A stretch of DNA of 37,349 bases from positions 1-37,349 of IMG/VR virus record IMGVR_UViG_3300044294_000054, one strand, 5' to 3'. Numbering within the stretch: position 1 is the stretch's first letter; each line of letters starts with the position of its first letter. The translations under genes and the position numbers were made by a program. The DNA is from a virus. The notes under the pieces are model-generated. The model was not told where the DNA came from. It searched no databases and saw only the letters and a list, made by a program, of their open reading frames with translations. This document shows positions 1 through 37,349 of the stretch, in pieces.

Positions 1-247
1 CGAACATAAATAGCGTTGTTGCTAATGCGACTAATATCAACGCAGTTGCCGGTTCGATTGCAAATGTAAATTCAGTCTATGACAATAGAGCTAACATCAA
101 CGCAGTTGCCGGTTCGATTGCAAATGTAAATTCAGTCTATGACAATAGAGCTAACATTAACAGTGCAGTTGCCAATCAATCGAACATAAATAGCGTTGTT
201 GCTAATGCGACTAATATCAACGCAGTTGCCGGTTCGATTGCAAATGT
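1..247 (+). repeat. 60-bp and 180-bp direct repeats inside the tail-fibre gene
   Basis: Bases 1-67 recur exactly at 181-247. Bases 36-97 recur exactly at 96-157, a tandem copy with a 60-bp period. Both periods are multiples of three, so copy-number change keeps the frame. Synonymous positions are identical too, which means the duplication is recent or kept alike by recombination. The contig edge may lie here because repeats broke the assembly. Confidence 0.95.
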
Positions 248-539
248 TAATTATGTTGGTGGATCTATTAATAATGTAAACCGGTATGCAGCAGAGTACA
301 CCATCAGTGCTACTCAGCCTGCATCTCCGACGGCTGGCAGGTTGTGGTATGACACTGTAAATAGCATATTAAAGTATTTTAATGGAAGCATCTTTGCATC
401 CATTAGTGCTGGTATCTCTCAGATCCAATCTGACACTACGCCAACCTTAGGCGGCCACTTAAACGCCAACAATAAAAACATCAATAATGTCGCCACCATC
501 GATGGTGCTGATCTCACTATTGACTTCGGAACTATTTAG
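3..539 (+). CDS. Tail fibre protein, C-terminal part (cut by the window edge)
   Basis: The reading frame is open from base 3 to the stop at 537-539, so this is the 3' end of a longer gene. The first 80 or so residues are repeats of the type N-I-N-x-V-A, with a 20-residue block (NINAVAGSIANVNSVYDNRA) present twice in tandem. Such Asn/Ala/Val repeats are common in the shaft of podovirus tail fibres. The last part (PASPTAGRLWYDTVNSILKY) resembles short domains found at the ends of cyanophage fibres. A second fibre gene starts 5 bases after the stop. In T7-like phages gp17 follows gp16, and the window's right edge ends in that region, so this is probably the end of the gp17-like fibre. The N-terminal tail-binding domain is not in the window. 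An internal ATG at 342 is not the true start. Confidence 0.75.
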   Translation, partial: NINSVVANATNINAVAGSIANVNSVYDNRANINAVAGSIANVNSVYDNRANINSAVANQSNINSVVANATNINAVAGSIANVNYVGGSINNVNRYAAEYTISATQPASPTAGRLWYDTVNSILKYFNGSIFASISAGISQIQSDTTPTLGGHLNANNKNINNVATIDGADLTIDFGTI

Positions 540-544
540 TAGAA

Positions 545-1879
545 ATGGCTAAACTTCTTAAACTGCGTCGCGGAACTACGACGCAACATAACACTTTTAC
601 TGGTGCTGAGGGTGAGATTACTATTGATATCACCAAAGATACTGTTGTTGTACACAATGGTACCACGGCTGGTGGTCACCCGCTGCTCCGTCAGGATCTA
701 AGCAACCTACCTGTAGGGTCTGTAACTTCGTCCCACCTGGCAGATGGGACCATTGTTAACGCTGATATTAACGCCTCTGCAGCTATTGCTTCCGCAAAGC
801 TGGCAACTACTGGCGTGACAGCTGGCAACTATGGTGCATCTACGGCTGTTCCAGTCCTCTCAATTAACGCACAGGGTCAAGTTACGGCTGCGAGTACGGC
901 TCCACTGCCAGCTGGCATTGTCACTACGTCCGACACGGGCACTGTGACCAGCACAATGATTGCTAATGAGACCATTGCCACGAGCGATCTGGCTAGTAAT
1001 GCAGTTACGACTGCCAAGATCAGCGACGGTAACGTCACCACAGCCAAGATTGCTGATAGTAATGTTACCACAGCCAAGATTGCTGATAGTAATGTTACCA
1101 CAGCCAAGATTGCTGATAGTAATGTTACCACAGCCAAGATTGCTGATAGTAATGTTACCACAGCCAAGATTGCTGATGGTAACGTCACCACCTCTAAGCT
1201 CTCTGACTCTGGGGTAACTGCTGGTACATTCCGCAGCGTCACTGTTGACGCCAAAGGTCGTGTAACTGGTGCAAGCAACCCGACTACCTTTGCTGGCTAC
1301 GGCCTGTCGGACACCTCGGCAAACCTGGCCTCAGCGATCTCTGATGAGACTGGCACTGGCCCTCTTGTTTTTGCTACCTCACCGGCTTTTGGTGGCACCC
1401 CAACTGCACCAACTGCAGCTGCTGGAACAAACACCACACAGCTCGCCACTACGGCCTTCGTAACTGCTGCTGCAAATACGGCGCAAACTAATGCTCAAAA
1501 CGCCTCTGTGCCAACTGCACGCACCGTCAGTGTTGGTTCACAGCTCTCTGGTGGTGGTGCATTGAGTGGTAACATCACCCTCAGTCACGCCACTGTGTCC
1601 ACGCAGGGTAATGTCAGCGTAGGAACTGGTAGTGTTGTTAATAGCATGACCTTTAGCAATGGTCACGTCACTGGTATTGGTACTGCTGACTACAACAGTC
1701 ATTTCTTTAATACCTTAAATATCCCTGATTACGTTGGTTTTAATAATAATTGCAATTGCCATGGTGATTGTGACTATAATTGCCATAACTGCGGCGGGAT
1801 GAGGTTTGTAGATAACGGAGGTCAAATCAGTCACACCTATTACAATTGTAGGACCAGGTGGAATTGTAATTGTTATTGA
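545..1879 (+). CDS. Tail fibre / receptor-binding protein with Cys-rich C-terminus
   Basis: A 444-residue protein. Residues 1-50 (MAKLLKLRRGTTTQHNTFTG, then a stretch ending GHPLLRQD) match the short N-terminal domain common in cyanophage tail fibres and related to the Mtd N-terminal domain. The middle is Thr/Ala/Ser rich with six decapeptide units like NVTTAKIADS (about residues 160-220), then a stretch (SVGSQLSGGGALSGNITLSH) typical of fibre ends. The protein has no cysteine before residue 403 and then eight: C403, 405, 409, 413, 416, 435, 441 and 443, each preceded by Asn (seven) or Asp (one). No clear Shine-Dalgarno sequence precedes the ATG. Genes for a radical SAM enzyme and a 2OG oxygenase-like protein follow. 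Receptor binding is inferred from family and position; modification of the tip is hypothesis. Confidence 0.8.
   Translation: MAKLLKLRRGTTTQHNTFTGAEGEITIDITKDTVVVHNGTTAGGHPLLRQDLSNLPVGSVTSSHLADGTIVNADINASAAIASAKLATTGVTAGNYGASTAVPVLSINAQGQVTAASTAPLPAGIVTTSDTGTVTSTMIANETIATSDLASNAVTTAKISDGNVTTAKIADSNVTTAKIADSNVTTAKIADSNVTTAKIADSNVTTAKIADGNVTTSKLSDSGVTAGTFRSVTVDAKGRVTGASNPTTFAGYGLSDTSANLASAISDETGTGPLVFATSPAFGGTPTAPTAAAGTNTTQLATTAFVTAAANTAQTNAQNASVPTARTVSVGSQLSGGGALSGNITLSHATVSTQGNVSVGTGSVVNSMTFSNGHVTGIGTADYNSHFFNTLNIPDYVGFNNNCNCHGDCDYNCHNCGGMRFVDNGGQISHTYYNCRTRWNCNCY
1021..1200 (+). repeat. 30-bp tandem repeat in the tail-fibre gene
   Basis: Four exact 30-bp units start at 1051, 1081, 1111 and 1141, with diverged units before (1021) and after (1171). 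They encode the decapeptide NVTTAKIADS. The identical third-codon positions show recent tandem expansion. Length changes would alter the fibre shaft in steps of ten residues without a frameshift. Confidence 0.95.
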
Positions 1880-1890
1880 TAAATTATAAA

Positions 1891-2604
1891 ATGAAAATTT
1901 TTACTATTGATAATAAAGCTATTTATCTCAGAGGGAATAGCAGGCTTGAGAATGCGGTTATCGCAGTCAATGACGACGGCATTCAGTTAGATTTGCCATT
2001 TTATATTAGTAATGAATTAGGGCCTGTTTTTAATACAATCAAACATTACAAGTTTGGTTGGAGCGACATCTTATCTCAAGCTCAAGACCATGGATTTGTT
2101 CTGATTAGCTCACTCCATCAATACGAACTGGATTTTACAATTACGCAAACCATTATAGAGACCTATGACACAAAAATAAATCCACTAAGATTTCGCAATA
2201 ATTCTTGCTTGCGAATTGCTCTTATATTCACTCCATCAAAAAATTGTACACCTAATGATGTGACTGTTTATCTCTGGGATGACGGTTTCGTTAAATTTGA
2301 CAATATAAAACTTGATGGAGTTATAAGTATGCAGGATAAATTGCCTGCTGTAGATCATATTCAAATCCTAGCCCCACAGACTTCTATAGCTGGAGAACCT
2401 ATAACTCTTTCTATCACGCAGCCAGTACCTGGGACAGATATTTATCTAGAATCTACAGCCGGTATTCTTAATCGTTCCCGCCTAAATACAGGGGCTAATG
2501 TCCTGCTAAATACAGAGGGTCTTGAGCCTGGCGATACGATCAAAGTAAAAGCCGGCTACAAGTTCTGGTCAGGCGATGCTGAAGCAATTATTTCACTTAC
2601 CTAA
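1891..2604 (+). CDS. Unknown protein with C-terminal Ig-like domain, tail-fibre cassette
   Basis: A 237-residue protein of unknown function. I chose the ATG at 1891 (MKIFTIDNKAIYL); a TTG seven codons upstream would overlap the fibre stop. Residues about 1-155 show no motif I recognise. The last 80 or so residues, beginning IQILAPQTSIAGEPITLSIT and ending in a short strand-rich segment, look like a bacterial Ig-like fold, common in surface and tail proteins. There is no signal peptide or membrane segment. The gene is clearly AT-richer than its neighbours (for example 1981-2040 is about a quarter G+C), which suggests separate origin. It lies 11 bases after the fibre and 19 bases before the radical SAM gene. 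It may be a structural fibre accessory, a fibre chaperone, or another substrate or partner of the downstream enzymes; the sequence does not decide. Confidence 0.6.
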   Translation: MKIFTIDNKAIYLRGNSRLENAVIAVNDDGIQLDLPFYISNELGPVFNTIKHYKFGWSDILSQAQDHGFVLISSLHQYELDFTITQTIIETYDTKINPLRFRNNSCLRIALIFTPSKNCTPNDVTVYLWDDGFVKFDNIKLDGVISMQDKLPAVDHIQILAPQTSIAGEPITLSITQPVPGTDIYLESTAGILNRSRLNTGANVLLNTEGLEPGDTIKVKAGYKFWSGDAEAIISLT

Positions 2605-2623
2605 TGTGCCTTAAACTACTGTA

Positions 2624-3961
2624 ATGTCCATTTTTACCCTTCACCTTCAAGATCCCATCACCAAGCAGGAGCATAAGCTCTTCTACAACAATCAGACCAG
2701 CGAGCTTCGTAATGAGCAGGGTGAGTTTGTTGTTGATGTAGAACCCAGCCAATTTAATGGGTCAGTTGCTGCTGTCTCCAAGGAAGCCCCGCTGGGTAAG
2801 AGCAGTATGCCTAATAGAATTAAGATTCAGATGGGATTGAGCTGCAACTACTCTTGTGAGTATTGCTCTCAGCGATTTGTTCCACATGCAGATGAAACGT
2901 CTGCGGAGTTGGTAGACGAATTTATGAAGAGTCTCACCTCTTGGTTTAAGCCGCCTGCTGGAGGTCTTGGTCGAAAGATTGAATTTTGGGGTGGGGAACC
3001 GCTACTCTACGCAAAGACATTCAAGCCATTGGCTGAGTGCATTCGTGCAGCTTATCCAAACATTCAAATGTCAGTCATCACCAATGGCTCACTTCTCACT
3101 AAGGAATGGGTTGATTGGCTTTATGACCTTGGATTTGGTATGGCTGTTTCCCACGATGGACCAGGACAAGCTGTTCGCGGTCCTGATCCGCTTACGCTTC
3201 CTAAAAAGAAAGAAGTGTGGTTGTATCTTTACGAAAAAATGGGCAAGGAAGGGAGGATGTCTTTTAATCCAATGCTCAATCGCCTTAACACCTCTCGTGT
3301 TGCAACTGCAAACTTCTTTCGTGAATTGACGGGTAATCCAGATGTCAAGCTTGGTGAGGGTGGGATGGTTGACGCTTATGATGAGGGTGGTAAGAGTATG
3401 TCGCTTAGGCCTGATGAATATCAAACTTTTGCCAATCAGGCGTTTGCTGAGATGCACAATAGTGATATCCTCCGCAACTTTGATATTATTAGATCCCGCC
3501 TAGAATCGTGGCTTCTTTCCTGGAAAAAGCTTCGCTCTGCGCTTGTGCTTGGTCAGAAATGCAGCATGGACAGAGAAGATCAAATTGCTGTTGACCTCCG
3601 AGGTAATGTCCTGACTTGTCAAAACACCTCAGAGGTTGCTATTTCAGGTAACGGACAAAGCCACAAGATTGGACACATGCTAGATATGGAGAATGTCAAG
3701 CTTGACACAGCTACTCATTGGAAACATAGAGATGAGTGTGCTGGCTGCCCAGTGCTTCAAGCTTGTATGGGTTCTTGCATGTTCTTACAGGGTGAGTTGT
3801 TTGAAGTGAGCTGCAACAATTCTTATTTTGACCATGTTGCGTGTTTTGCTGAGGCATTATATCTCGTTTCAGGTTGGATTCTTATCAATATAGTTGGTGA
3901 TATTAGGCCTGAGCGTCAAGACCCATTTGGCCTTCGCCCTGTCGATCAAATTCCCGCATGA
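2624..3961 (+). CDS. Radical SAM protein with SPASM domain (peptide/protein-modifying type)
   Basis: A 445-residue radical S-adenosylmethionine enzyme. The CxxxCxxC motif (C74, C78, C81 in LSCNYSCEYC) binds the 4Fe-4S cluster that cleaves SAM, and GGEP at 123-126 is the usual SAM-binding motif. The C-terminal part has a SPASM-type cysteine set: C313, C332, C372, C375, C381, C385, C397 and C407, with the CxxCx5Cx3C core. SPASM enzymes mostly modify peptides or proteins, as in anaerobic sulfatase maturation, sactipeptide and ranthipeptide thioether formation, and PQQ or mycofactocin precursor processing. The N-terminal 60 residues may be a substrate-recognition region. The stop overlaps the ATG of the oxygenase-like gene (ATGA), so the two are translationally coupled. 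No peptidase, transporter or separate small precursor gene lies nearby. The nearest Cys-rich product is the fibre tail, the likeliest target by position. Family assignment is firm; substrate is inferred. Confidence 0.9.
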   Translation: MSIFTLHLQDPITKQEHKLFYNNQTSELRNEQGEFVVDVEPSQFNGSVAAVSKEAPLGKSSMPNRIKIQMGLSCNYSCEYCSQRFVPHADETSAELVDEFMKSLTSWFKPPAGGLGRKIEFWGGEPLLYAKTFKPLAECIRAAYPNIQMSVITNGSLLTKEWVDWLYDLGFGMAVSHDGPGQAVRGPDPLTLPKKKEVWLYLYEKMGKEGRMSFNPMLNRLNTSRVATANFFRELTGNPDVKLGEGGMVDAYDEGGKSMSLRPDEYQTFANQAFAEMHNSDILRNFDIIRSRLESWLLSWKKLRSALVLGQKCSMDREDQIAVDLRGNVLTCQNTSEVAISGNGQSHKIGHMLDMENVKLDTATHWKHRDECAGCPVLQACMGSCMFLQGELFEVSCNNSYFDHVACFAEALYLVSGWILINIVGDIRPERQDPFGLRPVDQIPA

Positions 3962-4539
3962 TCAATCTTTTATTTGCGACACCCGTGGGGATCTTTGATC
4001 ACTCAGAGCTTCTGGATCAATGTCTAGAGGAGTGGAACTCATATACTTCACATATACCGACTGACAACGTTTGGCGGCTTGTTACTACACCTGGATTTAA
4101 GGCGTTGGCTACTAAATTTCAGGATAGAGCCAATGAGGTCATGGCTGCTGTTGGACGACAGGAATCTTTAACTGTTAATCGTGGCTGGCTTCAATCCCAG
4201 CGTGGCAACCATGCAGTCATTCCGCACACCCACCCATGGGACTTGCTAGTTGCAGTTTTCTACTTAAAAGTCCCCCCAGGCTCTGGAGACTTGCTAATTC
4301 AAGACCCGGCCGCTGGGTCCATGTGGTGCAACTATGAAGACCCCCAGACAGGTTCTAGCGGTAATGTTTTCAAACGGATTAGCCCATATCCCGGAATGAT
4401 GGTTGTGCATCCGGGGCACATAGTACACAGCACTCTTCCAAACAACACATCCGAAGAGCGTCTTTGTTTCGCTACTGATTTTTATTCTTTTAATCCAAAC
4501 AATCATGATTACTCTATTCGGTCTGAAGGTTTCTTATGA
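3958..4539 (+). CDS. Putative 2OG-Fe(II) oxygenase (PF13759-like)
   Basis: A 193-residue protein that resembles the 'putative 2OG-Fe(II) oxygenase' family (TIGR02466/PF13759), a double-stranded beta-helix fold. The family-like core is IPHTHPWDLLVAVFYLKVPP, with candidate iron ligands in the HxH/D segment, followed by GSGDLLIQDPAAG. The distal His lies in MMVVHPGHIVHSTLPNN, and the Arg expected to bind 2-oxoglutarate in EERLCF. Members probably hydroxylate substrates using Fe(II), O2 and 2-oxoglutarate. Its ATG overlaps the stop of the radical SAM gene, and its end overlaps the next small membrane protein by 35 bases. It is a candidate for hydroxylating Asn or Asp side chains of the neighbouring fibre, but such oxygenases are also scattered through cyanophage genomes with unknown substrates. 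Confidence 0.7.
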   Translation: MINLLFATPVGIFDHSELLDQCLEEWNSYTSHIPTDNVWRLVTTPGFKALATKFQDRANEVMAAVGRQESLTVNRGWLQSQRGNHAVIPHTHPWDLLVAVFYLKVPPGSGDLLIQDPAAGSMWCNYEDPQTGSSGNVFKRISPYPGMMVVHPGHIVHSTLPNNTSEERLCFATDFYSFNPNNHDYSIRSEGFL

Positions 4540-4705
4540 GGCCTTGGTATTCTTCGCCCTGTTTCTGGGCTCTGAAGTTATTGGCGCTAGTAAGCTAAAG
4601 GATAACAGCATTGTTCAAGTGCTGCTCTCCCTGGTGTCCTACCTGAAGGTGGTCCGTAAGGAAGACGACAAAATTCAACAAGTGAAGAACATCTTCAGGG
4701 GTTGA
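4505..4705 (+). CDS. Small membrane protein, holin-like
   Basis: A 66-residue protein with one hydrophobic segment near the N-terminus (YEALVFFALFLGSEVIGASK) and a charged C-terminal tail. Proteins of this form are conserved in marine podoviruses and lie just before the cell-wall hydrolase, as here (3 bases upstream). In T7 the holin gp17.5 sits at the same place between fibre and small terminase. Hole formation is inferred from position, size and the membrane segment; a single-span protein could also be an anchor or lysis regulator. Confidence 0.6.
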   Translation: MITLFGLKVSYEALVFFALFLGSEVIGASKLKDNSIVQVLLSLVSYLKVVRKEDDKIQQVKNIFRG

Positions 4706-4708
4706 GAA

Positions 4709-5257
4709 ATGGTACTGCTTCCCGTTAAGCAGTATTACTCGCAGACTGACAGTGCTACTAGGCACGGAGATCGGATGTGCTTTAGCTCCACGTGTGCTAT
4801 GGCCATCAAGTATCTATGGCCTACTGCACTTAGCGGCAGTAATGCTGATGATGATTACTTAGAGACTGTATTGAAATACGGGGACACAACCCAGTACACC
4901 TCGCATCTGCGAGCCTGCAATGACTATGGAGTGTTCGCATCTTTCCACACGAATGGTACTCGCTCACTATTGCTGTCTGAATTAAAAGCTGGCTATCCAG
5001 TTGCTACTGGAGTGCTCCACAAGGGGCTTGTGTCCCAACCACAGGGTGGTGGTCACTGGATGCTGCTAATTGGTGATGATGGCAAACATGGCATTTTTCA
5101 TGACCCGTATGGGGAAATGGACAACGTAGCTGGGGGCTATGTATCAGTTGGTTCGGGTGGAAAGGGAGTTAAGTACACCTGGACTAATTGGATGCGCCGT
5201 TGGGCCGTAGAAGGTGATGGTTCTGGATGGTTTATGACATTTAGAACAAATGATTGA
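4709..5257 (+). CDS. C39-like cysteine peptidase, probable endolysin
   Basis: A 182-residue protein with the papain-like C39/NlpC-type layout. A Cys lies in RHGDRMCFSSTCAMAIKYLW (C24, or C29), the His in GGGHWMLLIGDD (H116), and an Asp in HDPYGEMD (D132). This matches the Peptidase_C39_2 type of hydrolase that many cyanophages carry in the lysis position. It should cut a peptide bond in peptidoglycan after reaching the periplasm. There is no signal peptide, so export would depend on the holin-like protein encoded just upstream. T7's own amidase gp3.5 has no homologue in this window, so this is the best lysis enzyme candidate. Its end overlaps the next gene by 8 bases. Confidence 0.75.
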   Translation: MVLLPVKQYYSQTDSATRHGDRMCFSSTCAMAIKYLWPTALSGSNADDDYLETVLKYGDTTQYTSHLRACNDYGVFASFHTNGTRSLLLSELKAGYPVATGVLHKGLVSQPQGGGHWMLLIGDDGKHGIFHDPYGEMDNVAGGYVSVGSGGKGVKYTWTNWMRRWAVEGDGSGWFMTFRTND

Positions 5258-5483
5258 AGCAATTATCTCTGCTGCCGTAGCTGCAGTAACAGGCCTCATA
5301 GCCATCAATACACGATTAAATTGTCGGATTATGGAAGTCGATAAGCGCATGGACCGTGTTGAGCTCCGCATTGCTGAACGCTACGTCCCAAAGGAAGAGC
5401 TATCTACTTCTCTGGCCAAGATGGAAGATCACATGATTCGGATTGAGAATAAGCTTGATCAGATTGTTTTTAGGCAACGCTAG
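5250..5483 (+). CDS. Small membrane/coiled-coil protein, lysis region (spanin-like or holin-like)
   Basis: A 77-residue protein with an N-terminal membrane segment (MIEAIISAAVAAVTGLIAIN) followed by a charged, heptad-like helix (VDKRMDRVELRIAERYVPKE and onward). This is the form of an inner-membrane spanin (Rz) or of a small holin-associated protein. The family recurs in cyanopodoviruses next to the terminase small subunit. It overlaps the peptidase gene by 8 bases. Lysis function is inferred from topology and place only. Confidence 0.6.
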   Translation: MIEAIISAAVAAVTGLIAINTRLNCRIMEVDKRMDRVELRIAERYVPKEELSTSLAKMEDHMIRIENKLDQIVFRQR

Positions 5484-5491
5484 GAGTCACA

Positions 5492-5722
5492 ATGACTAAG
5501 CGAGCAGGTGAAGATGCATTCGACGAGCTCCATTCGCTCCTAACAAAGGAACTGATTAGCAGGATCAAATCTGGTGAGGCGTCTACAGCGGATCTTCGAG
5601 CTGCCTGTGACTGGCTTAAGGCCAACGATATCACTGGTGTTGCAGTCGAAGGTTCACCTCTTGCAAGTCTTGCTGGTCTGATTCCGGAGCTGACATTTGA
5701 GGATGTACAGGAGCACATTTAA
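5492..5722 (+). CDS. Terminase small subunit (gp18-like)
   Basis: A 76-residue acidic protein beginning MTKRAGEDAFDELHSLLTKE and containing ADLRAACDWLKANDITGVAV. This pattern is typical of T7-like cyanophage small terminase (DNA maturase A) proteins. It recognises concatemeric phage DNA and regulates the large subunit encoded at 7318. A good ribosome-binding site (ctAGGAGt) lies before the ATG. The stop overlaps the ATG of the next gene (taATG). It is shorter than T7 gp18 (89 residues), which is usual in this group. Confidence 0.75.
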   Translation: MTKRAGEDAFDELHSLLTKELISRIKSGEASTADLRAACDWLKANDITGVAVEGSPLASLAGLIPELTFEDVQEHI

Positions 5723-5970
5723 TGCCATACAACCCATATAAAAAGAACCCGAAGCTGCGGGCTAAGAAGAACGCATATCAGCGTAAATACAACAAGAAAT
5801 CCGACGTCAAGCAGAAGTCGGAGGAACGTTGGACGGAGCGTCGCCGCCGTGGCATTGCCGGAAAGGGCGGAAAGGATTTGAGCCATACAAAGAGTGGGCG
5901 GATGATATTGGAATCTTCCCGCCGTAATCGCGCTCGTAATGGCAAGAACGGTAAAACAACTTTGAAGTAA
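5722..5970 (+). CDS. Small basic protein, unknown
   Basis: An 82-residue, very Lys/Arg-rich protein without hydrophobic segments. The C-terminal part (GGKDLSHTKSGRMILESSRR, then NRARNG) recalls small basic phage proteins whose homologues carry a DHxxGN...SNxR...NR motif, some of which are HNH-like nucleases. The key HNH residues are not complete here. It sits between the small terminase and an HNH gene with start/stop overlap, so a nucleic-acid-binding role in packaging is plausible. No firm function. Confidence 0.6.
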   Translation: MPYNPYKKNPKLRAKKNAYQRKYNKKSDVKQKSEERWTERRRRGIAGKGGKDLSHTKSGRMILESSRRNRARNGKNGKTTLK

Positions 5971-5980
5971 TGAGCCACCG

Positions 5981-6247
5981 ATGGACAGCCCCCGAAGCCT
6001 CATGCATGACCTACTTACATTTCGCAGCTCTGATGCCAAACGAATGTGGAGGGACAAAATCAAGCTTAGGGACAACAATCGCTGCGTTTATTGCGGTTCA
6101 ACCAAAGACTTAACTATCGATCATGTCCGACCCCGCAGTAAGGGGGGTGAGACAAATGCCGTGAATTGTGTCACTGCCTGTCGTCTCTGTAACCAGGCCA
6201 AGGGATCAATGCCGGTTCAAGAATTTCTGTACTATCAAACTGCTTAA
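5981..6247 (+). CDS. HNH endonuclease
   Basis: An 88-residue protein with a full HNH motif: CVYCG (first Cys pair), LTIDHVRPRSKGG (the HH/DH catalytic element), VNCVTACRLCNQAKG (Asn and second CxxC pair followed by N and K). HNH proteins cut DNA with one divalent metal ion. Free-standing HNH genes beside terminase genes are known in many tailed phages, where several stimulate packaging; others are homing nucleases. The position between small and large terminase favours packaging, but this is inference. Confidence 0.85.
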   Translation: MDSPRSLMHDLLTFRSSDAKRMWRDKIKLRDNNRCVYCGSTKDLTIDHVRPRSKGGETNAVNCVTACRLCNQAKGSMPVQEFLYYQTA

Positions 6248-6249
6248 AA

Positions 6250-6480
6250 ATGACTGCTCAAGTTTTTACGGCTAGCGTTAAACCGGCCTCTTTGCTTTCT
6301 ACTTGCAAGGCTTTAGCCGAAGCTAAGACCACACTGGATGCCACTGCTGTGACTGCATTGGCAGCTCTGACTACTTCCAATCGCATTGAAGATGCTATTG
6401 ACGTGCTTAGTGCTTGCGCCGCTCGCGCCAATGTGGTGACTGCTACAAGAACTGGTTTGGCCACCAGCGTAAAGGCGTAG
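6250..6480 (+). CDS. Small Ala/Thr-rich protein, unknown
   Basis: A 76-residue protein of Ala, Thr, Val and Ser with alternating helical stretches (ASLLSTCKALAEAKTTLDAT). I recognise no family. The gene starts 2 bases after the HNH stop, and terminator-like hairpins follow it. The opposite strand is also open over most of this stretch, which is a shadow of the GC pattern; the forward frame is favoured by gene spacing and direction. Confidence 0.5.
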   Translation: MTAQVFTASVKPASLLSTCKALAEAKTTLDATAVTALAALTTSNRIEDAIDVLSACAARANVVTATRTGLATSVKA

Positions 6481-6554
6481 TGCCTTTTAGAGGCATCAGG
6501 AAGGCCCTACAAGCCCTCCTGATTGCCTTCCTGGTGTCTCCCATCCTTCCGCCT

Positions 6555-6594
6555 TCTAGAGGCCTCTCCACGGGGCTTCTAGAGGGCTCTTTTT
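6555..6594 (+). terminator. Putative rho-independent terminator
   Basis: A 10-bp stem (6555-6564 with 6574-6583, one G-U pair, 9-base loop) is followed within a few bases by ctcttttta. Another imperfect hairpin lies just upstream around 6490-6527 (aggcatcaggaagg with cctcctgattgcct). Together they fill the 125-base gap between the Ala-rich gene and the lysozyme-like gene. Confidence 0.55.
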
Positions 6595-6605
6595 ATATTT
6601 ATCCT

Positions 6606-7208
6606 ATGGCACCTAAAAATTTCTTTGCTGTTAAAAGATCACGTGAGCTTGAAACTGCTTGGAACTATCTGACTAGTGGTCAGGCACAGAAAGACAGTGG
6701 CGGCGTACTTCCCAAATTTAATTCCGAGCAAGCAGCCGGCCTAATTGGCTCTTGGATCGGTGAGACTGGCAAACCAGACCTTAAAGGCTTAGACGTCGTT
6801 GAGCAGGGAGCTGGCGAAGGTAGGGGAATGTCTCAGTACACAGACAAACGCCGCAAAGCTTACGACAGAGCACGTGCTGCTGCATTAAAGGCTGGCGAAG
6901 ATCCCAACTCAATTCAATGGCAGCTTAAGTACTTCGTACAGGAGTACGTGGGCAAGCACGACCTCAAGCCTGGGGAGAGCCTTAGCGGTTGGACACGAAT
7001 CTTTGAGAGAGCCCCTGCCAAAGGTTCTCCTGAATTCTTTGCTGATTATTACACAGGTTCTTTAGCTGAAAAGAGGGGGTATTTTCGACCTTCTGAGCCT
7101 CACCTTGAACGGCGTCAGAACGCTGCTCGGCAGGTATTTCAACTTTACAACAATCCCCCAACTCCGTCGCCTGAGCCTGAAAAAAAAACCTCTTCCAGAT
7201 TCCGTTGA
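6606..7208 (+). CDS. Phage tail-lysozyme-like muralytic protein
   Basis: A 200-residue protein starting MAPKNFFAVKRSRELETAWN. The frame is open further upstream but the added part would cross the terminator and the previous gene, so the ATG at 6606 is preferred. The central segment (AAGLIGSWIGETGKPDLKGL, then GMSQYTDKRRKAY and a QLKYFVQEY end) follows the phage tail lysozyme fold: a GxxxxES/TG helix with the catalytic Glu, a short G-x-x-QY/W loop, and an Arg-rich helix. The same domain type appears near the right edge of the window in the internal virion protein. The C-terminus is Pro-rich and basic (PPTPSPEPEKKTSSRFR). It may be a second lysis enzyme or a virion-associated hydrolase. Confidence 0.6.
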   Translation: MAPKNFFAVKRSRELETAWNYLTSGQAQKDSGGVLPKFNSEQAAGLIGSWIGETGKPDLKGLDVVEQGAGEGRGMSQYTDKRRKAYDRARAAALKAGEDPNSIQWQLKYFVQEYVGKHDLKPGESLSGWTRIFERAPAKGSPEFFADYYTGSLAEKRGYFRPSEPHLERRQNAARQVFQLYNNPPTPSPEPEKKTSSRFR

Positions 7209-7321
7209 TGACTCCCGGTAGAGAATCTGGAATAATTGAACAACCGGGTAGCTTAGACATTCGTCCATCTCCCATCTGGGAGCGGATCCTGCCCACTGGC
7301 GCAAAGGTTCCGTTTAGATGA
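7208..7321 (+). CDS. 37-residue ORF between the lysozyme-like gene and TerL
   Basis: A short ORF starting MTPGRESGIIEQPGSLDIRP and ending KVPFR. Its ATG overlaps the stop of the upstream gene (TGATG) and its stop overlaps the ATG of the large terminase (ATGA), so it is coupled at both ends and fills the gap exactly. That makes it likely to be translated even though it is very short. No family is recognised. Small ORFs at this position occur in T7-like phages (T7 18.5/18.7 region). Confidence 0.55.
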   Translation: MTPGRESGIIEQPGSLDIRPSPIWERILPTGAKVPFR

Positions 7322-9051
7322 ATGTTCAAGACCTAGACCGCCGGATAAGGGAAGACTTTCAGTTCTTCCTCACTCTGGTGTGGAGGGAGCTAGGTCTCCC
7401 CAAACCAACCCGTGCTCAGCTCTGCATTGCTGAGTATCTACAGCACGGACCCAAGCGTCTCCAGATCTCAGCCTTCCGAGGTGTCGGTAAGAGCTGGATC
7501 ACTGCTGCCTTTGTCCTATGGACTCTCTACAACGACCAGGATCGGAAGGTGATGGTGATCTCGGCCTCGAAGGAACGAGCCGACAACTTCTCGATCTTCT
7601 GTCAGAAGCTTATTCTCGATATTTCCTGGCTATCGCATCTAGGGCCAAAATCCGACGATCAGAGGTGGTCGCGGATCTCCTTCGACGTAGGGCCAGCAAA
7701 GCCTCACCAGGCACCCTCTGTGAAAAGTGTGGGTATCACCGGTCAGATGACTGGAGCCCGTGCCCATTTGATGATTTTTGATGACGTAGAGGTTCCCCTT
7801 AACTCAGCCACTGACATGCAGCGTGAAAAGCTCCTACAGCTGGTAACAGAAGCGGAGTCGATTCTCCATCCTGATGAGTCTAGTCGCATCATGTTCCTGG
7901 GCACTCCACAGTCAACCTTTACCGTCTACAGAAAGCTCGCTGAGAGGTCCTACAAGCCCTTTGTTTGGCCTGCTAGGTATCCCAGGGACGCTAGCCGCTA
8001 CGAAGGCCTTCTAGCGCCTCAACTGATCGAAGATATCGAACAGGGAGCACAACCCTGGGTGCCAACAGATAGCCGCTTCACTGACCATGACCTCATGGAA
8101 CGTGAAGCCGCTATGGGACGTTCCAACTTCATGCTTCAGTTCATGCTGGATACCAGCTTATCTGATGCTGAGAAGTTTCCCCTTAAGTTTGCTGATCTGA
8201 TCGTTACTCCTCTCGGTCCTGAATGTGCTGAACGTTATGCTTGGTCCTCTGATCCTCGCTACTGCCTTAAGGAACTGTCTGCTGTCGGCCTTCCTGGTGA
8301 TAGGTTCTATGGCCCCATGTTTATTGACGAGGGAATCGTTCCTTACGATGAGACGATTGTATCGGTTGACCCGTCAGGACGAGGGACTGATGAAACTGTG
8401 GCCTGTGTCCTTAGCCAAGCTAATGGCTACGTCTTCTTTCGTGCCATCAAAGCCTATAAAGACGGATACTCCGACGAAACTCTCTCCGATATTGTTCGCC
8501 TTGCTAAACGCTTTGGTGCTAGCAAACTTCTAGTTGAATCTAACTTCGGTGATGGCTTGGTTGGTGAACTCCTCAAACGACACGCCATTCAAGCTCAAGC
8601 TTCACTTGATATTGAAGAAGTACGAGCCACTGTCCGTAAGGAAGAGCGTATCATCGATACCCTGGAACCTGTCATGAACCAGCACAAGCTGATCGTTGAT
8701 CCCAAGGTGTTCGAGTACGACTACACCTCCAACCATGACGCTCCCCCTGAGAAGCGCCTTGAGTACATGTTGATGTACCAGATGTCCCGCATGTGTCGGG
8801 AGAGAGGAGCTATCAAACACGATGACCGGATTGACGCCCTAGCTCAAGGGGTTAAGTATTTCATTGATGCACTCGCTCAGAGCGCCTTCCAAGCCCAAGC
8901 CTTCCGTAAACACGAGGAGTGGACAGCTATGCAGGATGCCTTCCTAGAGGCCCCTCAGCTGGCCACAGATTGCCTTGTATTGGGCCTTAGTTTCAAACAA
9001 GCAATACGTGCAAATAAACCAGTCTACGACTGGGTTTCTCCCACTAGATGA
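7318..9051 (+). CDS. Terminase large subunit (gp19-like)
   Basis: A 577-residue packaging motor. The Walker A motif is SAFRGVGKSW (R54 to S59) and Walker B is LMIFDDVE (151-158), for ATP-driven translocation of DNA into the prohead. The RNase H-like nuclease half contains ETIVSVDPSGRGTDETVAC, a segment with LLVESNFGDG, and the terminal Asp cluster KHDDRIDALAQGVKYF; these cut concatemers at genome ends. Length matches T7 gp19 (586). It works with the small subunit at 5492 and the portal at 26507. In T7-like genomes this gene lies close to the right end, so the true genome end should be a short way downstream. Confidence 0.95.
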   Translation: MNVQDLDRRIREDFQFFLTLVWRELGLPKPTRAQLCIAEYLQHGPKRLQISAFRGVGKSWITAAFVLWTLYNDQDRKVMVISASKERADNFSIFCQKLILDISWLSHLGPKSDDQRWSRISFDVGPAKPHQAPSVKSVGITGQMTGARAHLMIFDDVEVPLNSATDMQREKLLQLVTEAESILHPDESSRIMFLGTPQSTFTVYRKLAERSYKPFVWPARYPRDASRYEGLLAPQLIEDIEQGAQPWVPTDSRFTDHDLMEREAAMGRSNFMLQFMLDTSLSDAEKFPLKFADLIVTPLGPECAERYAWSSDPRYCLKELSAVGLPGDRFYGPMFIDEGIVPYDETIVSVDPSGRGTDETVACVLSQANGYVFFRAIKAYKDGYSDETLSDIVRLAKRFGASKLLVESNFGDGLVGELLKRHAIQAQASLDIEEVRATVRKEERIIDTLEPVMNQHKLIVDPKVFEYDYTSNHDAPPEKRLEYMLMYQMSRMCRERGAIKHDDRIDALAQGVKYFIDALAQSAFQAQAFRKHEEWTAMQDAFLEAPQLATDCLVLGLSFKQAIRANKPVYDWVSPTR

Positions 9052-9060
9052 CAGAAGGTG

Positions 9061-9098
9061 TCCACTTACGCTGAGGAAGTGGTGCTCCTCAGTGTGGA
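9061..9098 (+). other. Interrupted hairpin after TerL
   Basis: Arms ctgagga (9071-9077) and tcctcag (9086-9092) form a 7-bp stem with an 8-base loop, extended by tccac (9061-9065) with gtgga (9094-9098). The 5' arm lies within a 25-base block that recurs with one mismatch inside the RNA polymerase gene. There is no T-run. It could be an RNA processing or packaging signal. Confidence 0.5.
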
Positions 9099-9109
9099 TA
9101 TTGCGGTGT

Positions 9110-9137
9110 AAGGGCCCTGAAAGACGGGGCCCTTTCC
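9110..9137 (+). terminator. Putative terminator downstream of TerL
   Basis: An 8-bp perfect stem, aagggccc (9110-9117) with gggccctt (9127-9134), and a 9-base loop. The T-tract after it is short (ttcc). The place, after the late operon's last packaging gene, suits a late terminator. Confidence 0.6.
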
Positions 9138-9141
9138 TCAT

Positions 9142-9167
9142 GGGAGAGGGGGGTAGGGGGGAGAGGG
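9142..9167 (+). other. G-quadruplex motif with mirror symmetry
   Basis: Four G-runs of 3, 6, 6 and 3 bases are separated by AGA, TA and AGA. This fits the G3+N1-7 quadruplex rule. The tract is also a mirror repeat around its central TA. It is almost pure purine on the + strand and lies in non-coding DNA between the TerL terminator and thyX. Confidence 0.85.
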
Positions 9168-9252
9168 CACAAACAGTAGATACCAAGAAGTACAAAGAGG
9201 TGGATGATGATGATACTCATAAAACATCCACTAAAGTACACATTAAAGTCTT

Positions 9253-9294
9253 TATAGCACTATACAGATCTTTATAGCACTATATAGCACTATA
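9253..9294 (+). promoter_or_regulatory. Three TATAGCACTATA repeats upstream of thyX
   Basis: The 12-mer TATAGCACTATA occurs at 9253-9264, 9273-9284 and 9283-9294. Each has inverted 5-base arms around CA. Each contains CACTATA, which is also the core of the T7 promoter, and is followed by C/TAG. The run ends 14 bases before the thyX ATG in an AT-rich spacer. It may be a promoter for the phage polymerase, a regulator-binding array, or a terminal-repeat element. Confidence 0.5.
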
Positions 9295-9308
9295 CAGTAC
9301 AACATAGT

Positions 9309-9935
9309 ATGTCTAATGTTTCTCTAGTATCAGTCACTCCTAAAGCAGAAGAGCTTATTGCTTACTGTGCCAGGGTCTCTAACCCTCAAAATCAGGATAA
9401 TCCTGATAATGAGAGACTGATCAAATACCTCATTACCCATAAGCACTGGTCTCCCTTTGAGATGGCTCATGTGGTGATGGAAATCAGTACCACCCGCTCT
9501 ATTGCTGCTCAAATACTCCGCCATCGAAGCTTCTCCTTCCAAGAGTTCTCTCAGCGGTATGCCGAGGTAACCCTTAGACCACAGATCCCCACCTTCCGTA
9601 GGCAAGACACCAAGAACCGCCAGAACAGTATCGATGACCTGTCCCTAGACACTCTCGATCACTGTCAAGCGATTGCTGCTGATGTCATTGTCACCTCTTT
9701 TAAGGCCTATCAGAACCTCTTGGATCTAGGTGTGGCTAAGGAGTGTGCTCGTGAATTGCTCCCTCTCTGTACGCCTACTCGGCTGTATATGGCTGGGAGT
9801 GTACGGTCCTGGCTCCACTACATTGACCTGAGGACCGGTAACGGCACCCAGCTCGAACATAAGGAGATCGCCCTTAAATGTAAGACGAGGCTCTATGAGG
9901 CCCTTCCGTGCCTCTGTAAGGCCATGTGGGGGTGA
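9309..9935 (+). CDS. thyX: Flavin-dependent thymidylate synthase
   Basis: A 208-residue protein with the exact ThyX signature RHRxxSxxxxSxRY (R71 to Y84: RHRSFSFQEFSQRY). ThyX methylates dUMP to dTMP using methylenetetrahydrofolate, FAD and NADPH. Further conserved parts are HWSPFEMAHVVMEIS and the C-terminal LHYIDLRTGNGTQLEHKEIA. Marine cyanophages including P60 carry thyX to feed their DNA synthesis alongside ribonucleotide reductase. Here it is far from the other nucleotide genes (23519-26002), near the presumed genome end and behind its own spacer with promoter-like repeats. No canonical ribosome-binding site is obvious. Confidence 0.95.
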   Translation: MSNVSLVSVTPKAEELIAYCARVSNPQNQDNPDNERLIKYLITHKHWSPFEMAHVVMEISTTRSIAAQILRHRSFSFQEFSQRYAEVTLRPQIPTFRRQDTKNRQNSIDDLSLDTLDHCQAIAADVIVTSFKAYQNLLDLGVAKECARELLPLCTPTRLYMAGSVRSWLHYIDLRTGNGTQLEHKEIALKCKTRLYEALPCLCKAMWG

Positions 9936-9936
9936 T

Positions 9937-10203
9937 ATGGATAGATTAGTCCTAAATGAGTTCAAAGCGGTTTACAGAGCCTTACAGCCGTCTCTGGTGA
10001 AGCCTCTGGACTTTCTGGTCTATGGGTTGCTCGTCTGGCTTCAAGAGAAGGTCATCGATTATAAAGTTAAGACCTCTGTTGATAAGGCCATCAAGGAGTT
10101 TGAGGAGCAGGAGCTCCCCCCTCCAGGTCCTGTCGGTGTCTACTCCGAAACTGGTAGTGGGTTCTTCGATGAGATGAGAATCACCACCAAGTACCCGGAG
10201 TAA
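9937..10203 (+). CDS. Small protein, unknown, downstream of thyX
   Basis: An 88-residue protein starting MDRLVLNEFKAVYRALQPSL. The ATG one base after the thyX stop is chosen over an in-frame ATG 42 bases upstream inside thyX. A moderately hydrophobic stretch (LDFLVYGLLVWLQEKV) is too charged at its end to be a sure membrane span. The rest is a charged helix and an acidic C-terminus. It appears co-transcribed with thyX. No function is recognised. Confidence 0.6.
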   Translation: MDRLVLNEFKAVYRALQPSLVKPLDFLVYGLLVWLQEKVIDYKVKTSVDKAIKEFEEQELPPPGPVGVYSETGSGFFDEMRITTKYPE

Positions 10204-10469
10204 TAGGTCACAAATTTTCGAAGGGATTGCGCCATTTGCGTCGGCCCAGGTCCCCCCCATAGCCCCCCCACCCTTTCGAGAATTTGGCCCACCCCATGCC
10301 ATGAAATGTGCCACCACACTTGTAATTTCAGTTGTGGCCTGGCTTCTCACTAGATCAAGTAACTAGTGCGGGCCTAGGGGGTCGTTTAACAATTTACGGA
10401 TGTCATAAGTGCCGGCGCTCAAAACCCAGTGCTGGCCTACATTCTTCGAATCATCTGTACATATTCATT
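10204..10469. other. Non-coding spacer, possible genome-end region
   Basis: A 266-base stretch without a convincing gene. It holds a C-rich tract bracketed by an inverted repeat (separate entry) and no recognisable promoter. It lies between the last genes of the late side (TerL, thyX, one small gene) and the first small early gene. In T7-like phages this is where terminal repeats join in a circular assembly. Confidence 0.5.
10212..10285. other. C-tract (G4 on the - strand) inside an imperfect inverted repeat
   Basis: C-runs of 3, 7, 7 and 3 bases (10245-10273) are separated by AGGT, ATAG and A, so the complementary strand fits the G-quadruplex rule. The tract is flanked by aaattttcgaaggg (10212-10225) and ccctttcgagaattt (10271-10285), which are inverted repeats with two differences. 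It mirrors the G-rich tract at 9142-9167, which is on the other strand. Confidence 0.7.
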
Positions 10470-10706
10470 ATGAGACAATCACAAAAGCAACGCATCCAGC
10501 ATCAAATGATACAAACAACGCTGGCTGAAACTTGGAAGCGCATACAATACCTAGCCGACCAAATACCAGACCAGATTAACTTAGCGGAAGACGCAGATGC
10601 AAGGTACAAAGTGTTAAACCTATGGGCTATTGAAGAAGAATGGATAGTTGATCCTGAGCTACGTGCTGAGATTTCGATGATACAACCGACAGATGAAGAG
10701 AGTTAG
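10470..10706 (+). CDS. Small early-region protein, unknown
   Basis: A 78-residue protein starting MRQSQKQRIQHQMIQTTLAE, with a basic N-terminal helix and an acidic remainder (LAEDADARYKVLNLWAIEEE). The frame continues upstream to an ATG at 10332 but the added sequence is low quality, so the ATG at 10470 is chosen. It is the first gene after the presumed genome end, where T7-like phages keep small host-takeover genes. No family recognised. Confidence 0.55.
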   Translation: MRQSQKQRIQHQMIQTTLAETWKRIQYLADQIPDQINLAEDADARYKVLNLWAIEEEWIVDPELRAEISMIQPTDEES

Positions 10707-10967
10707 TTATTGATTTTCGATCTGCCCGTAATCCGGCGCAGATGGTTAACAGCTCTTTAAGTGTGTTCTAGGTTACATACACATAGAAGCATGGGATGCA
10801 ACTATCACGTTCAAGTTCAGGTTGAGGCCCAACGGCCGGGCAGATCCCGTTGAGCTGTCGAGAACATTAAATCAATCTAAAGATTACATAAGTCTATTGC
10901 ACTAGTGCAAGTGAGGGCATACCTTGTACTCATGCAAGCGCACTGCTTGCTCCACTAAGAGGACACC
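10707..10967 (+). promoter_or_regulatory. Early-region spacer with weak host-type promoter and hairpins
   Basis: A 261-base stretch with no ORF of note. It contains TTAACA, 17 bases, TAGGTT (10746 onward), a weak match to a sigma-70 promoter. A stem atctgc/gcagat pairs 10720-10725 with 10738-10743. Near the downstream gene are a 14-bp palindrome and a hairpin (gcaagc 10934-10939 with gcttgc 10945-10950). Host-polymerase early promoters are expected in this region, but none here is strong. Confidence 0.35.
10897..10910. promoter_or_regulatory. Perfect 14-bp palindrome, operator candidate
   Basis: TTGCACTAGTGCAA is its own reverse complement. Its left half can serve as a -35 box (TTGCAC), with TACCTT 17 bases later as a weak -10, so a dimeric protein bound here would cover the promoter. 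It lies 57 bases before the gene at 10968. The wHTH protein encoded at 15066 is one possible binder; this is speculation. Confidence 0.45.
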
Positions 10968-11336
10968 ATGCCCACCACCACACAAGAAAAGATCACAACC
11001 AACCCAGCTACAGGCCGCAGGCTGCTATTGGGCCCAATGATCTTGACTCGCTACCTCGGCCCTACTACCCACAAAGGTGACCGGATTAAAGCAATGCATC
11101 GGCGGGATTCTGAAACAACTTGGCAGACCACCATTGGCTGGGACTACAGTCTTGAGGCGAGGGACAATCATCGAGCAGCGGCTGAGCATTTGATGAGCCA
11201 ATGGGGCTACGACGACGACCTAGTGATTATCGGCAATGGCTGGGATCACGATGCCTACTACTGGCTGGCGATAGGTCGCTGGCAATTGGAAGCGAAGAGA
11301 TTAGATTATCTGCACTCCGAATTTTTCTATACATGA
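10968..11336 (+). CDS. Early-region protein, unknown
   Basis: A 122-residue protein starting MPTTTQEKITTNPATGRRLL, preceded by a good ribosome-binding site (aagAGGacacc). Notable segments are ILTRYLGPTTHKGDRIKAMH and IIGNGWDHDAYYWLAIGRW. No membrane segment or catalytic motif is evident. It is the best-expressed-looking gene of the early block, with an operator-like palindrome upstream. I do not recognise a function. Confidence 0.65.
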   Translation: MPTTTQEKITTNPATGRRLLLGPMILTRYLGPTTHKGDRIKAMHRRDSETTWQTTIGWDYSLEARDNHRAAAEHLMSQWGYDDDLVIIGNGWDHDAYYWLAIGRWQLEAKRLDYLHSEFFYT

Positions 11337-11368
11337 TCAATCCCACTAGGCTCTAGGAGTAAATGCAA

Positions 11369-11515
11369 ATGGAAGAAATCATAAGTGGGTTAGTGGCTGT
11401 GGGACTGACCTGTAGCCTCGTGATCCTTGGCCTGGGTGAACTGGCGGATAATCCGTACACATACTCAGGCACCCCAACACCAATTCAAATAAACGCTGCT
11501 AAGCATCAACGCTGA
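11369..11515 (+). CDS. Small single-span membrane protein
   Basis: A 48-residue protein (MEEIISGLVAVGLTCSLVIL, then GLGEL) with one clear membrane helix and a short polar tail. AGGAG lies 9 bases before this ATG; another in-frame ATG two codons upstream (11363) has only a 3-base spacing. The gene ends just before a strong terminator, so it closes the first early transcription unit. Unknown function; small membrane proteins in this region often target host envelope processes. Confidence 0.55.
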   Translation: MEEIISGLVAVGLTCSLVILGLGELADNPYTYSGTPTPIQINAAKHQR

Positions 11516-11525
11516 TCAGCTCTGT

Positions 11526-11571
11526 AAGGCCTAGGTACTTAGACATCAAGTCAAGTTCTTAGGCCTTTTTT
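11526..11571 (+). terminator. Rho-independent terminator
   Basis: The arms aaggccta (11526-11533) and taggcctt (11560-11567) form an 8-bp stem whose loop can pair further, followed by a T-tract (tttttt then ctttg). It ends the 10968-11515 unit. A TTGACT hexamer directly after it (11574) may start the next unit, though no -10 box is clear. Confidence 0.85.
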
Positions 11572-11644
11572 CTTTGACTTTGTTCTGTTTCACATTGCTT
11601 GCCATTGCTATCCGTAGCCCACCTAACAAGCCGCAATCACCATC

Positions 11645-11851
11645 ATGCTCGCACTACTAACAACTGTGACGTTCAACACAACGGCACCAACGGCTACACC
11701 ACCAGCACGAGAGTCCATTCCAGTTATTTGCTTGGCTTTAGCTCCCAGGCTGATTGACTCAGTATCTGAGGGGTTAATTACCCGCAAACAGGCTGGGGGC
11801 ATCTTCATGGAGTGCCTAAAGGAATACAAGGGGAAGGGGGCCCAATACTAA
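11645..11851 (+). CDS. Small early-region protein, unknown
   Basis: A 68-residue protein starting MLALLTTVTFNTTAPTATPP, with a Thr/Pro-rich first half and a helix SVSEGLITRKQAGGIFMECL in the second half. The opposite strand is open over nearly the same stretch, so the call rests on strand, spacing and the plausible C-terminal helix. No family recognised. It follows a terminator, so it needs its own promoter. Confidence 0.5.
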   Translation: MLALLTTVTFNTTAPTATPPARESIPVICLALAPRLIDSVSEGLITRKQAGGIFMECLKEYKGKGAQY

Positions 11852-11885
11852 ACTTCATATAACTTATTAATCGGAGCCATAACAT

Positions 11886-12086
11886 ATGTTAAACTCCGAA
11901 GCGGAAGCGGGCTGGTTCTGGCCCTCGTGGTGGCAGGAGGACTTGGCAGACCCTTCGACCATCGAAATAGCTAGAGAACTAGCTGAATTAGACGCTGAAT
12001 CTCCCGAACACTGGGAAGCCCTTTTTTATGGGTTACTGGATTTCGACGATGAAAGTCTAGTTGAGGCTTACTTAAATCGCCTATGA
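11886..12086 (+). CDS. Small acidic Trp-rich protein, unknown
   Basis: A 66-residue, strongly acidic protein (AGWFWPSWWQEDLADPSTIE) with four Trp in its first 16 residues. Acidic small early proteins in T7-like phages often mimic DNA or bind host polymerase or nucleases (T7 Ocr, gp5.5 and gp2 are examples), but nothing beyond charge supports this. The stop overlaps the next ATG (ATGA). Confidence 0.6.
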   Translation: MLNSEAEAGWFWPSWWQEDLADPSTIEIARELAELDAESPEHWEALFYGLLDFDDESLVEAYLNRL

Positions 12087-12337
12087 AACTAGTAACCATG
12101 AAAAATCCAGTCTTCAGCTCAGGTCACCCTTGCTTTTCACGTATAAGGGAGCCCGATTTGCTGCACCCGTATACCGTTTGTTACTTAGACGGGGAGTTCA
12201 ATCCATACCACTACTGCTGCTACGCCCATAGCGAAGAGAAGGCTAGGGCTTCTGCGATTGAGATGGTGCAGCACATTCAAGACAACCCCGATTCAATTAA
12301 GTGGATCGTGAAAGAGGACGCTGATTTTGACTGGTAA
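12083..12337 (+). CDS. Small protein before RNA polymerase, unknown
   Basis: An 84-residue protein with aromatic and Cys/His-rich centre (GEFNPYHYCCYAHSEEKARA) and acidic C-terminus (KWIVKEDADFDW). The central Cys/His do not form a clear zinc-finger spacing. The segment HSEEKARASAIEMVQHI is helix-like. It is translationally coupled to the previous gene and ends 23 bases before the RNA polymerase. Unknown function. Confidence 0.6.
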   Translation: MKLVTMKNPVFSSGHPCFSRIREPDLLHPYTVCYLDGEFNPYHYCCYAHSEEKARASAIEMVQHIQDNPDSIKWIVKEDADFDW

Positions 12338-12360
12338 CAAAACCCACTAAATGTAACGCT

Positions 12361-14751
12361 ATGACAACCGAGCATCTTAGTTCGTGGGCGCTCCAGTGGG
12401 AGCTTGAGGCCCGTGCTGCCAAGCAGGGGGCTGAACGGCTGCGCCAACGGACAGCTCACGACGAACAACGAGAATACGGTTCGGGCACTCTGTGGGGTCG
12501 CAAGCTGATCAATCAGCAGGTAGCTAACATTGCAGCTCGCATCAATGCTAAACAAGATCGACTCACCCGAGGCAAGGCTTACATGGGTGGGGCACACCAT
12601 CACGAGGTGATGAAGTGCATTGAGCCTGAAGTGCAGGCTGCCATCGCTGCAAAGCGAGCCCTTGACATCATTGCTCGAGGGAGAGATGAGAAGGGTTGCT
12701 ACCGCAACACGTATACCAACGTTTGCGTGAGCATTGGCAATGCCATCGAATCAGAGGCCCGTTTCAGGTGGTACGAGAAGGTTGCCCCTGAGGATTTCAA
12801 GGCTGTTAAGGCCGTGTACTTTCTATCCACCACCGGCACACACCAGAAGGAGACCGTCTCCAAGGTTCTGATGAACCGGCGGGGTTTCAAGTGGGATCAG
12901 TGGTCACAGACCAAGCGTCACCAGATCGGTGCATTCCTTATTGACTGCATTGCATCAACCGTGAAGTGGTTTGAAGTTAAGACCATGAACCAGAAGGGCA
13001 AGAAAAATGCCCTTCGTCTACTGGTGATGAGCCCTGAGCTTACGGACCTAAGGCAGCTGATCATGGGGTTGGCTGAGCTGCAGGCCCCACTGGCTTGGCC
13101 CATGGTTTGTGAGCCGGCGCAATGGTCGATGGATCAGCGGGGCGGATACCTGACAAACCAGTTACGGCAGGGCTTCTCGCTGGTTAGGGGGCAAAGGTGT
13201 CCACTTACGCTGGGGAAGACCCCGCTCGACATGCTCAACACGCTGCAAAACGTGGCGTACAAGGTCAACCCGGTTACTCACCGGATGATGAAGCACCTCG
13301 AGCGGATGGAGCTGACCCTTGGCACGTTCGTGCTCCAAGCAAACGAGCCTCCTCTACCTAAACCGGAAACGGAAGATAGGGAGGTGTTGTTTGAATGGCG
13401 CAAGGCTCGAGTTGATCAGGAGAACCACAACGCCTCCTTACATGGTAGGCGATACAGGACACTTGAGACGCTGGCCGTAGCGGACATGTTCGCCAACAAA
13501 GAGAAGATGTATATCCCGTGGTCATTTGACTACAGGGGGCGCGTCTACCCGTTGGTTACGTTCATGTCGCCACAAGGCACGGACATGGAGAAAAGCCTTT
13601 ACTTGTTTGCAAAGGAAAGGCCTCTAACAAGCCGCAGCAAATACTGGCTGGCTGTCCATCTAGCCAATACAGCTGGCAAGGACAAGCTAAGTCTTGACGA
13701 GCGTGTGGCATGGACCCAGGCCAATCATGGTCTGATCACCGCAATTGCAACCAACCCTGAGGAGCACCTTGCAACCCTTGAGGGTTTTGATGAACCCTGG
13801 TGTGGTCTGGCGGCCTGCGCTGAGTATTACGCCTGCGTGATAACCGGCAGCAAGGGCACAACTAGCCTGCCAGTTGCAACCGATGCAACCTGCAGCGGTT
13901 TGCAGCACTTGGCGGCGCTGACTCTGGATGCCAAATCAGGCGCCATGGTCAACGTATCTCCAACACCAGTGCCCGCAGATGCCTATCGGGCTGTCCTGAA
14001 TAAGACCATTGAGCTCTTGGAGGAGCCTCACCCTGACCTAGCCCAATGGGCTCGGGAAGTGGGAAGGCCCATGGCTAAAAGGGTCACGATGACCGTGTGT
14101 TATGCGGCAACCCCACATTCCAACAGGGGATACATCCGTAAGGCGATCCTCGAACATGAGCGGGAGACGGGAAGAAACCGCAAGCCAACGGCAGAAGAGT
14201 TGTCGATCTTCACAAGAACGATGCTCCAAGCCATGGCTGTGGTGATTCCTGGTCCCATCGCCGTGATGGAGTGGATCAAGAAGAGCGTTAAGCAGTACAT
14301 CCTCAACGGGAATAAAGAGTTGATCTGGTTTTCCCCGTCTGGGTTTCCTGTCCGTCAGGACAAGCGGAAGCTCAAAATGGTGAAAGTCCGCACCCAGCTA
14401 CTTGGGGATGTGGTTTCTAGCAGTGTAGGTAACGGTTTTGGTGAGGCCGACATAAGCAAGCACTGCCACGCCACAGCCCCGAACTATATCCATAGCGCTG
14501 ATGCTGCATTACTACACAATAGCTTTGCAGGCTACGACCAGCCTTTTATGTTGATCCATGATTCTATTTTAACATCCGCCACAGATATGGATTACATGTC
14601 TGAGGTAATCCGAGATGAGTTTGTCAAGATTTACGAAGGGCGTCCGCTAGTACAGCTTGCTGAAGTGATGGGTACAACGGTCCCTGAGGGTATGATTATT
14701 GGCGATTTAGATTTAACGCACTGCCGTAACAGTGTTTATTTCTTCTGTTAA
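12361..14751 (+). CDS. Single-subunit phage RNA polymerase (T7 gp1-like)
   Basis: A 796-residue DNA-directed RNA polymerase. The catalytic Asp residues are D508 (VATDATCSGLQHLAALTLD) and D734 (LIHDSILT), equivalent to T7 D537 and D812. K573 and Y581 (KRVTMTVCY) match T7 K631 and Y639. DYRGRVYP at 390-397 matches the T7 DWRGRVYA region, and the protein ends with aromatic residues (VYFFC), like T7's FAFA. It is shorter than T7's 883 residues, mainly in the N-terminal part. It should read middle and late genes from phage promoters. The segment LVRGQRCPLTLGKT is encoded by a 25-base block that recurs (one mismatch) in the spacer after TerL. No Shine-Dalgarno sequence is evident. Confidence 0.95.
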   Translation: MTTEHLSSWALQWELEARAAKQGAERLRQRTAHDEQREYGSGTLWGRKLINQQVANIAARINAKQDRLTRGKAYMGGAHHHEVMKCIEPEVQAAIAAKRALDIIARGRDEKGCYRNTYTNVCVSIGNAIESEARFRWYEKVAPEDFKAVKAVYFLSTTGTHQKETVSKVLMNRRGFKWDQWSQTKRHQIGAFLIDCIASTVKWFEVKTMNQKGKKNALRLLVMSPELTDLRQLIMGLAELQAPLAWPMVCEPAQWSMDQRGGYLTNQLRQGFSLVRGQRCPLTLGKTPLDMLNTLQNVAYKVNPVTHRMMKHLERMELTLGTFVLQANEPPLPKPETEDREVLFEWRKARVDQENHNASLHGRRYRTLETLAVADMFANKEKMYIPWSFDYRGRVYPLVTFMSPQGTDMEKSLYLFAKERPLTSRSKYWLAVHLANTAGKDKLSLDERVAWTQANHGLITAIATNPEEHLATLEGFDEPWCGLAACAEYYACVITGSKGTTSLPVATDATCSGLQHLAALTLDAKSGAMVNVSPTPVPADAYRAVLNKTIELLEEPHPDLAQWAREVGRPMAKRVTMTVCYAATPHSNRGYIRKAILEHERETGRNRKPTAEELSIFTRTMLQAMAVVIPGPIAVMEWIKKSVKQYILNGNKELIWFSPSGFPVRQDKRKLKMVKVRTQLLGDVVSSSVGNGFGEADISKHCHATAPNYIHSADAALLHNSFAGYDQPFMLIHDSILTSATDMDYMSEVIRDEFVKIYEGRPLVQLAEVMGTTVPEGMIIGDLDLTHCRNSVYFFC

Positions 14752-14772
14752 TCTCACTGAAACATAATAGCC

Positions 14773-14943
14773 ATGTTTGTAGAGCATGAAAAAATGACGC
14801 TGGTTGAGCGCATCTACGGCTACGTGGAGCGCAACCAGACTGAAAAGGCAGCAGCATTAGCCAAGGTTGGGGACTACCTCGAAGAATGCTGGCAGTGGGA
14901 GATCGATTTCGGAGGCGCCTCACCCTTGACACGATCCCACTAG
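14773..14943 (+). CDS. 56-residue protein, unknown
   Basis: A short ORF starting MFVEHEKMTLVERIYGYVER and ending ASPLTRSH. It is a charged, helical protein with the block AALAKVGDYLEECWQWEIDF. It lies 21 bases after the RNA polymerase stop, on the same strand, and ends just before the promoter of the integrase module. Codon pattern and amphipathic helices support it; function is unknown. Confidence 0.5.
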   Translation: MFVEHEKMTLVERIYGYVERNQTEKAAALAKVGDYLEECWQWEIDFGGASPLTRSH

Positions 14944-14959
14944 GGCAAGTAAGATGGGA

Positions 14960-14987
14960 TTGACTAAATTCCAGTCTCTTGTACATT
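14960..14987 (+). promoter_or_regulatory. Putative host-type promoter of the integrase module
   Basis: TTGACT (14960-14965), 16 bases, TACATT (14982-14987) is a fair sigma-70 match (5/6 and 4/6). It lies 78 bases before the wHTH gene that is coupled to the integrase, so host polymerase could transcribe this pair independently of the phage polymerase. Confidence 0.5.
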
Positions 14988-15065
14988 TTCACCGACCACC
15001 CTCCTCCCGGGCTAGGCGTCAATCCTGCTATCTTCGTTGATCGCGACTTAGCCGGCGGTCTCTAT

Positions 15066-15467
15066 ATGAAGCTGACATCAGAAGCTTGCTACCGCTGCTA
15101 TCTGATCATGGAAATCCTCCGCTCAACTGGTGAGAAGGAGTTTCCGCTTCAGCTTGCCTCATGTTTTTTCTACATAGCCAGCCATAACGGCTGCCTGCAG
15201 GAAGACGTGGTTGCTTTCACGACGCTGTCTCAGTCTGCAGTCAGTCGCAACGTGAGCTGGCTTGGGAGTCACCACCGGCTTGAGCACCGTCAAGGTCTCA
15301 AGTTAATTAGGCGTGAGCGTGATGCAGGCAACTACAAACGGTATCGTTGTTTCTTGACTCCCAAAGGTCAACAATTTGCCAATCTCATTGAACAACACAT
15401 GTCAATGAGCATCACTAACTTCGAAGCAAGCGCCCGTGCGCTGATGACTATGGAGGATGACGACTGA
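15066..15467 (+). CDS. MarR-like winged-helix regulator
   Basis: A 133-residue protein starting MKLTSEACYRCYLIMEILRS. A further start at 14979 is possible but would begin inside the promoter, so the ATG at 15066 is chosen. Residues about 40-110 fit a winged helix: a support helix (PLQLASCFFYIASHNGCLQE), the recognition helix with TLSQSAVSRNVSWLG, and a basic wing (LIRRERDAGNYKRYRCFLTP). The C-terminal helix resembles the dimerisation helix of MarR proteins. Its stop overlaps the integrase ATG (TGATG), so the two are made together. It may control integrase expression or the lysis/lysogeny choice, or act as an excisionase-like accessory protein. No repressor is otherwise apparent. Confidence 0.65.
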   Translation: MKLTSEACYRCYLIMEILRSTGEKEFPLQLASCFFYIASHNGCLQEDVVAFTTLSQSAVSRNVSWLGSHHRLEHRQGLKLIRRERDAGNYKRYRCFLTPKGQQFANLIEQHMSMSITNFEASARALMTMEDDD

Positions 15468-16309
15468 TGGCCACCTACACGTGGGGCCAGGCGTTTGACT
15501 ACACCTGGCAGACCAAATGGAAGCGTCTGGCTTCTGCTAAGACGGTCTCAATCAATGCCAACCATATCACGAAGTTTTGTGGCCGGTCACTTCCACTTAG
15601 CAGAATGGGCAAGCTCGCCTGGTGGGATGAGTTCATTTCTGAACAACAGGACGAGGGCCGCTCAGGCTCAACGATCAACAGGATTATCAGCGTCGCATCC
15701 ACCGCCATCGAGTGGACGAGGGAGCGTGAGTTACACGATGTCACTTGGCCAAAAGTGTGTCGCCTTGAGGAAGGCGAAGCCCGGCTCACCTACTTCTCCA
15801 AGGAGCAGGTGGCCCGCATGGCCTTCGTGGCCATGGACATTTTTGATCGTCAAGACCTGGCCGATGCACTCGTGCTCAGTGCTTACACAGGCGTTCGCCA
15901 AGGCGAGCTACTGCTGCTTAAGCCTGAGGACGTGGACTTCTCGACCGAGACCCTCTGGGTGGGCGGTAAGAGGGGGCGCGAGACCAAGGGGAAGGAGGTT
16001 CGAGCCATCTCGATCCATCCTCTTGTCGAACCCATCTTGAAGAACCGTTTGGATCGGCCGTACCTGTTTCGGGACGACTGGGCCAACAAGGATCAGCTCT
16101 ATCGAGCGTTCGTGAAGGTTCGCAAGTTTTGTGGGTATGGCGAGGACTACGTCTGGCACAGCCTGCGTCACAGCTTCGGCACTTGGTTGGGGGAGACCAC
16201 CCATCCCCGAACGATCATGGCTCTGATGGGCCATAAGCAGGTCGAGACTTCATTACGTTATGTGAAGCCTACCGATCAGGCCTGCAAGAGCGCGATCAGT
16301 TCCCTGTGA
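15467..16309 (+). CDS. int: Tyrosine site-specific integrase
   Basis: A 280-residue tyrosine recombinase. The catalytic set is visible: R144 (GVRQGELLLL), a Lys near 166 in GGKRGRETKGKE, H231 and R234 (HSLRHSFGTW), H256 (LMGHKQVETS) and Y265 (LRYVKPTDQ). The N-terminal 110 residues form the core-binding domain. It should join attP to attB in the host chromosome. The 5' half of a tRNA-Leu gene lies 95 bases downstream, the arrangement described for P-SSP7, where the integrase is followed by a short identity to a host tRNA-Leu gene. All key residues are present, so the enzyme looks functional. Confidence 0.92.
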   Translation: MATYTWGQAFDYTWQTKWKRLASAKTVSINANHITKFCGRSLPLSRMGKLAWWDEFISEQQDEGRSGSTINRIISVASTAIEWTRERELHDVTWPKVCRLEEGEARLTYFSKEQVARMAFVAMDIFDRQDLADALVLSAYTGVRQGELLLLKPEDVDFSTETLWVGGKRGRETKGKEVRAISIHPLVEPILKNRLDRPYLFRDDWANKDQLYRAFVKVRKFCGYGEDYVWHSLRHSFGTWLGETTHPRTIMALMGHKQVETSLRYVKPTDQACKSAISSL

Positions 16310-16404
16310 ACCCGGTTCTAGCTCGACTAGCGAGCCGCAATTTCGGCCCGTTTCAGTGGTCTGCTACGTTCTGGGGGTCACTTGGGTAAACCCGAGAAGC
16401 CAGT

Positions 16405-16443
16405 GCGGATGTGGCGGAATCGGTAGACGCGCTAGTTTCAGGT
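16405..16443 (+). other. attP candidate: 5' half of a tRNA-Leu(CAG) gene
   Basis: These 39 bases fold as tRNA positions 1-38: acceptor 5' strand GCGGATG, TG, D arm with stem GCG/CGC, G26, anticodon 5' stem CTAGT, and loop TTCAGGT with anticodon CAG. The next bases (tctta) do not pair with CTAGT, so identity with a host tRNA-Leu should end about here. The position right after the integrase makes this the likely crossover core. Confidence 0.8.
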
Positions 16444-16486
16444 TCTTAAGAGAGCCGATCCCACTCATCAATGCCAATAGTGACCA

Positions 16487-16508
16487 GGGGCTGAAAAGCC
16501 CCTTTTTT
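16487..16508 (+). terminator. Rho-independent terminator after attP
   Basis: A perfect 6-bp stem ggggct/agcccc (16487-16492 with 16497-16502) has a GAAA tetraloop and is followed by six T (16503-16508). It closes the RNA polymerase-integrase side before the replication genes. Confidence 0.9.
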
Positions 16509-16540
16509 ATTGGCTTCCTGTCCTATGCACTAAAACAAGC

Positions 16541-16840
16541 ATGTACACACAGGATCTAACTCAGGAAAAAATCGAGGCTCTTGACCCAGAGAGCTACAGC
16601 AACTTCCTCGCATTTGGCGATCCGTTAATGCCGGAGATGCCAGAAAAAAGAGTATGGGGAGTTGATTGCCATGCACCACATGTTCAACCCATGAAAAACC
16701 TTGTGCCTGGAACTTACACAAAAGAGGAACTACTCATGGCTATTGATGAGCTTGAGGAGGATCTCATGAATATCCCCGCATTCTACCCAAACCCTACACG
16801 TTTTAAGTCGCCCTTTTATGAAGAAGAAGACGACAACTAG
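16541..16840 (+). CDS. Acidic protein, unknown
   Basis: A 99-residue protein starting MYTQDLTQEKIEALDPESYS, Pro-rich in the middle and very acidic at the end (SPFYEEEDDN). The segment GTYTKEELLMAIDELEEDLM is a helix. It is the first gene after the terminator, so it heads the replication operon. Its end overlaps a small basic ORF in another frame. No family recognised. Confidence 0.6.
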   Translation: MYTQDLTQEKIEALDPESYSNFLAFGDPLMPEMPEKRVWGVDCHAPHVQPMKNLVPGTYTKEELLMAIDELEEDLMNIPAFYPNPTRFKSPFYEEEDDN

Positions 16841-16955
16841 GAGCGTTTCAAAGGTTGTCCGAATACCCGGCCCTCAAAAGACAACGTATCAAGGTTCAGG
16901 TAGGAATTTGCAGCCAAAGAAAAACCGAAAAGTTTACCGAGGCCAAGGCCGCTAA
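16818..16955 (+). CDS. 45-residue very basic protein, unknown
   Basis: An ORF starting MKKKTTTRSVSKVVRIPGPQ, with about a third Lys or Arg and almost no acidic residues. It overlaps the end of the acidic gene by 23 bases and stops 14 bases before the SSB gene. Charge suggests nucleic-acid binding. Gene packing and absence of another use for the gap support it, but its size leaves doubt. Confidence 0.45.
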   Translation: MKKKTTTRSVSKVVRIPGPQKTTYQGSGRNLQPKKNRKVYRGQGR

Positions 16956-16969
16956 TCACCGCCATATCA

Positions 16970-17566
16970 ATGGCACACCGCTACATCCTCAACTCCATGG
17001 CAAACCGCTACATCTTTAACAGCACCCTGACGGGTTACATCCGCATTGATGAGCCCAACCAGTTCGGCTGTACCTTTGAGTACACCATCCCAGAAGAGAC
17101 CATCAAAGAGATGGAATCGGATCGGGAGGAGCTGCTCGCCTGGTGTCGCACCAAGCTGCCCAAAGCAGACAAGGTGCGTGAGCTTCCCTGGGCCAATGGC
17201 ACCACAGTGAAGTACCAGTACCAGCAGCCCGACGCAAAGAACCCGAACCCAGATGTGGTTTGGGTTGATACCGAAGGGAGCCCACTGGACAAGGAGGTGC
17301 TCCGCTCTGTGCGAGATGGCACCAAGGTCCGTTTGATCGTTCAGCAGAAACCGAATCCCTTCGGCGACAAGATCGGCACCAAGCTGATCGTGCTAGGTGC
17401 GCAGATCCTCGAGCTTAACGCCGGCAAAATTGTTGACTCAGGTGATTTGACGGTTGATGACGTGCAGGCGTTGTTTGCAGCAACTCCTGTAGTTGGGTAC
17501 AGAGCCTCTGCTCCGCAAGTGCGGGCGGCGGCACCTGAAGTTGACAATGGCGACTACGACTTCTAG
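16970..17566 (+). CDS. Single-stranded DNA-binding protein (gp2.5-like)
   Basis: A protein of up to 198 residues with an acidic C-terminus ending in Phe (VDNGDYDF), the hallmark of T7 gp2.5-type SSBs, which use this tail to contact polymerase and primase-helicase. The body (TGYIRIDEPNQFGCTFEYTI, and VRLIVQQKPNPFGDKIGTKL) fits an OB-fold. The N-terminus shows a tandem duplication: the first 27 bases (MAHRYILNS) match the next 27 (MANRYIFNS) at 22 positions, so a second ATG at 16997 is an equally good start. Neither has a Shine-Dalgarno sequence. The stop overlaps the GTG of the endonuclease gene. Confidence 0.8.
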   Translation: MAHRYILNSMANRYIFNSTLTGYIRIDEPNQFGCTFEYTIPEETIKEMESDREELLAWCRTKLPKADKVRELPWANGTTVKYQYQQPDAKNPNPDVVWVDTEGSPLDKEVLRSVRDGTKVRLIVQQKPNPFGDKIGTKLIVLGAQILELNAGKIVDSGDLTVDDVQALFAATPVVGYRASAPQVRAAAPEVDNGDYDF

Positions 17567-17916
17567 TGAACCTACGCTCCGGCCTGGAGGAGCGTGTTTC
17601 TAAATACTTCGATAAAGCAAATGTGCCTTATCTCTATGAGGCGCAGAAGTTTGCGTATGTAACTGAGTCAAAATACACCCCAGATTTCTTCCTCAAGAAC
17701 GACATCATTCTCGAATGCAAGGGATTCTTCAAGCCCTCAGATCGGAGGAAGATGCTGGCTGTCAAGGCTCAACATCCGCACTTAGATATACGTTTCATAT
17801 TCCAGCGTAATAACACACTTACCAAATTAAGCAAAACCACCTATGGGGACTGGTGCAATCGTCACGGGTTTCCTTGGTGCATTTTCCCCAACATTCCACC
17901 TAACTGGATCACATGA
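17566..17916 (+). CDS. Endonuclease I (T7 gp3-like Holliday junction resolvase)
   Basis: A 116-residue protein starting at a GTG that overlaps the SSB stop (TAGTG). The PD-(D/E)xK core is visible: E8 in GLEERV, then D40 in YTPDFFLKND, E50 and K52 in ILECKGF, equivalent to T7 E20, D55, E65 and K67. It cuts branched DNA, resolves recombination and packaging intermediates, and helps break down host DNA. T7's enzyme is 149 residues, so this is a compact version, usual in cyanophages. Confidence 0.88.
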   Translation: MNLRSGLEERVSKYFDKANVPYLYEAQKFAYVTESKYTPDFFLKNDIILECKGFFKPSDRRKMLAVKAQHPHLDIRFIFQRNNTLTKLSKTTYGDWCNRHGFPWCIFPNIPPNWIT

Positions 17917-18149
17917 CTTCCTCTTACACCCGCCACGCACCCGAATATGGCACGGTTGAGTATTACGACGAACAATTCAGCGATGTGCTGGCGGACGTTG
18001 GTGAAGACGACACCATCAAGGAAAACGTCCTTAAGGGTCTACACAAAGCCCTGGTGAGCTGGATCAACTATCACGATGCAGCAGCTTATCGCTTCGAGAA
18101 CTTTACCATCGAACTGGAGGCCTTGGTGAAGGAGATCAAAAATGTTTGA
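17913..18149 (+). CDS. Small acidic protein, unknown
   Basis: A 78-residue protein starting MTSSYTRHAPEYGTVEYYDE, mostly acidic helix (LADVGEDDTIKENVLKGLHK). Its ATG overlaps the endonuclease stop (ATGA) and its end overlaps the next small gene. It is embedded in the replication operon between gp3-like and gp4-like genes. No family recognised. Confidence 0.65.
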   Translation: MTSSYTRHAPEYGTVEYYDEQFSDVLADVGEDDTIKENVLKGLHKALVSWINYHDAAAYRFENFTIELEALVKEIKNV

Positions 18150-18285
18150 AGACTCTTCAAAAGACATCCTGTTTCAGCGAATTGATAAGCTCGTTGAGCA
18201 GTTTGAGGACGAGGGTTATCCCCTTGCTGCCATCATCGACGTGATGCGCGAATACATCGAGATTACTGATGACTTCCTCCTCTGA
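18142..18285 (+). CDS. 47-residue acidic protein, unknown
   Basis: A short ORF starting MFEDSSKDILFQRIDKLVEQ and ending EITDDFLL. It is a single amphipathic acidic helix type. It overlaps the previous gene by 8 bases and the primase-helicase gene by 17 bases. The dense coupling on both sides supports translation. Function unknown. Confidence 0.55.
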   Translation: MFEDSSKDILFQRIDKLVEQFEDEGYPLAAIIDVMREYIEITDDFLL

Positions 18286-19864
18286 AGGGGCGGAATTTCT
18301 TCGGCATGAACCCTGTACAAACTGCTCATCCTCCGACGCTTTAGCTAGGTATTCCAATGGTGGTGCCTACTGCTTTTCCTGTGGGTACTACCAGCGTGGG
18401 GATGGGCAGGCCCTTCCTTCTAACAAGCCGCGCCGCACCGTGAACTACGAAGGTGAATTTGGGCCAATTAAAAACCGCAGGCTTTTTGAAGAGACCTGCA
18501 AGAAGTTCAATGTCCGCATCGATCCTGGCAACGCTGTTCGATTCCCTTACTACGACGAGAACAAGGTTTTAGTCGGCTACAAGGAACGGGGGCGTGAGAA
18601 GAGCTTCAAATGGGTAGGCAGCAACCCTGACCACCAGCTGTTCGGGCAGCAACTCTTTGGCTCTGGCAAGACTATTGTCATAACCGAGGGGGAGATGGAC
18701 TGCTTGAGCGTTTGGCAGGTGCGCCCCAACTGGCCTGTGGTCTCCGTAGCCAACGGGGCCAATGCTGCAGCAAAGGACTTAAAGCATCAGCTCAAATGGC
18801 TGCTGGGCTTTGACGAGATTGTGTTAATGCTTGACCAGGATGAGGCTGGACAGAAAGCTACGGCTGAATGTGCTGCCCTATTTCCTGCAGATCGCGTCTT
18901 CATTGCCGCACTAGGTAACTACAAGGATGCGTCCGAGGCTCTGGTAGCTGGAGACGGCGATGCCATCAGGCAAGCCTACTTTAACCGTAAGGCCTATATG
19001 CCCCAGGCCATCATTGATGGTAAGGATCTCTTTGATCTGGTCAGCTCACCCCTGCATTGTAAGGATGCCGATTACCCCTATTCGGGGTTAAACAACCTTA
19101 CTTCTGGGTTGAGGCTGGGGGAGCTTGTGACAATCACAGCAGGTTCCGGTACGGGGAAGAGCACCTTGTGTGGAGAGATTGCCATGTCACTTGTTGATCA
19201 GGGCTTCTCCGTGGGATACATCGCCCTGGAGGAGAGTGTCAAAAGGACAGCCCTGAGGTTGATGACAGTCAAAGCAAACAAACCTCTCCACCTCTCTAAT
19301 GCACTTGATCCCGATGATCTCCGCACTGCTTTCGATAATTCTGTTGGAAGCGGCCGTGTCTATCTACGAGATGGTTTCGGGAGTGTCGATCCTGATGTGA
19401 TTTTGAATGACATTCGCTTCATGGTGAAAGCCAAGTCAGTGCAATGGATCATCCTCGATCACCTATCGATTCTTCTCTCTGGCAATGCATCAAATGACGA
19501 GCGTCGGATGCTGGATATGACGATGACGAAACTGAGATCTTTTGTTGAAGAAACAAAGATCGGCATGGTACTGATTAGTCATCTTCGGCGCACAACCAGC
19601 GACAAAGCTCACGAGGATGGTGCTGATGTCTCGTTAGGGCATTTGAGGGGGTCACACTCTATAGCCCAGCTAAGCGACATCGTCGTCTGTATTCAACGGG
19701 ACATTTCTTCTGGCAATAGCTTTAGTGAGATGAAAGTGTTGAAGAACAGATTTAATGGGCAGACAGGTACAGCTGGAACACTGGTCTACGACTTGAAAAC
19801 AGGTCGTCTGACTGAATCATCGCAAGCACTAACTGCAACATCCACAGGTTATGACGACTTCTAA
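18269..19864 (+). CDS. Primase-helicase (T7 gp4-like)
   Basis: A 531-residue replicative primase-helicase. Residues 16-38 form a zinc-binding domain (C16, C19, C35, C38; PCTNC and FSCG). A TOPRIM primase domain follows with E140 in ITEGEMDCLS and a DQDEAGQKA segment near 190. The RecA-like helicase has Walker A GSGTGKST at about 292-299 and Walker B IILDHLSILLS, then SHLRRTTSDKAHEDGADVSL. It unwinds the fork as a hexamer and makes RNA primers for the polymerase. Length is close to T7 gp4 (566). It overlaps the thioredoxin-like gene by 14 bases. Confidence 0.95.
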   Translation: MTSSSEGAEFLRHEPCTNCSSSDALARYSNGGAYCFSCGYYQRGDGQALPSNKPRRTVNYEGEFGPIKNRRLFEETCKKFNVRIDPGNAVRFPYYDENKVLVGYKERGREKSFKWVGSNPDHQLFGQQLFGSGKTIVITEGEMDCLSVWQVRPNWPVVSVANGANAAAKDLKHQLKWLLGFDEIVLMLDQDEAGQKATAECAALFPADRVFIAALGNYKDASEALVAGDGDAIRQAYFNRKAYMPQAIIDGKDLFDLVSSPLHCKDADYPYSGLNNLTSGLRLGELVTITAGSGTGKSTLCGEIAMSLVDQGFSVGYIALEESVKRTALRLMTVKANKPLHLSNALDPDDLRTAFDNSVGSGRVYLRDGFGSVDPDVILNDIRFMVKAKSVQWIILDHLSILLSGNASNDERRMLDMTMTKLRSFVEETKIGMVLISHLRRTTSDKAHEDGADVSLGHLRGSHSIAQLSDIVVCIQRDISSGNSFSEMKVLKNRFNGQTGTAGTLVYDLKTGRLTESSQALTATSTGYDDF

Positions 19865-20144
19865 ACCCGCTCGTCTTGTCTTCTTCAAAAAGAAAGGCTG
19901 CGAGCCCTGCAAGTTGGCCACTAGGGAACTGCGTCAAGTGTTGGATCAGTATCCAGAATATGAGCCGTATGTGAAGGTGATGTTGAAAGAGAACGTCCCA
20001 TCACTTGTGGCTGCGTATGAGTTGGAGCTTTATCCAACAGTTCTAATCATGGATAAGAACAACAATGAGCTTTCACGCAAAGTCGGCAGCTCAATGCTGA
20101 CCCAGCGGTGGTGGTATCAAGCCCTCACAGCACTTACCAAATGA
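19851..20144 (+). CDS. Thioredoxin-like protein
   Basis: A 97-residue protein with the thioredoxin fold order: a first strand (PARLVFFKKK), the redox site CEPC (C17-C20) at the start of a helix, and a cis-Pro loop (ELYPTVLIMD, P62). CEPC differs from the classic CGPC of thioredoxin. It is coupled at both ends, overlapping the primase-helicase and the DNA polymerase. T7 polymerase borrows host thioredoxin as its clamp, so position suggests a phage-coded partner. However the polymerase here lacks most of the thioredoxin-binding insert, so supplying electrons to the phage ribonucleotide reductase is an equally good role. Confidence 0.8.
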   Translation: MTTSKPARLVFFKKKGCEPCKLATRELRQVLDQYPEYEPYVKVMLKENVPSLVAAYELELYPTVLIMDKNNNELSRKVGSSMLTQRWWYQALTALTK

Positions 20145-21916
20145 TGGAAAGACTGGTCTTTGACATAGAGACAAACGGTCTGCTGCGACAAGAAAAGCCT
20201 GTCATTCACTGCCTGGTTACACAGGACTTAGACAGTGGAGTCATTCATCGCTATGACGACAGCGGTGCACACGAAACTCTGACGACAGGTCTGAACTACC
20301 TGGCGGAAGCAGATGAGCTGTGGGGGCACAACGTGATCGGTTTCGACTGCGAATTTATTGGTGAGATATATCCGTTTTTTGAGCCTCGTGGTCGTATCTA
20401 CGACACCCTGATTCTTTCTCGACTGTTCATGATGAACATGTACGAGAGGGATTTTAAGAATACCCCTGCCAACATGCCAGCACACCTGTATGGACGGCAC
20501 TCTTTAGAGTCTTGGGGTTATCGCTTGGGAGTCTACAAGTCTCAGTATGGCAAGCAGCTAGCTGGAGATTGGGGCACATACACACCAGAAATGCTCGAAT
20601 ATTGCGTCCAAGACGTTGAGGTGGCAACCGCCTTGGTCAAAGTATTTATGCAGAACATGCATAAGTATTCAGCCTGTATCGACACGGAGCATAAGCTGGC
20701 AAAGCTAATGTCCTGGCAGGAACGGGAGGGTTTTCCGTTCGACACTAAGAAGGCAGAGCAGTTGACATGGAGGCTGCAAAGTGAACTTGAACAGCTCTCA
20801 GACGAGATGCGAGCCACATTCCCTTATGTAAATGGTGGTGAGTTCACTCCAGCTGTCAACAACAGTTCGAGAGGTTATGTTAAGGGTGTGAAGTTTACTC
20901 GACTTAAGGAGTTCAATCCAACAAGTCGTCAGCACATCGCCCTTGCCTTTCAGATGTTTCGTGGGTGGGAGCCTGAAGAGCGCACAGCTACTGGAATCCC
21001 CAAGATTGATGAAGACATCCTACTCGAGTTAAACACAGATGAATCTAAGAAGTTTGCACGAATCCTGACTCTCCAGAAACATCTAGGACAGATCAGTGAG
21101 GGTCAAAACTCTTGGCTTAAAAAGGTCGGCGGAGATGGTCGTATTCATCACAGCTGCATCCTCAACTGCAACACGGGCCGTCAAGCCCACATGAATCCCA
21201 ACCTGGCGCAGGTGCCATCTGAACATGACTACCGAGAACTGTTCCATCCGGGCCCTGGTCGGTTGCAAGTTGGGGCTGATGCTTCTGGCTTGGAACTGCG
21301 TTGCCTTGCCCACTACCTTGCTCGCTTCGATGGTGGCAAGTTTGGACAGGAAGTCGTCGAAGGCGACATCCATACGGCTCTAGCCAACATCTATGGCACG
21401 GATCGTAAAACTGGCAAGGGTGTTACTTATTGCCTAATTTATGGCGGTGGAAACCTCAAGTTAGGTATTACAGCCGGCGCTAGCAAGGATAAAGCTGTAG
21501 CCAAAGGCAACGAAATCAGAAAGCGTGTTATGTCCGGTCTGGATGGTTTCGCCCAGCTTACTAAAGCTATTGCCAAGAAAGCTGAGTCTGGTGTTCTTAA
21601 AGCTATTGATGGCCGTCCCATCTACCTTCAAGGGAAAAAACACGCTGCCACCAACTACCTATTGCAGTCGGCAGGAGCGTGCATTTGCAAGCTTTGGCTA
21701 ATCAGGGCGAACGAGCTTCTTCAGGAAGCGAAGATCGACTATTGGCCAATGGCCTTTGTGCATGACGAGATGCAGCTTTCTGTGGCCCCAGAGCATGCAG
21801 AGCAGGCTGCATTTTTAATAACTGCTGCTATTAAAGACGTTGAGTCAACTCTCTCTTTTAGGTGCAGACTGGATTCTGAATACCACATTGGTCGGTCGTG
21901 GGCTGACTGCCACTAA
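20141..21916 (+). CDS. A-family DNA polymerase (T7 gp5-like)
   Basis: A 591-residue replicative polymerase starting MMERLVFDIETNGLL; the ATG overlapping the previous stop (ATGA) is chosen over an upstream start. The 3'-5' exonuclease has D8 and E10. Polymerase motif A is GADASGLELR (D380), motif B RKTGKGVTYCLIYGG, motif C FVHDEMQLSV (H541, D542, E543). The thumb region between ATFPYV and EFNPTSRQHI holds only some 27 residues, whereas T7 gp5 carries a thioredoxin-binding domain of about 75 there. This explains the shorter length (T7 is 704). Confidence 0.95.
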   Translation: MMERLVFDIETNGLLRQEKPVIHCLVTQDLDSGVIHRYDDSGAHETLTTGLNYLAEADELWGHNVIGFDCEFIGEIYPFFEPRGRIYDTLILSRLFMMNMYERDFKNTPANMPAHLYGRHSLESWGYRLGVYKSQYGKQLAGDWGTYTPEMLEYCVQDVEVATALVKVFMQNMHKYSACIDTEHKLAKLMSWQEREGFPFDTKKAEQLTWRLQSELEQLSDEMRATFPYVNGGEFTPAVNNSSRGYVKGVKFTRLKEFNPTSRQHIALAFQMFRGWEPEERTATGIPKIDEDILLELNTDESKKFARILTLQKHLGQISEGQNSWLKKVGGDGRIHHSCILNCNTGRQAHMNPNLAQVPSEHDYRELFHPGPGRLQVGADASGLELRCLAHYLARFDGGKFGQEVVEGDIHTALANIYGTDRKTGKGVTYCLIYGGGNLKLGITAGASKDKAVAKGNEIRKRVMSGLDGFAQLTKAIAKKAESGVLKAIDGRPIYLQGKKHAATNYLLQSAGACICKLWLIRANELLQEAKIDYWPMAFVHDEMQLSVAPEHAEQAAFLITAAIKDVESTLSFRCRLDSEYHIGRSWADCH

Positions 21917-22274
21917 GCAGTGCAAGCACTGTGGGGAGTGGAAGCCTGAGTCTGGATTCCTCAAAATTGATGGTCATCATCGAGCTACGCGAAACAGATG
22001 CAAAACCTGCCACCGCCACCAGCTTAACATCAGAACCAAGCTAAAAACACAACATCCGGTGCCACCACCAGGCGAGTGTCCTATATGTAGAAAGCATACC
22101 TGCAAATGGGTACTTGACCACTGCCATAACGGTGAGTTTTTCCGAGGTTACATCTGCAAATTCTGCAACTCAGGAGTAGGCCTTCTGCATGACGACCCAG
22201 TTGTTTTGTCGAGGGCTTTGCTTTATCTACTTAATTGCACTAAACCAAGTGAAGACGCTTCTAATCGATGCTGA
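21888..22274 (+). CDS. Endonuclease VII-like (HNH) nuclease
   Basis: A Cys/His-rich protein with zinc ligands KQCKHCGEWKPESGF, RCKTCHRHQ and ECPICR, and the Endonuclease VII core VLDHCHNGEFFRGYICKFCN, followed by SGVGLLHDDPVV. Such enzymes cut Holliday junctions or act as homing nucleases. No ATG precedes the first Cys pair in frame. TTG codons at 21888 and 21840, inside the polymerase gene, are the only usual starts, so the start given is tentative. The 3' end overlaps the exonuclease gene by 26 bases. The phage also has an endonuclease I gene at 17566. Confidence 0.75.
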   Translation: MVGRGLTATKQCKHCGEWKPESGFLKIDGHHRATRNRCKTCHRHQLNIRTKLKTQHPVPPPGECPICRKHTCKWVLDHCHNGEFFRGYICKFCNSGVGLLHDDPVVLSRALLYLLNCTKPSEDASNRC

Positions 22275-22974
22275 TTTCTTCTTCTATCGAGCGGCAGCTG
22301 CCGTTGAGGAAGAGCACGACTATAGCGAAGAGCTTTCAGTAATTGTTGGTAATTTTGCTGAAGCAAAGAAGATCGTCAATAGTGAATTGGACAAGCTCAA
22401 AGAGCGGTTCCAGACCAATAAACTGATCTTAACTTTTACCGACAGGGAGAATTTTAGAAAGACAATTGATCCTAGCTACAAAGGAAATCGCACCAAGCGT
22501 AAGCCTTGCGGATACCTACGCCTTAAAAACTGGGGTCTAACAAACTTCAAGTCCGTGATCAAGCCGGGACTAGAAGCGGATGATGTCTGCGGAATCCTTG
22601 CTACTAACGGCATGCTGAAAGACTTTGTTTTAATCAGCCCAGACAAGGACATGGAGCAGATTCCCTGTCATCTTTTTAATCTCAAAACCGAGTTCAGCCA
22701 GAGTCCCGAAGAGGCGCGAAGGCGGCTTTTTGAACAATGCCTAACAGGAGATCAGACCGATGGCTACTCGGGTTGTCCGGGTGTTGGGCCTAAAAAAGCT
22801 GAGGCCATACTCCGCTCAGTAAAAGATGGTAATTACTGGCCGGTTGTAGTTAAAACCTACCTCCAGGCGCAGCAGACAGAGGAGGACGCACTGAGAAATC
22901 TACGTCTAGCTCGAATCCTGCAGGCATCTGACTGGGATGAAGCCAAGCAGCAACCTATCCATTACATTCCATGA
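22249..22974 (+). CDS. 5'-3' exonuclease (T7 gp6-like)
   Basis: A protein of about 241 residues starting from a GTG (VKTLLIDADFFFYRAAAAVE); an ATG-less longer form from 22189 would run through the upstream nuclease gene. FEN/5'-exonuclease motifs are LLIDAD, GLEADDVCG, ISPDKDMEQIP and the helix-hairpin-helix segment GDQTDGYSGCPGVGPKKAEA. The Asp residues bind two metals. In T7, gp6 removes primers and degrades host DNA with gp3. It follows the polymerase in the T7 order, with an extra nuclease gene between. Confidence 0.88.
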   Translation: MKTLLIDADFFFYRAAAAVEEEHDYSEELSVIVGNFAEAKKIVNSELDKLKERFQTNKLILTFTDRENFRKTIDPSYKGNRTKRKPCGYLRLKNWGLTNFKSVIKPGLEADDVCGILATNGMLKDFVLISPDKDMEQIPCHLFNLKTEFSQSPEEARRRLFEQCLTGDQTDGYSGCPGVGPKKAEAILRSVKDGNYWPVVVKTYLQAQQTEEDALRNLRLARILQASDWDEAKQQPIHYIP

Positions 22975-23177
22975 TCCCCTCCCCAGTTCTCGATCTGACG
23001 TTAGAGCAAGAGTTTCAGCTACGCCAGATTTCTGATGCTGCTAAGACTGCCTCCAAAGCTGATCTGACAAGTCTCTGCACAATACTGCTACGCCAGAACT
23101 TTATGTACAACAACACTCTCAAAAATCTTGTGAAGAACTGGAATGAAGCTGACGTACAAAGAACTGCTTTTCGTTAG
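22971..23177 (+). CDS. NblA-like small protein (phycobilisome degradation), putative
   Basis: A 68-residue all-helical protein. LDLTLEQEFQLRQISDAAKT aligns with the first helix of NblA (consensus like LTLEQxFxLR), and LCTILLRQNFMYNNTLKNLV fits its second helix (LYRQxMVRENLYKxLL). Size also matches NblA (about 60 residues). NblA is the adaptor that brings Clp protease to phycobilisomes, and other cyanophages (Ma-LMM01, Pf-WMP4) carry copies. The ATG overlaps the exonuclease stop (ATGA). The second half diverges from host NblA, so the phage protein may bind a different target. The assignment is by pattern, not by search. Confidence 0.5.
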   Translation: MIPSPVLDLTLEQEFQLRQISDAAKTASKADLTSLCTILLRQNFMYNNTLKNLVKNWNEADVQRTAFR

Positions 23178-23310
23178 AGGGACTCTTTTGGCTAGGAGGA
23201 TATACACCAGGCAGCCTGAAGTCTGGCAGCCTTGGATGAAGTCGTTTCTGCAGAAAATAGAGGACGAACTCGAACCGCATAACCCACCACCTTGGCCCCA
23301 CTACTCATGA
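23143..23310 (+). CDS. 55-residue basic protein, unknown
   Basis: A short ORF starting MKLTYKELLFVRGTLLARRI and ending PPPWPHYS. The first half is basic, the second has an acidic helix (FLQKIEDELE) and a Pro/Trp tail. It overlaps the NblA-like gene by 35 bases and the next gene by 4 (ATGA), filling the gap exactly. No family recognised. Confidence 0.55.
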   Translation: MKLTYKELLFVRGTLLARRIYTRQPEVWQPWMKSFLQKIEDELEPHNPPPWPHYS

Positions 23311-23522
23311 ATAAATACTCACCAGATCACTACGCACGTGGCGTCATTGAAGTCTGGGATTTCATAGCAGATCAGAAGCTTGACTACTTTCTTGGCAATG
23401 TAGTCAAGTACATTTCTCGCGCAGGGTATAAGCCTCAAGAAGAAGAGATTGACGATCTTCTTAAAGCTAAGGCTTATCTAGAGAAAAAGATCTTTCTTGT
23501 ATCCAAACTCCGCAACCGATGA
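23307..23522 (+). CDS. DUF3310-family protein
   Basis: A 71-residue protein starting MNKYSPDHYARGVIEVWDFI and continuing LGNVVKYISRAGYKPQEEEI. This is the DUF3310 pattern (DHY..G..E, G...KY..R.G.K, L.KA..YL), a small helical domain often beside nucleotide-metabolism genes. T7 gp1.7, a nucleotide kinase, contains this domain. The ATG at 23307 overlaps the previous stop and is better than an upstream TTG. It is coupled to the MazG-like gene. Confidence 0.8.
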   Translation: MNKYSPDHYARGVIEVWDFIADQKLDYFLGNVVKYISRAGYKPQEEEIDDLLKAKAYLEKKIFLVSKLRNR

Positions 23523-23905
23523 GCGCAATTGATTTACTTGGTCAAGCACTCCAGTTTCGAGTGGCAATGGATCAATCAATCGCATGTTTTACGCCTTCAA
23601 TTCTTGACCTTCAATCCGATCTCATTGCTGAAGAGACGCATGAGTTCTTCGAGGCGTATATCAATTGTCTCGCTGATCTTTCAAACTTTAGGGCTCGAGA
23701 GGCTGCCCTTAAAGAGCTTGCGGATATTGTTTATGTCTGCTTCCAGTTTGCTACAGCTGCCGGCTGGGAGCTCGATGAAGCTTTGGCTCGAGTACATAGG
23801 AGCAACATGTCCAAACTTGTGGACGGAAAGCCCTTAAAGAACGAGGCAGGCAAAGTAATTAAAGGACCCAACTACCAACCCCCCTACCTCACCGACCTTA
23901 TCTAA
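23519..23905 (+). CDS. MazG-like nucleotide pyrophosphohydrolase
   Basis: A 128-residue alpha-helical protein with the MazG/PRA-PH metal site: EExxE (E38, E39, E42 in IAEETHEFFE) and ExxD (E66, D69 in KELADIVYV). The tail NMSKLVDGKPLKNEAGKVIK is typical of phage members. These enzymes hydrolyse nucleoside triphosphates to monophosphates and pyrophosphate, possibly non-canonical ones; a role in ppGpp turnover was proposed for cyanophage MazG. It precedes the RNR genes. Confidence 0.85.
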   Translation: MSAIDLLGQALQFRVAMDQSIACFTPSILDLQSDLIAEETHEFFEAYINCLADLSNFRAREAALKELADIVYVCFQFATAAGWELDEALARVHRSNMSKLVDGKPLKNEAGKVIKGPNYQPPYLTDLI

Positions 23906-23909
23906 AACA

Positions 23910-25283
23910 ATGTCCACCTCGAAGATTGCCCGAACTGGCAGAGTTCAGTCCTGGATCGACAATCCAGATAGCCGCCTCCCCGTGAGTTGCACCGTCTTTG
24001 TGGTGGAAGACGAGATAGAAGGACCCAATGGAATTGAAGCATCGTGGCGATTCGTTAGTCATGCTCTACGCTATGGAGCGGGCGTTGCGGTACACCTCTC
24101 CAAGATCCGTCCCAAAGGCGCTAAGAATAGCAAGGGTCTTGTGGCATCTGGCCCAGTATCCTTCGGAAAGATCTACTCCTCCCTCAATGAAATCCTAAGG
24201 CGAGGAGGAGTATACAAGAACGGTGCTGTAGTTTTGCACCTTGATCTTAATCACCCCGACATTCTCGAATTTATTAAAGCAACACGCGCCGAATTGCCAT
24301 GGGTGAAGCGATGCGTTGACATCACGACACTATGGTGGAATCGAGCCTCTGATGATATTAAGCAAGCTCTGCTAAAAAACATTCAAAGTGGTGACATCTG
24401 GCTCAACAAAGTCAAGTTTGACAACGATGGAAATCGTATCCGGGGTAACGTATGCTTGGAAATCTACCTGCGATCACGGGGAACCTGTCTACTGGAACAT
24501 GTAAACCTCGGCGCATGCGAGCTCGATGACCTTCCAGGTGCATTTCAACACGGAATGCAAGACCTGTGCGAACTACACTCCCGAACTGGTGTTGAACATA
24601 GCGGGGAGTACCTCTCTCCAGACGAAGATCGGCAAGTCGGTCTCGGAATGCTGGGCCTCGCCAACCTGCTACGGCGTTATGGGGTGAGCTATCAGGAGTT
24701 TGGTGAGGCGTTGGCTGCTGTCAATAACTACGAACACAACGATAGCGTGGCAAACAGGCTGGCTCAATCCATGTTCAGTGGCATTCAGCAGGCAGCTGCA
24801 GTGGCCAAACACCACGGGATGGAGCGAGCATTCACAATTGCCCCCACTGCTAGCTGCAGTTACCGCTACATCGATCTCGATGGATTTGTAACCACGCCAG
24901 AAATTGCCCCGCCAATAGCTAGAGAAGTTGACAGGGATTCTGGAACGCTTGGCGTTATGTCCGTAAACTATGGTCCTGTCGAGATTGCTGCAGAGGTCGG
25001 CTGGGAAGCCTACAAGTCCGTTGCTAATGGCATCATGCAGATGCTTAACAGCACGGGTCTGCTGCACGGATACAGCTTCAACAGCTGGTCTGATGTTGTC
25101 ACCTATGACGAGGCATTTATTGAAGATTGGCTTGAGTCACCTCAGACCTCTCTTTACTACGCACTTCAGGTGATGCCTGATACTCTCCGCAAGGATGATG
25201 CTACCGCCATTCTGGATGATGAGTACAAAGACATCTTCTCGTTTGAAGTTGATGAAGACTATTGTGTTTCATGTGCTGAGTAA
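23910..25283 (+). CDS. nrdA: Ribonucleotide reductase, large (alpha) subunit, class I
   Basis: A 457-residue catalytic subunit that reduces ribonucleotides to deoxyribonucleotides. N180-x-C182-x-E184 (GNVCLEIYLR) matches E. coli N437/C439/E441, C27 (LPVSCTVFV) the first and C203 (NLGACELDD) the second redox Cys. The C-terminal pair C452/C455 (CVSCAE) relays electrons from thioredoxin. It lacks an ATP-cone and is much shorter than E. coli NrdA (761), as known for podovirus enzymes. Such proteins were long called class II and later reassigned to class I because a beta subunit follows directly, as here (stop and ATG overlap by one base). Confidence 0.88.
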   Translation: MSTSKIARTGRVQSWIDNPDSRLPVSCTVFVVEDEIEGPNGIEASWRFVSHALRYGAGVAVHLSKIRPKGAKNSKGLVASGPVSFGKIYSSLNEILRRGGVYKNGAVVLHLDLNHPDILEFIKATRAELPWVKRCVDITTLWWNRASDDIKQALLKNIQSGDIWLNKVKFDNDGNRIRGNVCLEIYLRSRGTCLLEHVNLGACELDDLPGAFQHGMQDLCELHSRTGVEHSGEYLSPDEDRQVGLGMLGLANLLRRYGVSYQEFGEALAAVNNYEHNDSVANRLAQSMFSGIQQAAAVAKHHGMERAFTIAPTASCSYRYIDLDGFVTTPEIAPPIAREVDRDSGTLGVMSVNYGPVEIAAEVGWEAYKSVANGIMQMLNSTGLLHGYSFNSWSDVVTYDEAFIEDWLESPQTSLYYALQVMPDTLRKDDATAILDDEYKDIFSFEVDEDYCVSCAE

Positions 25284-26002
25284 TGTCTAGCTATCTTGAT
25301 GTAATTGCCAGAAAGCGAAAATGGACTCCCGTTCAAGTTGAGCGGGGTCAATTTGTAGAGGGAGCAGAGGAGTCTTTGTATCGAGCTCTCGCTCTTCGTA
25401 CCCTTGAGCTTCCTGTTAAAGAGTTCCTGCAGCAGGGACTTGATAAGGAGCTCCCCAGCAAACGGGGTGTCATCGAAGCTCTGCTGTCAAATCAACAGGA
25501 CGAAGACAAGCATGACCTTGGCCTTTCATACATTGTTGCGGCTCATGGAACAGATGTAAAGGCAGAGCGGGAATCACAGGTGATTCGCAACGCTTGGTTG
25601 GAGGCACCGGAGCACCCGATTCTGAAGGCATCGATTCTTGAGCGCAGCGTGTTCTTTGTCCTGCTGCCATTCTTCCGCTTCAACGGAGACATGGGACTGC
25701 GAACACTGGCTGCCGACATCTCCAGGGATGAGCAGACTCACGTGGCAATCCATGGAATGGTTGCTCATGACCTCGGGCTGAAGAGCACCCCACGTCTGAA
25801 CAAACTACGCAAGGCTACTGTGCACTGGGTAATGGATGGTCTGGGTCAGTCCGAGAACAAGTGGCTCGATAAGGACTTCTGGCTAGCCCAGTCCGACTCT
25901 CTCTATAACAATGGTAAGGCAGCTGGGTTAACCGACACCCAGCGAGCCAGAATGCCCGCCTTTTTCGAGGCGTCCAATAACGACCTACCTTCTTATGGCT
26001 GA
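25283..26002 (+). CDS. nrdB: Ribonucleotide reductase, small (beta) subunit
   Basis: A 239-residue ferritin-like helical protein. Two ExxH metal motifs are seen: E74-D-K-H77 (QQDEDKHDLG) and E150-Q-T-H153 (ISRDEQTHVA). Additional carboxylate ligands are probably E42 and E120. This is the dimetal site that generates the radical for NrdA. The position four residues after H77, which is the radical Tyr (Y122) in E. coli, is Leu81 here, so the enzyme likely works without a tyrosyl radical at that site. It is shorter than E. coli NrdB (376) and matches the downstream RNR beta subunits described in podoviruses such as P-SSP7. Confidence 0.8.
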   Translation: MSSYLDVIARKRKWTPVQVERGQFVEGAEESLYRALALRTLELPVKEFLQQGLDKELPSKRGVIEALLSNQQDEDKHDLGLSYIVAAHGTDVKAERESQVIRNAWLEAPEHPILKASILERSVFFVLLPFFRFNGDMGLRTLAADISRDEQTHVAIHGMVAHDLGLKSTPRLNKLRKATVHWVMDGLGQSENKWLDKDFWLAQSDSLYNNGKAAGLTDTQRARMPAFFEASNNDLPSYG

Positions 26003-26186
26003 GCTTGAAAGCAAGGATGTATTTGACGGTGACAGGGTCATCTACGAACTCCTTGAAAAGCTTGAAGAGCTTTATCCACTTTACAATCCAAACCCTTCGG
26101 ATTCTCTTGCCAAGATTATGTTCTTAGCCGGACAGAGATCCATTGTAGATTACATTCACTACATTTACTCGTTAAAAGAGGATTAG
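25995..26186 (+). CDS. Small protein, unknown, after nrdB
   Basis: A 63-residue acidic helical protein (MAELESKDVFDGDRVIYELL) with a conserved-looking aromatic end (RSIVDYIHYIYSLKED). It overlaps nrdB by 8 bases and precedes the structural operon. No photosystem gene (psbA or hli), which many marine podoviruses place about here, is present. Function unknown. Confidence 0.65.
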   Translation: MAELESKDVFDGDRVIYELLEKLEELYPLYNPNPSDSLAKIMFLAGQRSIVDYIHYIYSLKED

Positions 26187-26190
26187 AACT

Positions 26191-26505
26191 ATGTGTGCCG
26201 GTCGAGGGAAATCACCCAAGCTAAATATGATGTCGCTTTTGGCGGCACTAGCCCCCCCTAGAGCGCCGGATTTGCCACCTATGGCCCCGCAGCCTCCTCC
26301 GGCCCCAGCGCCGGCTGCTCCTCTGCCTCCTCCTGTTACGGTAAGTGGTAACAATGAGAACAACGCCAAGATGCAGAAGCGCACCTCAAAGCGTTCGCAA
26401 CTTCAACAAGCATCTGGCGGTACTTCTCCGCTCAGGATTACTCTTGATAAATCGGTTAACACACAGACTGATCCCAGAAAAGGTAGTCTAAATATCCCTA
26501 GCTAA
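26191..26505 (+). CDS. Pro-rich protein, gp7.3-like virion/tail protein
   Basis: A 104-residue protein starting MCAGRGKSPKLNMMSLLAAL, with a Pro/Ala stretch in the middle and a basic, Ser/Gly-rich end (MQKRTSKRSQLQQASGGTSP). T7 gp7.3 (99 residues), encoded just before the portal, has the same layout with a basic and SGG-rich C-terminus and is a virion protein needed for adsorption. Position and composition support the match; sequence identity is low, so this is moderate. Confidence 0.55.
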   Translation: MCAGRGKSPKLNMMSLLAALAPPRAPDLPPMAPQPPPAPAPAAPLPPPVTVSGNNENNAKMQKRTSKRSQLQQASGGTSPLRITLDKSVNTQTDPRKGSLNIPS

Positions 26506-26506
26506 A

Positions 26507-28150
26507 ATGAAAGATCCAGCCTCATCTCGCTATCAAACTTTGTCAGCGGATAGGCAGCAATACCTTGACTCTGCCAGGGAGTGTGCAAAGCTAACGCTCC
26601 CCTATCTGATCGTCGAAGATGGTCAGACTAAGGGGGGCTCTCTCCCTATTCCTTGGCAGAGTGTGGGTGCTAAGGGCGTGAATGTGTTGGCAGCTAAGTT
26701 GATGCTGTCACTCTTCCCAGTCAATACCAGCTTCTTCAAGCTGCAGATCTCTGATGCTGAACTCATGCAGCTTCCAGAGCTTACCCCAGAAGTTCGCAGT
26801 GAGATTGATCTTTCGCTCTCAAAGCTTGAGCGAATCATTCATCAGCAGATTTCTGAGTCTTCTGACCGGGTGATGCTCCACCAAGCCATGAAGCATCTGG
26901 TCGTCACTGGCAATGTACTTATCTTTGTCGGGAAGAAAGCCCTTAAGGTCTATCCACTGGATCGCTATGTTGTCAACCGTGATGGTGACGGCAATCTCAT
27001 TGAAGTAGTAACTGTTGAGTCTGTACACCGGACTCTGCTGCCGGCTGAATTTCAAAAGCAACTTCTCGATAGTAAAGAGAAGGATTGCAACGCTCCTGGT
27101 GCTGACGGCCCCCGCTATGGTGTGGGTTCAGGTAAGAGCTCCAATAATTGGGAAGAGGCCGATGTCTACACATGGGCCAAACTTCAGGATGGACAATGGA
27201 AATGGTATCAAGAAGCTGATGGTAAACTTATCCCAGGCACTGATGGCTCTGCTCCTAAGAGTATTGCTCCTTGGCTTGGACTTAGATTTAACGTCGTGGA
27301 TGGTGAACCATTTGGACGTGGTCGCGTAGAAGAGTTTCTTGGGGATTTGACTTCCCTTGAAAATCTGATGCGGGCTCTTGTGGAGGGCAGTGCAGCTGCA
27401 GCGAAGGTGATTTTTACTGTATCCCCCTCAGCTTCTACCAAACCACAATCGCTGGCACGAGCTAGCAACGGAGCCATCATTCAGGGTCGTCCTGATGATG
27501 TGGGAGTCATTCAAGTTGGTAAGACTGCTGACTTCCGCACTGTGCAGGAGATGATTCGTGATCTTACGACTCGGTTGTCAGATGCGTTCTTGATCTTAAA
27601 TCCTCGTCAGAGTGAGCGAACTACCGCAACCGAGATCTCTGCCATCCAACAGGAGCTGAACGAGCAACTTGGCGGTATCTACGGGAATCTGACAACTGAA
27701 TTGTTAAGTCCGTACCTAAACCGCAAGCTGCATATCCTTCAGAGACAGAAAGCGGTTCCGCCTCTCCCCAAGGGGTTGGTGATGCCAACTGTGGTTGCTG
27801 GCCTTAACGGCATTGGCCGTGGGCAGGAGCGCATTGCTCTGATGGAGTTCATGCAAACTGTTGCTCTAGGCATGGGTCCTGAGGCCCTTGCTCAATTTAT
27901 TAATCCTACAGAATTCCTCAAGAGACTTGCAGCAGCGAGTGGCATTGATGTTCTCAACCTTGTTAAGGATCCTGCAACTATGGAGCAGGAAGTCGGCATG
28001 CAGAAGGAGGACATGATGCAAGCCAGTCTGGTTAATCAGATGGGCCAACTCGCCAAGTCTCCAATTGCTGAAAAATTAGTTGACCAGTATGCCAACCAAC
28101 AACAACAACAAGCAGAGCCATTCAAACCGGACGAGGGCCCGCAGCTCTGA
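26507..28150 (+). CDS. Portal protein (gp8-like head-tail connector)
   Basis: A 547-residue protein, close to T7 gp8 (536). Typical parts are the start (SSRYQTLSADRQQYLDSARE), WQSVGAKGVNVLAAKLMLSL, and FNVVDGEPFGRGRVEEFLGD followed by LTSLENLMRALVEGSAAAAK. Later comes RTATEISAIQQ-type portal sequence (SERTTATEISAIQQELNEQL). Twelve copies form the channel for packaging and tail attachment. The C-terminus is Gln-rich and overlaps the next gene by 62 bases. Confidence 0.93.
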   Translation: MKDPASSRYQTLSADRQQYLDSARECAKLTLPYLIVEDGQTKGGSLPIPWQSVGAKGVNVLAAKLMLSLFPVNTSFFKLQISDAELMQLPELTPEVRSEIDLSLSKLERIIHQQISESSDRVMLHQAMKHLVVTGNVLIFVGKKALKVYPLDRYVVNRDGDGNLIEVVTVESVHRTLLPAEFQKQLLDSKEKDCNAPGADGPRYGVGSGKSSNNWEEADVYTWAKLQDGQWKWYQEADGKLIPGTDGSAPKSIAPWLGLRFNVVDGEPFGRGRVEEFLGDLTSLENLMRALVEGSAAAAKVIFTVSPSASTKPQSLARASNGAIIQGRPDDVGVIQVGKTADFRTVQEMIRDLTTRLSDAFLILNPRQSERTTATEISAIQQELNEQLGGIYGNLTTELLSPYLNRKLHILQRQKAVPPLPKGLVMPTVVAGLNGIGRGQERIALMEFMQTVALGMGPEALAQFINPTEFLKRLAAASGIDVLNLVKDPATMEQEVGMQKEDMMQASLVNQMGQLAKSPIAEKLVDQYANQQQQQAEPFKPDEGPQL

Positions 28151-28337
28151 CGGAACTTACCAAGGTGGAGTCGAAACAGGCGAAGCCTGGGTTCCCACTG
28201 AAGTAGAGGCTTCGCTCGATAAGGTTATCGACTATTCCATCAAGCCAACGATTAAGCCTTCAGGTGATGCTGGTACTTATAGCCAGAAGCCTAAGGTTCG
28301 CCCCTCGTTTGGCAACGTTACTACCGACACCTACTAA
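28089..28337 (+). CDS. Small protein overlapping the portal gene end, unknown
   Basis: An 82-residue protein starting MPTNNNNKQSHSNRTRARSS and ending FGNVTTDTY. The ATG at 28089 is chosen over a TTG three codons earlier. The first 20 codons lie inside the portal gene in another frame, over an AAC-rich stretch that encodes Gln in the portal and Asn here. The rest (GVETGEAWVPTEVEASLDKV) is unique to this gene. It ends at the scaffold ATG. Probably a minor head or assembly protein; unknown. Confidence 0.6.
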   Translation: MPTNNNNKQSHSNRTRARSSDGTYQGGVETGEAWVPTEVEASLDKVIDYSIKPTIKPSGDAGTYSQKPKVRPSFGNVTTDTY

Positions 28338-29167
28338 TGCCAACCGTAACTTTTGACACTAACCCTGACGCACCCACCCCTCAGCAACAGGCGGCAGAAA
28401 CAGAAGCTCTTGCACAGGGTGAAAAGATTCAGCAGATGCAGGATGAGGATAAGGCTCGCCTGTTTGATCAAGTTGATTCAGAGAACCAGTCTGCTGATCT
28501 GATCGGTGGCAAGTTCAAGTCCCAGGATGAGCTCCTGAAGGCCTACGAGGAGCTTCAGAAGAAACTGGGACAAGGAGATGAAGCAGAGGTTGACGAGGCC
28601 CCAGAGGGGCAGGAAGAGGCCTCTCAACAGGAGTATGAGGAACTGACTAAAGCCGCTGATGAATATGCTCAAGGCAACGGTCTAAGCGATGAAACGGTAA
28701 AGACTCTGGCTGAAAAGTTAAAGTCAAATCCTGAAAAGTTTATCCGCGAATATGAGGCGTTCTATACCAAGAATTTAGGCAATTTCCAGCAAGCTCAGCA
28801 GCTGGCACAAAAAGAGGCTAACGAGATCATGACCATCGCTGGTGGTCCTGAGGGCTATCAAGAGATGGTTCAGTGGGCCGCTGAAAACCTCGATCGCGAT
28901 GAAGTCGAGGTTTTCAATAGCATTACAGACTCTGGTAATGCAGCTGCTATCCGCTTTGCTGTGAGTGCTCTAAGGGATCGCTACAAGGCTGCTGAAGGTT
29001 TTGAAGGACAGATGGTCAGTGGGCGTACTTCCTCCAACACCGGCATCAAGCCTTACCGCAGCACTGCTGAGCTGGCTCGTGACATTGCCAACCCCTTGTA
29101 TTCTTCTGACCCTGCGTTCCGTGCTGATGTGGAACAGCGGTTGTCCATTAGCAAGGATCTGCTGTGA
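28337..29167 (+). CDS. Scaffolding (capsid assembly) protein, gp9-like
   Basis: A 276-residue acidic, Gln/Glu-rich helical protein between portal and capsid, the place of T7 gp9 (307). Segments include AGGKFKSQDELLKAYEEL-like (LIGGKFKSQDELLKAYEELQ), a motif shared by phage scaffolds, and a basic C-terminus (ADVEQRLSISKDLL). It directs prohead assembly and leaves before DNA packaging. The stop is followed by a 202-base leader before the capsid gene. Confidence 0.85.
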   Translation: MPTVTFDTNPDAPTPQQQAAETEALAQGEKIQQMQDEDKARLFDQVDSENQSADLIGGKFKSQDELLKAYEELQKKLGQGDEAEVDEAPEGQEEASQQEYEELTKAADEYAQGNGLSDETVKTLAEKLKSNPEKFIREYEAFYTKNLGNFQQAQQLAQKEANEIMTIAGGPEGYQEMVQWAAENLDRDEVEVFNSITDSGNAAAIRFAVSALRDRYKAAEGFEGQMVSGRTSSNTGIKPYRSTAELARDIANPLYSSDPAFRADVEQRLSISKDLL

Positions 29168-29369
29168 CACGTTTGTACAAGTACGTTCCCCACCAACCCT
29201 AGCCTATTGCCCGTGTCCGTGGCATTAAAACGGCAATCCTTGCAAGGAAAGATCTAGGTCTATAGAGACAATCTAAGAGTAGGGGAAAGCCCGCTGCGGC
29301 GGACAACTTTCATCTGAAAAGGATTTGATCGGCTGACCGAACAAACAAACTTTCTCCTAGTTCTTTCAA
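29168..29369 (+). promoter_or_regulatory. Leader region before the major capsid gene
   Basis: A 202-base non-coding stretch. It contains a 12-bp perfect palindrome, tccttgcaagga (29237-29248), and gtctatagagac (29258 onward) with inverted 4-base ends. Long leaders with a phage promoter before gene 10 are standard in T7-like phages, so this is the best place to look for a strong late promoter. No T7 consensus is visible. Confidence 0.45.
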
Positions 29370-30359
29370 ATGACTAGCATTGCTAACCTTACACGGCCTA
29401 ATGCCGTTAATGGGAACCAAGGTAATACCTACGCAACTAAGTACGCTACCGCTCTGACTCTGTTCAGCGGTGAAGTGTTCACTGCGTTCAACGCTGCCAC
29501 CATCTTCAAAGGCCTGGTTCGCACCTACTCCCTCCGTGGTGGAAAGAGTAAGCAGTTCTTGATGACTGGCAAGCTCGGTGCTGGGTTCCATACCCCTGGC
29601 ACTCCTCTGCTCGGTGATACCGCGCTGAAGGCAAACGAGAAGACTCTGCTCATGGATGACCTGCTGGTGTCCAGCCAGTTCGTCTATGACCTGGACGAAG
29701 TGCTGAGCCAATATTCCCAGCGTGCTGAGATCTCGAAGCAGATCGGCGAGGCCATGGCCGCCTTCTACGACCAGCGCATTGCTCGTGTGCTCGACAACGC
29801 TTCCCGTGAAGCCTCTGTCGTGACCGGCGAGCCTGGTGGTTTTGAGGTGAAGATTGGCGCTAACAACCAGTTCAACGCCCAGGCCCTGGTGGATGGCTTC
29901 TTCGAGGCAGCTGCCGTTCTGGACGAGCGCAACGCTCCTCAAGAGGGTCGCGTGGCTGTGTTGTCCCCCCGCCAGTATTACAGCCTGATCTCCTCGGTGG
30001 ATACCAACATCCTGAACCGTGAGCTCGGTAACAACCAGGGTGACATGAACAGCGGTAAAGGCCTCTACAGCATTTGTGGCATCCGTCTGTACAAGTCCAA
30101 CCACCTGCCCTTCATGGCTGCTGGTGGCGCCGCTATCGCTGGTGAAAACAACAACTACGCACACACCAACACCACCTGTGCTGGTCTGGTCTTCCATCGT
30201 GAAGCTGCCGGCACCGTGGAAGCTGTGGCCCCCAGCATCGAAACCACCTCTGGTGATTTCCATGTTCAGTATCAGGGCGACCTGATCGTGGGCAAGCTTG
30301 CCATGGGTTGCGGTTCGCTGCGTACCTCTGTGGCTGGCTCAATCCAAGCCAAAGCCTGA
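29370..30359 (+). CDS. Major capsid protein (gp10-like)
   Basis: A 329-residue protein, close in size to T7 gp10A (345). Recognisable parts are TALTLFSGEVFTAFNAATIF, a phage T7-type capsid N-terminal pattern, LMDDLLVSSQFVYDLDEVLS, and RQYYSLISSVDTNILNRELG. It forms the icosahedral shell with the HK97 fold. The gene is GC-richer and strongly codon-biased compared with its neighbours, fitting high expression, and this bias produces a long antisense open frame that is not a gene. A strong hairpin follows. Confidence 0.95.
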   Translation: MTSIANLTRPNAVNGNQGNTYATKYATALTLFSGEVFTAFNAATIFKGLVRTYSLRGGKSKQFLMTGKLGAGFHTPGTPLLGDTALKANEKTLLMDDLLVSSQFVYDLDEVLSQYSQRAEISKQIGEAMAAFYDQRIARVLDNASREASVVTGEPGGFEVKIGANNQFNAQALVDGFFEAAAVLDERNAPQEGRVAVLSPRQYYSLISSVDTNILNRELGNNQGDMNSGKGLYSICGIRLYKSNHLPFMAAGGAAIAGENNNYAHTNTTCAGLVFHREAAGTVEAVAPSIETTSGDFHVQYQGDLIVGKLAMGCGSLRTSVAGSIQAKA

Positions 30360-30364
30360 TAATG

Positions 30365-30393
30365 GCCCCTGGGACTTTCGGGTCCCTCGGGGC
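30365..30393 (+). terminator. Terminator hairpin after the capsid gene
   Basis: Arms gcccc (30365-30369) and ggggc (30389-30393), extended after a small bulge by gggac (30371-30375) and gtccc (30382-30386), form a GC-rich hairpin. There is no T-run. It occupies the position of T7's T-phi terminator directly behind gene 10, which lowers expression of the genes downstream. Confidence 0.7.
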
Positions 30394-30413
30394 ATACCAT
30401 TCCCTAGAAATAA

Positions 30414-31019
30414 ATGGCAAAGCTTACCAAGCTAGCGGCAATTAACATCATTCTCTCCAATGTTGGTCAGTCGCCTGTTACGAGTATTGATGCAAGTAAC
30501 CCTGCTATTAAACTCGCTGAAAGCATCCTCGATGAAGTGACCAACGCTTTACAGACTGAGCAATGGCATTTCAATACCGAACAGGACTACCCGTTCGTTC
30601 CTGACACTAATGGGGAGGTCGTTGTCCCCTCAAACCTGCTTGCCCTTGATCTTGTTCCTTGGGATGACCGGGACATCATTATCCGCAACGGCAAACTCTA
30701 TGACAAGAAAGCCCATACCTTTACATTCAGTGAAGTCCTGAACCTGGATGTGGTGTGGACCTTTGACTTTGTTGATATGCCTGAGGTCTTCAAACAGTAT
30801 GCGGCCATCCGTGCAGCCAACGTGTTTGCGGGTCGAGCTGTGGGTTCAACTGAGGCTGTTAAATATTCGGAGCGGGAGGAAGGTTCAGCCCGAGCTGCAT
30901 GCATGGAGTATGAAACCCGCCAGGCAGATTACAGCATTTTTAGTAATGTTGCAGGTGAGACCAGCGCCGTTCATTTCCGTCCTTATGACGCAGTAAACCG
31001 TCGTCGTAGAAGTATCTAA
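30414..31019 (+). CDS. Tail tubular protein A (gp11-like)
   Basis: A 201-residue protein, like T7 gp11 (196). The pattern SNVGQSPVTSIDASNPAIKL, then AESILDEVTNALQTEQWHFN and NGKLYDKKAHTFTF, is typical of the family. Twelve copies form the ring that joins the portal to the tail nozzle. It stands between the capsid terminator and gp12-like gene, 2 bases apart from the latter. Confidence 0.92.
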   Translation: MAKLTKLAAINIILSNVGQSPVTSIDASNPAIKLAESILDEVTNALQTEQWHFNTEQDYPFVPDTNGEVVVPSNLLALDLVPWDDRDIIIRNGKLYDKKAHTFTFSEVLNLDVVWTFDFVDMPEVFKQYAAIRAANVFAGRAVGSTEAVKYSEREEGSARAACMEYETRQADYSIFSNVAGETSAVHFRPYDAVNRRRRSI

Positions 31020-31021
31020 AA

Positions 31022-33748
31022 ATGGCAGCAGTTTCTCAATCAATCCCAAACTTGCTTGGTGGCGTTAGCCAACAGCCAGATCCCATCAAACTACCGGGTC
31101 AGGTTAGAGAAGCTGTTAATGCTTTTCTTGATCCCACCTTTGGCTGCAAGAAAAGACCAGCTACTGAGTTTGTGGCTCGTCTTGCAAACAACATACCATC
31201 CAACGCTAAGTGGTTCCCTATCTTTAAGGATCAAAGCGAGAAGTATATTGTCTGCATCTATCGCAACCCTAGCCTATTCGTGCGTGTGTGGGATGCAATT
31301 ACGGGTGCTGAAAAAACAGTAACCCTTAAACCCGGTGCAGATGCTTACTTATCCTTCACAAATCCAAGCAATCTCTCATATCTACCGCTTGCTGATTATA
31401 CGCTAATAGCAAACAAAGAACGAGAGATCACCATGAACCAAGTGGACACCACCTCACGACCCGCTGAAGCTCTGGTGATCATCAACTCTGTTGCATACAA
31501 TACCACCTACAGCATTGATCTCTCTCGTGATGGTCCAGGTATCACTCCTACCAAAGTCTATTCAGCTTCAAAATTAGAGATTACGCCTGGCTCCTACGAG
31601 GTGGGTGATGGGGGGAACTGTACTCAGAACTCAGCTGAGGATCATGCTGTGACCCAGGGGGCTAAAACAGGTCTGCAGTTCCGCATTGTCAACCAGTGCG
31701 CTGCATATTTAAGCGGCAACTCCTATCGTTCCCGCTACACGGTTAGTGTAATTCTCAAGAATGGCGGTGTTGGCTGGAGAGTGGGTGATCAGGTGGTCGT
31801 CACTCAAGCTGGTCAGACCTTCACGGTTCGTGTTGCCGAAGAGAGCTTTATCTACACGTATGCCAGTGATGGAATTGCAACTTATACTACTCCCAGCAAT
31901 GCTGAATCGGGGGTGTTAACGGTAACAACCATCGTCACCAACCTGCAAAATGCCATTAATAATATAAGCGGCTACAATGCCACCTTCATTGGTAATGTTA
32001 TCCGTATCAGACGGACTGACACTCGACAATTCAACATGTCTGTTCGTGGTGGCATTACAAATAATGCAATGGTTGGTATTAAATCAACAGCTAATGATTT
32101 TTCTTTACTTCCTGTACAGTGCTTTCCTGATTTTACTGTTCTGGTAAATAACACTGATAACACAGATGCTGACGACTATTACGTTAAGTTCAAGCCCGAT
32201 GTAGAGGGTGTCCCAGGCATGGGTTCATGGGAAGAAACCGTTGCTCCCAACATCCCAACTAACCTCAACCCATCAACCATGCCCCATGCGCTGGTGCGTT
32301 TGGCCAATGGCAACTTTGAGCTGCAGCCTCTGGACTCTAGTAGTCCCTTTGAAGGTTGGGCTGGTCGTGAGGTTGGGGATAACAAGACAAACCCTGAGCC
32401 AAGCTTCGTTGGAAAATCTATCTCAAGCATGTTCTTCTACTCAAACCGCCTAGGCTTTTTGAGTGATGATGCTGTGATAATGAGTCAGCCTGGTGACTAT
32501 TTTAATTTCTTCGTTCAGTCGGCGCTGACCGTTAGTGATGCAGACCCGATTGACCTGACAGCAGCATCAAACCAGCCTGCGATCCTTAGGCACGCAATCG
32601 GCACATCTAAGGGCCTGCTGTTGTTTGCAGAAAACTCACAGTTCATGATCTCTGCATCAGAGGTGGCCTTTGGTCCCAGCACTGTAAAGCTAATTGAGAT
32701 TGCTAACTACCACATCCGCAGTGATGCCCTACCACTCAATACGGGTGTCAGTGTGATGTTTGCAAGTGAGGCTGATACCTACTCGAAGGTATTTGAGATG
32801 GCCGTTGACTCAGTGGACAATCGCCCCCAGGTAGCTGAGAACACTCGGATTATTCCTGAATACATACCCACCGGTCTCACGTGGTCAGCCAACAGCCCCA
32901 ACAACAGTCTCGCGCTGTTTGGTGATGGTAGCCGTAATGTGTACTGCTTTAAGTTTTACAATAATGGTAACGAGAGACAGATAGCAGGTTGGGGCCGATG
33001 GCAGTTTCCAGCTAATGTTGTTCTGTTTAGCTGTGATAACGATACCAACTATCTCGTGCAGTATGACGGCTCGAATCACTGTCTTACCAGCATGGAGCTG
33101 ATAGACGATCCCGATTCTGCACCCGTTCAGACTGCATTCTCAAAGTTCGTCCCCAGGCTTGACAATCTTATCTATAAAGCTGGCTCCACAATTGTAAGTG
33201 GTGTTAATCAAGACAAGATTTATTTCCCTGCTGGTGCTTATGTTACCGGCTCTATACCAGTCTTTATGGCATCTAGTGGGGCAGAAGCTGGTACGTTTAT
33301 TCGAGCAACAATCAAAACAGACGGATTCGGAAAATACATTGAGGTTGACAAGTCACTTGTTGCAGTTAACTTTGTTATGGGTCTTGAATATCGTCTCCGT
33401 CTTGATCTGCCCGCATTCTACGTTACTCAGCAGCAACGTGCAGATCGTATTGACAATCCAATCGTAGAGAACCTTTATCTAGACCTGTACTACTCAGGTC
33501 GTTACCAGCTGGAGGTTAAGCGCCTTGGATACGATAATTTTACATTTGACATTGATGTAGCTCGTGCTGACCTGTATGGGGCCAACTCAGTTCCTGTCGC
33601 CGAGGTCTTCACTCAGCAGTGTCCTATCTACTGCCAGGGTAAAGACGTTATGGTTTCTGTCTATGCCGATGACCCAGTTCCGGCCGCACTGACAAGTTAC
33701 GGATGGCAAGGCCATTACAACAAGCGAGGCATTACTGCACTGCGTTAA
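31022..33748 (+). CDS. Tail tubular protein B (gp12-like)
   Basis: A 908-residue protein, longer than T7 gp12 (794). Family features are the start QSIPNLLGGVSQQPDPIKLP with FLDPTFGCKKRPATEF, and FFYSNRLGFLSDDAVIMSQP near residue 470. Near residue 800, LVAVNFVMGLEYRLRLDLPA and later segments are strand-rich. Six copies form the tail nozzle and it contacts the fibres. The extra length lies mostly in the strand-rich N-terminal half. Its stop overlaps the next ATG by one base. Confidence 0.92.
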   Translation: MAAVSQSIPNLLGGVSQQPDPIKLPGQVREAVNAFLDPTFGCKKRPATEFVARLANNIPSNAKWFPIFKDQSEKYIVCIYRNPSLFVRVWDAITGAEKTVTLKPGADAYLSFTNPSNLSYLPLADYTLIANKEREITMNQVDTTSRPAEALVIINSVAYNTTYSIDLSRDGPGITPTKVYSASKLEITPGSYEVGDGGNCTQNSAEDHAVTQGAKTGLQFRIVNQCAAYLSGNSYRSRYTVSVILKNGGVGWRVGDQVVVTQAGQTFTVRVAEESFIYTYASDGIATYTTPSNAESGVLTVTTIVTNLQNAINNISGYNATFIGNVIRIRRTDTRQFNMSVRGGITNNAMVGIKSTANDFSLLPVQCFPDFTVLVNNTDNTDADDYYVKFKPDVEGVPGMGSWEETVAPNIPTNLNPSTMPHALVRLANGNFELQPLDSSSPFEGWAGREVGDNKTNPEPSFVGKSISSMFFYSNRLGFLSDDAVIMSQPGDYFNFFVQSALTVSDADPIDLTAASNQPAILRHAIGTSKGLLLFAENSQFMISASEVAFGPSTVKLIEIANYHIRSDALPLNTGVSVMFASEADTYSKVFEMAVDSVDNRPQVAENTRIIPEYIPTGLTWSANSPNNSLALFGDGSRNVYCFKFYNNGNERQIAGWGRWQFPANVVLFSCDNDTNYLVQYDGSNHCLTSMELIDDPDSAPVQTAFSKFVPRLDNLIYKAGSTIVSGVNQDKIYFPAGAYVTGSIPVFMASSGAEAGTFIRATIKTDGFGKYIEVDKSLVAVNFVMGLEYRLRLDLPAFYVTQQQRADRIDNPIVENLYLDLYYSGRYQLEVKRLGYDNFTFDIDVARADLYGANSVPVAEVFTQQCPIYCQGKDVMVSVYADDPVPAALTSYGWQGHYNKRGITALR

Positions 33749-34206
33749 TGAAACCTTTTTACCGCGAAGCCACCTTTGCCGATGCACTGGAGGTTTCTCT
33801 AGACCTTAGACCTGAAGACAGACAGGAGATAGAGGGTCTTGGGCAATCGCCCTTGATCCTTCCTGCCTGCGTCCATACCAGCAGAGAATCGGTTGCCTTC
33901 TTTGACTCTGATGGCTCAATAGCCGGGGTAGGTGGTATCTCACCAGACCCCGCCAATAGCGCCCATGGGCTTGTCTGGCTGCTTTGTACTCCCGTCATCA
34001 CAAACATGCCCCACACCTTTGTCAGAGGAGCTCGTAGGTGGCTCTCAGAGCATGAACACAAATACGAGCTGTTGTGGAACCTGGCAGACGCAAGGAACCA
34101 CTTTCACCACAAGCTACTCAAGATGCTAGGGTTTAAGGCATTACGGGTAGTCAACACCAAACCATATTTCCTCCCTTATTTGGAGATCGTAAAAATATGT
34201 GCCTAG
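33748..34206 (+). CDS. Internal core/virion assembly protein (gp13-like)
   Basis: A 152-residue protein starting MKPFYREATFADALEVSLDL. The ATG overlapping the gp12-like stop is chosen over an earlier in-frame codon. Like T7 gp13 (138) it resembles a GNAT acetyltransferase fold; YELLWNLADARNHFHHKLLK followed by MLGFKAL matches the T7 LWNYVWVGN...FLKTIGA region. In T7 it is needed for assembly of internal proteins rather than being an active enzyme. It overlaps the gp14-like gene by 10 bases. Confidence 0.75.
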   Translation: MKPFYREATFADALEVSLDLRPEDRQEIEGLGQSPLILPACVHTSRESVAFFDSDGSIAGVGGISPDPANSAHGLVWLLCTPVITNMPHTFVRGARRWLSEHEHKYELLWNLADARNHFHHKLLKMLGFKALRVVNTKPYFLPYLEIVKICA

Positions 34207-34907
34207 CATTTGGCGGTGGGCAACAGCAAGGTTTTAACAACACAATGGGTGTAATCGGCGCTGCCACAGGTATCGCCCAACTTGGTGTTGGCATCATGCA
34301 AGGTGCACAGGCGCGGCGTGATGCAGCGAGAATGGCTAGACACCAGGAGAACGTTCAGACTGTACAAAATATCTTAGCTTATAAAAACCTGCTGCGACAA
34401 ACCTACTTTGATAGGCAACAGCAGGTGATTAGGCATATTGGTGATGTCAATGCCCAACAAGCAGCAATGCTTGCCTATCAGAGAAATGTCTACAACAACA
34501 ACGAAGCTGCTAACAGAGTCTATATGGCTGAGCAGTTGAAGTTGGTGGAGGCCAAGCAAAAGGCGGCCTTCAAGTCAGTGGATATTTATACCAAGCAGAT
34601 TGGGAGTATGGGCAAGGTGCTTAGCTCCGGTGCCGTTGGTAAGTCTGTCGGTTTGCTCGCAATGGATCCTGGCCGTCAAGCTGGCCGGGCACTCGCTGAG
34701 CAAAGTGCTGGCGTTCGTAGTGCCGCCGCCTCTATGGAAGTTGGCATGTCTTCTGCTCAGAACCTAAATGAATCTGCAAATAATCAGGCTCTGTCTCGGG
34801 TTCCTGCTCCTGTTCAAGCTCCAGTATTTGCACCCGACCCTTTATTTGTTTTACCTAATGGTTTTCGTCCAAATCTAGGCCTAGGAATACCCTCCTATAA
34901 CTGGTAA
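34197..34907 (+). CDS. Internal virion protein B (gp14-like)
   Basis: A 236-residue protein. It has a glycine-rich hydrophobic start (NTMGVIGAATGIAQLGVGIM), long charged helices with Gln/Ala (QGAQARRDAARMARHQENVQ, DRQQQVIRHIGDVNAQQAAM), and a Pro-rich end. T7 gp14 (196 residues) is ejected first and forms the outer-membrane pore of the DNA delivery channel. The gene overlaps the gp13-like gene by 10 bases, and its final base is the A of the next ATG. Confidence 0.82.
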   Translation: MCLAFGGGQQQGFNNTMGVIGAATGIAQLGVGIMQGAQARRDAARMARHQENVQTVQNILAYKNLLRQTYFDRQQQVIRHIGDVNAQQAAMLAYQRNVYNNNEAANRVYMAEQLKLVEAKQKAAFKSVDIYTKQIGSMGKVLSSGAVGKSVGLLAMDPGRQAGRALAEQSAGVRSAAASMEVGMSSAQNLNESANNQALSRVPAPVQAPVFAPDPLFVLPNGFRPNLGLGIPSYNW

Positions 34908-37349
34908 TGGCAAATTCAAGAACACGTATTTACGACCAAGAGGATTACGGGGACCTTTTCGAGGCTCACTCCAAATCACGGGAATTTAACCCTGTTGCTG
35001 CTTATGATCCTTCAAGCCAAATTCAGGAACGGACTCAGCAACGCCTGAGTGACATCCAAATGCTGGCTCGTGGCGCACAGCGTCAGTACGAGCTGGATCA
35101 GATGTACCTTAAGGCTGAGGGTGATAAGGGTCTACGCAGCCTGAGCTTACAATCAACCCAGTCTCAAACGACATTTGAGAACATTAAGTCTCTTCTGTCT
35201 CTTTCTCCATTGGTGGCTAAAACCTATGAAACCATCAAGCAGAATGCTGATCAATACAAATCTGAAGTCAAGGAAATAGAAGCTGTAGGTTTGGGGCTTG
35301 ACCCAAATATCAAAGCTACTCCTGAGCAATATCAGCATGAGAAGGAAAAACAAACTGCCATCAAAGCAGATTCCACTGCTGCTGCACAAGTTGCTACTGA
35401 TCTCAAGAAGGATGGCACGATTGAGGGTCAAAGTGTTGCCCATGCTATTCAGCAGACAACTGTCTACCAGGCGCTAAAGGGGGCTGAAAATAACACCTTT
35501 GCCGCTATCGCAGCATATCCTGCATTCCTTGCTGAGTTTGAGAACGCAACACCTGCTGATAAGAAACCGCGCACCCCTGCTGAAACTTCAGCATTTCTGG
35601 TTGAAGCAAATCGTCTGTTCTTTAGGCAGACCGGTATGTTTGGGGCTTCTCATGAAGACAAGCTCAGGCTCTCCCGGTCAATGTCTGGTATTGGTCAGAA
35701 TTTCCTACTTCAGCAGGTCTCCAAATTTATTAAGAACGAGCGCGAAGAGAACCTAGCTGATGCTAGAGCTTTTGTGTCCACAATGGTGGATGCATATGGA
35801 ACCGAAAAAGCTATAAGTGCCCAGGACGTATGGAACCGTACATCTGCGCGTTTTTTACAAGGAAACCTTGGCTATGGCGACAACCCCAGAGGTGCCAATA
35901 GAGCTGCTCTAGAAGCACTGCTAAGTGAGGCTGTTGATTCTAAGAACATGTCTTTGTTGAATGCTCTTCGTGAAATTGAGAAAGTCCCCGGAAACAAGGG
36001 CACTCAACTAGGTAAAGAGTATGACGATGTCTTTGATAAGTACGAACGTCAAATTCGTCAACAAGCTATTCAGGATAGCAATCTCCGCAACGCAGAAGAT
36101 AAGGTCAAACTTGATGAAGTCCTCCGCAAGTTCTATGATAATCCAACCGCACCTGGGGCTCGTCGTGAGGTAATTGATGCCCTGCTTGCTATTGGCACTG
36201 AGGATGCCCTCAAACAAGCGCAGGCACTGTCGGAGAAAGGCTTTAACTACGATCCTACTAAGGCTCTTGAGCTTGAGCGTATGCGCTCTGATGGTAAGAA
36301 GATTGACCAAGATCAGCTTAACCAGCTGATGAAGGATGGGGTGATCAGTGCTGATGAATACAAGCGATTTGCCATTCGAGGTCCTGCTGCTGATGCAGAA
36401 AAGGATGTTGATAAATTTCTTAACTCAGTTGGTGGTAGCTACAAGGCTGCTATGCAAAACAATGCTCCCGCAAACGCCCTATCCCAGGAACTGAAGCTGC
36501 AATTGATTGCAAGGCATCAGCTATTCATGCATGAGCTGAAGCAGAGTTTGATGATGGAGATTGGAGTAAATCCTAGTCTTGCTAAAGACAATGCTGCACT
36601 TTCTAAGATGGTAGAGGCTAAAGCAGCAAATCTCATGAAGCGGTCATATTACCTTCTCCAAAGGGATCCTGAGAAGGGTTACTACTTCGTGGGTGACCTA
36701 AACGCAACTCGTCTTTACGTCAAGGCATGGCGCGGGGACCATTATGACTTCTCGTCATTGCCTGCCGAAAAGCTCTTTGGCAATAAGGTGTCATTATCAG
36801 TAGGCCAAGTGAGCCCTAGTAGGGATCGCTTTGTTTCCTATGACAGTCTTCGTAGCGATGTGAAGGCTGCCATAAGTGGTAAGGATGCTTCTAACAATAC
36901 TCGACTCATTGCAAAGCACTTTGGTCTTAGCACTCCAGCATTTATTAATCAGCAGCTGAAGGCCTATGGACTTCCTGGACTTGCAGATATCCGTAAAAAA
37001 CCTGAAGGTCGAGCATTGATGCCTGGTGCTGACGGTGATATCCGCAATGCTTCACAAGCAATGCAACTGTTCAGATCATATGGCTTTCCTAAGAAAGGAG
37101 CTGCTGTCTTGTCTGGCAATCTTCAGCAAGAATCAGGGTTACGTGGACGCCATGAGTGGGTCCTTAATGATGGTGCGGGGCGTAATGGCGGCATTGTTTC
37201 TTGGAATCGAGATCGACTACGTGCACTTGAAAGGAGGTATGGCAGGAACGTTAAAAATATCACTGAGATGGAGCAGCTTAAATTCATGATCGATGAAATG
37301 AAGACACACTACAAAGCGGCATACCGCATCTTCATGAATCCTAATTCCA
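34907..37349 (+). CDS. Large internal virion protein (gp15/gp16-like), cut by the window edge
   Basis: The frame opens at 34907 (MANSRTRIYDQEDYGDLFEA) and stays open to the window end, giving 814 residues without a stop. Most of it is charged helix, as in T7 gp15. Near residues 725-810 it has a phage tail lysozyme-like domain: AVLSGNLQQESGLRG with the catalytic Glu at about 742, NGGIVSWNRDRLRALERRYG, and a QLKFMIDEM helix. T7 puts its lytic transglycosylase at the N-terminus of gp16, so this gene may be a gp15 with a C-terminal hydrolase, or part of a longer gp15-16-type protein. Such proteins form the periplasmic tunnel and locally open peptidoglycan during DNA entry. Confidence 0.85.
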   Translation, partial: MANSRTRIYDQEDYGDLFEAHSKSREFNPVAAYDPSSQIQERTQQRLSDIQMLARGAQRQYELDQMYLKAEGDKGLRSLSLQSTQSQTTFENIKSLLSLSPLVAKTYETIKQNADQYKSEVKEIEAVGLGLDPNIKATPEQYQHEKEKQTAIKADSTAAAQVATDLKKDGTIEGQSVAHAIQQTTVYQALKGAENNTFAAIAAYPAFLAEFENATPADKKPRTPAETSAFLVEANRLFFRQTGMFGASHEDKLRLSRSMSGIGQNFLLQQVSKFIKNEREENLADARAFVSTMVDAYGTEKAISAQDVWNRTSARFLQGNLGYGDNPRGANRAALEALLSEAVDSKNMSLLNALREIEKVPGNKGTQLGKEYDDVFDKYERQIRQQAIQDSNLRNAEDKVKLDEVLRKFYDNPTAPGARREVIDALLAIGTEDALKQAQALSEKGFNYDPTKALELERMRSDGKKIDQDQLNQLMKDGVISADEYKRFAIRGPAADAEKDVDKFLNSVGGSYKAAMQNNAPANALSQELKLQLIARHQLFMHELKQSLMMEIGVNPSLAKDNAALSKMVEAKAANLMKRSYYLLQRDPEKGYYFVGDLNATRLYVKAWRGDHYDFSSLPAEKLFGNKVSLSVGQVSPSRDRFVSYDSLRSDVKAAISGKDASNNTRLIAKHFGLSTPAFINQQLKAYGLPGLADIRKKPEGRALMPGADGDIRNASQAMQLFRSYGFPKKGAAVLSGNLQQESGLRGRHEWVLNDGAGRNGGIVSWNRDRLRALERRYGRNVKNITEMEQLKFMIDEMKTHYKAAYRIFMNPNS

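Follow-up and report, generated by a model that had tools for sequence, protein, structure and literature searches.

The window analysed here, a stretch of viral DNA of 37,349 nt, carries on its plus strand a tail fibre gene, a gene of unknown function, a SPASM radical SAM gene and a gene of the PF13759 oxygenase type, an order that an earlier note had read from the letters alone and that was confirmed by the open reading frames and profile matches. The tail fibre (444 aa; 545..1879, + strand) was identified from its translation, tail-fibre matches among the phrogs and an N-terminal Mtd_N (major tropism determinant) domain (PF18454; E=2e-12, 47.1 bits vs a gathering cut-off of 26.3), which is followed by repeats and a Cys-rich C-terminal tip; given the Mtd_N domain, the fibre is therefore of receptor-binding type. 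The tip (residues 403-444; 1751..1876, + strand; CNCHGDCDYNCHNCGG...YNCRTRWNCNCY) also contains His. As previously claimed, all eight cysteines of the translated ORF 545-1879 lie in the last 42 residues (403, 405, 409, 413, 416, 435, 441 and 443); under random placement the chance of all eight falling within even the last 47 residues is ∼9e-9. Three relatives with tips ending in ...WNCxCACNC retain all eight. The window tail ends ...WNCNCY and does not match the strict tail pattern described below; judged by its residues, the window is an atypical member with a divergent tip. This fibre is the proposed substrate of the radical SAM enzyme. When the start and end of the window were joined, a reading frame remained open across the junction; circular closure was not concluded, because a relative carries a separate 944-aa fibre at that position.

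Between the fibre and radical SAM genes lies a gene for a protein of 237 aa and unknown function (1891..2604, + strand, with its ATG at 1891 and stop at 2604). Its GC content (0.38 vs 0.49 for the window) bears out its earlier description as an AT-rich unknown gene, but it is no orphan, as its family occurs in 58 of 67 related loci. A sequence search of the PDB returned nothing useful for this protein. In its structural model (pLDDT 87.8), fold comparison placed only a C-terminal immunoglobulin-like domain of the intimin/invasin and phage-neck type (residues 154-237, nt 2350-2601, + strand; Z 9.9 to 8vhx and 1f00), and the N-terminal half was barely tested. The protein may be a partner of the fibre tip, acting as a chaperone, an adaptor or a second virion component.

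The proposed fibre-tip maturase (445 aa; 2624..3961, + strand) was confirmed as a SPASM radical SAM enzyme by matches to PF04055, phrog_1802 (E=3e-61) and the SPASM profile TIGR04085 (32.8 bits vs a cut-off of 27, residues 313-388). It contains both defining motifs, the radical SAM CX3CX2C (C74, C78, C81; 2843..2866, + strand) and the 7-Cys SPASM pattern C-X9-15-G-X4-C ... C-X2-C-X5-C-X3-C ... C, here C313-X13-G327-X4-C332 ... C372-X2-C375-X5-C381-X3-C385 ... C397 (3560..3814, + strand), with all of these positions invariant in 43 sequences. The structural model (pLDDT 90.3) was closest to the thioether-forming peptide maturase CteB (5wgg; Foldseek E=3e-12, Z 23.9 over 353 aligned residues), followed by ChlB (Z 21), anSME (Z 20.8), TigE and SkfB; the epimerase EpeE was also among the matches (Z 13). 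Scores against all named thioether maturase profiles fell far below their cut-offs, including PapB NF047865 (50 bits vs 340) and QhpD TIGR03906 (48 vs 453), as did the score against anSME TIGR03942 (61 vs 349); a match to SCIFF TIGR03974 was seen only for the homologue in phage JWF (44 vs 425), which carries an anSME annotation. Neither a leader peptide nor a full leader-binding domain could be identified; although the alignment with CteB begins at residue 1, all that is predicted at the N-terminus is a beta-hairpin, without helices.

The putative 2OG-Fe(II) oxygenase gene (3958..4539, + strand) is coupled to the radical SAM gene as noted before, its ATG overlapping the preceding TGA in an ATGA at 3958-3961. 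Its assignment to PF13759 (2OG-FeII_Oxy_5) also held, with a score above the gathering cut-off (E=8e-14, 52.3 bits vs 27), and His90, His92, Gly146 and His157 are invariant in 35 homologues. Genes of 2OG type were found in 41 of the 67 loci, absent from 26 and missing from the Achromobacter phages, and are therefore optional. Other modifying-type genes in the cassettes comprise several 2OG families, a weak PF05118-like match and, in four loci, the PF04820 tryptophan-halogenase family. We consider the chances even that the oxygenase acts on the same fibre tip as the radical SAM enzyme; catalysis with 2-oxoglutarate is itself inferred, from the conserved His90, His92 and His157 only.

Linkage between the radical SAM gene and the Cys-rich tail was assessed from both directions, with two samples drawn independently. 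Among 49 dereplicated phage and prophage loci picked only for the radical SAM gene, with at least 6 kb available upstream, 41 encoded an upstream protein on the same strand with a terminal C[NDA]C[NDA]C tail (e.g. NCNCDCNCC or FNCNCNCRC, each running to the stop). In three more, a tail of this kind lay immediately ahead of a Hint domain (∼44/49 in total), and none of the 49 had an alternating-Cys tail downstream of the gene or on the minus strand. The converse sample was obtained by scanning IMG/VR with a DNA pattern for NCNC[DN]CNC; where the motif lay within 40 aa of the stop and at least 3.5 kb of downstream sequence was present (n=60), a radical SAM gene followed on the same strand in 58 cases. 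Controls gave none, whether with out-of-frame motifs (0/14) or a reordered codon pattern (0/18). Likewise, ten fibres without a radical SAM gene nearby (nine homologues of Mtd_N type and a tail fibre from the relative S-CBP1) had 0-1 Cys in their last 60 residues and no tail. The Cys-tailed fibre is thus shown to be genetically tied to a distinct SPASM radical SAM family across distant phages, and the regular occurrence of the enzyme without a Cys-rich fibre, which the earlier note had named as grounds for refutation, was not encountered. One further out-of-frame case proved to be a tail truncated where its contig begins, and a radical SAM gene is indeed present there.

The tails follow a simple grammar. 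The residue between successive cysteines was N in 188, A in 37 and D in 32 of 281 CXC units; N preceded the first Cys in 61 of 69 tails, and the alternating run ended 0-7 residues from the stop. The 142 distinct tail-bearing proteins fell into 15 BLAST clusters; being carried by so many unrelated proteins, the tails behave as a portable substrate. The absence of a separate precursor gene, claimed previously, applies to the window, where the tail ends a 444-aa fibre, but not to the family, in which a separate protein, 65-135 aa long, often bears it. Reciprocal linkage with negative controls, unrelated carriers and the CteB-like fold together lend strong support to the earlier proposal that the radical SAM enzyme acts on the fibre tip, and we regard action on the tail as highly probable.

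What the enzyme does there is less certain. It could act without forming thioethers, epimerising or oxidising every second residue so that alternating chirality shapes the tip, with Cys as a radical donor or reserved for later disulphides. Epimerases in some RiPPs do act on every second residue, and the strict alternation of Cys with N, D or A would suit such chemistry, as would the presence of EpeE among the structural matches; yet EpeE matches far less well than CteB and ChlB, a 7-Cys SPASM domain is the usual mark of crosslinking maturases, and the one residue that never varies in the tail is Cys, which commonly serves as the donor in thioethers, leaving this reading unlikely though credible. 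We also doubt, somewhat more strongly, that the tail binds a metal or cluster through CXC motifs like those of metallothioneins, with the two enzymes serving delivery or unrelated metabolism. CXC-rich runs bind soft metals, and the His in the window tip would fit, but we know of no metal tip that requires a radical SAM enzyme, the one found here resembles peptide maturases, and the radical SAM gene is linked to the tail in 58/60 and about 44/49 cases.

Two further explanations were weighed. A phage-borne RiPP pathway, in which the fibre is merely a carrier from which the tail is cleaved, to be set free at lysis as a small modified peptide, could draw on the shortest tail proteins, on additional modifying-type genes such as the halogenase family and on Hint domains that might free the tail. 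Most carriers are fibre proteins, however, and in Hint carriers the tail remains on the fibre side. As previously stated, no transporter or cassette-specific protease was seen among the genes examined in the window, so that the criterion for a RiPP gene cluster (a small precursor with leader, plus protease and/or exporter) is not met; we hold this pathway to be very improbable. A C39-like gene at 4709-5257, considered as a RiPP protease, was rejected, being of endolysin type (phrog_10051) with DNA matches to annotated lysozyme genes of S-CBP1 and S-CBP3, phages without the radical SAM gene. Finally, both enzymes might be unrelated host-takeover genes that happen to follow the fibre: PF13759/phrog_81 oxygenases are classed as morons, and S-TIP37 has a 2OG oxygenase gene after its fibre with no radical SAM gene nearby. 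For the radical SAM gene, coincidence is contradicted by the reciprocal linkage, the clean controls and the dereplicated, distant phages, and is scarcely tenable as an account of the cassette; for the oxygenase alone it remains open.

The closest known systems are the ranthipeptide/SCIFF maturases (CteB with CteA, PapB with freyrasin, NxxcB with NxxcA), which share the SPASM radical SAM fold, a Cys-rich substrate and N/D acceptors, and which include the nearest solved structure. In the ranthipeptides described so far, Cys is bonded to Asn (in NxxcA) or to Asp (in freyrasin), and one auxiliary cluster of CteB has a free coordination site on the side of the substrate (PMC8326336). The phage system differs in its low scores against these families, in its proposed substrate, which is the C-terminal end of a large virion protein, and in that neither a leader peptide nor a full leader-binding domain has been recognised. 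QhpD, the maturase of quinohemoprotein amine dehydrogenase, likewise works on part of a protein and not on a natural-product peptide, introducing Cys-Asp/Glu thioethers (PMC8326336); its target is an enzyme subunit, not a phage fibre, and its profile cut-off was not reached. The anaerobic sulphatase-maturating enzyme anSME works on protein Cys, but modifies one Cys/Ser of a sulphatase rather than a repeated tail. Mtd of Bordetella phage BPP-1 shares the Mtd_N domain, whereas its tip is varied by a reverse transcriptase cassette, with one Cys in the last 60 residues and no radical SAM gene nearby. Fibre chaperones and self-processing fibre domains are also phage-encoded means of maturing fibre ends, and some tails here precede a Hint domain, but these act by folding or proteolysis, not radical chemistry. 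No description of such a phage system was found in the open literature; most subscription papers were outside our coverage.

That an Asn-Cys tail lies almost always beside a Cys-stitching type of radical SAM enzyme suggests that many phages, a cyanophage-like one included, chemically build the tip that touches the host, and the cassette is probably one for tail-fibre tip maturation. Late in infection, the enzyme would bind the tail and, starting from a 5'-deoxyadenosyl radical, connect the sulphurs of its cysteines to Asn or Asp and, more rarely, to Ala; crosslinks along the alternating N-C-N-C-D-C tail would yield a rigid tip. The oxygenase may add an optional decoration by hydroxylating Asn/Asp or residues nearby, and the finished tip would contact the host. 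Use of the tip in host recognition is an inference towards which we lean, and thioether chemistry, likewise inferred as no modification has been observed, is only slightly favoured. Radical SAM enzymes are oxygen-sensitive, and many relatives live in aerobic hosts, which counts against the proposal. So do the low scores against named maturase profiles, the failure to identify a leader or its binding domain in full, the divergent tip of the window and the absence of oxygenases from 26 of the 67 loci. The broadest statement, to which we give even odds, is that tailed phages widely carry radical SAM cassettes (with optional oxygenases, and a halogenase gene in a few loci) that covalently build a crosslinked, decorated C-terminal peptide on unrelated fibres as a portable tip for host contact, which would be the first case of RiPP-like chemistry at the surface of a virion.

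If this holds, part of the phage host-contact surface would be made by radical chemistry and not just by folded polypeptide; it would therefore escape prediction from sequence or structure alone, and expressing a fibre in the absence of the enzyme would give an incorrect product. The predicted signature is a loss of 2 Da per crosslink, with blocked thiols. The proposal would also assign a substrate and a motif to phrog_1802, a large group of phage radical SAM genes that has so far been an orphan, and would allow C-terminal tags on large proteins to be matured without a leader, for use in enzymology and protein engineering.

A restriction of the linkage to cyanophages was ruled out: prophages in Burkholderiales, Rhodobacterales and other groups show it, as do many phages from metagenomes. 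Members with cultured hosts include prophages of Limnohabitans sp. Rim28 and Thalassobacter stenotrophicus CECT 5294. Searches by tblastn with other radical SAM subfamilies returned, besides Achromobacter phages JWF and 2-1, only distant radical SAM enzymes from Campylobacter, Salmonella, Thermus and Fusobacterium phages, and no NC tail was seen among the CP220 neighbours. JWF and 2-1 carry the enzyme at 47% identity (tblastn), and in the Thalassobacter family it occurred in only 3 of 296 genomes.

The four cassette genes were borne out at the positions the earlier note had assigned to them. The fibre (545-1879) carries an Mtd_N domain (PF18454) at its N-terminus and has its cysteines at residues 403, 405, 409, 413, 416, 435, 441 and 443 of 444. 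It is followed by an AT-rich gene with its ATG at 1891 (GC 0.38 versus 0.49 for the window), by the radical SAM enzyme (rSAM; 2624-3961), whose CX3CX2C cysteines, like those of its complete 7-Cys SPASM motif, were all invariant in an alignment of 43 homologues, and by a PF13759 oxygenase gene (3958-4539), whose ATGA overlap with the rSAM stop was confirmed at the sequence level. The genome is T7-like and of cyanophage type (phage RNA polymerase, DNA polymerase A, primase-helicase, terminase, nozzle and integrase); the integrase gene lies at 15467-16309 (phrog_1, E=1e-39). Directly 3' of the cassette is a C39-peptidase-like endolysin gene (4709-5257; phrog_10051, E=1e-56; PF13529 slightly below cut-off) with a DNA match to the lysozyme genes of S-CBP1 and S-CBP3, near which no rSAM was found.

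The proposal that the rSAM acts on the Cys-rich fibre tip was examined from both sides of the putative pair. Searching with an rSAM alignment gave 80 viral loci, drawn from 390 relatives, plus 23 in bacterial genomes. The enzyme-first test set comprised 49 loci, dereplicated and each with 6 kb or more of sequence upstream. A same-strand upstream ORF ending in the tail, here C[NDA]C[NDA]C no more than 20 residues from the ORF end, was present in 41 of the 49, and in three more the pattern stood directly before a Hint domain; no terminal pattern occurred on the minus strand or downstream in any of the 49. The five loci without an upstream pattern were the window copy, L025, L103, L108 (a partial rSAM match) and L109, where an NCNCDCTC-Hint protein lies downstream of the rSAM. 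The window copy has eight cysteines yet no strict CXCXC, and is an atypical member of the group.

Conversely, a degenerate DNA pattern for NCNC[DN]CNC retrieved at least 120 loci from IMG/VR, not dereplicated and including related phages. Among the matches listed, 58 of 60 in-frame motifs (no more than 40 residues from the stop codon, with at least 3.5 kb downstream) had an rSAM downstream on the same strand (profile E<=1e-5); most scored 290-740 bits and about one sixth were distant rSAMs (44-171 bits). The two motifs without one in this range were L223, whose rSAM lies farther off, and L229, which seems spurious. No rSAM accompanied the out-of-frame matches (0/14), apart from L116, whose ORF is truncated by the contig start, and a control pattern of the same codons reordered gave 18 loci, none with an rSAM (58/60 versus 0/9 controls with equal flank; Fisher p ~1e-9).

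In ten fibres without a nearby rSAM, namely nine Mtd_N homologues (S-TIP37, CRP-3, BPP-1 Mtd, AH02, S-CAM1, S-SSM7, a Vibrio phage, a Sinorhizobium phage and a gut phage) and the tail fibre of S-CBP1, the last 60 residues hold 0-1 Cys. Tail carriers comprised 142 distinct proteins (44 with a length under 160 aa) in 15 BLAST clusters (largest, 110), although single linkage may overmerge these. Judged from sequence, the tail thus looks like a portable rSAM substrate, as expected where it sits on unrelated proteins yet the enzyme family is constant. Across 69 distinct tails, the Cys run comprises 3-10 cysteines and finishes 0-7 residues before the stop codon, N directly precedes the first Cys in 61, and the residues between Cys are N (188 of 281), A (37) and D (32); the share of N is somewhat inflated because part of this set was picked by the NC pattern.

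Three IMG/VR contigs encode an rSAM 87% identical to that of the window. All eight tip cysteines are kept while other residues vary, the tips ending in WNCxCACNC versus WNCNCY in the window, and at least two contigs (L002/L008, L004/L010) have a second PF13759 gene 5' of the rSAM. Among isolates, the Achromobacter siphophages JWF and 2-1 come closest (rSAM 45-47% identical); they have a 240-aa protein directly 5' of the rSAM and, 5' of that, a fibre that outside its tail bears no resemblance to the window fibre. In these fibres the tail, ...NCNCDCNCNCSC in JWF, precedes a Hint autoprocessing domain (PF05203, E=3e-12). Fibre-type proteins with a Cys tail and then a Hint (intein/hedgehog-type) domain were seen in L005 (6802-8244), L006 (6676-8127), L031, L081, L091 and L109. 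This arrangement suggests that self-cleavage exposes the tail or hands it on as a thioester; by inference, the same terminal tail would be exposed after cleavage.

The AF2 model of the rSAM (pLDDT 90.3) matched CteB best among solved structures (5wgg/5why, Z 23.9/23.3), followed by ChlB (Z 21), anSME (20.8), TigE (18.3) and SkfB (14.8). Its scores were far under the NCBIfam cut-offs of all named maturases matched, and it is therefore regarded as a SPASM rSAM outside those families. Beta-thioethers of Cys-Asn (NxxcA) and Cys-Asp (freyrasin) have been reported, and the CteB auxiliary cluster has an open site (PMC8326336, review). As the alternating, N/D-rich tail offers acceptors of this kind, thioether crosslinking is the favoured chemistry, an inference without any observed modification. 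The enzymes are of known kinds (SPASM-type peptide maturation). A full-text search of open-access literature found no description of such a system, and a leaderless virion C-terminal tail as a dedicated rSAM substrate would, as far as that literature shows, be new. The whole reading of tail maturation rests on sequence evidence alone.

It had also been proposed that the oxygenase shares this substrate. 2OG-type genes of several families accompany 41 of 67 loci with adequate flanks (PF13759, PF13640, PF05118-like and one linked to the window oxygenase family by profile comparison at 99.3% probability), a count spanning eight gene clusters of which c14, c35 and c55 were placed by eye or by weak Pfam matches. 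In four loci (L014, L092, L168, L177) a tryptophan-halogenase family (PF04820) occurs near the rSAM, and in six a fatty-acid desaturase-like family, assigned by eye without a Pfam match. With accessory enzymes varying while the rSAM is constant, the enzyme set is modular. The window oxygenase could nevertheless act independently of the rSAM, because in cyanophages that lack an rSAM (S-TIP37) the fibre is likewise followed by a gene of this type. The gene after the fibre (1891-2604) belongs to a diverse family, found as the UNK2 type in 58 of the 67 loci. Its C-terminal domain is modelled as an Ig-like fold near intimin/invasin and a phage Chi neck protein (Z 9.9), and a virion or fibre-binding role is thus likely.

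Tail-type Cys motifs also end mostly short proteins (67-197 aa) in L115, L134, L161, L183, L121, L128 and L171, each with at least one distant rSAM gene of low profile score nearby; these look closer to classical RiPP precursors. In Salmonella phage SPN3US (L248, NC_027402.1, ~6100-7170), Cys-rich reading frames, missed by annotation or read in another frame, are flanked by a virion structural gene on one side and by two rSAM genes (gp102, gp103) on the other. Examples are ...YDCGGTCSFSCSSCSGGCTGS...CSGGCSGPNS and HYNCNGGCSWSCSGSCSRGAGNR, both running to a stop, and they may be a second kind of substrate for phage rSAMs, this one from a phage in culture. A single Thalassobacter stenotrophicus genome holds four rSAM copies or fragments at separate sites (L101, L104, L106, L108). 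In Thermus phage phiMa (L250, MH673674.1, 5012-7299), a tail-like protein of HSD/HGD/HAD repeats adjoins an rSAM gene whose product carries the same repeat theme at its own C-terminus (DHGDYTDHGDAPHGDHWDG).
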